A stretch of DNA of 46,683 bases from Clostridia bacterium. GTDB taxonomy: Bacteria; Bacillota; Clostridia; Christensenellales; Aristaeellaceae. The stretch is taken from the NCBI GenBank assembly GCA_017526525.1, contig JAFXRG010000026.1, positions 1 through 46,683 on the forward strand, read 5' to 3'. This document shows, in pieces, positions 1 through 46,683 of this stretch. The translations under genes and the position numbers were made by a program. The notes below the pieces were generated by a model, which saw nothing but the letters and a program-made list of their open reading frames with translations, made no database searches and was not told the origin of the DNA. How positions within the stretch are numbered: position 1 is the first letter of the stretch; each line of letters opens with the position of its first letter.

Positions 1-1
1 C

Positions 2-559
2 GGCCTCGGCAAGGACGCCGCGATGATCATCTCCCGCATCAACGGCTTCACCTATGTGCAGACCAAGTATGACTACCTGTCCGCCGACGTGAAGGAAGAC
101 CATGCGCTGACCGTTGTCAGCAAGACCGCTTACTCCACCGGCGAACGGGCCAAGGTCAACTGCTACGGCGCGGATGACGTGCGCGAAGGCGTTGCCATCA
201 TGTGGCACGAGGGCGCGGACATCTCCATCACCGGCAACAGCACCAACCCCACCCGGTTCCAGCACCCCGTTGCGGGCACCTACAAGAAGGAACGCTGGGA
301 AGCCGGCAAGAAGTACTTCTCCGTGGCCAGCGGCGGCGGCACCGGACGTACCCTGCATCCTGACAACATGGCTGCCGGTCCCGCCTCTTACGGCATGACC
401 GATACCATGGGCCGTATGCATTCCGACGCGCAGTTCGCGGGATCCTCTTCCGTGCCTGCCCACGTGGAAATGATGGGATTCCTGGGCGCCGGCAACAACC
501 CCATGGTCGGTATGACCGTGGCGGTGGCCGTGGCGGTGCAGGAAGCGATGAGCAAGTAA
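2..559 (+). CDS. GGGtGRT-family protein, C-terminal part (5' end outside the window)
   Basis: The reading frame is already open at the window edge, so only about 185 C-terminal residues are visible; ATG at 23 is probably internal. The motif GGGTGRT lies in SVASGGGTGRTLHPDNM and is followed by a Gly/Ala/Met-rich tail (FLGAGNNPMVGM). This motif defines the bacterial GGGtGRT family (Pfam PF14057), about 330 residues long and, as far as I know, without a firmly assigned reaction. The gene ends just before a strong terminator, so it closes its own transcription unit and is unlikely to be co-transcribed with the dehydrogenase that follows. Family assignment is confident, function is not. Confidence 0.85.
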   Translation, partial: GLGKDAAMIISRINGFTYVQTKYDYLSADVKEDHALTVVSKTAYSTGERAKVNCYGADDVREGVAIMWHEGADISITGNSTNPTRFQHPVAGTYKKERWEAGKKYFSVASGGGTGRTLHPDNMAAGPASYGMTDTMGRMHSDAQFAGSSSVPAHVEMMGFLGAGNNPMVGMTVAVAVAVQEAMSK

Positions 560-570
560 CCGAACGGATC

Positions 571-610
571 AGAACGCTCCCGAAGTCCCTTCGGGAGCGT
601 TCTTTCTTTC
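571..610 (+). terminator. Rho-independent terminator of the GGGtGRT gene
   Basis: A perfect 14-bp stem (571-584 with 590-603, AGAACGCTCCCGAA and its complement) closes a 5-nt loop and runs into a T-rich tract at 601-610. It starts 11 bases after the stop codon. Confidence 0.93.
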
Positions 611-644
611 AGCAATTCAGACGCGGGCGGGAGGAAAAGCGCGA

Positions 645-1475
645 ATGAGCGGGAAAACCGTGTGGATAACGGGGGCTTCCAGCGGGCTGGGACTGCATAC
701 GGCCGCAGCCCTGCGCCGGGACGGATGGAAGGTAATTGCCGGCGCCCGCAGCTTCCGGGAAGAGGAAGGGGCGGACGGCATCGTGCGCCTGCCGCTGGAC
801 GTGACGGACGGGGAAAGCGTCCGCGCCTTCTGCCGCCGGGCAGCGGAAGAAGGGCTGCCGGATGCCCTGGTGCAGTGCGCCGGCATGCTGGTGCTGGGCT
901 CCTGCGAGGAAACGGAAACGGAGGAGTTCCGCCGGGTGATGGATACCAATTTCCTGGGCATGGTGCGGATGAACCGGCAGGTGCTTCCCCTGATGCGGCA
1001 GCGGGGCGGCGGAAAAATCGTCATGTTTTCCTCCATCAACGGGCTGCTGGGCATTCCTTTCCAGGGCGCCTACACCGCCAGCAAGCACGCCATTGAGGGC
1101 TACGCGGAATGCCTGTCCCTGGAGGGGCAGCCCTTCGGCATCCAGGTGATGCTGGTGGAGCCCGGGGATCACCGCAGCGGCAGCGACAAATACCGGCCCC
1201 ACGCGGCGGCCATGACGGAGAAATCCCCCTACGCGGCGGCGTACAAAAGCGCCACGGACCGGATTCACCGGGACGAAACCGGCGGCTCGGATCCGGACCG
1301 GCTGGGACGCATTGTGGCCCGGACCCTGGACCGGAAGCGGATTCCCCTGCGCAAGCGTGTCGCCAGCGCGGACCAGCATCTGGCGGTGTGGGTGCACCGG
1401 TTCCTGGGCGCCCGCGTCAACCGGTGGGTGCTGCGATGCTATTATATCCGGAAAAAGCCGGTAAAACCCGAATGA
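645..1475 (+). CDS. SDR-family NAD(P)-dependent oxidoreductase
   Basis: Classical short-chain dehydrogenase of 276 residues, expected to be a soluble Rossmann-fold NAD(P)H oxidoreductase. Visible motifs are the nucleotide-binding TGASSGLG near residue 10, CAGM in place of the NNAG motif near residue 80, the active-site serine in MFSSING and the catalytic YTASK near residue 145. The C-terminal part carries a basic patch and no second domain. The start follows a GGGAGGAAAA ribosome site. The stop codon overlaps an ATG (ATGA, 1472-1475) in frame with the next gene, so the two are probably co-transcribed. The substrate cannot be read from sequence; small carbonyl or sterol-like substrates are common in this branch. 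Confidence 0.93.
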   Translation: MSGKTVWITGASSGLGLHTAAALRRDGWKVIAGARSFREEEGADGIVRLPLDVTDGESVRAFCRRAAEEGLPDALVQCAGMLVLGSCEETETEEFRRVMDTNFLGMVRMNRQVLPLMRQRGGGKIVMFSSINGLLGIPFQGAYTASKHAIEGYAECLSLEGQPFGIQVMLVEPGDHRSGSDKYRPHAAAMTEKSPYAAAYKSATDRIHRDETGGSDPDRLGRIVARTLDRKRIPLRKRVASADQHLAVWVHRFLGARVNRWVLRCYYIRKKPVKPE

Positions 1476-1513
1476 CTGAATCAAGCCCGAAAGGCGCGGA
1501 AAGGCGAAAAGGG

Positions 1514-2527
1514 ATGAACAGGATACTGAAACGGTTCTCCGCGGGCCTGCTGGCGGCGGGCCTGCTGTTTTCCGCCGCGGCGGCGGAACTGGAGGAGATT
1601 AAGGAGGAAGAAACCATTTCCGCGGCGGTGACGGAGCGGGACGGATGGTTCTTTGACGAAAAGGGTTTCCTCACGGGCAATAACCCCGGGGACGCCTGGC
1701 TGCTGGAGGATGAGGAAAACGGCCGGTGGGAATATTCCACCCGGGATCTTTCCATCCGGGTTACCCGCTTTCAGGAGCAGGCAAACAAAAAGCAGATCCG
1801 GGAGTACTGCGTGGCGGAGGTGTATGCCTCGGAAACCTCCCCGCTGTTCACCATCCTGACGGAGCCCACCGCGAAACGGGTAGCGGGCTTCAACCTGGTG
1901 TATCCGGACGAGCTGGTGGCGGCCAACCCGGTGATGCTGGCGGTGTCGGACGATTATTACGGCTACCGGCATCAGCGAATCCTGAGCGGCGCCACCTGGC
2001 CGGTGGGCATCATTCTCCGGAACGGGGAAATCTTTTACAAAAAGACCCGGAACAGCGCCAAACGCCGGCCGTTCCCGCCGCTGGATACCCTGGCGGTGTA
2101 CCGGGACGGCAGCATGAAAGCCCGCCTCTGCGACGAGCAGACGGCGGAGCAGTACCTGGAGGAGGGTGCCCTGCAGGTGTTTTCCTTCGGCCCCTGGCTG
2201 ATCCGGGACGGAAAAATCAACGAAACCGAGGCCGGCAACAAGGCGGTGTACCTGAACTACTCCGAGCCCCGGTGCGCGGTGGGCATGGTGGAGCCTTACC
2301 ATTACATCCTGGTGGTGGTGGGGGTGCCAAACAAGGATAAATACCTGGGCGCCAAGGGCGAGTGGCTGATTGCCAAAATGCAGGAATACGGCTGCACGGA
2401 AGCCCTGAACCTGGACGGCGGCGGCACCGCCAGCATGCTCTTCAACGGCAAGGTGATCATCCAGGGCCGCTTCAAAAAGGAACAGCGGCCGCTGGGCAGC
2501 ATGATCGCCTTCGGCCCGCTGGAATGA
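1514..2527 (+). CDS. Secreted phosphodiester glycosidase-like (NAGPA domain) protein
   Basis: Protein of 337 residues with an N-terminal signal peptide (MNRILKRFSAGLLAAG, then an Ala-rich cleavage zone) and a NAGPA/DUF2233 fold in the C-terminal two thirds. The diagnostic NLDGGGTASM near the end is the conserved core of the phosphodiester alpha-N-acetylglucosaminidase family (PF09992). Bacterial members are thought to remove sugars from glycosyl phosphodiesters at the cell surface. I chose ATG 1514 because it gives a clean signal peptide; ATG 1472, overlapping the stop of the dehydrogenase, is in frame and would add 14 charged residues. The stop codon is followed one base later by the end of a mobile element, so native downstream sequence has been displaced. 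Substrate unknown. Confidence 0.85.
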   Translation: MNRILKRFSAGLLAAGLLFSAAAAELEEIKEEETISAAVTERDGWFFDEKGFLTGNNPGDAWLLEDEENGRWEYSTRDLSIRVTRFQEQANKKQIREYCVAEVYASETSPLFTILTEPTAKRVAGFNLVYPDELVAANPVMLAVSDDYYGYRHQRILSGATWPVGIILRNGEIFYKKTRNSAKRRPFPPLDTLAVYRDGSMKARLCDEQTAEQYLEEGALQVFSFGPWLIRDGKINETEAGNKAVYLNYSEPRCAVGMVEPYHYILVVVGVPNKDKYLGAKGEWLIAKMQEYGCTEALNLDGGGTASMLFNGKVIIQGRFKKEQRPLGSMIAFGPLE

Positions 2528-2528
2528 A

Positions 2529-2555
2529 GGAGACAGGGGACGGTTCTGCGTCTCC
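2529..2555 (+). repeat. Terminal palindromic inverted repeat, left end of the short element
   Basis: The 27-mer has self-complementary 7-bp arms GGAGACG(A)/TGTCTCC-type around a 13-nt loop (GCGTCTCC here instead of TGTCTCC), and is the inverse of the right end at 2782-2808 with two differences. Confidence 0.85.
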
Positions 2556-2568
2556 TTTTCTTGTTTAT

Positions 2569-2754
2569 TTATTCCAATGCGCTTTCAATGACTTGCTTTG
2601 AAATCCCTGTCAGGCGACTTAGTTGGCGTATGGATATCCCGGAATGAATCAGTTTATTGATGGAGGCGTTCAGTTCTTTTCGTTCTTTTGCTTTCCCTAT
2701 GGGCGGCATGATGCCGCCCAGTTCTTAATTAATCATTCCTTCAGCTTCTTCATC
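2569..2754 (-). pseudogene. Remnant of RAYT transposase (C-terminal part only)
   Basis: On the minus strand this reads the last ~60 codons of the transposase encoded intact at 3431-4189, with a few substitutions, including the C-terminal helix-turn-helix region. The HUH and tyrosine motifs are deleted. The stop codon position (2569-2571) is conserved. No start codon or ribosome site remains, so it is not expected to be translated. Confidence 0.8.
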
Positions 2755-2781
2755 AAGCTTGCTGCAAAATGTCAATAAAAT

Positions 2782-2808
2782 GGAGACAGAGAACCGTCCC
2801 CTGTCTCC
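2782..2808 (+). repeat. Terminal palindromic inverted repeat, right end of the short element
   Basis: GGAGACAGAGAACCG plus CCCCTGTCTCC; identical to the right end of the intact element (4272-4298). The arms GGAGACA/TGTCTCC pair with each other, so each end can form its own hairpin. Confidence 0.88.
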
Positions 2809-2871
2809 AAAATTGAGGTTTTTTTCTGATTTTGGTGCCATCTTAGTGTCCATGCGCGTATATTCATATGA

Positions 2872-2887
2872 GATTGCAAAAGCAATC
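2872..2887 (+). promoter_or_regulatory. Small hairpin ahead of the leader-peptide gene
   Basis: GATTGC-AAAA-GCAATC is a perfect 6-bp inverted repeat ending 7 bases before the AAGGAG ribosome site. It could affect translation, but nothing beyond the symmetry supports this. Confidence 0.3.
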
Positions 2888-2908
2888 ATGAAGAAGGAGA
2901 AACAGACG

Positions 2909-3205
2909 ATGGAAAACAAGGAATTAAACACAAATGATCTGGAACAGGTGAGCGGCGGCTCCATTTTTAACCGTGAAAGCTCCATCAGAGATGCCGGGAT
3001 TGAATTGCGGAATGAAGACGGAACGCCCGGTTCATTTGGAATCTTTTATAACTCTGGAGACTATTATTTTCAGAATCAAAAGATTGATCAGAAGGATGTT
3101 GACGCGCTCGAAAAATACTACGATAAATTTGGCACTGTAGCGCCTTCTCTGGCGGAAGCAAGGAAAAAATATCCAAAGTTTAACCATAGAAGGTATGAAA
3201 TGTAA
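2909..3205 (+). CDS. Double-glycine leader peptide precursor (bacteriocin-like secreted peptide)
   Basis: A 98-residue protein opening with a 17-residue leader that ends in NDLEQVSGG, the class II/double-glycine type that C39 peptidase ABC transporters cut after GG. The 81-residue remainder is hydrophilic, rich in Tyr, Asn, Asp and Lys, has no cysteine, and matches no family I recognise. I chose ATG 2909 because AAGGAG at 2894-2899 sits 9 bases upstream and the leader then begins MENKELN; ATG 2888 is in frame but overlaps that site. The gene is AT-richer than its neighbours and lies between two copies of a transposon, so recent arrival is likely. No transporter is adjacent; the C39 transporter at 28454 is a candidate partner. 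A terminator follows. Confidence 0.8.
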   Translation: MENKELNTNDLEQVSGGSIFNRESSIRDAGIELRNEDGTPGSFGIFYNSGDYYFQNQKIDQKDVDALEKYYDKFGTVAPSLAEARKKYPKFNHRRYEM

Positions 3206-3230
3206 CACTGGAGACTATTAATTTCCAGCT

Positions 3231-3256
3231 GCCCGGGAACAATCCCGGGCTTTTTT
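3231..3256 (+). terminator. Rho-independent terminator of the leader-peptide gene
   Basis: GCCCGGGA (3231-3238) pairs with TCCCGGGC (3243-3250) across a 4-nt loop, followed by six T residues. Confidence 0.93.
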
Positions 3257-3323
3257 GCGGTCCTGCGTGCGTCCTCAATCGTCGAGACATTGTCATTAGA
3301 TTTCGCCTGGATTAATCGTAAGC

Positions 3324-3371
3324 GTCAAATGGTTGGTGTGCAGATAGGATTACCACACCCAACCATCTGAC
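3324..3371 (+). repeat. Long imperfect inverted repeat
   Basis: GTCAAATGGTTGGTGTG at 3324-3340 pairs with the complementary run at 3354-3371 apart from one bulge and one mismatch, leaving a 13-nt loop. No T-tract follows, so it is not a normal terminator. It lies 19 bp from the intact transposon and could be an older repeat or an RNA hairpin. Confidence 0.5.
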
Positions 3372-3389
3372 ATGCAGCTGGATGCCATT

Positions 3390-3416
3390 GGAGACAGGGG
3401 ACGGTTCTGTGTCTCC
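3390..3416 (+). repeat. Terminal palindromic inverted repeat, left end of the intact element
   Basis: GGAGACAGGGGACGG followed by TTCTGTGTCTCC; perfect 7-bp arms at its two edges. Differs from 2529-2555 at one base. Confidence 0.88.
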
Positions 3417-3430
3417 TTTTTCTTGCTCAT

Positions 3431-4189
3431 TTATTCCAACGCGCTTTCAATGACTTTTTTTGAAATCCCTGTCAGGCGACTTAGCTGGCGTATGGATATC
3501 CCGGAATGAATCAGTCTATTGATGGAGGCGTTCAGTTCTTTTCGTTCTTTTGCTTTCCCTATGGGCGGCATGATGCCGCCCAGTACTTTATTAATCATTC
3601 CTTTAGCTTCTTCATCTGTTACTCTTTTTCGTATCATTTCATCCATTTCCATGCACTGGTCATCGTTCTTTTGGTTTATGTATTTCTTCAGGCCCTTCTC
3701 ATCAAGCATTCCCATGATCATGCTTGTATCCGTTATTCCCTTTGTTCCTTTAAGATATTCTGTTGCGCTGCTGTATGGATACTGTTCTGGCGCGTTGCAA
3801 AAACCTGCCTTTACCGGGTTCATCAATATATATCTGAATACGGTTAAAAGATATGCATCATCTTCAACCGGTTCACTTTTGTATCGGTCCTGGAAAAGAT
3901 GCCCTACCCGGTCATATTTGATATTATACCAATAGACAAATGCACTTCCGATATGTCTGAAAACATCGCCGAGGGTAGTCTCATTTCCCTCCTGTATCAG
4001 CAGATGAACATGGTTTCCCATCAGACAATACGCATATAATTGATATCCGCATGGTTCTTTATAACGTTCCAGTAAACCGGTAAAGAACTGATAATCTTCT
4101 TTATCATAAAAAATTTGCTGCTTATTTATCCCGCGCAGCATGACATGATAGATTTGTTTACTGCTTCTTTTCCTGGCAGTTCGAGGCAT
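3431..4189 (-). CDS. REP-associated tyrosine (Y1) transposase
   Basis: A 252-residue Y1/HUH single-strand transposase (PF01797). The metal-binding HUH motif is GNHVHLLI near residue 60 and the tyrosine motif is FRYILMNPVKAG near residue 120. The C-terminal extension ends in a helix-turn-helix-like segment (SIRQLSRLTGISKK), as in the RAYT subgroup linked to REP palindromes. The chemistry would be 5'-phosphotyrosine cleavage and joining of single-stranded element ends folded as hairpins. All catalytic residues are present and the frame is intact, so it may be active and could mobilise the short copy at 2529-2808 in trans. A REP domestication role is the alternative. Confidence 0.93.
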   Translation of the reverse strand: MPRTARKRSSKQIYHVMLRGINKQQIFYDKEDYQFFTGLLERYKEPCGYQLYAYCLMGNHVHLLIQEGNETTLGDVFRHIGSAFVYWYNIKYDRVGHLFQDRYKSEPVEDDAYLLTVFRYILMNPVKAGFCNAPEQYPYSSATEYLKGTKGITDTSMIMGMLDEKGLKKYINQKNDDQCMEMDEMIRKRVTDEEAKGMINKVLGGIMPPIGKAKERKELNASINRLIHSGISIRQLSRLTGISKKVIESALE

Positions 4190-4271
4190 TTGTTATCCCT
4201 CTTCCTTTGTCGACAGGTTGTTGCTTCCTGGATTGCATCATATCAAGCTTGCTGCAAAATGTCAATAAAAA

Positions 4272-4298
4272 GGAGACAGAGAACCGTCCCCTGTCTCC
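4272..4298 (+). repeat. Terminal palindromic inverted repeat, right end of the intact element
   Basis: Identical to 2782-2808. Read from the minus strand it lies directly after the stop codon of the large gene at 4299 and could act as its transcript-end hairpin. Confidence 0.88.
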
Positions 4299-7200
4299 TT
4301 AGTAGGGAATCCAGACGCCCAGGTAGCCCTCGGCGTTGCGGTCCGCCTTGTAGGTCCAGGTGGCCCGGCGGTCGGTAAAGGTTTTTTCAAAGTGATCGCC
4401 TTCCGGGTTCATAAAGGTCAGGGGCGCGCCGCAGGGGGAGACAGGCACGGTTTCGCCTTCCTGGAACAGCTGGATGTTGCCGCCGGTGACCATGAAGCGG
4501 CTGTGGTTGTTGCCCATCAGGAAACGTTCGCCGGCCAGGACTTCCCCGCTGATGTTTCCGCTTTCAATGCGGGTGTCGCAGGCCCCGTTCAGGCTGCCGA
4601 AGCCGGCAATGCGGTTGCCTTCCCCGTGGAGATGCACGTCCGTATCCCGGATGACCACCTTGGCCTCCCCGCCGAAGGTGCCCAGCACGGCGCCGGAATC
4701 GCAGTGGACGGTGGCGTTGAAGCTGCCGCCGGAAAGGAGCACGTCCGCCGTGCCGTTCATGGTGCCCACGGCGGTGCTCCGCTCACAGGCAGAGGAAAGC
4801 CGGAACCGGCCGGACAGGCGGATTTCCGCGGAGCCGGCGGCGCTGCCGATCAGCAGCACGTCGTTGCCTTCCGCATGGAGGGTGGCCCGGACGTCTTCCA
4901 TTTCGATGCTGGCGTCCCCGTTGGTGGAGCCGATGCCCACCACGCTGACGCCGTTGGCGTGGAGATCCAGCGTGCAGCCGCGGATGAAAATCCCCTCTCC
5001 GCCGCTGATGCCGCCGCCGATGCCCACGGTCTTGTCCCCGGAGGAACGGAGGGCCACCACGCCCTCGTTTTCCAGGCAGATGGTGCCGTAGGGATCGTTG
5101 AAGTTGGAGCCGATGCCCACGGAATAGTTCCGGGCATTGTGCACCAGCAGGTTGCCGGGGCCCCGGACCGTCAGCTTCGCCGTGGGCGGAACGGCAATGC
5201 CGTCCCGGTTCAGGGTGTTCTGCCCGGTCAGCTCCAGGGTCAGCTCGCTGTGGTTGCCCAGGCGGATGCAGGGCTCCGTGGGCCCGTTCAGGTTCACGTT
5301 GATCAGCTGCAGGCTGACCTGGCTGTTGTCGGCAATCCGCACGTTCATATCGATGCTGTGGGATTTTTCCCCGTGCAGGGAATAGGAGCCGGAGCGCAGG
5401 ATGACGGAGGAATACTTCCGGATGGAAAGATCCAGCAGGTCAATGCGTTCGTTGCCTTCCGGCTCGTAGAAGAGCACCTCCCGGTCTCCCTGGGCCACGT
5501 GCACGTTTTCATCCAGGATTTCCCGCAGCACCTTGTCCGGCACGGCGCGGGCGGGCGTTTCGGCGGGGCGCCCGGTGTAGAAGCCCTGGATCAGGTCGAT
5601 GCCGCAGTCGATGACCGTGCGCAGCTCGTCGGAGGTTTCCACGCCCTCGGCCAGGGCCCGGATACCGTTCTGATGGGCAAAATCGATGGTGTTGCGGACG
5701 AAAAGCCGGCGGTTGGCGTCCGTGGCGATGCCCGCAATGAGCCCCCGGTCAATTTTGATGATCTGGGGAGCGTAGCGCAGCAGGTTCAGGATATTGGAGT
5801 GGCCGGTGCCGAAGTCGTCAATGGCCACCTGGGTCTGGGCGCCGGGCTTGCAGACCCGCTTGAGCCGCTCCAGCTCCTCGTCTGAGGTGGGATTGTCCTC
5901 TGTCAGCTCAAAAACAAAGCAGTCCAGGAAGCTTTCATACTTGCTGATGAGGGCGTTGCAGTCCTCCTCGTTCAGGAAGTGGCCCGGAATGGTGTTGATG
6001 AACACCTTGCAGCCGGCAAAGTCGTTGTAGTTCCGGACGTACCGCTCCATGATGCCGAAAACGGTGGCGTGCTCCACCTCGTCCAGCCGGCCCTGGGAGC
6101 GGGCAATCCGCAGGATTTCCAGCGGCGCCAGGTTGATGACCGGATCGGTCCGCATCAGCGCTTCGTAGGCGTGAATCATGCCGCTGTGGGCGTCCACAAT
6201 GGGCTGGAAATGGAAGCGGAAGAGGTTCTTTTCCATCAGCAGGTTGAAGGCGCCGGACTGCATTTCCCCGCCCCGGTCGCGGGCATCGGCCTGCTTCGGA
6301 TCCTTGGCCCGCAGGCGGTTCAGGTACATTTCGCCCACCGCAAGGCTGATCAGGGATTCCAGGGGCACCGGGTTCCAGTTCCGTTCCAGCTGGGTCACGC
6401 CGCAGCTGACCTCCAGGTAGTAGGGCTTGGTGGTGCCGGTGTTGTACTGTTCAATCTGCTTGTAGAATCGTTCGGTGCTGCGGATGATGGAGGCGGCCAG
6501 GGCATCTCCGTCCGTGGGGGCGTCCACCACGGCAAACTGATCCTCGCCGATGCGGGCGATATGCATCGCCTCGGGGTTGGCGACCATCAGGGCGCGGGTC
6601 ACCACGCCGATCACTTCCTCGGTTTCCGCCATGCCGTAGGTTTCGTAAATCCAGGAGTACCGGGGAATTCCGTACACCGAAACGGCCAGCATCCGGTTCC
6701 GGGAGCTTTCCTGGGCCGCGTACTGTTCATACCAGCGGGTCAGGCCTTTCAGGTTGGAAAGGCCGGCGACGCTGTCCACATACAGGTTGTTTTCCAGCTG
6801 GGCCACCAGCTGCTGCTGCCGGATCCGGCCCAGCTGCACGGAGGCCACCAGGTTCAGCACGTCGCTGAGCCGCTTGATCAGCTGGGCGTCGGAGCCCAGG
6901 TCGTCCGTGTGGGCGGCGTAGAAGCCGCAGACCCGGGTGTCGGAATGCACAATGTTCAGCACGGTGACGCCGGAGGACGCCCGGGAGGGCAGCGGCATAT
7001 CCCGCAGGTAAACCTTCCGCAGGGCGGGGGTGTGGTCCGCCTCGCAGTGGGGAATCATGATCAGCTCGTCCTCGGGATGATCCGGCATGTTGTCCGTGTC
7101 CGGATTGGTTTCCAGCAGGCTGCGGTTCAGGTACAGGGCGGAATCCGGCAGCAGCAGCTCGCTGATCCGGTTCAGGAAGGGATACAGCTCCTTTTCGTCC

Positions 7201-8192
7201 AGCATCCGGTCCACGGCGTAATACATGGTATTCTCGTGGGTAAAGAGCATTTCGGCCTGGCGCAGGGATCCCAGGATGTTGAACCGCTCGTGCTGCACGG
7301 AGGGGCAGCCGCAGGACTCGGTCAGCACCAGGCGGTAGCGGTGGGTCAGCACCGGCATTTCCGCCGGAACGTTTTTCGGGTCCCAGGCGAGGATCCGCTC
7401 CATAACCAGCCGGGCCAGGTCCCGGGGATTGCTGTCGCAGGTGGTCATCTGGGGCTGCACCAGGTAGGCGGTGGGCGTGCCGTCAAAGCCGGTGACGATC
7501 ACGTCCTCCGGCACGCGGATTTTATGGCGCTTGAGCAGGTCGCACACGGCGGTGGCCATGCTGTCGTTGGCGCATACAATGGCCCCGGGCAGCTTTTTCC
7601 GCTCCGCCATCAGGGCCTGGACAATCTGCACGGCGATGGTATCCAGGTAGTTGCCGTAGGCAAAATGCTCCGTATCCCGGGGCAGGCCGAACTCGTCCAT
7701 CACGTCCTGCCAGCATTTCAGGCGCAGGCGGGAGTTGTCCTCGTCCGCAAGGCCGGCAATGTAAAAGAAATCGCGGACGCCGTGATCCCGCACCAGGTGG
7801 CGGATCAGGTCCCGGTAGGTTTCCGCGTAGTCGTCAATAATGCTTTCGCAGAGGGGATGGCGCCCGCCCAGGTACAGCACGGGAATTTTCGCGGTGCGGG
7901 CGTGGCGGATCATGCTTTCCAGCCGGTCCTGATCGTAAATGTTCCCGTGAAGAATCACCAGGGCGGAAAGCAGGTCGTACCGGATCATGTCGTACACGCA
8001 GCCGGTGACGTTGCCGCCCCGGTGGGACCAGTACCAGTCCAGGGAAGAATTGAACACAACAATGCCGAACCCCTCCGTCCGGGCGGCGGCGTCCAGCGCG
8101 CAGAGAAAATCATCTTTCAGGAATGTGTGCGCCTGGGAAACACAGACGCCGATCAGCCTGGGATGATCCAGAATTACAGAACTGTCTTCCAA
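4299..8192 (-). CDS. LacI-type sensor / degenerate GGDEF / EAL phosphodiesterase with beta-helix-like tail
   Basis: A 1297-residue cytoplasmic-looking protein without signal peptide or membrane span. Residues ~10-285 resemble a LacI-type periplasmic-binding fold lacking the DNA-binding headpiece (VIVTGFDGTPTA, IVCANDSMA). A linker of ~190 residues follows, then a GGDEF domain (~490-650) whose site is degenerate (RIGEDQF). The EAL domain (~665-910) keeps YEALMR, INTIP, FELTE, AIDDFGTG, IKID, LAEGVET and QGFYTGRP, so c-di-GMP hydrolysis is plausible. The last ~350 residues are short Gly/Ser-rich repeats with many IGS and VGIGS turns, like a parallel beta-helix. The start is TTG: caa at 8190-8192 read on the minus strand, preceded by a strong GGGGGAGG site. 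It is a single gene ended by a transposon. Confidence 0.88.
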   Translation of the reverse strand: MEDSSVILDHPRLIGVCVSQAHTFLKDDFLCALDAAARTEGFGIVVFNSSLDWYWSHRGGNVTGCVYDMIRYDLLSALVILHGNIYDQDRLESMIRHARTAKIPVLYLGGRHPLCESIIDDYAETYRDLIRHLVRDHGVRDFFYIAGLADEDNSRLRLKCWQDVMDEFGLPRDTEHFAYGNYLDTIAVQIVQALMAERKKLPGAIVCANDSMATAVCDLLKRHKIRVPEDVIVTGFDGTPTAYLVQPQMTTCDSNPRDLARLVMERILAWDPKNVPAEMPVLTHRYRLVLTESCGCPSVQHERFNILGSLRQAEMLFTHENTMYYAVDRMLDEKELYPFLNRISELLLPDSALYLNRSLLETNPDTDNMPDHPEDELIMIPHCEADHTPALRKVYLRDMPLPSRASSGVTVLNIVHSDTRVCGFYAAHTDDLGSDAQLIKRLSDVLNLVASVQLGRIRQQQLVAQLENNLYVDSVAGLSNLKGLTRWYEQYAAQESSRNRMLAVSVYGIPRYSWIYETYGMAETEEVIGVVTRALMVANPEAMHIARIGEDQFAVVDAPTDGDALAASIIRSTERFYKQIEQYNTGTTKPYYLEVSCGVTQLERNWNPVPLESLISLAVGEMYLNRLRAKDPKQADARDRGGEMQSGAFNLLMEKNLFRFHFQPIVDAHSGMIHAYEALMRTDPVINLAPLEILRIARSQGRLDEVEHATVFGIMERYVRNYNDFAGCKVFINTIPGHFLNEEDCNALISKYESFLDCFVFELTEDNPTSDEELERLKRVCKPGAQTQVAIDDFGTGHSNILNLLRYAPQIIKIDRGLIAGIATDANRRLFVRNTIDFAHQNGIRALAEGVETSDELRTVIDCGIDLIQGFYTGRPAETPARAVPDKVLREILDENVHVAQGDREVLFYEPEGNERIDLLDLSIRKYSSVILRSGSYSLHGEKSHSIDMNVRIADNSQVSLQLINVNLNGPTEPCIRLGNHSELTLELTGQNTLNRDGIAVPPTAKLTVRGPGNLLVHNARNYSVGIGSNFNDPYGTICLENEGVVALRSSGDKTVGIGGGISGGEGIFIRGCTLDLHANGVSVVGIGSTNGDASIEMEDVRATLHAEGNDVLLIGSAAGSAEIRLSGRFRLSSACERSTAVGTMNGTADVLLSGGSFNATVHCDSGAVLGTFGGEAKVVIRDTDVHLHGEGNRIAGFGSLNGACDTRIESGNISGEVLAGERFLMGNNHSRFMVTGGNIQLFQEGETVPVSPCGAPLTFMNPEGDHFEKTFTDRRATWTYKADRNAEGYLGVWIPY

Positions 8193-8244
8193 GCGGAATT
8201 CCTCCCCCGGATCCTTTTTTTGCGTGTGTTTTTATCTCCCGATG

Positions 8245-8273
8245 AGTATAGCATATCCGCCCGGGAAAAGGAA
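8245..8273 (-). promoter_or_regulatory. Probable promoter of the EAL gene
   Basis: Read on the minus strand, TATACT (8250-8245) is preceded by TGC, an extended -10, with a weak TTCCTT 17 bases further up. It lies about 50 bases before the TTG start. Confidence 0.55.
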
Positions 8274-8280
8274 CATGGCA

Positions 8281-8309
8281 TTGCGAAAAGATGCAAAATA
8301 AGGTATACT
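8281..8309 (+). promoter_or_regulatory. Promoter of the queT-aro operon
   Basis: TTGCGA (8281-8286), a 17-bp spacer and TATACT (8304-8309). Transcription would begin near 8316, leaving a leader of about 93 bases before queT. It is divergent from and close to the EAL promoter. Confidence 0.8.
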
Positions 8310-8315
8310 GCCACC

Positions 8316-8408
8316 TGCATGCATCCGCGTGCGGTGAGTTCGAAACCATCCTCACCGGGGATCCCCCTCCGGCAGTCCCCGAACAAAACTAAGGAGAGAA
8401 AAAAGAAT
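8316..8408 (+). promoter_or_regulatory. Structured queT leader, candidate preQ1 riboswitch
   Basis: The leader holds GGTGAG/CTCACC and then CGGGG (8356-8360) pairing with CCCCG (8377-8381), followed directly by the A-rich tail AACAAAACTAAGGAG containing the ribosome site. A short stem followed by an A-rich tail that merges with the Shine-Dalgarno is the plan of preQ1-I riboswitches, and QueT is a classic preQ1-regulated gene. The loop (16 nt) is longer than in the minimal aptamers I know, and I cannot score it against a covariance model. Loop CTCC could pair with GGAG, giving a translational switch. Confidence 0.42.
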
Positions 8409-8897
8409 ATGAAAAACAGTCCTGTCAAAACGGTCGCCTACGGCGGCGTGATTGCCGCGCTTTACGTGGTGCTGACCCTTCTCATCAACGCCATGGGCCT
8501 GGCGAACGGCGCCATCCAGGTTCGTATTTCGGAGGCCCTGACCATCCTGCCGGTGTTCACCGCGGCCGCCGTTCCCGGGGTCACCCTGGGATGCGTGCTG
8601 GCCAATGTGCTGACCGGCTGCGCCCTGTGGGACGTGGTTTTCGGCTCCCTGGCCACCCTGCTGGGCGCCCTGGGAACCCGGATGCTGCGCAACTGGCCCC
8701 TGCTGGCCTGGATTCCCCCGGTGATCAGCAATATGATCATTGTTCCCGTGGTGCTGCAGAAGGTATACGGCGTGCCGGAAACCTTCTGGTACCTGATGCT
8801 GACGGTTGGCGCGGGAGAAGTGATCAGCTGCGGCGTTCTCGGACTGCTGCTGTATTTTGCCCTGAAGCGCATCCCGAACCTGGATCGGATCTTATAA
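8409..8897 (+). CDS. queT: QueT-family queuosine-precursor transporter (ECF S component)
   Basis: A 162-residue, very hydrophobic protein with five to six membrane segments, matching the QueT family (PF06177): ALYVVLTLL near the N-terminus, then IQVRISEALTILPVF and GCVLANVLTG, the recognisable family blocks. It would be the substrate-binding subunit of an energy-coupling factor transporter for preQ1 or a related deazapurine, using ECF ATPases encoded elsewhere. It is first in a run of seven same-strand genes; only 26 bases separate it from aroB and no terminator is visible between them. The link to the shikimate genes is unusual. AAGGAG at 8391 serves ATG 8409. Confidence 0.88.
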   Translation: MKNSPVKTVAYGGVIAALYVVLTLLINAMGLANGAIQVRISEALTILPVFTAAAVPGVTLGCVLANVLTGCALWDVVFGSLATLLGALGTRMLRNWPLLAWIPPVISNMIIVPVVLQKVYGVPETFWYLMLTVGAGEVISCGVLGLLLYFALKRIPNLDRIL

Positions 8898-8923
8898 AAT
8901 GCAAAGCAAGGAGGTCGCACCGG

Positions 8924-9958
8924 ATGAAATCTGTTGTGATTCCCATGAACCTGGGAGCGGACAGCTATAACATCACGCTGGAGCGGGGAGGCCTCCGCAG
9001 CGCAGGAACGATTCTGAACCTTCGCCGGAAGGTCATGCTGGTAACGGACAGCGGCGTACCCGAAAAATGGGTACGCCTGCTGAAAGCCCAGTGTGGCGGG
9101 GCGGAGGTTTTTTCCTTTCCCGCGGGGGAGAAAAGCAAAAACCTGGATACCTACGCCGAACTGCTGCGGCGGATGATGGCCTTCGGCATGTCCCGGGGGG
9201 ACTGCGTCTGCGCCGTGGGCGGCGGCGTGGTCGGGGACCTGGCGGGCTTTGCCGCCGCCTGCTATATGCGGGGCGTGGATTTTTACAACTGTCCCACCAC
9301 AGTGCTGAGCCAGGTGGATTCCTCCATCGGGGGAAAAACGGCGGTGGACCTGGACGGCATCAAAAACATCGTGGGCGCCTTTTACCAGCCGAAGGCCGTG
9401 CTGATCGACCCGGAGGTGCTGTCCACCCTGCCCCGGCGGCAGGTTGCCAACGGCCTGGCGGAGGCGGTGAAAATGGCCCTGTGCTTTGACGCGGAGGAGT
9501 TTGCCCGCTTTGAAAACGAGGATACGGACGCCCGGATGGACGGGGTGATCGAGCGGGCGCTGCGCATCAAAAAAGCGGTGGTGGAGCAGGACGCGAAGGA
9601 GCGGGGCCTGCGCCGGGCCCTGAACTTCGGCCACACCCTGGGCCACGGCATTGAGGCGGTGCTTACCGGGGAGCAGGGGCTGTACCACGGGGAATGCGTG
9701 GCCCTGGGCATGCTGCCCATGTGCGGCGAAAGCCTCCGGCCCCGGGTGGAAAAGGTGCTGGAAAAAACCGGGCTTCCCACCCGCTGCGAAGCGGAGGTTT
9801 CCCGGGTCATCGCCGCGGCGGCCCACGACAAAAAGGCGGACGGGGACGCCGTCATCGCCATCCGGGTGGAAACGCCCGGAACCTTTACGGAGCAGAAAAT
9901 GACGCCGGAGGAGCTTTCGGCGCGCTATACCGCGGTTTTCGGGGAGGGAAGAGCATGA
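8924..9958 (+). CDS. aroB: 3-dehydroquinate synthase
   Basis: A 344-residue enzyme converting DAHP to 3-dehydroquinate, step two of the shikimate pathway, with NAD and a divalent metal in the cytoplasm. Hallmarks are GGGVVGDLAGF for NAD binding, DSSIGGKTAVDL, and the metal-binding NFGHTLGHGIE. Length is typical. ATG 8924 follows AAGGAGG by 9 bases. The stop overlaps the start of aroC (ATGA), indicating translational coupling. No DAHP synthase gene is in the window, so the first step is encoded elsewhere. Confidence 0.96.
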   Translation: MKSVVIPMNLGADSYNITLERGGLRSAGTILNLRRKVMLVTDSGVPEKWVRLLKAQCGGAEVFSFPAGEKSKNLDTYAELLRRMMAFGMSRGDCVCAVGGGVVGDLAGFAAACYMRGVDFYNCPTTVLSQVDSSIGGKTAVDLDGIKNIVGAFYQPKAVLIDPEVLSTLPRRQVANGLAEAVKMALCFDAEEFARFENEDTDARMDGVIERALRIKKAVVEQDAKERGLRRALNFGHTLGHGIEAVLTGEQGLYHGECVALGMLPMCGESLRPRVEKVLEKTGLPTRCEAEVSRVIAAAAHDKKADGDAVIAIRVETPGTFTEQKMTPEELSARYTAVFGEGRA

Positions 9959-11046
9959 AAAACACCTTTGGCACCAGCGTCTGCGTGACCCTGTTCGGGG
10001 AAAGCCACGGCCCGGCCATCGGCGCCGTGCTGGACGGCCTGGCCCCGGGAATCCCGGTGGATGAAAAGCAGATTGCCCGCCAGCTGGAACTGCGCCGGCC
10101 GGCAGGGCGGATTTCCACCGCCCGGCAGGAGCCGGACCCGTTCCGCATTGTCAGCGGCGTCTTTGAGGGAAAAACCACCGGAACGCCCCTGACTCTCCTG
10201 ATTCCCAACACGGATACCCGCAGCGGGGATTACCGGCGGGGTGCCCTGCGGCCCGGCCATGCGGACTATACCGCCCATATCAAGTATCACGGCTTTGAGG
10301 ATTACCGGGGCGGCGGCCATTTCAGCGGCCGGATTACGGCAGCCCTGACGGCCGCCGGAGCTGTGGCCGTCGGCGCGCTCCGGCTCAGGGGCATCCGCAT
10401 CGGCACCCATATTGCCCGGTGCGCGGGCATCCGGGACGCGGACTTCACGGACTTTGAAAAAGACATTGACCGGCTGAACGAAATGCCTTTCGCCGTGCTG
10501 GACGAGGCAAAGGGCGCGGAAATGCGGGCGGCGGTGGAACAGGCGGCCGCGGAGGGCGACAGCGTCGGCGGCGTGCTGGAAACCGCGGTCACGGGCATGC
10601 CGGCGGGGGTCGGGGAGCCCTGGTTTGATACCCTGGAGGGGCTGCTGGCCCACGGGCTGTTTGCCATTCCCGCGGTGAAGGGCGTGGAATTCGGGGATGG
10701 CTTTGCCCTGGCGGAAAAGCGGGGCAGCGAGGCCAACGACGCCTTTGCCCTGCGGCAGGGAAAAACCGTGACCCGCACCAATCACAACGGCGGTATTAAC
10801 GGGGGCATTTCCAACGGCATGCCCCTGCTGTTCCGCTGCGCGGTGAAGCCGACGCCCTCCATTGCCCTGCCCCAGGATTCCGTGAACGCGGAGGGTACGG
10901 CGGAGGAAACCCTGCAGCTGGGCGGGCGCCATGACCCGGCGGTGGTGCACCGGGCGCGGGTGGTGGCGGACAGCGTTACGGCGCTGGTGCTTTGCGACGC
11001 GCTGGCCCTGCGCTTCGGCACGGACTGGCTGGGAGGCGGCATATGA
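9955..11046 (+). CDS. aroC: Chorismate synthase
   Basis: A 363-residue FMN-dependent enzyme turning EPSP into chorismate, the final shikimate step. Signature blocks are FGESHGPAIG at the N-terminus, GRISTARQEPD, RPGHADYT and GGGHFSGRITA, and NGGISNGMP in the C-terminal half. It overlaps both neighbours by 4 bases (ATGA at 9955 and 11043), so aroB, aroC and aroE/K are tightly coupled. Full-length with no missing motif seen. Confidence 0.96.
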   Translation: MKNTFGTSVCVTLFGESHGPAIGAVLDGLAPGIPVDEKQIARQLELRRPAGRISTARQEPDPFRIVSGVFEGKTTGTPLTLLIPNTDTRSGDYRRGALRPGHADYTAHIKYHGFEDYRGGGHFSGRITAALTAAGAVAVGALRLRGIRIGTHIARCAGIRDADFTDFEKDIDRLNEMPFAVLDEAKGAEMRAAVEQAAAEGDSVGGVLETAVTGMPAGVGEPWFDTLEGLLAHGLFAIPAVKGVEFGDGFALAEKRGSEANDAFALRQGKTVTRTNHNGGINGGISNGMPLLFRCAVKPTPSIALPQDSVNAEGTAEETLQLGGRHDPAVVHRARVVADSVTALVLCDALALRFGTDWLGGGI

Positions 11047-12281
11047 TTTACGGACTGATCGGCCGGCCCCTGGGCCACAGCTTTTCCGCGGAAATCCACG
11101 CCCGGCTGGGCCGGGAGCCCTACGAGCTGCGGGAGCTGGCGGAGGAGGAAGTGGGCCCCTTCCTGCGCAGCGGGGAGTTCCGCGGCATCAATGTGACCAT
11201 TCCCTATAAGCAGGCGGTGATGCCCTTCCTGGATGAAATCAGCGAAACCGCCCGGGAAATCGGCGCGGTGAATACCGTGGTCCGCCGGGACGGCCGGCTG
11301 TACGGGGACAACACGGACGCTGCCGGCCTGCGGGGGCTGCTGGACCGCCTGGGGGCGGACCTGCGCGGAAAAAAAGTGCTGATTTTAGGCACAGGCGGTA
11401 CCAGCCGCACCGCCCGCTACGTATCAATCAAGGCGGGCGCCCGGGAAGTGATCCGGGTCAGCCGCACCGCCCGGGAAGGCGCGGTCACCTATGCGCAGGC
11501 CGCCCGGGACCACGGGGACGCGGAAATCCTGATCAACACCACCCCCTGCGGCATGTATCCGCACAACGGGGATTGCCCGGCGGACCTTTCCCTTTTTCCG
11601 GCCCTGGAGGCGGCGGCGGACGTGATTTACAATCCCCTGCGCACTAACCTGGTGCTGGCGGCCCGGGAGCGGGGCATTCCCGCGGAGGGCGGGCTGTATA
11701 TGCTGACCGCCCAGGCGGTGCGGGCGGCGGAGCTGTTCCGGGATACCGCCTATCCGCCGGATACCGCGGAAAAAATCTGCCGGCAGCTGCTGGCGGAAAA
11801 GGAAAACCTGGTGCTGATCGGCATGCCGGGCAGCGGCAAGAGCACCGTTTCCGCGGCGCTGCAGCTGCGGAGCGGCAGGCCCGTGGTGGATACCGACGCG
11901 CGGATTGAGGAAAAGGCGGGCCGGAGTATTCCGGAGATTTTCCGGCTGGAGGGGGAGAAAGCCTTCCGGGACCTGGAAAGCGAAGTGATCGGGGAAGTCT
12001 CGGCCCTGGGCGGGCAGGTTATCGCCACCGGCGGCGGCGCGGTGCTGCGGCCGGAAAACGTCCGGGCCCTGCGGCGCAACGGCCGGCTGGTCCTGCTGGA
12101 GCGCCCGGCGGAGGAGCTGACGCCCACGGCGGACCGGCCCCTGGCGGATACCCGGGAAAAAATGGAGCGGCTGCGCCTGGAGCGGGAGCCGGTGTACCGG
12201 GCGGCGGCGGACTTCACGGTGCGCCTGCGGGGCACGCCGGAGGAAGCTGCGGAAGAAATTGAAAGCAGGTGGCTGGATTGA
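11043..12281 (+). CDS. aroE/aroK: Shikimate dehydrogenase-shikimate kinase fusion
   Basis: One 412-residue polypeptide carrying two consecutive shikimate steps. Residues 1-~255 are AroE: GHSFSAEIHA for shikimate binding, INVTIPYK with the catalytic lysine, NTDAAGL, and GTGGTSRTA for NADP. Residues ~258-412 are AroK: Walker A GMPGSGKST, the shikimate-binding DTDARIEE, ATGGGAVL and the lid TADRPLA. The linker is short (about CRQLLAEKEN), so the domains are directly joined. The frame is continuous. AroE would reduce 3-dehydroshikimate and the kinase phosphorylate the product. Fusions of neighbouring shikimate enzymes are known; this AroE-AroK order is less common than separate genes. Confidence 0.95.
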   Translation: MIYGLIGRPLGHSFSAEIHARLGREPYELRELAEEEVGPFLRSGEFRGINVTIPYKQAVMPFLDEISETAREIGAVNTVVRRDGRLYGDNTDAAGLRGLLDRLGADLRGKKVLILGTGGTSRTARYVSIKAGAREVIRVSRTAREGAVTYAQAARDHGDAEILINTTPCGMYPHNGDCPADLSLFPALEAAADVIYNPLRTNLVLAARERGIPAEGGLYMLTAQAVRAAELFRDTAYPPDTAEKICRQLLAEKENLVLIGMPGSGKSTVSAALQLRSGRPVVDTDARIEEKAGRSIPEIFRLEGEKAFRDLESEVIGEVSALGGQVIATGGGAVLRPENVRALRRNGRLVLLERPAEELTPTADRPLADTREKMERLRLEREPVYRAAADFTVRLRGTPEEAAEEIESRWLD

Positions 12282-12724
12282 AAATCCTGGTAATCAACGG
12301 ACCGAACCTGAACATGCTGGGCATCCGGGAGCCGGGGCTCTACGGGCGGGAAACCTATAGGGACCTGCTGGAGAAAATCCGCGCCCACGCGGCGAAAACC
12401 GGCACGGAGGTTGCCTTCTTCCAGTCCAACCATGAAGGGGCCCTGGTGGACGCCATCCAGGAGGCCTGGGGAAAGCAGGACGGCATCGTGCTGAATCCCG
12501 GCGCCTATACGCATACCAGCGTGGCCCTGCTGGACGCCCTGAAGGCGGTGGGCATCCCCACGGTGGAGGTGCACATCACGGACGTGGACAGCCGGGAGGA
12601 TTTCCGGAAAATCAGCTACGTGCGTGCGGCCTGCGTGCGAACCATTTCCGGCCGCGGAACGGACGGATACCTGGAAGCGATGGATTTCCTGGCGGAGGAA
12701 TACGGCCATGCGGATGGAAATTAA
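12278..12724 (+). CDS. aroQ: Type II 3-dehydroquinate dehydratase
   Basis: A 148-residue type II dehydroquinase, forming 3-dehydroshikimate. Visible are NGPNLNMLG at the N-terminus, the catalytic tyrosine in REPGLYG, NHEGALVDAIQ, NPGAYTHTS and the histidine in VEVHITD. I chose TTG 12278, which overlaps the aroE/K stop as TTGA, because it gives the family-typical MKILVINGPN start; GTG 12269 is in frame and would add three residues. Functionally it acts between AroB and AroE although it sits after them in the operon. Confidence 0.94.
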   Translation: MKILVINGPNLNMLGIREPGLYGRETYRDLLEKIRAHAAKTGTEVAFFQSNHEGALVDAIQEAWGKQDGIVLNPGAYTHTSVALLDALKAVGIPTVEVHITDVDSREDFRKISYVRAACVRTISGRGTDGYLEAMDFLAEEYGHADGN

Positions 12725-13913
12725 GCCCGGAACCCTCCGGGGCGAAATTCCGGCGCCGCCCTCCAAGTCCATGGCCCACCGGATGCTGATCTGCGCGGCG
12801 CTGGCCCAGGGTGAAAGCCGGATAAGCCCCATTGAGCCCTCCGAGGACATCCTGGCCACCTGCGACGGCCTGCGGGCCCTGGGGGCGGACATCCGGGAGG
12901 AAAACGGCGCCCTGCGGGTCACGGGCTGCCGGCCGGCGGAGGCGGAAAGCGTCGTGCTTCCCTGCCGGGAAAGCGGCAGCACCCTGCGATTCCTGCTGCC
13001 CCTGTGCCTGCTGAGCGGCCGGGAAATGCTGCTGACCGGCAGCGGGCGGCTGCCGGAGCGCCCGCTGGATGTTTATGAAACCCTCTGCGCGGAGCAGGGA
13101 TTCCGCCTGGAGCGTTCGGCGGAAGGCATCCGGGTGCAGGGAACCCTGCGGGCCGGGGAATACACGGTGCGGGGGGACCTGAGCAGCCAGTTCCTGACGG
13201 GCCTGGCCTATGCCCTGTCGGTTACGGAAGGGGACAGTGTCCTGCATATCCTGCCGCCCCTGGAAAGCGAACCGTACCTGCGGATGACCCTGGAGGCCAT
13301 GAAGCTTTCCGGGGTGGAGGCGGCCTGGACGGATCCCCTGACCCTGCGGATTCCCGGCGGCGCCCGGTACCGGGCCGGGGAAAAAACCGTGGAAGGGGAC
13401 TGGTCCAACGCGGCGTTCTTTGAAGCCCTGCGGGAGGACGGCCATCCGGTCCGGGTGACCGGCCTGCGGGAGGACAGCCTCCAGGGAGACCGGATCTGCC
13501 GGGAATACTTCCGCCGGATCCGGGAAGGCGGGGCGGAAACGGATGTAACGGACTGCCCGGACCTGGCGCCGGTGCTGATGGCCTTTGCGGCGATGCGGGG
13601 CGGCGCCCGGCTGACCGGAACCCGGCGGCTGCGCTTCAAGGAAAGCGACCGGGGGGCGGTTATGGCGGAGGAGCTGGCGAAGTTTGGCGTTTCCGTTGCA
13701 GCGGGGGAAAACGAAATCACCGTTTCCGGCGGATCCCTCCGGGCGCCCCGGGAAACGCTGCAGGGGCATAACGACCATCGGATTGTGATGGCGCTGGCGG
13801 TGCTTTGCCTCCGCACCGGCGGGGTGCTGGAGGGGGCGGAGGCGGTGCGCAAAAGCTATCCCGGGTTCTGGGACGCCCTGCGCTCCCTGGGCGCGGAAAT
13901 CACCGCCGGATAA
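12708..13913 (+). CDS. aroA: 3-phosphoshikimate 1-carboxyvinyltransferase (EPSP synthase)
   Basis: A 401-residue enzyme joining PEP to shikimate 3-phosphate. Motifs include PPSKSMAHR near residue 20, SGSTLRFLLPL, LSSQFLTGL, DWSNAAFF and HNDHRIVMALAVL near the C-terminus. The start at 12708 overlaps the end of aroQ by 17 bases; GGAGG at 12694-12698 gives 9-base spacing, while ATG 12714 is a second possible start. Somewhat shorter than the ~427-residue enterobacterial enzyme, but the two inverse halves are complete. Confidence 0.95.
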   Translation: MRMEIKPGTLRGEIPAPPSKSMAHRMLICAALAQGESRISPIEPSEDILATCDGLRALGADIREENGALRVTGCRPAEAESVVLPCRESGSTLRFLLPLCLLSGREMLLTGSGRLPERPLDVYETLCAEQGFRLERSAEGIRVQGTLRAGEYTVRGDLSSQFLTGLAYALSVTEGDSVLHILPPLESEPYLRMTLEAMKLSGVEAAWTDPLTLRIPGGARYRAGEKTVEGDWSNAAFFEALREDGHPVRVTGLREDSLQGDRICREYFRRIREGGAETDVTDCPDLAPVLMAFAAMRGGARLTGTRRLRFKESDRGAVMAEELAKFGVSVAAGENEITVSGGSLRAPRETLQGHNDHRIVMALAVLCLRTGGVLEGAEAVRKSYPGFWDALRSLGAEITAG

Positions 13914-13947
13914 AACTTCATAACGGGAAGATTGGGGGAGAGAAACC

Positions 13948-14796
13948 ATGGAATGGATACCCAACCATCGGATCCTGATCGTGGGCCTGGGGCTCATGGG
14001 CGGCAGCTACGCCCGGGCACTGAAGCGCCTGGGGTTCCGCGTGTCTGCCCTGGACCGGGACCCGGAGGCCATTGAATACGCCCTGCGGGAGCATATCATC
14101 CACGAAGGCGCCGCCGGGGAGGACGACCGCCTGGTCCGGGAGGCGGACGCCGTGATTTCGGCCCTGTATCCGGCGGTTTTTCCGGACTGGGTGGAAAAGC
14201 ACCAGCATCTTTTCAAGCCCGGCCTCATGATGACGGACGTGACCGGGGTCAAAAGCTGTATTGTGTACCGGATCCAGGAACTGCTGCGGGAGGACGTTGA
14301 GTTCATTTCCGCCCATCCCATGGCCGGGCGGGAGCTGAGCGGCGTGCAGAACAGCGACGACCGGATTTTCCGGGATGCCAACTATATTGTGGTGCCCACG
14401 GAAAAAAACACCCCGGAGGGCATCAAATGGTGCGGCACCCTGGGGCGGCTGCTGGGCTGCCGGAAAATCGCCGTGCTGGATCCCCGGGAGCATGACGAAA
14501 TGATCGCCTTCGTTTCCCAGCTGACCCACTGCATCGCAGTGTCCCTGATGACCTGCAGCGACAGCACCCACCTGGCGGACTATACCGGGGACTCCTTCCG
14601 GGACCTGACCCGCATCGCCCGCATCAACGATAAAATGTGGAGCGAGCTGTTCATGATGAACCGGGAACCCCTGCTGCGCCAGATGGACACCTTCCTGGCG
14701 GAGCTGACCGCCTTCCGGAACATGCTGGAGGCCGGCGACACGGAGGGCATGCGCGAAAAAATGCGGCTCAGCACCGAGCGCCGCGCTGCCTTCTGA
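13948..14796 (+). CDS. tyrA: Prephenate dehydrogenase
   Basis: A 282-residue NAD-dependent enzyme that oxidatively decarboxylates prephenate to 4-hydroxyphenylpyruvate for tyrosine. The Rossmann motif GLGLMGGSYARAL lies near residue 12 and SAHPMAGREL is the catalytic His region. There is no fused chorismate mutase and no C-terminal ACT domain, so direct tyrosine feedback through ACT is not expected. It closes the aro run, 34 bases after aroA, with GGGGGAG before ATG 13948. No pheA or chorismate mutase gene is present here. Confidence 0.93.
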   Translation: MEWIPNHRILIVGLGLMGGSYARALKRLGFRVSALDRDPEAIEYALREHIIHEGAAGEDDRLVREADAVISALYPAVFPDWVEKHQHLFKPGLMMTDVTGVKSCIVYRIQELLREDVEFISAHPMAGRELSGVQNSDDRIFRDANYIVVPTEKNTPEGIKWCGTLGRLLGCRKIAVLDPREHDEMIAFVSQLTHCIAVSLMTCSDSTHLADYTGDSFRDLTRIARINDKMWSELFMMNREPLLRQMDTFLAELTAFRNMLEAGDTEGMREKMRLSTERRAAF

Positions 14797-14897
14797 TGAT
14801 CCCATTTTCTGCGAATAGCGGAATGCCCGGGAACAAACCTTTCCGGATGCCCGTTATATAAATCGAAACGGTTGAAAGCACAAAGGAGGAAAATTCC

Positions 14898-15377
14898 ATG
14901 AAAAAACATTGCTGGTTATCTCTTCTGACGGTCCTGGTCCTGACCCTCGGCTGCCTGGCGGCGGCCCATGCGGAAATCATCCCGCCCTACGGCGAAGGCC
15001 AGATTGGACTCGCCGCGGTAGTCATGGGGGATAAGCTGGAAATGCGCAAGGATCCGAAGGATGACGCGGAAGTGGTGCTGACCCTGGAGGGCGGCGACCT
15101 GATCCTGGTCACGGGCGTTGAAGGCGACTGGGCGCGGGTGGTCCGCTCGGATTCCGAGGATGCCCCGGCCGGCTGGGTCCGCAACGATTTCATCCTGACC
15201 GATCCGTCCTGGTTCCGGGCGGAGGGCGAAACCCTGCTGCACGCCTGGAATGACGCGGCGGCCCCTAAAATCTGGAAGCTGAATAAGGACGACATCGTGC
15301 CGGTCCTGAAGACGGAAGGAGACTGGGCCCTGGTCCTGCTGGGAACCGGTGTCGGCTGGGTATTCCTGGGCAAATAA
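14898..15377 (+). CDS. Secreted SH3-like (SH3b) domain protein
   Basis: A 159-residue exported protein. The N-terminus is a clear signal peptide (MKKHCWLSLLTVLVLTLG, cleavage near AHA-E). The mature part looks like two bacterial SH3 modules: LEMRKDPKDDAEVVLTL with GDWARVV and GWVRNDF, and a second with KDDIVPVL, GDWALVLL and GVGWVFLG. SH3b domains usually bind peptidoglycan or cell-surface ligands. No catalytic domain is attached. AAGGAGG precedes ATG 14898. It stands alone between the aro operon and a terminator. Confidence 0.78.
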   Translation: MKKHCWLSLLTVLVLTLGCLAAAHAEIIPPYGEGQIGLAAVVMGDKLEMRKDPKDDAEVVLTLEGGDLILVTGVEGDWARVVRSDSEDAPAGWVRNDFILTDPSWFRAEGETLLHAWNDAAAPKIWKLNKDDIVPVLKTEGDWALVLLGTGVGWVFLGK

Positions 15378-15388
15378 GCAAGCATGCA

Positions 15389-15427
15389 AAAGCGGCAGCC
15401 TGAAATTTCGGGCTGCTGCTTTTTTTT
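15389..15427 (+). terminator. Rho-independent terminator after the SH3-like gene
   Basis: AGCGGCAGCC (15391-15400) pairs with GGCTGCTGCT (15411-15420), one G-T wobble, and is followed by eight T residues. The A-rich run before it could make it work in both directions for the convergent sortase gene. Confidence 0.9.
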
Positions 15428-15499
15428 GAACCGCGGGAATGGCCTTTTTTTGTTTCACGGCCGGGCAATCACAGAAAACAAACTCAGGACACCGGCCCA

Positions 15500-16474
15500 T
15501 CATTGTTCCTGTCGAAGCGTCAGGGTATTGGCCGTCTCGTTGTCCCGCAGTCTTCGTGCCGCCACAACCAGCCGTTCTGTATTTCCGTCCAGGCAGGTGA
15601 CCAGAAGCAGAATCTGGTCATCCGCCCGGACATCCAGGACGCCGCTGATCAGGGATCGTTTTTCCAGGGTCCGGATCGCCTCTTCCCGTTTCGTATAACT
15701 GTCCGTAGCCAGGGACCAGAGATCATACCATCGGGCGGTTCCCGGAACAGTCTCCATCTCCATCACAGCAAAAACAGCATACTGTCCGTCCTCATAAATG
15801 CTGTCAAAGGATATCATCCGGTGCTTGTAGAAATATTCGCTTTCCTTATATTTCCGCAGCCTTCCGAACATATTCCCGCTTTTCATATTATGGCCGTACA
15901 GGCAAAGGGTGTACGGGCGTGTCATCAGGGATACCCCGGAATCCAGGAAGATTGCTCCGTTGCTGTTCCGCTTTCCAATCGCGTCATGGTTCAGGAAATA
16001 AGTGTTGTCCTTCTGGCAAACCGCTTCGTCCACCTCATCGAAGCTCAGCCAACCGATGATGTATTTCCCTTTTTTGCGCAGCTCCAGGAAACGTTCGCTG
16101 ACCCTCCGCTCCGGATTGTCCGGATAGGCAACTGCCGCCAGCCTGTCACTGAATGTGTCGGGTGAAGGGATTGGCGCAGCGGCGGGGACGGAAGAAACAG
16201 CGGCGGCAGTCACCGTTTCCTTCGGCACAGGGTAATCGGCCGATTCCGCTTTGATTTCTTCCTGGTTCTGAATTTGGCGCAGTTCTGCCGCGGTTTTCTT
16301 TGAGTCGTTCAGTTCCGACTGGTACAGGGACAGCCGGATCGCTCCGTATAGAACCAGCAGGAACAGAAGGACAGCGGCAGAAAGGCGGAGAAGCCTGTTC
16401 CGCTTCACGGCCGCTGCAGTTTTCCGCTGTTTTTCGCCGGAAGGGTCCGGCTTATTCCCAGGATAATAAGGCAT
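15500..16474 (-). CDS. Class B sortase
   Basis: A 324-residue membrane-anchored transpeptidase. A basic N-terminus precedes one membrane span (~residues 30-50) and a low-complexity linker. The catalytic triad is visible: His195 in LYGHNMKSG, Cys294 in LLLVTCLDG and Arg301 in NTERLVV. The YGHNM...MFGRL region and TC motif place it in class B, whose clostridial members can attach proteins bearing (S/P)PXTG-type signals. It begins 4 bases after the stop of a protein ending in such a signal, so that protein is its likely substrate. Confidence 0.92.
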   Translation of the reverse strand: MPYYPGNKPDPSGEKQRKTAAAVKRNRLLRLSAAVLLFLLVLYGAIRLSLYQSELNDSKKTAAELRQIQNQEEIKAESADYPVPKETVTAAAVSSVPAAAPIPSPDTFSDRLAAVAYPDNPERRVSERFLELRKKGKYIIGWLSFDEVDEAVCQKDNTYFLNHDAIGKRNSNGAIFLDSGVSLMTRPYTLCLYGHNMKSGNMFGRLRKYKESEYFYKHRMISFDSIYEDGQYAVFAVMEMETVPGTARWYDLWSLATDSYTKREEAIRTLEKRSLISGVLDVRADDQILLLVTCLDGNTERLVVAARRLRDNETANTLTLRQEQ

Positions 16475-16478
16475 ATGC

Positions 16479-19400
16479 TTACCTTCTTCTCTTCCGGGAA
16501 ACGTTCAATGCTCCCAGCACCGCCAGGCCGGCAATACCGATCCCCATCAGGATCATCCATATTACCGGATGATCCGGGTCACCGGTTGGCGGGATTTCCC
16601 CGTGTACTGTCAGCACCGCGGCTTCGCTGACGGCCCGGTCCAGTTTGTGGTCTGTCACCACGCACCGGTAAAGCTGTCCGTCCATGTTTTTCCGGACTGC
16701 CTTCAGCGTCAGCACGTGTCCTTCCGCGCCCTGGATCTTCTGCCATCCGGAATCCGGTCCCCTGTAAACTTCCCAGGTGTATACATAGGGGTGTAAGCCG
16801 CCGACAGCTTCCGCGGAGAACACAGCGTCGGCTCCCTGCGATACCATGGTATCCACCGGCGGATAGAGGAACCGGAGCGGATCCGTATAGCCTGAAACGT
16901 AGAAAGTAAACTGGTTGTTCCGCACCGCGGATTCATCTGTCCCTGCAGCCAGGATCCGTATTTCCACTTTCTGGGCTTTACGGTCTCCCAGCAGGGCGGA
17001 AACGGGCATATCCAGGGTATGCGTCATCCCCGCCGCCGTGTATTCCGGATAATAAGGCAGGTCCACACGGATGGGATCCGGGCTGTTGTCCAGGTACATT
17101 TCAGCATACAGCCGCAATTGTTCGCCGTTCCGGGCGTGGTTGTAAATGGTCATGGCCAGGTGATCCGTTTCCTCCGGGCCGGAATATACCCGGTAAGCAA
17201 CGCTTAGGTCATGCTTCCGATGATTCAGTTTTACCGTCGAGATGCCAAAATTTTCCAGTCCGTCTCCCTGGTTCTGTGCCAGACGTATGGTGACGTGGTA
17301 CAATCCGCTTTTCCAGTCTGCGGGAATGTGAACGGACAGGGTCAGGGCAGCCTGCTGCCCGGGCAGGATATGCTTTGAACTCACCGCGGTGGTTGTTTCC
17401 GGGGATTCTTCCGGATGATACCCCTGTTCCAGGAAGTCCCTGAAAACCGCTGCCTTCCTGGTGACATTGAAGCGGCTCTGCACCAGCGGCTCCGCCATGT
17501 CGTCCGTCCTGTAAATCGTATGTTCGCCGGTAATGGTATGGGTGTCGTCCCCCCGGACGGTCCGGGAACTGTTTTCCGGGTGCAGGAAGTCCGCGTGGAA
17601 GAATTCCCGGGCTTCCGTTCCGTCCGGGTTGGGAATGATGTTCCCCTGGTCATCCTGCAGCACCATTTCCAGGTTCAGCGTACCCAGATTGGAGTTTCCG
17701 TCATTCATGACGCCCAGGAACAAATCCAGGTCCGTCCCGGGCCGCACCATATCGACGCCGGAGGAGATGCCCCTCAGATCCGCGTGGGGAACCAGCCGGT
17801 GCGGGAAAGAATAGATGCTGGCGGTTCCGTCCGGGTTCTGCCGGGTGTAATAGCCGTTCCCGTCTTCCGCCAGGCAGATGTGGACAGGCATTGTCCCGGG
17901 AGAGGCGGTAAACTCCGCCAGCACGAAATCATCGGTTGCCGTGTCCAGCTCCGGTTCGTAAGCTACGCTCTGCAACCGGTAGACGTCCGGATCCGAGCTG
18001 TTCTCCTTGGGGGCGGTTTCCAGCCAGTACAGGTACAGCGTATCGTAAACCTGCTGTGCCTGGAAATTGGAAGCTGTAACGGTGACATCCAGGTCCGTGA
18101 CGGTCATGTACATATTGTGAGGCTCAGACGCCGGCTGGCTGATGCTCGCAGTCCTGAGATGCCGCTGGCCGGACTCACCGCCCTGCCCTTCTTCCGCCCC
18201 GTCCGATTCCAGCCAGAACAGCTGTACGCCGTTCAGTTCTTCCGGATCCTGGAAAGCTGTAAAGAACTCCACGTTTTCCTCCCGGACGGTGAGCGTCATG
18301 CTGCCGGAAGTCAAATAGTCCTTGCGATCCAGTTTTCCATCCTGAAGGGTATAAATCGTGTTCATCTTTTCCGAAAGCAGCGAAGCCCCGGTATTGTCGT
18401 AGTTCGTGATATCCGCGGAAAGAATCTGTTCGAAGGGATTTCCGGTTCCGGGTTCCAGATCGGAAATCCTGTAGCTCCAGGTCCATACGGCGGTTCTTGC
18501 CGGATTGCAGGCGGCGGTATATACCTCCACCCGGTTCCGCTCGCCCTGATCCCCGACCGCGTCATCCGCCAGTACCTGGCAGACTGCCAGGAGCGAGCTG
18601 TAATAACTTCCCTGGTAAAGGCTGGCCTGCAGGTTTCCCATCACCCGCATGGGCATAAATGTCGATTTGCTGCCAGGGAAAAGATACACAGGGGTTCCGT
18701 TGTCAAAGTAATACAGGTTGGTGTTAATCGTGATTTTTTCCTCGTTGCCCGGCACCCGGAGGGTAACCCTGTTTCCGTCCGGGCCGGTAATTTCCTTTTC
18801 CAGGAATGTATCGGCAGACGCAAAAGCCAGCAGTACCAGGTCGTTCCCGGCAAACTTCATTTGATCCGGATACAGTTCCCTGCGAAGCGGCTGAACCTCC
18901 ACGTCAAAGCTGTAGATCCTGTAATCCTGCTCCGGGGCCACCACGGTCTCCTTTCCGTCCTTCAGGCGGTGGATGACCAACGCTCCCTGATGATCGATAT
19001 AGAATGCATAAGCTTCGCCGTTGATGGCCCGGATCTGTATGTTTGAGTCCCCCAGCAGGAAGTTTTCCAGAACCGGACTGGCCTGGGGCGCCAGGGCGGG
19101 ATAGCCCTCCGGCCGCATCTCCACGCCGTCATTCCCTTTTTCTTCCGCTTCGTCCGCTTTTGCTGATGCGATCAGTGTTTCATACCAGGGAAGGGTATTT
19201 GCACTGTCCTTCGGGTATTTCGCCAGCAGAATTTCCCCACTGTCATAGACATCCCAATTATAGTGGAGGACGAAGATATTCACCGCCACAAACGCGGCGC
19301 CGCCCAGGGTAACCATGGCCTGGATTTCTTTACAGCCAAAGGAGACGGAAACGGACACCTGAATCCATACATATCCGCCCATTGTAAAGTCGAGAATGCC

Positions 19401-21584
19401 TGGAATTCCAATAGCGATGCCCAGCGAAATGGTAAACCGGACGGTAAGGTTGATCCCCCACGCGCCCCAGTCCGCTTCCGCTTTGGTGACTCCCCGGTCC
19501 GGATCTACAAAAGTCTTCGCTGCGAATCGTACGGAAAGCATGAAAGAAAGCTGCAGGTGGATATCCAGGAAGACTGGGGGTGTGGGGATGAAAACAATAT
19601 TCCAGCCCGCGTCAAAGCTGACCGTTCCCCCCAGAATGAACTGCCAGGAATACTGATAATTGCTCTGTTCATCCGTTCCGCCGCTCACATACCTTCCGAG
19701 AAACCCGATGCCGAATGAAACAGACGCACAAAAGGATCCCAGCACAGGAATCCGATGCCCCGGCAGGCTGGAATATGTTGAAGCGATAGCATCCCTGGTT
19801 TTCTCAAACTGATCCTTGAAATTTCTTTTTTCAATATCGTTGAGTTGAGTGTCAACCTGCTTTTGATCCTTTGATCTCCACGCTTTCAGTTTGTCGAGAT
19901 TGAATCCAATCTCCGCTCCTCCCACGTAGCCCAGAAAGGATCCGTCCAGATTTCCCACAACATTGAACATTAAGCCTGTCCATGGAAAATCAATACTGAA
20001 TGTCATGCCGCCGGACCAGTCTGCGATGTTGAGTTTCTCTTTGGGTACAGTGAAATGGAGGCCAATACCTTCAAAAACGCTGCTCAATCCATCAAGAGAG
20101 GTAATAGCCTCGTCCACGACTCCCTGGACAAACTGCAATTCCAGTGTTTGTATCGTAGTGCTGGCCTGATCCTTGACTTCCGCTGTCATCTCAGTGTCCG
20201 GCATTACCATTCTCTTCCAGGTTTCCGTGAACACCGCTGCATTTTTCACTTTGCCGTCCGCCGTTTCTGCGGCGGTCTTTGCTGTTTTCTCGTATCTCTT
20301 CCCATCCGTGCCGGTATAGCGCAGCACCACCTCCGCCGGGGCGGAAGTCATGATGCGGAGATCAAACTGCATATCGTTCTTCGAGCTGTAAAAAGCCGTA
20401 TATTTCTCTGTCAGGATGTTGTAATTTTTATCCCCGGCCCCGAAGGAAGCGCCCAGGATATACGGTGTTTCAAGGCCGTTGTCGTCCGCAAGGACTTCCG
20501 TATATTTTTCGCCTTTCCGGATCTCAGCTTCCTCCACAATCAGTTTCCGGAAGGCGGAATTGCCCGAATCAAAATTGATTTCAAGATCCGCAATGATTAT
20601 CGCATCCTCGTTGGGGGAAAACCGGTCGGCGTTTTCAAAGATCACACCGCCAATTTCGTCCGTCCTCCGGGTTTCCCGAACCCCCTGGGCGGAGATTGTC
20701 ACCGGAATCCCTTCCAGTCGGGTCCCCTGGCTGTTCATGATCTGAAACGCAATGGAATTCTCATCCACCACGTCCACGGCGATGGTTTCACCGCTGTCCG
20801 CCAGCGCACTGGAAATCGGTGAAAGCCGCGCCGTCAGCACGCTCCCCCCGGCGGGGTACAGGACGGAGGCGGATACTGTGGAATGTACCGTTTCCGGTAA
20901 GCGATAACTCAGGATGGTATCCGCCCACTCCTGCTGTTCCTTGTCCCCCGGGCCGTTGGCCCCGGCGGATCCGGCCAGGCCGCCGTACCAGTCTTTGATC
21001 TGCTGAAGCCAGTTCTCCGCGTTTTCCGCCAGCTCCCCGCGAATCTTCCGGATTGCCTCCGTGGATTCCTCGATCTCCCTGGAAGCCGTCAGCTTCGCGG
21101 AGCCGGAAAAGTCCGCCCGGCCGATCAGTTCCATCCGGCCCTGTATGATGCCGGTATGCCGATCCAGCTGCTCCCGGCACCACCGGATCCGCTCCCGCAG
21201 CGCCTCTGCCGCGTGACGGCTGTCCAGCAGGCGCTGATACTGCGCTTCGTTGCTGCCTCCGGTAACGGAGGTGTACAGCGCGATGTTTTCCTGTTTTATA
21301 TCATACAGCGCGTTTTCCAGCCGGCTGTGCATCTGCTTCAGGGCGGCGACCTCCTCCCGCAGCAGCTCATCCAGCCATTCCCGCATCTGATGCGCGTTCA
21401 TGTCGCCGGAAAACGGCATCCCCGGCCGATACTCCGCGGCACCCTCGTCCAGTCCGGTTAATGCCCATGCTGCGGCCAGTTCCTCCGGGGTCAGCACATG
21501 ACTGTCGTCCGCCCAGGCGGAGCCGAAGGAGACCGTGAACAATATCACCGCCATCAGCAGACAAAAGATTTTTTCTTTTTTCAT
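16479..21584 (-). CDS. Very large wall-anchored surface protein with IPPTG sorting signal
   Basis: A 1701-residue exported protein. The signal peptide occupies residues 1-25 (ends GSAWA). A helical, Glu/Arg/Leu-rich region with coiled-coil character covers about 75-220. The middle has beta-rich segments, including hydrophobic strands around 620-780 (FSIDFPWTGLMFNVVG, SVSVSFGCKEI), and a long stretch with many DLD/DVTVTASN-type strands. An Ig-like module sits near 1560-1655. The C-terminus is a complete cell-wall sorting signal: IPPTG at 1664-1668, a membrane span, and RKRRR. No enzyme domain is recognised. It lies between a foldase and a class B sortase, so production, folding and anchoring appear encoded together. 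Its ligand is unknown. Confidence 0.85.
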   Translation of the reverse strand: MKKEKIFCLLMAVILFTVSFGSAWADDSHVLTPEELAAAWALTGLDEGAAEYRPGMPFSGDMNAHQMREWLDELLREEVAALKQMHSRLENALYDIKQENIALYTSVTGGSNEAQYQRLLDSRHAAEALRERIRWCREQLDRHTGIIQGRMELIGRADFSGSAKLTASREIEESTEAIRKIRGELAENAENWLQQIKDWYGGLAGSAGANGPGDKEQQEWADTILSYRLPETVHSTVSASVLYPAGGSVLTARLSPISSALADSGETIAVDVVDENSIAFQIMNSQGTRLEGIPVTISAQGVRETRRTDEIGGVIFENADRFSPNEDAIIIADLEINFDSGNSAFRKLIVEEAEIRKGEKYTEVLADDNGLETPYILGASFGAGDKNYNILTEKYTAFYSSKNDMQFDLRIMTSAPAEVVLRYTGTDGKRYEKTAKTAAETADGKVKNAAVFTETWKRMVMPDTEMTAEVKDQASTTIQTLELQFVQGVVDEAITSLDGLSSVFEGIGLHFTVPKEKLNIADWSGGMTFSIDFPWTGLMFNVVGNLDGSFLGYVGGAEIGFNLDKLKAWRSKDQKQVDTQLNDIEKRNFKDQFEKTRDAIASTYSSLPGHRIPVLGSFCASVSFGIGFLGRYVSGGTDEQSNYQYSWQFILGGTVSFDAGWNIVFIPTPPVFLDIHLQLSFMLSVRFAAKTFVDPDRGVTKAEADWGAWGINLTVRFTISLGIAIGIPGILDFTMGGYVWIQVSVSVSFGCKEIQAMVTLGGAAFVAVNIFVLHYNWDVYDSGEILLAKYPKDSANTLPWYETLIASAKADEAEEKGNDGVEMRPEGYPALAPQASPVLENFLLGDSNIQIRAINGEAYAFYIDHQGALVIHRLKDGKETVVAPEQDYRIYSFDVEVQPLRRELYPDQMKFAGNDLVLLAFASADTFLEKEITGPDGNRVTLRVPGNEEKITINTNLYYFDNGTPVYLFPGSKSTFMPMRVMGNLQASLYQGSYYSSLLAVCQVLADDAVGDQGERNRVEVYTAACNPARTAVWTWSYRISDLEPGTGNPFEQILSADITNYDNTGASLLSEKMNTIYTLQDGKLDRKDYLTSGSMTLTVREENVEFFTAFQDPEELNGVQLFWLESDGAEEGQGGESGQRHLRTASISQPASEPHNMYMTVTDLDVTVTASNFQAQQVYDTLYLYWLETAPKENSSDPDVYRLQSVAYEPELDTATDDFVLAEFTASPGTMPVHICLAEDGNGYYTRQNPDGTASIYSFPHRLVPHADLRGISSGVDMVRPGTDLDLFLGVMNDGNSNLGTLNLEMVLQDDQGNIIPNPDGTEAREFFHADFLHPENSSRTVRGDDTHTITGEHTIYRTDDMAEPLVQSRFNVTRKAAVFRDFLEQGYHPEESPETTTAVSSKHILPGQQAALTLSVHIPADWKSGLYHVTIRLAQNQGDGLENFGISTVKLNHRKHDLSVAYRVYSGPEETDHLAMTIYNHARNGEQLRLYAEMYLDNSPDPIRVDLPYYPEYTAAGMTHTLDMPVSALLGDRKAQKVEIRILAAGTDESAVRNNQFTFYVSGYTDPLRFLYPPVDTMVSQGADAVFSAEAVGGLHPYVYTWEVYRGPDSGWQKIQGAEGHVLTLKAVRKNMDGQLYRCVVTDHKLDRAVSEAAVLTVHGEIPPTGDPDHPVIWMILMGIGIAGLAVLGALNVSRKRRR

Positions 21585-21597
21585 ACGCGGCCCCTCC

Positions 21598-22905
21598 TCA
21601 GTCCAGGTTCAGCCGGGAAAGATCTGTCTCTATGGCATATTGCTGCTTCCAGGTTTCCATCAGCTCCATCAGCTGGCGCAGCTGCGCGTCATAAACGATG
21701 TTCTGTGCCACCATTTCCCGCTCCTGGGCAGTCAGCTGATGCGCCCCCTCGGGCAGGAGTCCCGCACAGTATAAAATATACATCCCGTCGGCGACGGGAA
21801 CCGGGTCCGAGATCTGTCCGGGCTCTGTCAGGGACAAGGCAGCAGTGTACAGGTTTCCTGTCCAGTTGGAGCTGTCCGGATGAAAGGGTGTCCCGGGGTT
21901 GTCCGGATCGGCGAAAACCTGCTTTTCATCATAGACCCGCACCGCATGGTCAAAGGTCATTCCTTCAGCCATCCGGCGGACGATTTTCTCTTTCAGCGCT
22001 TCCGCTGCCGGCAGGGCTTGCCGAAGGACGTCCATCAGCTCCGCTTCCGTGGCTTTCAGCTTTTCTCCCGCGCGGTCATAGGCTTCCCGCAGGGGTTTCA
22101 GCTCGTTGAAATCCTCCACCGATGCCGCGGCGTATGCCAGGGTGTTATACGCGTTCATCACCTCTGTCTCCTGCAGGGAGAAGCGGACGGCCAGCGGCCG
22201 GGCGTTCCGGGTCACATCCTCCGGATACGGCACAACAACCCATTTCATTAACCTGTATCCCGCTGGAGTATAAAAGGATTCATTCCCTTTGATAAAGACT
22301 TCCTGCTCGTAGAGCGCAAGATTGTTTTCGTATTTTTTCCGGTCCCCTTCCACGTACTTTTCCAGGTAATATGCGTCGATCTCATCCTCCGTCGGCGTAA
22401 ATGTGCCGCAGAAGAGGCTGAATACCCGGAACTGGCGCTCCGCCGCCTCCAGGCTCATCCGGAACCGCTCCAGGGTATATCCCCTGTCGTTCATCCATTC
22501 GGATACCTGTGCGTCTGTAACGTTGATCCCGCTTTCCGAAGCATAGCGGTACAGGTTCTGCCAGGCCTGGTCATACTGGGTCTGGGCCCGCATGCGGATG
22601 ATTTCCTCCTCAGCGTCCGAAAAATCATGCATTCCCTTTTCCTTCAGGATATTCTCGATCAGGCCGATGCCGATGACCTGCTCAATCACGGCGTCCCGGA
22701 TACGCTCCTTGTCCTCCCGCTCCAGCAGCTCCCAGTAGATGCCGTTCTGGTCCGCAGCGGTGTGCATGGTGAACTCCACCAGGGATTTGGGATACGTATA
22801 TTCCCCGACCCGGACTGCCACCGGATCCTCCGCCGCTTCCGAAAGTCCGCAGCAACAGGGGATCAGGCACAACGCTGCCAGAACTGTGCAAAAAAATCGT
22901 TTCAT
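21598..22905 (-). CDS. SurA/PrsA-like peptidyl-prolyl isomerase foldase
   Basis: A 435-residue exported protein with an N-terminal secretion signal (MKRFFCTVLAALCLIP) containing a cysteine cluster (PCCCG) that could be a non-classical lipobox. Residues ~60-200 are a helical SurA-N-like chaperone region; ~330-430 resemble a parvulin rotamase module (MTFDHAVRVY, GQISDPVPVADGMYILY). I placed the start at 22905, where GGAG precedes the ATG and the signal peptide begins. It is the first gene of the surface operon, 13 bases ahead of the 1701-residue protein, and probably assists folding of that protein after secretion. Confidence 0.82.
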   Translation of the reverse strand: MKRFFCTVLAALCLIPCCCGLSEAAEDPVAVRVGEYTYPKSLVEFTMHTAADQNGIYWELLEREDKERIRDAVIEQVIGIGLIENILKEKGMHDFSDAEEEIIRMRAQTQYDQAWQNLYRYASESGINVTDAQVSEWMNDRGYTLERFRMSLEAAERQFRVFSLFCGTFTPTEDEIDAYYLEKYVEGDRKKYENNLALYEQEVFIKGNESFYTPAGYRLMKWVVVPYPEDVTRNARPLAVRFSLQETEVMNAYNTLAYAAASVEDFNELKPLREAYDRAGEKLKATEAELMDVLRQALPAAEALKEKIVRRMAEGMTFDHAVRVYDEKQVFADPDNPGTPFHPDSSNWTGNLYTAALSLTEPGQISDPVPVADGMYILYCAGLLPEGAHQLTAQEREMVAQNIVYDAQLRQLMELMETWKQQYAIETDLSRLNLD

Positions 22906-22962
22906 TTTCTCACTCCACCGGAACGAAATGGACACATCTGTGCCGCCGGAAAAATTTAATTC

Positions 22963-22991
22963 ATTATAATTGATGGGAAACTGTCTTTCAA
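22963..22991 (-). promoter_or_regulatory. Promoter of the foldase-surface protein-sortase operon
   Basis: On the minus strand, TTGAAA (22991-22986), a 17-bp spacer and consensus TATAAT (22968-22963). Transcription would start near 22956, about 50 bases before the ATG. Confidence 0.85.
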
Positions 22992-23036
22992 GCTTTTTCA
23001 AAAAACAAAACGCACCCCAGTTAAAATTTCAGGTGA

Positions 23037-23066
23037 TTTGGATGCGGAATAATTTCCGCATCCAAA
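23037..23066. repeat. Perfect 13-bp hairpin between divergent genes
   Basis: TTTGGATGCGGAA (23037-23049) and TTCCGCATCCAAA (23054-23066) are exact complements around TAAT. No T-tract follows on either strand. It could be an operator or an RNA hairpin for the gene at 23127. Confidence 0.5.
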
Positions 23067-23126
23067 ATGGATAATGGAATATGCAGGGATGCCGGAAGGG
23101 CAGAGGGAAAAAAGGAGGGTGCAACC

Positions 23127-23414
23127 ATGGAACGCGCAGCGGGAGGAATAACCTGGAGGGAGATCGCCATGGGGCTTACGAAGGAGTTCATGGTCTGGGG
23201 CTGCCCCTTTGACCGGCGGAAGCTGCCGGAAATCGCCATGGGATACGACTGCACGCCCCTGCAGTTCTGGAACTGGATGGACGATCCGGAAACGCCCCGC
23301 ACCGAGCGGGGGTTCCTGCGGGTGCTGGGGTACGCCTGGCGGAAAGCCCGGCAGGAGGAGGCGCCGGCGGCGGTTCCGCGCAAAGAGGCGGCGGAAAGCG
23401 TCCGGGCGGCCTGA
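23127..23414 (+). CDS. Hypothetical 95-residue protein
   Basis: A small soluble protein, Arg- and Trp-rich, with a run ITWREIAMGLTKEF at the N-terminus and an Ala/Glu-rich C-terminal tail. No family recognised. ATG 23127 follows an excellent AAAGGAGGG site 6 bases upstream; an in-frame ATG at 23067 overlaps the hairpin region and has no ribosome site, so I rejected it. It is divergent from the surface operon. The codon choice resembles the surrounding high-GC genes, which supports it being real. Confidence 0.65.
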   Translation: MERAAGGITWREIAMGLTKEFMVWGCPFDRRKLPEIAMGYDCTPLQFWNWMDDPETPRTERGFLRVLGYAWRKARQEEAPAAVPRKEAAESVRAA

Positions 23415-23469
23415 ACCCGGAAAATAATTTTTTTGCGCCGGACCCGGTTCCCCCGGGGCCGGATTATGG

Positions 23470-23475
23470 TATACT
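23470..23475 (+). promoter_or_regulatory. -10 element before the zinc-ribbon gene
   Basis: TATACT with a preceding TATGG; no convincing -35 found at 17 bases. Its position shows that in-frame ATG 23466 cannot be the translation start if this promoter is used. Confidence 0.45.
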
Positions 23476-23537
23476 GTTTTAAGAGGGAAAAAAGAAACGA
23501 AACAGACGGTCCGGAAGCAAGCGGAGAAACGGAGGGA

Positions 23538-23825
23538 ATGGCTGTGAGTCCCGTGGCCTGGATTCTGCTGGGCAGCGCGGCAGTGGTCCTGCTGGCGGGC
23601 AGAAGCCGAAACGGCCGGCAAAAAAGCGCTTCGGCGGAAGAGCCGAAGCGGATTGACCATCTTCATTATATGGAGGAGGATGAGTACGAATGCCCGGCCT
23701 GCGGCGCCCGTTTCACCCGGGACCTCATGACCTGTCCGGCCTGCGGTGCCCGCTTTTCCGGCCGGACGGAGGACGATACGGCGTTTATCGATGAAATGAT
23801 CTTCTGGGAAGATGAGGACGACTGA
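23538..23825 (+). CDS. Small membrane-anchored zinc-ribbon protein
   Basis: About 95 residues: a short N-terminal membrane segment (VAWILLGSAAVVLLAG), a basic linker, then two identical-looking CPACGARF motifs (four cysteines) forming a double-CXXC zinc ribbon, and an acidic tail (IFWEDEDD). ATG 23538 is only 2 bases from the GGAGG ribosome site, so GTG 23544, 8 bases from it, may be the true start. It is followed 23 bases later by a tiny acidic gene, suggesting an operon. Function unknown; such ribbons often mediate protein contacts at the membrane. Confidence 0.75.
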   Translation: MAVSPVAWILLGSAAVVLLAGRSRNGRQKSASAEEPKRIDHLHYMEEDEYECPACGARFTRDLMTCPACGARFSGRTEDDTAFIDEMIFWEDEDD

Positions 23826-23848
23826 ACCGGTGAAAGGAGGAACCCCGG

Positions 23849-23986
23849 ATGGATCCGAAAAAGGAAAGGGAATACGCGGACGAAATACCGGAGGACGAGG
23901 AGGAAGAAAGGCCTTCCCCCTATGAACCGGTATACCGGGACGGAAGCGCCCGGAACGAATGCTGGGAAGGGGAGCAGTCTTTTTAG
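23849..23986 (+). CDS. Acidic 45-residue hypothetical protein
   Basis: A short frame starting MDPKKEREYADEIPEDEEEE with a perfect AAAGGAGG site 8 bases before the ATG. Very acidic in the first half, then Pro/Tyr-rich (SPYEPVYRDG) and a single cysteine near the end. No family recognised. It follows the zinc-ribbon gene closely, whose own C-terminus is also acidic. The strong ribosome site is the main reason to believe it. Confidence 0.6.
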   Translation: MDPKKEREYADEIPEDEEEERPSPYEPVYRDGSARNECWEGEQSF

Positions 23987-24090
23987 TCTCACCATTCTGC
24001 CATTTCCGCCCGGTGCTGCGCAGATTTCCCCGGAAGGCTGCGAAAAGCGGCTCTCTTTTTTTATGCCGATGCCGGGACGATCCCCGCGTT

Positions 24091-25230
24091 TCAGAAGAAG
24101 GGCCAGCGGCTCAGCAGGAAACCGGGAATCACCACGATCAGGAAAAACGCCCAGCTGACCAGCGTGAACACCCGGATGAACCGGCCGCCCTGCCCGGGAT
24201 AGGACCGCACGTAAATCCGGTAGTTGATGACCGAGGCCAGGGAGCCGATCAGGGAGCAGAGGCCGGCGGTGTCCGCCCCGTAAATCAGCCCGGCGAAGTT
24301 TCCGGAGAAGGGGTAGAGCACAATGGTGGCCGGCACGTTGGAAATGACCTGGGACAGGCCGATGGCCCACCAGTATTCGTTCCCGTCCACGGCCTTTGTC
24401 AGCACCCCGGAAATGCCCGGGTGCGCGGCGATGGACGAGGAGAAAACGAAAAAGCACAGGAAGGTGACAATCAGCACGTAGTCCACCTGCAGCAGCAGCT
24501 TCCGGTCCACCAGCAGAATCGTGCCGAGGACCAGCGCCACCGCCCAGGGCCACAGCCCGGTGCGGGTGACGATCACCGTCAGGATCAGCGCGAAAAGCAC
24601 CAGGTAGATTCCCCGGCGGATCCGGCCTTCCGGCTGCCAGGGCTTGTCCTCCGCCCCGGCGGAAATCTCCTCCCGCAGGTTTTTCCGGTACAGGAAAAGA
24701 ATGAAGCCAACCAGCAGCAGGGCGGACAGGGCGCACAGCGGCAGCATGTGCGCCATGAAATGCCAGGCGCTGACCCCGGCCTGGCCGAAAAGAAACAGGT
24801 TCTGGGGGCTGCCGAAGGGCATGAGCATGGAGCCCCGGATGGCCGCAATGTTCTGCAGGGTCAGCACGGGCAGGATGTACTTCTCCTTTCCGGCGGCGCC
24901 GAAAAGCAGCAGGGTCAGCGGCACAAAAATGATCAGGGAAACGTCGTTGGTCACGAACATGGAAGTGAAGAACACGCCGAAAACCAGGAACAGCGTCAGC
25001 GTGGTCATCCGCTTCATGCGCCCGGCCAGGCGGATCAGCGGCCGGAAAATGTTTTCCTTTTTAAAGCCTTCCAGCACGCACAGCATCATCAGCAGGGTGC
25101 CCAGGGTCCGCCAGTCAATCTCCTGCAGCAGCCGCCCTGAGGGCGGGGTGATGACCAGCGCGGCCGCCGCTGCAGCCAGCGACAGGGTCAGCATCATTTC
25201 CTTTTTGAAAAACCCGAATACTTTTTTCAT
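24091..25230 (-). CDS. SLC13/CitMHS-type anion permease
   Basis: A 379-residue integral membrane protein with about ten to eleven spans in two halves. Family blocks are FTSMFVTNDVSLIIFVPL in the first half and ISNVPATIVLYPFSGNF in the second, which are the Asn-Asp/Asn-Pro type motifs of ArsB/NhaD-CitMHS-SLC13 transporters. It likely moves a carboxylate or other anion with a cation; the substrate cannot be told. It follows the S41-like gene by 22 bases on the same strand, with AAAGGA ahead of the ATG, so the two form an operon. It is shorter than typical DASS transporters (~460). Confidence 0.82.
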   Translation of the reverse strand: MKKVFGFFKKEMMLTLSLAAAAAALVITPPSGRLLQEIDWRTLGTLLMMLCVLEGFKKENIFRPLIRLAGRMKRMTTLTLFLVFGVFFTSMFVTNDVSLIIFVPLTLLLFGAAGKEKYILPVLTLQNIAAIRGSMLMPFGSPQNLFLFGQAGVSAWHFMAHMLPLCALSALLLVGFILFLYRKNLREEISAGAEDKPWQPEGRIRRGIYLVLFALILTVIVTRTGLWPWAVALVLGTILLVDRKLLLQVDYVLIVTFLCFFVFSSSIAAHPGISGVLTKAVDGNEYWWAIGLSQVISNVPATIVLYPFSGNFAGLIYGADTAGLCSLIGSLASVINYRIYVRSYPGQGGRFIRVFTLVSWAFFLIVVIPGFLLSRWPFF

Positions 25231-25252
25231 GAACAGCCGTGTCCTTTCCCCG

Positions 25253-27001
25253 TCAGATCAGCCCGTTGATGTATGCGGTCAGCTGCTCCCGGTTGTAGTA
25301 GCTGTCAAGGTTGGCCAGGTACAGATCCGGTTCGATGCCCCGGTCGATGTCGTAAAACACGCCGTTTTTGAAATAGGACAGCTGGTAGTTGCCGGACAGC
25401 TGGATCAGGGTTCCCCAGGCGGTGGAGAAGGGCAGGACGAGGCAGGATCCGCCTCCGGAGGTCCGGCCGATCAGGGTGGCCTTCTGGGTGTTCTTGAAGG
25501 CGGCGGGAACCAGGTTTCCGCAGGAGAAGCTCAGCGGGGAAATCAGGCAGAACACCTTTTTGTCGTACAGGGTGTCCTCCACGGTGAATGCGCCGTCCAG
25601 GTTGACGTCCGCCCGGTAGAAGGTGTTGGAGTTGGCTCCGGTAAATTTGTTTTCCATGCTCACCGAAGCGTCCCCCAGCACCCAGCACATCACAAAGGCC
25701 GCCGCGGGCACGGAGCCGCCTTCGTTGCAGCTCAGGTCAATCACCACGTTTTCCACGGGGCTGTCTTCCCGGTAAATCATTTCGTGGGCCCGGTGAATCA
25801 GCTGAATGGTATCCTCATCCGGTTCCACGTCCTCCCCGTCCGGAACCGGTTCCTCGTAGTAGGAAGGCCAGTCCATGCTGGTAAAGGCGTCAAAGGTGAT
25901 ATAGGCGGTGTTGCCGATCTCCTGGTAGCTGTCGAAGTCCTCGCCAAGATACTTTTCGCGGCACTCGGTGTACATGTCCCTGTCCGCATTGTATTTTTCG
26001 GTGGACGGCCCGGTGCTTTCCACCGCGTAGGAGGCGCTGCTCATCCAGGAAGGGCTCAGGAAGGCGGAATGCTGGTCGTCCAGGCAGAGGTTGATGAGAT
26101 ATTCCAGGGCCTTGTCTGCGGCGGCGGAATCCGCATCCGCCAGCTGCCCGTCCAGTCCCGTCTGCCAGAACAGCTGGCTGAAGGAGGTGATGCCGTGAAT
26201 CTCCTTTAGCCCGTACAGGCAGTCCAGCGCCAGGCACAGCTCGTTGTATCCGAATTCCGCCAGCGCTTTGCTCCGGGAAACGGGGGCGGCCGAATAGTAA
26301 TATTCGCCCAGGGGCGTCAGGCCGCCTTCCCGGGTGCCGAAGCAGTCGGCGTCGCCCAGGAACAGGGCATCTCCGTTGTAAAACAGGCTCTGCTGGAAAA
26401 CCGGCGAAACGAGGAAATCGCTGATCAGCTGCAGGGGAAGAAAGCCGGTGCCTTCCGCTTCCGGCAGGGAAATATGGTATTCCTTCAGGTCCAGCACCAC
26501 CGCGTCCCCCTGCCGTTCGCAGGACTTGCTGACGGTGCTCTGGAACAGCGTTCCCTTCCGGTTGGAAACGTCCGGGCCGGCAAAAAGCTTTTCCAGCAGG
26601 GCCGAATCGGTGGAATCATGGATAAAGAGATCATAGTCGTTGAAAACAATCAGGTCATCGGCAAAATCCACCTGCATGAAATAACCGTTCTCCCGGGTCA
26701 GGATCAGCAGGTGCTCTTCCGGATCCATCACATAATCCAGGGCGTAATCCGGGTCCGGGAAGCAGTCGTTATACAGCATGCACAGCAGCCCGGGAAGGTC
26801 CGTCGCGTCAATCCACGGAAGATCCCCGTCGCCGTTGAGCAGGCATACCGTAAACTCGTCCTCCGCCTCCACGGTAGTTATGTAGAAGGGCAGCGTCACC
26901 CGCTCCACGGATACGGATTCATCCCCGCCGCTTTCCGCCTGTGCGGGCGCCAGGCCGATGAGCAGCGCCAGCACCAGGATCCATGCAGTGATTTTTTTCA
27001 T
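25253..27001 (-). CDS. Secreted S41-family protease-like protein
   Basis: A 582-residue exported protein with signal peptide (MKKITAWILVLALLIG...AQA). The last ~270 residues resemble the C-terminal processing protease fold: NVVIDLSCNEGGS for the oxyanion strand, the nucleophile serine in LSFSCGN, then LIGRTSGGGSC. The lysine of CtpA-type members (GKG) is replaced by GGG, as in tricorn/IRBP-type S41 enzymes, so a different general base or loss of activity is possible. The N-terminal half is unrecognised and very acidic. No PDZ domain seen. It is co-transcribed with the anion permease. Confidence 0.78.
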   Translation of the reverse strand: MKKITAWILVLALLIGLAPAQAESGGDESVSVERVTLPFYITTVEAEDEFTVCLLNGDGDLPWIDATDLPGLLCMLYNDCFPDPDYALDYVMDPEEHLLILTRENGYFMQVDFADDLIVFNDYDLFIHDSTDSALLEKLFAGPDVSNRKGTLFQSTVSKSCERQGDAVVLDLKEYHISLPEAEGTGFLPLQLISDFLVSPVFQQSLFYNGDALFLGDADCFGTREGGLTPLGEYYYSAAPVSRSKALAEFGYNELCLALDCLYGLKEIHGITSFSQLFWQTGLDGQLADADSAAADKALEYLINLCLDDQHSAFLSPSWMSSASYAVESTGPSTEKYNADRDMYTECREKYLGEDFDSYQEIGNTAYITFDAFTSMDWPSYYEEPVPDGEDVEPDEDTIQLIHRAHEMIYREDSPVENVVIDLSCNEGGSVPAAAFVMCWVLGDASVSMENKFTGANSNTFYRADVNLDGAFTVEDTLYDKKVFCLISPLSFSCGNLVPAAFKNTQKATLIGRTSGGGSCLVLPFSTAWGTLIQLSGNYQLSYFKNGVFYDIDRGIEPDLYLANLDSYYNREQLTAYINGLI

Positions 27002-27048
27002 CGGGTATCTCCTCCTCCGAACCTGCCTGCTTTCGCGCAGGGCGATTC

Positions 27049-27077
27049 ATCATACCAAAAAAACCCTTTTCCTTCAA
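27049..27077 (-). promoter_or_regulatory. Promoter of the S41-permease operon
   Basis: On the minus strand, TTGAAG (27077-27072), 17-bp spacer and TATGAT (27054-27049), 48 bases before the ATG. Confidence 0.8.
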
Positions 27078-27120
27078 CCTCGAACCCGGCCGGAAAACCT
27101 CCGGAAAAAAGAATCGGGCA

Positions 27121-27149
27121 TTGACCGGCGGAGCCGGATTCTGTAAAAT
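27121..27149 (+). promoter_or_regulatory. Promoter of the tryptophan-repeat gene
   Basis: TTGACC (27121-27126), 17-bp spacer and TAAAAT (27144-27149); start site expected near 27156, divergent from the S41 promoter. Confidence 0.82.
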
Positions 27150-27203
27150 AGAAGAAAGACCGGATCGGAAAAACCCGGTCAACGAATGGAGGAAAAACCG
27201 AAA

Positions 27204-27965
27204 ATGAAACTGAAAAAATTCTTTGCGTTCCTTCTGGCGTTCTGCCTGCTGTTTTCCGCCGCATCCGCGGAGCAGGTTGACATCTTTTCATCCATCGGCA
27301 ACTGGTTCGGCCAGGCCGTGAAGGATGCCGGCAAATGGGTTTCCCAGGCCTGGGAGGATTCCACCAAATGGGTGAACCAGGCGCTGGACGATTCCGGCAA
27401 ATGGGTGGCCCAGGCGTGGGAGGACTCCTCCAAATGGGTTTCCCAGGCCTGGACGGACAGCAGCAAATGGGTGGCCGATAACTGGACCGGCTTCCTGACC
27501 TGGGTCAAAACCATTACTTGGGACAATCCCTATACCTGGATCCCCACCGTGGTGCAGGAAAAAGGCGCCGCGGCCTACGACGAGTATGCCGCCTTCAAGG
27601 CCTTCCTGGCGGGCGGCCCGGACGCCGCCGCGGTCCGCGGGGAGTTCGCCAAACGGCTTGCCGCCCTGTCCCTGGCCCAGGAAGAGCAGGATTCCGTCTG
27701 GAACGTCCTGGCCAAATGGGCGGAGGATAAGAAAATCCCCCAGGAAAAAGCTGCCCTGCTGGCCATTCCCTGCCTGGTGCGGCTGAACCTCCTGGGCAAG
27801 TCCGTCCTGGGCCTGGGGGACAATGACCGCCTTACGGCTCCCATGGTCGCCCAGTACCAGCTGACCATCCTGGAGGCCATGCAGGTCAATTCCGCGGAGG
27901 ATGCGGAGGCCCGGCTCAACGCCCTCCGGTCCACCCTGGACCAGCTGGCAAAGCCGGCCGCCTGA
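27204..27965 (+). CDS. Secreted protein with 11-residue tryptophan repeats
   Basis: A 253-residue exported protein. The signal peptide covers residues 1-~22 (KKFFAFLLAFCLLFSAASA). Then come about five tandem units of 11 residues of the form KWVxQAWxDSx, followed by KWVADNW and a helical, Ala/Leu-rich C-terminal domain of ~150 residues. Eleven-residue periodicity predicts long amphipathic helices with a Trp stripe, as in surface- or membrane-associating proteins; no named family recognised. ATG 27204 has GGAGG 11 bases upstream; ATG 27186 overlaps that site. Monocistronic with its own promoter and a following hairpin. Confidence 0.78.
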   Translation: MKLKKFFAFLLAFCLLFSAASAEQVDIFSSIGNWFGQAVKDAGKWVSQAWEDSTKWVNQALDDSGKWVAQAWEDSSKWVSQAWTDSSKWVADNWTGFLTWVKTITWDNPYTWIPTVVQEKGAAAYDEYAAFKAFLAGGPDAAAVRGEFAKRLAALSLAQEEQDSVWNVLAKWAEDKKIPQEKAALLAIPCLVRLNLLGKSVLGLGDNDRLTAPMVAQYQLTILEAMQVNSAEDAEARLNALRSTLDQLAKPAA

Positions 27966-27987
27966 TAAAAATCCAGCAGGCATACAA

Positions 27988-28017
27988 AAAGGAGCGTCTT
28001 TCGCAGGGCGCTCCTTT
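27988..28017 (+). terminator. Probable terminator after the tryptophan-repeat gene
   Basis: AAAGGAGCG (27988-27996) pairs with CGCTCCTTT (28009-28017), a 9-bp stem with a 12-nt loop. The T-tract is short, so strength is uncertain. Confidence 0.6.
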
Positions 28018-28134
28018 GCCGTTTCCGGAGGCGCTGCCGGGCCGATGTCCCGGACAGCGGCACCCCCAACGGGACAGCCGGCAGGGAGAAAGGATGGCCT
28101 TCCGCTGTTCCGAATGAATATGCCTGGCGGCTCC

Positions 28135-28165
28135 TTGACCTGACCACAGGTGGTTATGTTATCAT
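28135..28165 (+). promoter_or_regulatory. MerR-type promoter of operon A (peptide exporter)
   Basis: TTGACC (28135-28140), an over-long 19-bp spacer and TATCAT (28160-28165). The spacer contains ACCACAGGTGGT, centre of an imperfect inverted repeat whose 10-bp arms match at 8 positions. A 19-bp spacer holding a dyad between -35 and -10 is the MerR-family pattern. It matches 36322-36352 at 28 of 31 bases. Confidence 0.85.
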
Positions 28166-28208
28166 AAACGAAAACAGAAACCACCCGATGGACAGAGGTT
28201 GATATAAA

Positions 28209-28427
28209 ATGAGCATATTTCGCCAGAAAAGCCTGAAGCGAATCTCTTCTCCGGAACAGCTGAATGATTATATCCGTGTGACCCGGCCGTCGGTGTGGCT
28301 GGTGCTGGCAGCCGTGATCCTTCTCCTGGCCGGGATCATCGTATGGAGTATCCTGGGCACGGTTGAAGCCCGTGAAGCTGACGGCAGCACAAAGGAAATC
28401 CATCCCATCACGTTTGTTACCAATTAA
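28209..28427 (+). CDS. Truncated NHLM-type HlyD secretion protein (membrane stub)
   Basis: Seventy-two residues: a short cytoplasmic start (FRQKSLKRISSPEQLNDYI), a membrane span (VWLVLAAVILLLAGIIVW) and a ~20-residue tail. The beginning matches the first part of the HlyD-like proteins of NHLM peptide-export systems, but the biotinyl-lipoyl and beta-barrel parts are missing and a stop codon ends it. A continuation frame is not found before the ABC gene at 28454. It may be a purposely minimal membrane partner of the transporter, or a decayed gene kept by chance. First gene of operon A, about 40 bases after the expected start site. Confidence 0.7.
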   Translation: MSIFRQKSLKRISSPEQLNDYIRVTRPSVWLVLAAVILLLAGIIVWSILGTVEAREADGSTKEIHPITFVTN

Positions 28428-28453
28428 TGACCTTCTGAGCGGGAGATAAAACG

Positions 28454-30631
28454 ATGGCAGAGAAAACCGCCGGGCGCCCCGTCCGGAAAGGCGTGGCAAA
28501 AGTACCGATGGTCATGCAGCTCGAAGCGCTGGAATGCGGGGCTGCATGTCTTTGCATGCTGCTGGCCTATTATGGCAAATGGATTCCGCTGGAGCAGGTC
28601 CGCGCGGACTGCGGGGTAAGCCGGGACGGATCCACCGCTAAAAACATCCTGCGTGCAGCCCGCAATTACGGAATGAAAGCCCAGGGTTCCCGGTTTGAAC
28701 CGAAGATGCTGCGGGACAGGGGCCGGTTTCCCTGCATTATTCACTGGGAATTCAATCATTTTGTTGTCTGCAACGGATTCAAAGGGGATCGGGTATGGCT
28801 GAACGATCCGGCCGAGGGAACCTATTCCGTCAGCCTGGAACAGTTTGACCAGTCTTTTACCGGCGTTGTGCTGATGATGGAACCCGGGGAAGCATTTGAG
28901 CCGGGCGGAAAACCCAAAAGCGCGGTCTCCTTTATCCGGAAACGGCTGAAAGGAACGGAGGCTGCCGTTCTCTTCGTCGTGCTGACAACCGTGATCGCTT
29001 CCCTGACGGGGATTGTGAACGCGGGCTTTTCCCGCGCTTTCCTGGATTATCTCCTGCCGGGAACCAACCCGGACTGGGTGACGCCTTTTTTTATCGGGAT
29101 GGCTGCGGTGGCGGTTATCCAGATTGCCGCGGCCTGGATCCAGGCATTTTATTCCCTGCGGATCAACGGGAAAATGGCGGCGGAAGGAAATGTGTCCTAC
29201 ATATGGAAGGTGCTGAGACTGCCGATGAATTTCTTCTCCCAGCGGATGGCGGGGGATATCCAGGCGCGGAAGGAAAGCAATGCTTCCATCGCTGAAAACA
29301 TGGTCAGTACGCTGGCGCCGCTGGCGCTGAATACCGGCATGCTGGTTTTCTACCTGGTGGTTATGTTCCGGTATTCCTGGCTGCTGACGCTGATCGGGCT
29401 CTCCGCAATGGCTGTCAACTTTGCCATGTCCCGGTATATCAGCAACAAACGGATCAATATTACCCGGATTGCCATGCGGGATGAAGGAAAACTCGCCGGG
29501 GCCACCGTCGGCGCGCTGGACATGATCGAAACCATCAAAGCCAGCGGCGCGGAAAACGGATACTTTGAAAAATGGTCCGGATACCAGGCGTCCGTAAACA
29601 CTCAAAATGTCCGCTTTGCAAGAATAAACCTGTACCTGGGGATGATTCCGGAGGCTGTAAGCAGGCTCCTGGATGTCGCCGTGCTGATCCTGGGCGTATG
29701 GCTGACAATGCAGGGAAAGTTCACCGAAGGAATGATCCTGGCTTTCCAGGGATTCCTGTACGCGTTTATGGATCCCGCGGGCAGGCTGATTTCCGCCGGA
29801 CAGACCTTCCAGGAGATGCGCACCGGGATGGAACGCATTGAGGACGTCATGGAGTACCCGGATGATCCGGTGTTCGACGGAAAAGCGGAAAGCGCGGAAG
29901 AAATCAGCAAGCTTACCGGAAGCCTGGAAATGCGCAACGTCACGTTTGGCTATTCCAGGCTGGGGCCGCCCCTGATCGAGGATTTCAACCTGACGCTGAA
30001 ACCGGGGCAGCGGGTTGCCTTTGTGGGTGCTTCCGGATGCGGAAAATCCACGCTGGCGAATCTGATTTCCGGTCTGTATCAGCCCTGGAGCGGGGAAATC
30101 CTGTTTGACGGGGAACCGGTTTCCCGGATTGACCGGGACGCCTTCACCGGTTCCGTCGCGGTTGTGGACCAGGATATCATCCTCTTTGAGGACACGATTG
30201 CCGCAAACATCAAAATGTGGGATACCTCCATTGAGGACTACGAGATGATCATGGCGGCGCGGGATGCGAAAATCCATGAGGACATCATGCAGCGGGCGGG
30301 CGGCTATCAGTACCGGATTACGGAGGGCGGCCGGGATTTCTCGGGCGGCCAGCGGCAGCGCCTGGAGATTGCCCGGGTGCTGGCGCAGGATCCGACGATG
30401 ATTATCATGGACGAGGCCACCAGCGCGCTGGATGCCCGGACGGAATTCGAGGTGGTTGAATCCATCCGCAGGCGCCGGATTACCTGCGTTGTGATTGCCC
30501 ACAGGCTGTCGACCGTAAGGGATTGCGACGAGATCATCGTGATGGACCGGGGCAAGGTTGCGGAACGCGGAACCCATGAAGAACTGATGGCGCTGAACGG
30601 ACTGTATGCATCCCTGGTAACGTCTGAGTAA
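28454..30631 (+). CDS. C39 peptidase-ABC transporter (peptide leader cleavage and export)
   Basis: A 725-residue bacteriocin-type exporter of the NHLM ABC1 kind. The N-terminal C39 peptidase (~residues 15-135) has Gln22, catalytic Cys28 in LECGAAC, His102 in NHFVV and Asp118 in LNDPA, so double-glycine cleavage should work. Membrane spans occupy ~155-430. The ATPase (~480-715) has Walker A GASGCGKST, signature FSGGQRQR and Walker B IIMDEATSALD. It would remove leaders at GG and export cores, using ATP. The three Nif11-like peptides in operon B and the orphan GG peptide at 2909 are the visible candidates. It is followed 13 bases later by a second ABC gene. Confidence 0.95.
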   Translation: MAEKTAGRPVRKGVAKVPMVMQLEALECGAACLCMLLAYYGKWIPLEQVRADCGVSRDGSTAKNILRAARNYGMKAQGSRFEPKMLRDRGRFPCIIHWEFNHFVVCNGFKGDRVWLNDPAEGTYSVSLEQFDQSFTGVVLMMEPGEAFEPGGKPKSAVSFIRKRLKGTEAAVLFVVLTTVIASLTGIVNAGFSRAFLDYLLPGTNPDWVTPFFIGMAAVAVIQIAAAWIQAFYSLRINGKMAAEGNVSYIWKVLRLPMNFFSQRMAGDIQARKESNASIAENMVSTLAPLALNTGMLVFYLVVMFRYSWLLTLIGLSAMAVNFAMSRYISNKRINITRIAMRDEGKLAGATVGALDMIETIKASGAENGYFEKWSGYQASVNTQNVRFARINLYLGMIPEAVSRLLDVAVLILGVWLTMQGKFTEGMILAFQGFLYAFMDPAGRLISAGQTFQEMRTGMERIEDVMEYPDDPVFDGKAESAEEISKLTGSLEMRNVTFGYSRLGPPLIEDFNLTLKPGQRVAFVGASGCGKSTLANLISGLYQPWSGEILFDGEPVSRIDRDAFTGSVAVVDQDIILFEDTIAANIKMWDTSIEDYEMIMAARDAKIHEDIMQRAGGYQYRITEGGRDFSGGQRQRLEIARVLAQDPTMIIMDEATSALDARTEFEVVESIRRRRITCVVIAHRLSTVRDCDEIIVMDRGKVAERGTHEELMALNGLYASLVTSE

Positions 30632-30644
30632 AGGAGGAAGCCGA

Positions 30645-32858
30645 ATGGGCTGGTTTGACGATCAGATCCGGGAGCGCAAGGAAACGGAACAAGCCCTGTT
30701 CGAGGAATCCTTCCGGGCGATTGCCGGGGCCGTGATGGGAAGGCGCCTGTCGGAAGCGCTGAACAATGAACGGCAGGCAGCCACGGACGCCATCGGGGAA
30801 ATCCTGAAGTACTACCGTGTCCGGCCCCGGGAAGTACCGGATACCATCCGGGACATGAACGAGGTGCTGGAATACCTGATGCGCCCCTTCGGCATTATGC
30901 GGCGCAGCGTAAAACTTGGGAAAAACTGGTACAGGGATGCCGCGGGCGCGATGCTGGGAACACGGAAAGATGACGGAACCGTGGTGGCTTTGCTGCCCCG
31001 GGGACTGTCGGGCTATCATTTCCTGGACCGGAAAACAGGGAAATACGTTCGCGTAAACCGGGACACCGCCGCCCTGTTTGACGAGGAGGCTTTCGCGTTT
31101 TACAAACCGTTCCCTTTAAAGAAAATGAACACCCGGGACCTGGTGAAATATATACTGGGGCAGGTTTCCCCGGCGGATTCCGTCCTGCTGGCGGCGGCGG
31201 TGATCGCGGCGACGCTGGCCGGGATGTTCATGCCCCGCCTGAACGCCCTGCTGTTTTCGGACGTCCTGGCGTCCGGAAGCATAAAAATGCTGGCAGGCAT
31301 GGCCGTCTTTATGGCCTGCGCGGTTCTTTCCGCCCTGCTGTTTTCCACGGTGAAGAACTTCATCACTGCACGGATTACTTCCAGGGCAGGGATTGCGGTG
31401 GAGGCGGCGTCCATGATGCGCGTACTGTCCCTGCCGGCGGACTTTTTCAAACAGTACAGCTCGGGCGAACTGTCCAGCCGGATCAACTCCGTCAGTATCC
31501 TTGTAAAACAAATGGCGGAGACGATCCTGTCCACAGGCCTTGTCAGCCTGTTTTCCCTTGCCTATGTTTCGCAGCTTTTCCTGTATGCCCCGTCCATGGC
31601 CCGACCGGCTGTGCTGGTGATTATATGCACGTTCGCGATCTCCGCGGCAACGGTGCTGATACAGCTGAAAGTAACCCGGCAGCGTCTGGAGGTTTCCGCC
31701 AGGGAAAGCGGCGTCTGCCACGCCATGATCAGCGGCATCCGGAAAATCCGGCTGGCCGGCGCAGAAACGAGGGCTTTTGCCCGGTGGGGAAGGGTATACG
31801 CCGAAAGTGCCCGGCTGGCCTATAATCCGCCCATATTCCTGAAAATCGGAACGGTCATCAGCCTTGCTGTTTCCACGGTCGGCATGATGGTACTGTATTA
31901 TACGGCGATCCGCAGCAAAGTCTCCGTATCGGACTATTACGCGTTCAATTCCGCATACGGCACGGTCAGCGGGGCATTCCTCACCCTGTCCGGTGTTGCG
32001 GCTTCTGTGGCGCAGATCAAGCCGATTATGGACCTGGTGAAACCCATTCTGGAAACCGTGCCGGAGATTGACGAGAACAGGGTGATGGTGACCCGGCTCT
32101 CCGGGGGAATCGAATTGAACAACGTTTCGTTCCGGTACCAGGAGGATATGCCCCTGATCCTGGACAACCTGAGCCTGAAAATCCGGCCGGGGCAGTATGT
32201 GGCCATCGTCGGGAAGACCGGATGCGGAAAGAGCACCCTGATGCGGATCCTGCTGGGATTTGAAAAACCGCAGAAAGGGGCCGTGTACTATGACGGACGG
32301 GACCTGAAAACCCTGGATCCCAAATCCCTGCGCAGGTGCATCGGCAGCGTGATACAGGACGGGAAACTCTTCATGGGGGATATGTACTCCAACATTACGG
32401 TTTCCGCTCCCTGGCTGACGGTCGACGACGCCTGGGAAGCGGCGGAGGCTGCCGGGCTCGCGGAGGATATCCGGCAGATGCCCATGGGAATGAACACGCT
32501 GATTTCAGAGGGCCAGGGCGGAATCTCCGGGGGGCAGCGCCAGCGGATCATGATCGCCCGGGCCATCGCCCCGAAACCGAAGGTCCTGATGTTTGACGAA
32601 GCGACAAGCGCGCTGGACAACCTGACACAAAAGCAGGTTTCCGAAGCGCTGGACAGGATGAAATGCACCCGGATCGTGATTGCCCACCGGCTGAGCACCA
32701 TCCGGCAGTGCGACCGGATCATCGTGCTGGAGGGCGGACGGATCGTTGAAGACGGAACCTATGAGGAGCTCATCGCCGGGAACGGGGTTTTTTCCGAACT
32801 GGTTGCCCGGCAGATGCTGAACCGGCCCGATAAAAACGAAGGAGGAAAGGGAACATGA
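30645..32858 (+). CDS. Second NHLM-type ABC transporter (no peptidase)
   Basis: A 737-residue permease-ATPase without C39. The first ~150 residues are a soluble helical/beta region (MGWFDDQIRERKETEQ start) typical of NHLM ABC2 proteins, thought to be a degenerate accessory domain. Membrane spans cover ~175-440; the ATPase has GKTGCGKST, ISGGQRQR and VLMFDEATSALD, all intact. Pairing with the preceding ABC1 suggests the two form a heterodimer or work in sequence on the same peptide. The stop overlaps the STAS gene start (ATGA at 32855). Confidence 0.93.
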   Translation: MGWFDDQIRERKETEQALFEESFRAIAGAVMGRRLSEALNNERQAATDAIGEILKYYRVRPREVPDTIRDMNEVLEYLMRPFGIMRRSVKLGKNWYRDAAGAMLGTRKDDGTVVALLPRGLSGYHFLDRKTGKYVRVNRDTAALFDEEAFAFYKPFPLKKMNTRDLVKYILGQVSPADSVLLAAAVIAATLAGMFMPRLNALLFSDVLASGSIKMLAGMAVFMACAVLSALLFSTVKNFITARITSRAGIAVEAASMMRVLSLPADFFKQYSSGELSSRINSVSILVKQMAETILSTGLVSLFSLAYVSQLFLYAPSMARPAVLVIICTFAISAATVLIQLKVTRQRLEVSARESGVCHAMISGIRKIRLAGAETRAFARWGRVYAESARLAYNPPIFLKIGTVISLAVSTVGMMVLYYTAIRSKVSVSDYYAFNSAYGTVSGAFLTLSGVAASVAQIKPIMDLVKPILETVPEIDENRVMVTRLSGGIELNNVSFRYQEDMPLILDNLSLKIRPGQYVAIVGKTGCGKSTLMRILLGFEKPQKGAVYYDGRDLKTLDPKSLRRCIGSVIQDGKLFMGDMYSNITVSAPWLTVDDAWEAAEAAGLAEDIRQMPMGMNTLISEGQGGISGGQRQRIMIARAIAPKPKVLMFDEATSALDNLTQKQVSEALDRMKCTRIVIAHRLSTIRQCDRIIVLEGGRIVEDGTYEELIAGNGVFSELVARQMLNRPDKNEGGKGT

Positions 32859-33154
32859 CGCTTGAAAAGGACGCAACCGGAACCCGGCTGACCATCGTGC
32901 CGGATGCGGAGCTGGATACCATTGCCGCGCGGGAGCTGGAAGGGGAGCTGCGCATGGCGATCGACGGGGTTACAGAACTGGTTTTCGATATGCGCGAGGT
33001 CAACTATATGGCATCCGCCGCCCTGCGTGTGCTTCATTCGGCGCAGAAGGTGATGAAAACCCAGGGGAGCATGGTGGTCCGCAATGTGAAACCGGAAGCA
33101 ATGGAGATCTTTGAGGTTACAGGATTTGTGGACCTGCTGACGATCGAAACCTGA
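32855..33154 (+). CDS. STAS-domain protein (anti-anti-sigma type)
   Basis: A 99-residue single STAS domain, like SpoIIAA/RsbV. The phospho-acceptor segment is VNYMASAALRVL with Ser54. In known systems a kinase phosphorylates this serine and a PP2C phosphatase removes it, switching binding to a partner. The next gene encodes both such activities. It begins inside the ABC2 stop codon, so its synthesis is coupled to transporter production. No sigma factor is nearby, so the output partner is not obvious. Confidence 0.9.
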   Translation: MTLEKDATGTRLTIVPDAELDTIAARELEGELRMAIDGVTELVFDMREVNYMASAALRVLHSAQKVMKTQGSMVVRNVKPEAMEIFEVTGFVDLLTIET

Positions 33155-33204
33155 CGACGGAACCGTACGGCGGAAAACCTCCGGGAAGACGAGGGATCAT
33201 CCAT

Positions 33205-35451
33205 ATGAAAAAGAAGAAAAAAAAGATATCCGGCACATTCCGGAAATGGCTCAGCATCATTGTGCTGACCGCTTTTGTGCTGTCCCTGCTGTTCTCCTGG
33301 CTGTACCAGACCGGGAAGGTGCGGGACAACGCGGCCAGCCTGCTGAAAATCAACATTGAGGATGTGCGGCAGGATACCATCGACGCGTCCGATGAAAACC
33401 TGCTGAAACTGACGGAGCAGATTGCCGGCGAGCTGGACCGGCTGGAGGAAGGCGCCTCATCGGAGGATCTTCCGGCGCTGATGGAAAAATACGATGTGGC
33501 GGAAATCAACGTGATCAACGAAAAAGGGATCATTACCGCTTCCACCTATCCGTTATTCCTGAACTACAATATGTACGACGGGAGCCAGTCCGCTGAATTC
33601 ACATGCCTGCTGGACGGCGGCCTTACCTCTTTTGTCCAGAGCTACCAGCCGATCTCCCGTGATCCGTCCCTGTCCCGGAAATACGCAGGCGTCACGCTGA
33701 AGCGGGGGGGCTTCGTCCAGGTCGGCTATGACGCGGAACGCTTCCAGCGGGATATCGACAAGCAGATTATCGGCGTTACCCGGAACCGGCATGTGGGGGA
33801 AACCGGCAGCGTGATCGTTGCCAATGAAAACCAGGTGATTGTCAGCGACCGGCACCAGTATGAAGGGCAGGAGCTGGCGGCAACCGGAATCCGGATCGAC
33901 CGGGAGGCCATGAAGCCGGACACGGTCTGCATGGCTACGGTATACGGAAAAGAAAGCTATCTGATGTACACCTTCACTGAAGGATACTATATTATTTCAG
34001 TCATTCCGAGCAATGAGCTCCTGCTTTCGCGGAATACGTCCGTGATGATGACGGCGTTCATGGATATTGTGGTTTTCCTGGAGCTGTTTATCCTGGTTGT
34101 TATCCTTGTCCGGCAGCTGGTCGTTAAAAACATCGACAGCGTCAACGGATCGCTTTCCCGCATTACCGAGGGCAACCTGGATGTGGAGGTGGATGTACGG
34201 GACAGCGCGGAGTTCTCCTCCCTGTCGGACGATATCAACACGACCGTCGCAACGCTTAAAAAGTATATCGCCGACGCATCCGCCCGGATCGACCAGGAAC
34301 TGGAATTCGCCCGGGTGATCCAGCTTTCCGCGATGCCGCGGGTCTTTCCGCAGCGGGAGGAATTTGAGATTTACGCGACGATTGATCCGGCCAGGGAAGT
34401 CGGCGGGGATTTCTATGATTTTTTCCAGGTGGATGAGGATCACCTGGCGCTGGTCATCGCGGATGTCAGCGGGAAAGGAATTCCCGCAGCGATGTTCATG
34501 ATGACAGCCAAATCGCTGATCAAGAACCGGGCCCGGCTGGGGGAAAACCCGGAAGAAATCCTCGGCCATGTGAATAACCAGCTGTGCGAGGGAAACGACG
34601 CGGAACTGTTTGTTACCGTATGGCTGGCCATTATCGAGCTGTCAACCGGGAAAGGCCTTGCCGTCAATGCCGGACACGAACACCCGGTTCTCCGCCGGGC
34701 GGGGGGCGCCTATGAACTGGTAAAATACCGCCATGCTCCCGCTGTCGGACTGGAGGAAGGCATCCGCTTCCGGCAGCACGCGTTTGAAATGCATCCCGGA
34801 GACAGCCTGTTCGTCTATACCGACGGCGTACCGGAAGCGCACGATCCGGAGAACCGGCAATACGGCACCGAGAGAATGCTTTCCGCCCTGAACCGCCGTC
34901 CGGACGCATCCCAGAAGGAACTCCAGGAGACTGTCCGGGCGGATGTGGACAGCTTCAAGGGAGACGCGCCGCAGTTCGACGATATCACCATGCTCGGATT
35001 CCTTTACAACGGTTCCGGAAAGACCGGCACGGACGGGAAAACGGAAGAAGTGACGGTGGATGCGACAATGGATAACCTGCCGCAGGTCATGGCGCCGGTG
35101 ATCCGCGCCCTGGAAAAACTGGAATGCCCGCCGGAAACCGGAAGACATGTCCGGACCGCGGTGGAGGAACTGTACGTCAATATTGAAAGCTACGCCTATG
35201 CGCCGGGAACCGGCCCGGTGACCGTCCGCGTTCGCACGGAAACGGATCCGCGGGCAATCACCGTCACCCTCATTGACAAAGGGATTCCGCATGATCCGCT
35301 GAAAAAACCCGATCCGGACCTGACGCTCTCCCTGGAGGACAGGCCGATCGGGGGGATGGGGATCTATATGGTAAAAAAATTTATGGATGAGGCGTCCTAC
35401 CGGTATGACGACGGCCGGAACATGCTGACAATCCGCAAGATGATTCCCTGA
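33205..35451 (+). CDS. Membrane SpoIIE-type phosphatase fused to a HATPase (RsbW-like) domain
   Basis: A 748-residue sensor. A basic start leads into span 1 (~14-33), an extracellular ligand-sensing region (~35-270), span 2 (~280-305) and a HAMP-like linker (ITEGNLDVEVDV). A PP2C/SpoIIE domain (~385-590) has GGDFYDF, IADVSGKG, YTDGVPEAHD and DDITML. A HATPase_c domain (~620-745) has EELYVNIESYAY, LIDKGIPHDP and GGMGIYMVKKF. So one chain holds both a phosphatase and a possible kinase acting on the neighbouring STAS protein, governed by an outside signal. The ribosome site (GAGGGA) is weak. Last gene of operon A, ending 25 bases from the convergent regulator. Confidence 0.92.
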   Translation: MKKKKKKISGTFRKWLSIIVLTAFVLSLLFSWLYQTGKVRDNAASLLKINIEDVRQDTIDASDENLLKLTEQIAGELDRLEEGASSEDLPALMEKYDVAEINVINEKGIITASTYPLFLNYNMYDGSQSAEFTCLLDGGLTSFVQSYQPISRDPSLSRKYAGVTLKRGGFVQVGYDAERFQRDIDKQIIGVTRNRHVGETGSVIVANENQVIVSDRHQYEGQELAATGIRIDREAMKPDTVCMATVYGKESYLMYTFTEGYYIISVIPSNELLLSRNTSVMMTAFMDIVVFLELFILVVILVRQLVVKNIDSVNGSLSRITEGNLDVEVDVRDSAEFSSLSDDINTTVATLKKYIADASARIDQELEFARVIQLSAMPRVFPQREEFEIYATIDPAREVGGDFYDFFQVDEDHLALVIADVSGKGIPAAMFMMTAKSLIKNRARLGENPEEILGHVNNQLCEGNDAELFVTVWLAIIELSTGKGLAVNAGHEHPVLRRAGGAYELVKYRHAPAVGLEEGIRFRQHAFEMHPGDSLFVYTDGVPEAHDPENRQYGTERMLSALNRRPDASQKELQETVRADVDSFKGDAPQFDDITMLGFLYNGSGKTGTDGKTEEVTVDATMDNLPQVMAPVIRALEKLECPPETGRHVRTAVEELYVNIESYAYAPGTGPVTVRVRTETDPRAITVTLIDKGIPHDPLKKPDPDLTLSLEDRPIGGMGIYMVKKFMDEASYRYDDGRNMLTIRKMIP

Positions 35452-35476
35452 TCCGGGCCGGAGAAGCGCGGCGGGT

Positions 35477-36298
35477 TTAGTCCGCGCCGGATACCGGCAC
35501 GACAATCCGGTAGCAGTAGTGCTCCGACGCAATATGGTTGCCGGTATAGGGAGCAACCAGGCCGATGAACCGCACGGGACCGGCCGGCCGGATTTTCCGG
35601 GCAATAATCTCCTCCCGGAAACGCGCGTCAAGCGTGCCGATCATCGAATAATCCCCATAGGCCAGCCCGGAAAAGGCATGAACCGCCGGAAAGGTGACCA
35701 GGTGCGGATCCCCGTGCCCGCCGGGAATCACCGGAATACAGGCCGTTGACGTGTGCGGATGATCCATAACCGGGCTGCTGACCTGCCAGTCATCCGAAAA
35801 GATCCCGAACAGCGGCTCCGTTCCGTTCAGCTGGTATCCGGCGCTGATACACTGCTCGTGCACCCTGTAGAAAAAAGTTTCGCCGTCTTCCGCGGAAGTG
35901 AGGACCGATGAAACGCAGTAGCAGGTGACTTCCGAAAGATCCACGAAGGAAAAGCTCAGCGAAGGAAGTCCGCCGCTGCGTACTTCCAGCTCTTCCAGCG
36001 TGCGCTGCATCCGGCTGAGCTTTTCGCGCTGCCTGCGCAGGAATTCACGGCTGTCCTCCCGCTGATAATAGCAATCCGAAATCTCTGTGCGGGTCAGGCC
36101 CAGGGACTGCAGTATCAGATACTGCCCGACCTGGGAGGCGTTATACGCGTCATAATACCGGTATCCTGTTTCCGGATCCACGCGGCAGGGGGTCAGGACC
36201 CCGCTTTCCTCAATGCGGATCAGCGTTGTACGGCTGACGCCGCAGGCACGGGAGAATTCCTTCATCGTGAAAAGTTTACGGTCTTCCGGGAAATTCAT
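35477..36298 (-). CDS. MerR-family transcriptional regulator
   Basis: A 273-residue regulator. Residues ~10-80 are a MerR winged helix (FTMKEFSRACGVSRTTLIRI, then GYRYYDAYNASQ), followed by a helix (~90-125) and a C-terminal effector-like domain of ~145 residues (YCVSSVLTSAEDG) resembling GyrI/multidrug-binding forms. I chose ATG 36298, preceded by AAGGAG 9 bases up; an earlier ATG at 36334 lacks a site and runs into the promoter region. It is divergent from operon B and between the two operons with matching MerR-type promoters, so it probably controls both. The ligand is unknown. Confidence 0.9.
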   Translation of the reverse strand: MNFPEDRKLFTMKEFSRACGVSRTTLIRIEESGVLTPCRVDPETGYRYYDAYNASQVGQYLILQSLGLTRTEISDCYYQREDSREFLRRQREKLSRMQRTLEELEVRSGGLPSLSFSFVDLSEVTCYCVSSVLTSAEDGETFFYRVHEQCISAGYQLNGTEPLFGIFSDDWQVSSPVMDHPHTSTACIPVIPGGHGDPHLVTFPAVHAFSGLAYGDYSMIGTLDARFREEIIARKIRPAGPVRFIGLVAPYTGNHIASEHYCYRIVVPVSGAD

Positions 36299-36321
36299 TG
36301 CCGACACTCCTTCATAATCGC

Positions 36322-36352
36322 TTGACCTGACCATGGGTGGTTATGTTAACAT
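36322..36352 (+). promoter_or_regulatory. MerR-type promoter of operon B (peptide operon)
   Basis: TTGACC (36322-36327), 19-bp spacer and TAACAT (36347-36352). The spacer has ACCATGGGTGGT at the centre of an imperfect dyad. It differs from 28135-28165 at 3 of 31 bases. Transcription would start near 36359, leaving a ~114-base leader. Confidence 0.85.
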
Positions 36353-36472
36353 CTTAGCACAGAACAACCGAATGTCAATTTTTCCGGAATACCTGCCGGA
36401 AAAAACAGTTTCCTGTACGCATACGGAAATGGAAAACCTGCGTCAGGGCGAAAAAAATTCAGGAGGAAGACC

Positions 36473-38635
36473 GTGAGGAAAATTCTGAGTATCTGCCTGA
36501 TTGTTGCGCTGCTGTTCACCAGCCTGGCGGCTGTACCGGCATCGGGCGAACCGGCTTTCAGCAGCAGCCTGCGGGCGGAACTGGCGGCACAGTATGAAGC
36601 ACTGCTGCCGGATCTGGGCATCCGCGCGGAGGAATGGGAAAACGAGATGAACCGCTGCACCGATGAGGAAAAGGTCATTATGCAGTATTATTTCATCACA
36701 ACCGATATGAGCGCGCTGTGCAGCATTGATTTCTCCCTGCTGCACAGCTTTGCCGCACACGCGGCCATGCTCCGCGAAACCATGCCGTGGACCCGGGAGC
36801 TGGACGAAGAAACATTCCTCTGCTATGTCGCGTCCTACCGCGTTCTGAAAGAGCCGATTGTGGACTACCGGCCTTTTTTCTATGAACAGCTGGCCGGAAA
36901 AATCAAAGGCCGGTCCCTGACCGAAGCGGCATTGCTGGTAAATTTCTGGTGCGGGTCACAGGCGACATATGCCGATACCGACCAGCGGGAAGCATCCCCG
37001 CTGGGCATGGTCAACGGAGGCTTCGGACGGTGCGGTGAAGAAACCAATTTTGTCGTCAATACGCTCCGCAGCGTGGGGATTCCTGCCCGGGAATGCAACG
37101 TTAAATGGACCACAGTACCGGGAGGCCATACTGTTGTGCAGGCGCTGATTGACGGGGAATGGCACTATATGGGCGCGTGTGAGCCTGACCCGGTGCTGGA
37201 CAGCGCATGGTGCTCCAGCCGGTTCGGCAGCATCCTCATGACGGAATCCCGTACCTTCAGTTCCATCGGACTCGGGGAAGTCCGGGACAACCGGGATGTT
37301 ATATACTATGAAGGCAAAGGTCTTTACGCTCTCAATGACATCAGCAATTTTGTGGAAACAAAGGAACTCGACCTGACAGTGCTGGACAAAAACGGGGAAC
37401 CTGCGGCCGGTGCGGCGGTGAAACTTGTGCTGGTACAGCCCGAAACCTGGGTCATCGTCCTGGTCGACCGGTTAACGGATGAAGCCGGAAAAGCGCGCTT
37501 TACCCTGGGGAAGGGCAGCATTGGCGCTGTTGCCTTTCTGGACGGAGAGTGGCGCTGGGAATGGATTGCGCAGGACCAGACAGAGGCCACGCTTTCCTTT
37601 GCCGAAACACCGGAATATGATGAATGGATTGCTTTCCCGATACAGTACAGCGAAGCAGACACCAGGCTGTGGCAGTCCTGCACCGAGGAGGACAGGACGG
37701 CGCTCTTCGGTGAAAAAAACTGTGATGAACTCCGCGCCGAAAACCACGCCGGGGATTTCGACGCGGAACGGGCAGCACCCTATCCGGACTGTGAGACAAG
37801 CCTCCGCAATGCCGGAAAAAACTTCAGCCAGCTGATTGCTTTCCTGGAGAAGGACAACGATCCCCTGCGCATCCGGCTTGTGGCGGGCCTGACGGATAAA
37901 TACTGCCGGGAAGTCAGCGCGGAGGTGCTGGAGGACATCCTGCAGGGAGCCGGGAATGTGCGGGACAGCCTCAGTGAGGATGATTTTGTGAAAGGCATCC
38001 TGCTTCCCGTAACGGAATGGGGTTATTTCACGCCCCAGCGCCTGCCTGTGCAGCAGATGTTCACGGCGGAGGAAATGCAGGCTTTCCGGGAGGATCCCTC
38101 CGTGCTGGTACAGTGGTTTGCGGAAAACATTCATGGTGAATGCATCCGACCGAACAGAGGCGCGGAACCAGTGCTTACCGCAGTCCTGAAAACCGGCTTT
38201 TGCCCGGATCAATACCGGACAGGGATGCTGATGGAGCTGGCCCGGGCGGTGGGGATTCCCGTATGCCAGGATCCGGAAACCGGAGCATGGCTTTCTCCCG
38301 GCACAGACGGCTGGGCGCCGGTTGACTGGCTGGCCGGAACCGGTGAACCGGAAGCAGAAGCGCCTGCCGGTGAGGTGTTGTACAAGGCTGCGGGCAGCGA
38401 ACCGTACACGGGATTGTTCTGGGGCATTATAAGCCTTAACAGCGGCGGCGTATTTGAAGATTTTTGCGTCTGGCTGGTTGAAGAGACGGATGAAGATACC
38501 GCAATTCCGCTTCCGGCCGGGGACTATATGATGATCATGGAGGACATGCAGGCGGAGAAATCGGGGACCCTGTATTTCAAACGCTTTACGGTAAAAGACG
38601 GAGAAACAGCGACCCTCTCACTGCCGGAAAAATAA
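36473..38635 (+). CDS. Secreted transglutaminase-like protein
   Basis: A 720-residue exported protein starting at GTG, with AGGAGGA 5 bases upstream. A signal peptide covers residues 1-~24. The transglutaminase-like core (~160-245) has Cys187 in GGFGRCGEET, His219 in VPGGHTV and Asp239 in CEPDP, a plausible Cys-His-Asp triad. A carboxypeptidase-regulatory-like beta domain (LTVLDKNGEPAAGAAVK) follows, and near 560-640 a second, degenerate-looking copy (LKTGFCPDQYRTGMLMEL, WAPVDW). It could act as a peptidase or cross-linking enzyme outside the cell. First gene of operon B, 15 bases before the first peptide gene. Confidence 0.85.
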   Translation: MRKILSICLIVALLFTSLAAVPASGEPAFSSSLRAELAAQYEALLPDLGIRAEEWENEMNRCTDEEKVIMQYYFITTDMSALCSIDFSLLHSFAAHAAMLRETMPWTRELDEETFLCYVASYRVLKEPIVDYRPFFYEQLAGKIKGRSLTEAALLVNFWCGSQATYADTDQREASPLGMVNGGFGRCGEETNFVVNTLRSVGIPARECNVKWTTVPGGHTVVQALIDGEWHYMGACEPDPVLDSAWCSSRFGSILMTESRTFSSIGLGEVRDNRDVIYYEGKGLYALNDISNFVETKELDLTVLDKNGEPAAGAAVKLVLVQPETWVIVLVDRLTDEAGKARFTLGKGSIGAVAFLDGEWRWEWIAQDQTEATLSFAETPEYDEWIAFPIQYSEADTRLWQSCTEEDRTALFGEKNCDELRAENHAGDFDAERAAPYPDCETSLRNAGKNFSQLIAFLEKDNDPLRIRLVAGLTDKYCREVSAEVLEDILQGAGNVRDSLSEDDFVKGILLPVTEWGYFTPQRLPVQQMFTAEEMQAFREDPSVLVQWFAENIHGECIRPNRGAEPVLTAVLKTGFCPDQYRTGMLMELARAVGIPVCQDPETGAWLSPGTDGWAPVDWLAGTGEPEAEAPAGEVLYKAAGSEPYTGLFWGIISLNSGGVFEDFCVWLVEETDEDTAIPLPAGDYMMIMEDMQAEKSGTLYFKRFTVKDGETATLSLPEK

Positions 38636-38650
38636 AAAGGAGGAGAAAAA

Positions 38651-38887
38651 ATGAGCAAGGCACAGGAAATCATGAAACAACTGCTGGACAACGAGGACTA
38701 CGAGGCCATCTCCTCGGAAGAGAACCTGCGGAAAGCCCTGGGCGAACGGGGTTGCGACCCGGAGGAGATCGACGGGCTCCTGGCCGGATTCAACGGGTTC
38801 CCGCTGGATGACGACGATCTGGATGCGGCAGCCGGGGGAGGCAGCATGAGCGCGGCCGGTCGCGCAAGAATGGCGGATATTAGTTAG
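38651..38887 (+). CDS. Nif11-like RiPP precursor peptide, copy 1
   Basis: Seventy-eight residues: a 63-residue acidic leader (MSKAQEIMKQLLDNEDYEAI start, DDDDLDAAAGG end) and a 15-residue core GSMSAAGRARMADIS. The leader style, with a final DLD-A-GG, fits the Nif11-like precursor group cut by C39 peptidases. The core has no cysteine, three serines and two arginines, so Ser is the obvious site for any sugar. AAGGAGGAGA precedes the ATG. Confidence 0.85.
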   Translation: MSKAQEIMKQLLDNEDYEAISSEENLRKALGERGCDPEEIDGLLAGFNGFPLDDDDLDAAAGGGSMSAAGRARMADIS

Positions 38888-38962
38888 GTTGGTGAGCATT
38901 AACAAAAAAACCGAAGCAGATCCTTTCTATGCTGAAGAATCCGGTTATGGAGGAAAAAGGAA

Positions 38963-39199
38963 ATGAGCAAGGCACAGGAAATCATGAAACAGCTGCTGGA
39001 CAACGAGGACTACGAGGCCATCTCCTCGGAGGAGAACCTGCGGAAAGCCCTGGGCGAACGGGGCTGCGACCCGGAGGAGATCGACGGGCTCCTGGCCGGA
39101 TTCAACGGTTTCCCGCTGGATGACGACGATCTGGATGCGGCAGCCGGGGGAAGCAGCTTGAGCGCGGCCGGTCGCAGGAGATTTACGGATCCTGGGTAA
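38963..39199 (+). CDS. Nif11-like RiPP precursor peptide, copy 2
   Basis: Leader of 63 residues identical to copy 1; 15-residue core SSLSAAGRRRFTDPG. SxSAAGR is shared with copy 1 and the rest differs. A ribosome site GGAGG and a repeated spacer come before it. The contrast between an invariant leader and a changed core is the usual sign of a processed peptide family. Confidence 0.85.
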   Translation: MSKAQEIMKQLLDNEDYEAISSEENLRKALGERGCDPEEIDGLLAGFNGFPLDDDDLDAAAGGSSLSAAGRRRFTDPG

Positions 39200-39268
39200 A
39201 GGGGAATAACAAAAAACCGAAGCAGATCCTTTCTATGCTGAAGGATCCGGATATGGAGGAAAAAAGAA

Positions 39269-39574
39269 ATGAGCAAGGCACAGGAAATCATGAAACAACT
39301 GATGGAAAGCAAGGACCAGGAAGCCCTCGCTTCGGAGGAGAACCTGCGGAAAGCCCTGGGCGAACGGGGCTGCGATCTGGAGGAGATCGACGGAATCCTG
39401 GCCGGATTCAACGGTTTCCCGCTGGATGACAGCGACCTGGACGACGTGGCGGGAGGGGGAAATGCAAAGCTTCCGCTGGGAACTATGACAGAACATTTCC
39501 AGACGGAAACTCCGGATCCCACCACACGGGCAAAGCTTATTACGAAAGTACAGAACCCTGCAGTTAAGGGGTAA
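39269..39574 (+). CDS. Nif11-like RiPP precursor peptide, copy 3 (longer core)
   Basis: 101 residues; the leader (63 residues) differs at about ten positions but keeps SEENLRKALGERGCD and ends DLDDVAGG. The 38-residue core is Thr-, Pro- and Lys-rich (TMTEHFQTETPDPTTR), with six threonines and no cysteine. It differs entirely from the other two cores, so the operon could yield at least two kinds of product. It is followed immediately by the first glycosyltransferase gene. Confidence 0.83.
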   Translation: MSKAQEIMKQLMESKDQEALASEENLRKALGERGCDLEEIDGILAGFNGFPLDDSDLDDVAGGGNAKLPLGTMTEHFQTETPDPTTRAKLITKVQNPAVKG

Positions 39575-39579
39575 ACACG

Positions 39580-40551
39580 GTGACGGAAAGCAAAGGAAGC
39601 ATTTCTCTCAGCATCTGCATGATTGTCCGGAATGAAGAAGCCGTCATGGCGCGCTGCCTGGATTCTGTACAGGGCGCCTGGGATCAGCTTGTCATTGTTG
39701 ATACGGGTTCGGAGGACCGTACGACGGAGATCGCCCGCCGCTACACCCCCGAGGTATACCATGAACCCTGGGAAAACGACTTTGGCAAGGCGCGGAACAG
39801 CTCCTTTTCCTATGCCCGCTGCGACTATATCCTGTATATGGATGCGGATGACGTCCTGCCGGACGCGGAACGGGAAAAGCTGATGCGGCTGAAACAGGAC
39901 CTGGCGGCCATGCCGGCGGAAGAGCGGCCCCGTACGATCATGATGCCTTATGATGTGCCGGAAGCAGGAGGCATTTCCTTCCGGTCCAGGATGGTGGCCC
40001 GGCACGAAGGCCCGTACTGGAACGGAGCCATCCATGAATGCATGTACCTGGAAGAGCCCATGATGCAAACGGATATCCTGTTTCTGCACCGCAAAGTGGT
40101 TCAGCCGCCAAAAGACCGCAACTGCAGCATCATCCGCTCCATCCCGCGGGAGACGCTGCGGCAGAATTTCTGGCTGAGTGCCCAGTGCTTCCTGGATATG
40201 ACACTGGCAGGATACGCGGAAGAAGCGGAAGCTTATTTCCGGATGTGCACCGAAGCGCAGCGGAACCGGACCGCGGATACATGCCTGCAGCTTGCATCCA
40301 CGCTGAATCATCATCAATACCGGGAACAGGCGCTGCGGTGGGTTCGGCTGGCGGAAACCATTCCCGCGAATGATCCGGAAATCACGGTGCTGCTGTATCA
40401 GCAGGGAGCCAAGGCCTGCTCCGGCCTCGGCAGGATTGATGAAGCCATTGCCTATAACGAAAGCGTGCTTCAGATCTCCCCGGAAAACCGTGCCGCCAGG
40501 ATCAACCGTATTTACCTGGAACAAAAGAAAAAGGAGAACACCCCGACATGA
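39580..40551 (+). CDS. GT2-family glycosyltransferase with helical repeat tail (1)
   Basis: A 323-residue GT-A enzyme. The N-terminal ~210 residues have ICMIVRNEEAVMARCLDS, VIVDTGSEDRT and the metal-binding DAD at 88-90 (MDADD). The C-terminal third has TPR-like helices (EEAEAYFRMCTEAQ). The same layout occurs in SunS-type transferases that put sugars on exported peptides. GTG start, 5 bases after the third peptide's stop, with AAGGGG as ribosome site. It is a strong candidate for peptide modification; general cell-surface glycosylation is the alternative. Confidence 0.88.
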   Translation: MTESKGSISLSICMIVRNEEAVMARCLDSVQGAWDQLVIVDTGSEDRTTEIARRYTPEVYHEPWENDFGKARNSSFSYARCDYILYMDADDVLPDAEREKLMRLKQDLAAMPAEERPRTIMMPYDVPEAGGISFRSRMVARHEGPYWNGAIHECMYLEEPMMQTDILFLHRKVVQPPKDRNCSIIRSIPRETLRQNFWLSAQCFLDMTLAGYAEEAEAYFRMCTEAQRNRTADTCLQLASTLNHHQYREQALRWVRLAETIPANDPEITVLLYQQGAKACSGLGRIDEAIAYNESVLQISPENRAARINRIYLEQKKKENTPT

Positions 40552-41648
40552 GCGAAGGAGTCACGCTGAGCGTCTGCATGATTGTCCGGGATGAATCTCC
40601 TGTGCTGGCCAGGTGCCTGGACGGCGTCCGTGTGTTCGCGGATGAAATCATCATCGTGGATACGGGATCCGTGGATGACACAAAGCAGATTGCGCGGCGG
40701 TATACGGACCGGGTTTATGATTTTCCCTGGATCGATGATTTTTCCGCCGCGCGAAACGTTTCCTACTCCTACGCTTCAAAAGACTATGTGATGTGGCTGG
40801 ACGCGGACGACGTGGTTTCCCCGGCGGACGCGGAGGAACTGAAAGCGCTGAAAAAGACCCTGCCGCGGGAAACGGACGTGGTATACCTGCTCTATGGCGG
40901 CGAAACCGATCAGAAGAACATCATGAACAACATGGTCCTGTTCCGTGACCGCTGGATGCGGCGGAGCCTGAATCCGCGGTGGCAGGGACGGCTGCATGAA
41001 TTCATTCCCTGCCCGCCGGAGGCAGTGCGGTATTTCGCGGACCGGATCCGGATCCTCCACTGCAAGGTCCGTGTCAACGACCCGGACCGGAATATGCGCA
41101 TCCACCGGCTGTGCATGGCGGAACAGAAAGAGCCGCCCGTCCGGGACCTGAGTTTCCTCTGCAATGAATATTTCGGGCAGGAGCGGTACAGCGATGCCGT
41201 TTCTTTGTTCAATGAACTGACGGCCCGGGATCCTTTTCCAAGGCATGAAGTATGCTTTGCCCTCCTTGCTTACATCCAAAGCATGAAGGCGCTGAAAAAA
41301 ACGGATGAACTGATCGGGCGGCTTCTTTCACTCCGGGAAAACGGGATCGAAAACGAAATGCTGCTGTGCGAACTTGGAGCAGCCTGTCTGGCCCGGAATC
41401 AGCTGGAGGAAGCGGAACACTGGCTGCTGGAAACCCTCCGAACGCCGGTGGATTACCGGGACATGATGATTCATTTTGAAGCCTACCGGGAGTTTATTCC
41501 CTGCCAGAAGCTGAGCAAGCTGTACATGCTTCTGGGAAAAGAGGAGCTTGCGTATCAGTTTTTTACCAGGGCGGAAAAGATTTATCCCGAAAACAGATCC
41601 ATCCGGGTAAACCGGCTGTATTTTGCTTCCAGGCACGCTCCCGCATAA
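40548..41648 (+). CDS. GT2-family glycosyltransferase with helical repeat tail (2)
   Basis: A 366-residue paralogue of the preceding enzyme: VCMIVRDESPVLARCLDG, IIVDTGSVDDT and LDADD with the DXD at 85-87. Its repeat tail is longer (~150 residues: AEHWLLETLR, GKEELAYQFFTRAEK). Its ATG overlaps the previous stop (ATGA), so the two enzymes are made together. Two transferases could add two sugars in turn or serve different cores. Last gene of operon B; a terminator overlaps its stop codon. Confidence 0.88.
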   Translation: MSEGVTLSVCMIVRDESPVLARCLDGVRVFADEIIIVDTGSVDDTKQIARRYTDRVYDFPWIDDFSAARNVSYSYASKDYVMWLDADDVVSPADAEELKALKKTLPRETDVVYLLYGGETDQKNIMNNMVLFRDRWMRRSLNPRWQGRLHEFIPCPPEAVRYFADRIRILHCKVRVNDPDRNMRIHRLCMAEQKEPPVRDLSFLCNEYFGQERYSDAVSLFNELTARDPFPRHEVCFALLAYIQSMKALKKTDELIGRLLSLRENGIENEMLLCELGAACLARNQLEEAEHWLLETLRTPVDYRDMMIHFEAYREFIPCQKLSKLYMLLGKEELAYQFFTRAEKIYPENRSIRVNRLYFASRHAPA

Positions 41649-41661
41649 AGCGGGATTTTTT
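41640..41661 (+). terminator. Rho-independent terminator of operon B
   Basis: CCCGC (41640-41644), loop ATAAA holding the stop codon, GCGGG (41650-41654) and a T-run to 41661. The stem is short (5 bp) but GC only. Confidence 0.8.
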
Positions 41662-41777
41662 CATTGACCTGCAATCCGGAAGCCTGCTGCCCCGGCTTTG
41701 TCATACCATTCCCGGGCGAGCATTTTGTCTTCCTGCATGCCTTGGCCGTTTTCAGGTGCACGGGCATGGAAGTACAT
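41661..41777 (-). pseudogene. Sel1-repeat gene remnant
   Basis: On the minus strand 38 codons read as one Sel1 repeat (APENGQGMQEDKMLAREWYD, then KAGAAG), ending in a stop at 41661. The upstream part of that frame shows no further Sel1 sequence and no start or ribosome site. It probably is the end of a lost Sel1 gene, lying opposite to and just ahead of the intact Sel1 gene at 41961. Confidence 0.55.
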
Positions 41778-41960
41778 GGATGGCCTGAACAGGATTTCCC
41801 GTGTCCTGCATCGAATCTGAAAATAAGTCTGCATTTTTGCAGCATACGCCGGCAGTGAGACAAAAAAACAGCGAAGAAGCCGGAAACATTCATGAAGGTG
41901 CTGCGAAACAAATGCAAAAGGATCCCAAACGCTGAAAAATCTGAAAGGATGGATAATGAA
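41778..41960. other. Intergenic stretch ahead of the Sel1 gene
   Basis: About 180 bases between the Sel1 remnant and the Sel1 gene, AT-richer than its surroundings. I see no convincing coding frame, promoter or hairpin, though a promoter for the 41961 gene must lie here or just upstream. Confidence 0.5.
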
Positions 41961-43079
41961 ATGAAAAAGGTCATTGCTTTGATTCTCTGCCTGGTGCTCT
42001 GCCTGGCGGCGGTTTCGGTGCATGCTGAGGAAACAGGGGAAGAAGAGAATACCGTGGCATCCCTGATCGAGGAAGCGTTCGGACTCTTGATGGAGGGCGA
42101 CTACCCGGGAGCCGCGGAGCTGATTAAAAAGGCGGCGGAAACAGGCGACTTCGGTGCGGAGAAAACGCTGGGGGACTGCTATGCCTCCGGTTTGGGCGTC
42201 GCCCAGGACGACCGGCTGGCGGCGGAATGGTATGCTAAGTCCGCCGGGCAGGGATATGCTCCGGCCCAGGCGCTGCTGGGCAATCTCTACCTGAGCGGCC
42301 GGGGCGTGGAACAAGACCTGGAAACGGCGCTGAAGTATATCCGGCTGGCGGTGGAGCAGGACGATCCTGCCGGGCAGTACTACCTGGGATTTTGCTATGA
42401 AACCGGGACGGCGGTGGAACAGGACGCGGTGAAGGCAGTGGAGTATTACAAGCTTTCCGCGGACCAGGGCCTGGCGGACGCGCAGTACAGGCTGGGTGTC
42501 ATGTACCAGACCGGAACGAACGCGGAACAGGATTTTGACCAGGCGTTCCATTACTACGGCCTGGCAGCCGCACAGAATTATCCGGAAGCGATGACAGCCC
42601 TGGGCTTTTTCTACGGACAGGGCCTCGGAACGGAACAGAATACGGACGAGATGCTGAAATATTACAGGATGGCGGCGGAAGTGGGAGAACCCATGGCGCT
42701 GTTCAATCTTGGATGCTGCTACCGGGACGGGATGGGGGTCGAGCCGGATGATGAAGAAATGCTGAAGTATTTCAATCTGGCCGTAGACCTGGGCAACGCC
42801 AACGCGCAGTTCAACCTCGGGTACTGCTACTATACGGGGCAGGGCGTGGAGCAGAACTACGACGAAGCCTTCCGGCTCTACCTGCTGGCGGCGAACCAGG
42901 AATTCCCCGTGGCCATGTTTGCCGTTGGAGACTGCTACTATCTCGGACATGGCACGGAACAGAATACCGAAACGGCTGCGGAATGGTACCGGAAAGCCCT
43001 GGACGCCGGATATGAACCGGATGAGACGGACCAGGCGCATATGAAGGAAGTTTTCGGCCAGGAGACTGCAAAGCCCTGA
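41961..43079 (+). CDS. Secreted Sel1-repeat protein
   Basis: A 372-residue exported protein: signal peptide (MKKVIALILCLVLCLAAVS, ending VHA) and about eight 36-residue Sel1/TPR-like repeats of the form YxLGxxYxxGxGVEQDxxxAxxYY. Sel1 arrays are protein-binding scaffolds. I chose ATG 41961 because the signal peptide starts there, with AAGGA 11 bases upstream; ATG 41949 and 41892 are in frame. It is followed by a K+ channel gene 20 bases later on the same strand. No catalytic domain seen; binding partner unknown. Confidence 0.85.
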   Translation: MKKVIALILCLVLCLAAVSVHAEETGEEENTVASLIEEAFGLLMEGDYPGAAELIKKAAETGDFGAEKTLGDCYASGLGVAQDDRLAAEWYAKSAGQGYAPAQALLGNLYLSGRGVEQDLETALKYIRLAVEQDDPAGQYYLGFCYETGTAVEQDAVKAVEYYKLSADQGLADAQYRLGVMYQTGTNAEQDFDQAFHYYGLAAAQNYPEAMTALGFFYGQGLGTEQNTDEMLKYYRMAAEVGEPMALFNLGCCYRDGMGVEPDDEEMLKYFNLAVDLGNANAQFNLGYCYYTGQGVEQNYDEAFRLYLLAANQEFPVAMFAVGDCYYLGHGTEQNTETAAEWYRKALDAGYEPDETDQAHMKEVFGQETAKP

Positions 43080-43099
43080 CATCATGGAGGTAAGCAATC

Positions 43100-44059
43100 A
43101 TGGCTAAGACAATCTCCCGCAAGGTATCCAACACGCTCATGATCGTTGAGAGCCTTGTGAACCTGGTTTCCCTTCCGATGGGCCTGGTGTCTTTCGGCAT
43201 GGCCTTCATGCTGCTGCCGGTGCTGTCGGAAATTCCCGCGGATCAGATGACGGAAGAAACCGCTGCGGCAATAAAACAGCTCAAGGAGTATTTTGATCCC
43301 ACCGCTGCCATTGTTTTCCTGGGCCTGTTTTTCCTGGCCCTTTCCGCGGCGCGGATGATCCGCGGCTTCCGCCTTCGGGCAACCAAAGGAGAATACTTCT
43401 TCCGGCTTGCGATCGGGCAGACGGCAGCTTTCCTGGCCTGTGCCCTGCTGCCGGTTTTGCTTGGCTATACGCTGACTTCAACGATGATTGTTTCAGTGAT
43501 CAGCGCGGCCGCCCTGGTCGCCGGGCGGGTTGTCGCCGTTGTGAAGGATCATCGGATCCGTTCAATTATTCCGAATGTACTGGCTGCGGCGGTTATCGTT
43601 TATTGCGCCCAGGAGCTTGCTTTCATGTGCGCGTTTCTTTTCCTGCTTTCGGTTTTCGCCCTGCTGTCCATTGTTTTTTCCAGGATCAGTTTCTCCGTCC
43701 TGAAAAAGATTGTTGTCAAAACCCACGCGTCGGAAATTATTTTCGGCCTTGTGCTTCTGATTGTAACCTTCGCCCTGCTCCTGACGTTTTTTGAGCCGAA
43801 TATGGGCAACTTCAAGGACGCGCTGTGGTACTGCTTTGCCATTGTGACCACCATCGGATTCGGCGACCTGACCGCTGTGACCGATTTCGGACGGATCCTT
43901 TCCGTGATCCTCGGCGCATACGGAATCGTCGTCGTCGCCCTGATCACGTCCATCATTGTCAATTTCTACGGAGAAACAAAATCGTCGCCCGATGCGGACG
44001 ACGAAGAGGATGCGGAATCCGAAGAGGCGCGAAAGCCTGAAGGGAGCGCGGAAGCCTAA
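43100..44059 (+). CDS. Potassium channel-like membrane protein
   Basis: A 319-residue membrane protein with several N-terminal spans (about five) and, near the C-terminus, a pore unit: a helix, the selectivity filter TTIGFGDLT and a final span (ILGAYGIVVVALITSIIV). The acidic tail (SPDADDEEDAESEE) is probably cytoplasmic. The filter TIGFGD is a variant of TVGYGD, so K+ conduction is likely. No RCK domain. ATGGAGG precedes the ATG. Its stop overlaps that of the convergent gene by 4 bases. Confidence 0.87.
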   Translation: MAKTISRKVSNTLMIVESLVNLVSLPMGLVSFGMAFMLLPVLSEIPADQMTEETAAAIKQLKEYFDPTAAIVFLGLFFLALSAARMIRGFRLRATKGEYFFRLAIGQTAAFLACALLPVLLGYTLTSTMIVSVISAAALVAGRVVAVVKDHRIRSIIPNVLAAAVIVYCAQELAFMCAFLFLLSVFALLSIVFSRISFSVLKKIVVKTHASEIIFGLVLLIVTFALLLTFFEPNMGNFKDALWYCFAIVTTIGFGDLTAVTDFGRILSVILGAYGIVVVALITSIIVNFYGETKSSPDADDEEDAESEEARKPEGSAEA

Positions 44060-45243
44060 ACGGTTCCGGCCGCCGTGGAAACCTTCTCCAGCGTCTCTAT
44101 CAGGTTAATCCGCTCAAAGGGCAGATATCCCAGCACCTGGTAAATTCCTTCAAGAACCACAAGCACGATCAGCACAATTCCGGCCACAGGAATCAATGTG
44201 CTGATCATTTTGTTTTTCGGGATGCGCGTATAGGAAAACAGCAGCATAACCGGCGCCACAAACAGCAGCGGGACGGACTCCCCGAAGCCGACAGCGATTG
44301 CCGCCTGGCTGAATTCCATAAAACGCTCTGACATATCGTTGACCAGCGTATCCAGCGAACCGGCCTGGCGCCCCATGAGAACCAGCAGGATGATGAAATC
44401 GGCCACTGCCGCAAGCACCAGAATCACCGAAAGATAGATGGAAAAATGCAGGGAGTTGCGCCTGGTCTGCAGGAAAGCAAGGTACTCCTCATGACTGCGT
44501 CCATGGCGGCGGAAGCGCATTTCCCGTGTTTTCATGTGCAGCGCCAGGATGACAAACACCGCGAAGGTGATCGGGGGCTTGACCGTCAGCAGCGGGAAAG
44601 CCCAGAAAGGAAGGGTAATGCTTCCCCGGGCGCTTTTCCACTTGATGATCCAGGAAGCGGCCTCACATGCCAGCGGAAGCAGCGCCAGCACCCGCAGGAT
44701 GATGACCTTTTTCCCGGTCAGCACCCGTTTCGGCCGGGCATTCAGGAAATACATGAACAGCGTGCACAGAAACAGGTCGATAAAGAGATTGAAAGCAATA
44801 AATCCGTTTTTATTTGCAGAGCGGAACATACTTGTCATCACCGGCAGCACATCCTCCGGATCCGATACCAGTTTACCGGCCGCGCCGACGACATAGCGGG
44901 AAAACATCCCGGCGCTCACCGCAAAAATTCCCAGCGCTGCGGCGCCGTTCCGGATCAGCTGCTTTTTAAAGCCTTCCGCATTATTCAGAATTTTGGAAAA
45001 GTTCGCAATCAGCAGGAACGGCAGGGACAGGGACGCGACATATGCCAGAACGTTCTGCAGATCTTCGGTGCTGTTCTTCAGCCCTTCGTCCATTCTGGCG
45101 CCGATCTGGATCATGGCCGGAATGACAGACAGAACAATACAAAGCCACCCCAGCATCTGAAAATGCTGATAACTCAGCGGCCCCCTGTAACGGATATCCT
45201 CGTGGATGGAAACCTCATGCAGTTTCCTGCGCTTTCTGCCCAT
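44056..45243 (-). CDS. Multi-pass membrane protein of unknown function
   Basis: A 395-residue protein with eight to nine predicted spans (for example CIVLSVIPAMIQIG, AALGIFAVSAGMFS, FINLFI-like) and a short basic N-terminus (MGRKRRKLHEVSIHED). No family recognised and no catalytic motif seen. I chose ATG 45243, preceded by GGAGGG; a frame extension to 45567 upstream has no ribosome site and crosses the repeats described below. Convergent with the K+ channel gene, overlapping its stop by 4 bases. Confidence 0.72.
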   Translation of the reverse strand: MGRKRRKLHEVSIHEDIRYRGPLSYQHFQMLGWLCIVLSVIPAMIQIGARMDEGLKNSTEDLQNVLAYVASLSLPFLLIANFSKILNNAEGFKKQLIRNGAAALGIFAVSAGMFSRYVVGAAGKLVSDPEDVLPVMTSMFRSANKNGFIAFNLFIDLFLCTLFMYFLNARPKRVLTGKKVIILRVLALLPLACEAASWIIKWKSARGSITLPFWAFPLLTVKPPITFAVFVILALHMKTREMRFRRHGRSHEEYLAFLQTRRNSLHFSIYLSVILVLAAVADFIILLVLMGRQAGSLDTLVNDMSERFMEFSQAAIAVGFGESVPLLFVAPVMLLFSYTRIPKNKMISTLIPVAGIVLIVLVVLEGIYQVLGYLPFERINLIETLEKVSTAAGTV

Positions 45244-45257
45244 TGCAGACCCTCCCC

Positions 45258-45308
45258 GGTGCAATCCTGTCCGGATTACAGCCTTTTTGACTGCAGCCGG
45301 ATTGCACC
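45258..45308. repeat. Inverted repeat around an orphan gene fragment's 5' end
   Basis: GGTGCAATCC (45258-45267) and GGATTGCACC (45299-45308) are perfect 10-bp complements, 31 bases apart. A third half-site GGATTAC lies between them. It could be an operator for the gene at 45243 (minus) or a mobile-element scar. Confidence 0.4.
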
Positions 45309-45570
45309 ATTCAAAGAATATGATATCACAAAAGCGCCCGCCGGCAAAGAACCGTCTGCCGAGACTGAAAAAACCAATTATGCAGCGCAGCAGCCATTTC
45401 AGGGGGCGAACTGCCTGAACCCATTCCGCGAGTATCCGGACGTGGCTTCGGACCAGGTGGAAGAATTTATGACCGATGATTTTATGACCGTTACCCACGT
45501 GCTGGAGGGGCGATATCCGGAACCGAAGGAAATCGAGGATTGTCCGAAACTGGAGAATGTTCCGCATTAA
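45301..45570 (+). pseudogene. Orphan C-terminal gene fragment
   Basis: An open frame of about 90 codons with protein-like composition: AAQQPFQGANCLNPFREY, VEEFMTDDFMTVTHVLEG, then IEDCPKLENVPH and a stop. There is no ATG near its start and no ribosome site; only a rare ATT at 45301 is available. Upstream it runs antisense through the membrane gene. It resembles the tail of a real protein whose 5' part is gone. Family not recognised. Confidence 0.4.
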
Positions 45571-45716
45571 TCCGCGAACATGAAGACAAATAAACAGAGC
45601 CAGACCGGAAAATGACTGCTTCCGGCCTGGCTTTTGAGTTTTATGTGTTTTCCGACATAATTGAGAGATTGGGACGAAACAGACGAAGGAAAAAGATTTC
45701 TGTATCAGATGCTGTT

Positions 45717-45760
45717 AGAGCCGGGCAAAAAGGGCCAATTTGCCCGGCTCTGATTGGCCC
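45717..45760. repeat. Nested, mutually exclusive hairpins
   Basis: AGAGCCGGGCAAA (45717-45729) pairs perfectly with TTTGCCCGGCTCT (45739-45751). Its 9-nt loop holds GGGCCAA (45732-45738), which can instead pair with TTGGCCC at 45754-45760. The 2-nt linker after the 13-bp stem is too short to form both at once, so the hairpins exclude each other. CCCGGGCC-TAAC at 45767-45778 is also half-complementary to the first arm. It lies upstream of an ISL3 remnant and could be an element end. Confidence 0.6.
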
Positions 45761-45826
45761 ATTTAACCCGGGCCTAACACGACCGCTGCGGCGGGGAAGG
45801 GGAAACGTAAACGGGAAGGCCGGGGT

Positions 45827-46499
45827 CTGCCCCAGGATGATACCGTTGAACATTACTGTCCTCAAGCAACGTTCTGTATTGATCCGTTCCATGTGGTTTC
45901 CTGGTGTGAGGAAGTCCTGGATACCGTCCGGAAGCAGCAGTGGAATGAAGCAAGAAAGAGAGTTGCTGAGGAGAACAAAGGGAAAGCAAAGCGCGGAAGA
46001 GGACGCCCAAAGGGTGGCTCTACGGAAAAGACTGCTGCTCAGAAGGAAGCCGAAATCATGAAGAGTTCCAAGTATCCGCTACTCATGAATCCGGATCATC
46101 TGAGCGAATCTTATCAGGTCAAGCTTCAGGAGATACTCCTTTATGACAAACGGTTAGCCACAGCCTATCGATTAAAGGAAGGACTTCGGGCGATCTTTCA
46201 CCTCCCTGCAGATGAAGTGCGGCTTGCGCTGGAGAAATGGCGCCGTCGCGCCTGGTCCAGCAGAATTCCGGAATTTATTGAGCTTTCAAAGGAAGATCCG
46301 GCGGCATATGAACGCGATTGTTGCCACTGTAACGCACCAGATTTCAAACGCACGGGTTGAGGCCACCAACAACAAGATCAAGCTGACGATTCGCATGGCT
46401 TACAGATTCCGGAACATCGATAACCTTATTGCTATGATCTATCTCCGTTGTGGCGGGAGAGTGATCTATCTACCGGAAAGAGCTCCTGAGGCGGCTTAA
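45827..46499 (+). pseudogene. ISL3-family transposase remnant, frameshifted
   Basis: The frame from ~45827 gives VEHYCPQATFCIDPFHVV, a conserved DDE-domain block of ISL3 transposases containing one catalytic Asp, and goes on through LLMNPDHLSESYQ to about 46285. The end of the protein (SNARVEATNNKIKLTIRMAY, then FRNIDNLIAMIYLRC) is then found in another frame up to 46499. The N-terminal zinc finger, HTH and first Asp are missing. So the gene is cut at the 5' end and carries a frameshift near 46285; it should be inactive. Confidence 0.85.
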
Positions 46500-46599
46500 C
46501 CCACATCTTCTATGGATGCCTCGGAAAATATGGTAGAATAACCTAACGTAAATCTTGCCCGGGCACAGGTCCAGGCTGAATGAAAGAAGGGAACGCAAC

Positions 46600-46683
46600 A
46601 TGCGGAAACAGGCTTTCGGAGACCGTCAGGTTTCAGTGATCGGCTTGGGCAGCGGAGAGTTCGGCGGGAAGATTTCGGAGCGC
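46600..46683 (+). CDS. Aldo/keto reductase, N-terminal part (runs off the window)
   Basis: Twenty-eight codons beginning MRKQAFGDRQVSVIGLG, then SGEFGGKISE. The pattern G..VS.IGLG...FG is the first strand of aldo/keto reductases. AAGAAGGGA precedes the ATG by about 8 bases. A stretch of 100 bases with no recognised feature separates it from the transposase remnant. Confidence 0.6.
   Translation, partial: MRKQAFGDRQVSVIGLGSGEFGGKISER

Follow-up and report, generated by a model that had tools for sequence, protein, structure and literature searches.

The window analysed here, a stretch of 46,683 nucleotides that is the whole of one contig from a 2.76-Mb, 63.7% complete genome, raises the question of whether two neighbouring operons, one encoding a peptide exporter and the other three small precursors and two glycosyltransferases, work together to produce a modified peptide. 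An earlier sequence-only reading had proposed that they make and export small glycosylated peptides in response to an outside signal. We consider it reasonably probable that the locus encodes a co-regulated, two-operon system of the RiPP type, whose glycosylated peptides would leave the cell through a C39 exporter, and very likely that the precursors are exported by the NHLM system.

Two operons and their promoters

Operon 1 runs from promoter P1 (28135) through the genes for mini-HlyD, ABC1, ABC2, a STAS protein and a SpoIIE-HATPase protein, in that order. Operon 2 extends from promoter P2 (36322) to a terminator-like hairpin and encodes a transglutaminase-like protein (TGL), three GG precursors and the transferases named here GT1 and GT2, while a MerR gene lies between the two operons on the opposite strand.

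28135..28165, + strand: promoter/operator P1 of the exporter operon (TTGACC, 19-bp spacer, TATCAT)
28209..28427, + strand: mini-HlyD, 72 aa, probable membrane anchor (partial TIGR03794 match)
28454..30631, + strand: ABC1, NHLM exporter with C39 peptidase (TIGR03796; Peptidase_C39 2.3e-34)
30645..32858, + strand: ABC2, NHLM exporter (TIGR03797)
32855..33154, + strand: STAS-domain protein, anti-sigma antagonist type (STAS 5.7e-13; TIGR00377 over cut-off)
33205..35451, + strand: SpoIIE phosphatase with HATPase_c_2 and a stretch resembling HAMP (below cut-off)
35477..36334, - strand: MerR-family regulator, divergent from operon 2 (MerR 29.2 bits, cut-off 28.2)
36322..36352, + strand: promoter/operator P2 of the precursor-GT operon (28/31 identical to P1)
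36473..38635, + strand: TGL, secreted (Transglut_core 36.3 bits, cut-off 23; signal-peptide-like start by eye)
38651..38887, + strand: precursor 1, core GSMSAAGRARMADIS after GG
38963..39199, + strand: precursor 2, core SSLSAAGRRRFTDPG after GG
39269..39574, + strand: precursor 3, 38-residue core after GG
39580..40551, + strand: GT1, GT2-family transferase with helical-repeat C-terminus
40548..41648, + strand: GT2, paralogous transferase with TPR repeats
41639..41655, + strand: terminator-like hairpin with T run, closing operon 2 (consensus match)

Domain and family scans recovered all the parts named in the earlier reading (C39-ABC and second ABC transporters, STAS/SpoIIE, MerR, TGL, three precursors and two GT2-fold enzymes), and added the 72-aa truncated HlyD protein, which that inventory had overlooked. 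As had also been stated, the operon proteins scanned gave no match to lanthionine, YcaO or radical SAM enzyme families. No Rfam families or tRNAs were found within the window, the TGL and precursor alignments had no relative in viral_contigs that would point to a viral origin, and comparison of GT1 with plasmids gave 205 records, every one below 60% identity. Sites similar to the hairpin 3' of GT2 are frequent in the region, with 26 against an expected 16.7. Positions 27186-27965, which immediately precede the exporter operon, encode a protein of 259 aa that begins like a signal peptide and contains Trp-rich repeats some 11 residues long.

P1 and P2 are identical at 28 of 31 bases, and the likeness drops to background on either side. 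No other site in the window matched the motif at 20 or more of the 31 positions, and a search of the genome, as far as it is complete, with up to three mismatches found P1 and P2 as the sole matches, the reversed pattern used as a control giving none. The promoters are thus as alike as had been claimed, but they do not flank the system, since each heads its own operon. A 19-bp spacer is a mark of MerR-type promoters, and the MerR protein would act on both P1 and P2, switching on both operons. The MerR start as listed overlaps P2, so that a later ATG (residue 13) is the likelier true start. A promoter-like site that could serve MerR lies on the - strand at 36378-36351 (10/12), in a scan that finds no more such sites than are found in shuffled sequence.

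Both ABC proteins belong to the NHLM exporter families, with 931.4 bits for ABC1 against TIGR03796 (cut-off 853.3) and 733.7 bits for ABC2 against TIGR03797 (cut-off 709.4). Mini-HlyD scored 37.4 bits against TIGR03794, below the cut-off of 156.2, and aligned to model positions 1-45 of 421. A mini-HlyD match was present in all 40 NHLM exporter loci examined, which came from relatives and the window's own genome and were taken from a longer list, many of the matches lying in longer frames with unsure starts. Nine mini-HlyDs of 72-139 aa read by eye (window 28209-28427, L060, L061, L063, L090, L091, L103, L190 and L191) retain an anchor at the N-terminus and, close to the C-terminus, a PI[ST] motif. 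NHLM exporters are frequent among relatives of the window genome (39/100).

Operon 1 also contains the STAS, PP2C phosphatase and HATPase kinase domains that make up partner-switching modules (SpoIIE/STAS/HATPase), from which it differs in that the phosphatase and kinase domains are fused and set with an NHLM exporter. It is this domain content that makes an outside signal, as proposed earlier, a possible trigger. STAS, SpoIIE or HATPase matches were found near 16 of the 40 exporter loci, several of which are cut by contig ends. Two of the exporter loci (L060 and L090) have a 72-aa mini-HlyD, STAS and SpoIIE, and no TGL, MerR, GT1 or GT2 match within the 20 kb read, so that operon 2 seems to have been added to a widely found exporter unit. 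A gene resembling a sigma factor by eye lies just upstream of the HlyD gene in L190 and L192. We found no paper in the open PMC library that treats NHLM together with SpoIIE.

Recurrence of the gene set in other genomes

A scan of genome contigs with GT1 gave 306 loci, of which the best 80 were taken, and a leader HMM found strong precursor matches in three of these 80: L098 in a Lachnospiraceae MAG, L099 in an uncultured Clostridia MAG and L103 in a Eubacteriales MAG. All three combine the precursor family with both GT1 and GT2. The order in L098 and L099 is TGL-precursor(s)-GT1-GT2, and a simple pattern search for the promoter motif upstream of their TGL genes showed none. L103 reads GT8-TPR, radical SAM, two GT2-family genes, GT1-like, GT2-like and precursor, followed by a dehydratase-type sugar-nucleotide enzyme, a further GT1-like gene, mini-HlyD, ABC1, ABC2, SpoIIE and STAS, with six transferase genes in all; among the best 80 of 306 GT1-type loci it is the only one with STAS/SpoIIE/HATPase nearby. 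No TGL match was found in L103, which is weaker evidence of its lack because the locus begins at a contig end and a TGL gene could lie further upstream. Because these loci were found through GT1, the co-occurrence of precursor and GT1 is partly built in; precursor searches, for their part, found no strong precursor without the transferases.

The precursor family appears to be rare. In overlapping genome sets that each include the centre genome, matches numbered 1 in 300 at family level (with precursor 1 alone as query), 1 in 391 at class level and 2 in 297 at order level; among relatives of the L099 and L098 genomes they numbered 1 in 199 and 2 in 295, respectively. The second matches in the order and L098-relative sets (G884, 24.2 bits; G1311, 25 bits) were rejected as other GG-leader peptides beside NHLM exporters, and the stretches read around them gave no GT1 or GT2 match. 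GT1 itself matched in 14 of 100 relatives (99 without the window's own genome) at E<=1e-20; two same-genus matches, in 44 genomes, both lay in frames of more than 650 aa and were rejected as orthologues.

These loci bear on the possibility that the exporter serves other peptides and that it and the TGL-precursor-GT cassette are independent units, neighbours by accident. The units do occur apart, the exporter in L060 and L090 and the cassette in L098 and L099, and in the latter two genomes the exporter loci carry GG precursors of other types. However, a single 31-bp promoter motif with no third match in the genome heads both operons of the window, the cassette leaders obey the rule for C39 substrates, L103 joins both units in one locus, and an NHLM exporter scores over the cut-off in the L098, L099 and L103 genomes alike, although in L098 and L099 it is not on the stretch read. 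Among relatives of these two genomes, centres left out, exporters occur at rates of 14/144 and 5/148, so that both would have one by chance with a probability of about 0.003, which is suggestive only, as it concerns two binned assemblies. We regard an accidental pairing as very improbable.

The sequence-only reading had called for a search for the same gene set in related genomes, and had held that precursors consistently without the transporter would speak against a joint system. The cassette does recur, and the exporter is linked to it in L103 but not in L098 or L099, where it is found elsewhere in the genome with GG precursors of its own. The GG precursor at one of these exporter loci (L190) scored 21.5 bits against TIGR03798, below the cut-off, and that at the other (L191) was recognised by eye.

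Precursors, transferases and the transglutaminase-like protein

The three precursors of the window lie in tandem and have 78, 78 and 101 aa, with a 63-aa leader common to precursors 1 and 2 and a close variant in precursor 3. Among ORFs of 40-140 aa in the window, five have hydrophobic residues at -12 and -7 before GG, and three of the five are these precursors. We compared seven precursors, three from the window, two from L098 and one each from L099 and L103. In all seven, position -12 before GG is Leu and position -7 is Leu or Ile, in keeping with glycocin leaders handled by a C39 exporter. The part of PMC12457901 consulted gives hydrophobic residues at these two positions ahead of a GG-type site as the rule for most C39 substrates. 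The leaders had been called Nif11-like, and this description was not borne out: precursors 1 and 3 had no match to any family at E<=1, and precursor 2 and the L099, L103 and first L098 precursors had no TIGR03798 match at E<=0.1, leaving all six precursors scanned without a match to the Nif11 model.

Core position 2 is Ser or Thr in six of the seven precursors, for which a composition shuffle gives 0.0002; with one precursor per locus the value is 0.00045 when precursor 1 stands for the window, precursor 3 being one that would break the pattern. Ser/Thr is not outstanding at core positions 1 and 3-8, and the only Ser/Thr of the L103 core is at position 2. We predict that this residue is the site of sugar attachment. 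Six of the seven cores have no cysteine and one L098 core has one, so that the cysteine pair of glycocins is absent and the window peptides are not classic glycocins.

GT1 and GT2 are paralogous and represent two distinct subfamilies. Against the SunS model TIGR04195 they scored 61.2 and 49.3 bits, below the cut-off of 350, whereas the best matches to the structure model of GT1 were SunS and ThuS, nearly full-length. The label of SunS-type enzymes given earlier is therefore upheld by the fold of GT1 and not by the formal family cut-off. The SunS/ThuS arrangement, a GT2 catalytic domain followed by a helical-repeat C-terminus, is seen in the fold of GT1 and in the sequence of GT2. The best solved match to GT1 by sequence is GmaR, which glycosylates flagellin; it is absent from the structure-match lists of GT1, an absence that excludes nothing. 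Of the best 80 of 306 GT1-type loci, 53 have collagen-like frames no more than 4 kb away, Clostridia and Paenibacillus records among them. Together with the SunS/ThuS match, this suggests that the GT1 family probably glycosylates polypeptides, and by analogy with these related enzymes sugars are probably attached to the peptides of the window.

The same evidence weighs on the idea that the transferases act on a polymer of the wall or capsule, with the precursors as unrelated neighbours. The catalytic fold of GT1 is common to WrtF, TarS and TarP, and the further transferases, dehydratase-type enzyme and radical SAM gene of L103 would suit such a role. Nevertheless, the nearly full-length match is to peptide-type SunS/ThuS, the neighbours are so often collagen-like, the precursor genes are enclosed by the cassette in all four loci (window, L098, L099 and L103), and 10 window and 10 L103 proteins scanned had no match to flippase, polymerase or ligase families. 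We find a polymer substrate highly unlikely.

TGL is 56% identical to its counterpart in L098 and 60% to that in L099, and C187, H219 and D243, which could form a transglutaminase-type site, are invariant in all three. Its structure model, built on an alignment of three sequences, was too poor for use (pLDDT 48.9), and the best solved match by sequence gave 0.0014 over about 60 residues. Cross-linking of Gln and Lys in the cores is unlikely as its general role because three of the seven cores have neither residue, which makes processing or binding of the peptides likelier. Alternatively, the NHLM exporter may release the peptides unmodified, with both transferases glycosylating TGL or another secreted protein. 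Transferases of this family do act on large proteins, and TGL is conserved along its length and adjoins the transferase genes in the window, L098 and L099. Against this, L103 has a precursor and both transferase subfamilies with no TGL match on the contig as far as it extends, and the second core position retains Ser/Thr in otherwise variable cores. We therefore consider TGL or another secreted protein an unlikely substrate, and favour glycosylation of the precursors themselves.

Under our preferred scheme, the NHLM exporter of operon 1 would be governed by its phosphatase/STAS switch, and operon 2 would supply the three precursors and their enzymes. GT1 and GT2 would modify the core while the leader is still attached, with GT1 as the candidate enzyme for adding the first sugar to the second core residue (Ser/Thr) and GT2 as that for a further sugar or site. 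The C39 domain of ABC1 would then cleave after GG, ABC1/ABC2 and mini-HlyD would export cores of 13-38 residues, and outside the cell the secreted TGL may process, anchor or receive the peptide. Export and glycosylation, as proposed earlier, are both well supported by sequence comparison. What the sequence itself establishes is the gene set, the pair of promoters, the leader rule, the recurrence and the transferase fold; glycosylation with its site and order, the parts played by MerR, TGL and SpoIIE/STAS, and the purpose of the peptides are inferred.

Relation to known systems

The system would be a new variant among glycosylated, C39-exported peptide systems. Few glycocins have been characterised. 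Like the window system, those of sublancin/SunS, ThuS, glycocin F and thermoglycocin have a C39 exporter, removal of a GG-type leader and a GT2-fold transferase. They differ from it in that the window has cysteine-free cores of 13-38 aa, two transferase subfamilies, an NHLM two-ABC exporter and TGL, and in that its transferases score far below the SunS cut-off; the glycocins described in the part of PMC12457901 consulted are disulfide-bonded. The NHLM/NHLP and Nif11-type systems, as described in part by Haft et al. 2010 (PMC2887384), are alike in ABC1/ABC2, GG precursors and the HlyD-type N-terminus, whereas the window has no TIGR03798 match, an HlyD cut to 72 aa, and transferases in place of lanthionine, YcaO and radical SAM families among the operon proteins scanned. 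The terms 'glycosyl' and 'SpoIIE' are absent from the main text of PMC2887384. In the SgtA-BclA3 system of C. difficile, O-GlcNAc is placed on Thr and Ser of peptides (PMC7157674). SgtA is a transferase of about 360 aa encoded beside its polypeptide substrate, which resembles the arrangement proposed here, and it differs in that BclA3 is a collagen-like protein of the spore surface (PMC7157674). The present gene combination was not found in print in our searches of the open PMC library.

The products would be small glycopeptides, mostly without cysteine, for which a role as signals or narrow bacteriocins is likelier than a structural one. More tentatively, it is possible, if somewhat doubtful, that they form a distinct RiPP class of short, mostly cysteine-free linear glycopeptides in which the position 2 glycan is extended by a second dedicated transferase, exported by NHLM with mini-HlyD and serving as glycosylated signals of Clostridia-type bacteria under MerR and SpoIIE/STAS control, with TGL as an extracellular processing enzyme or receptor. 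If the glycopeptide reading is true, glycopeptides without cysteine would join those known, NHLM export would be linked to glycosylation, and two new candidate peptide-glycosyltransferase subfamilies would be on offer for use on short peptides; what one type of NHLM peptide is for would also become testable with 15-residue synthetic substrates.

Other peptide loci were seen along the way. L103:85-9388, where radical SAM, GT8-TPR and dehydratase-type genes lie beside the same precursor family, may make a more elaborate glycopeptide. The window's own genome (G000) has three more NHLM ABC1 genes on contigs C43, C5 and C24 (L055-L057), two over the cut-off and one, at a contig end, below it, and L055 includes a GG precursor-like ORF with 15.4 bits against TIGR03798, below the cut-off. 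L202:9913-12500 has several short GG precursors whose cores contain cysteine; they lie beside an NHLM exporter, and the same neighbourhood encodes a protein resembling a radical SAM enzyme by eye.
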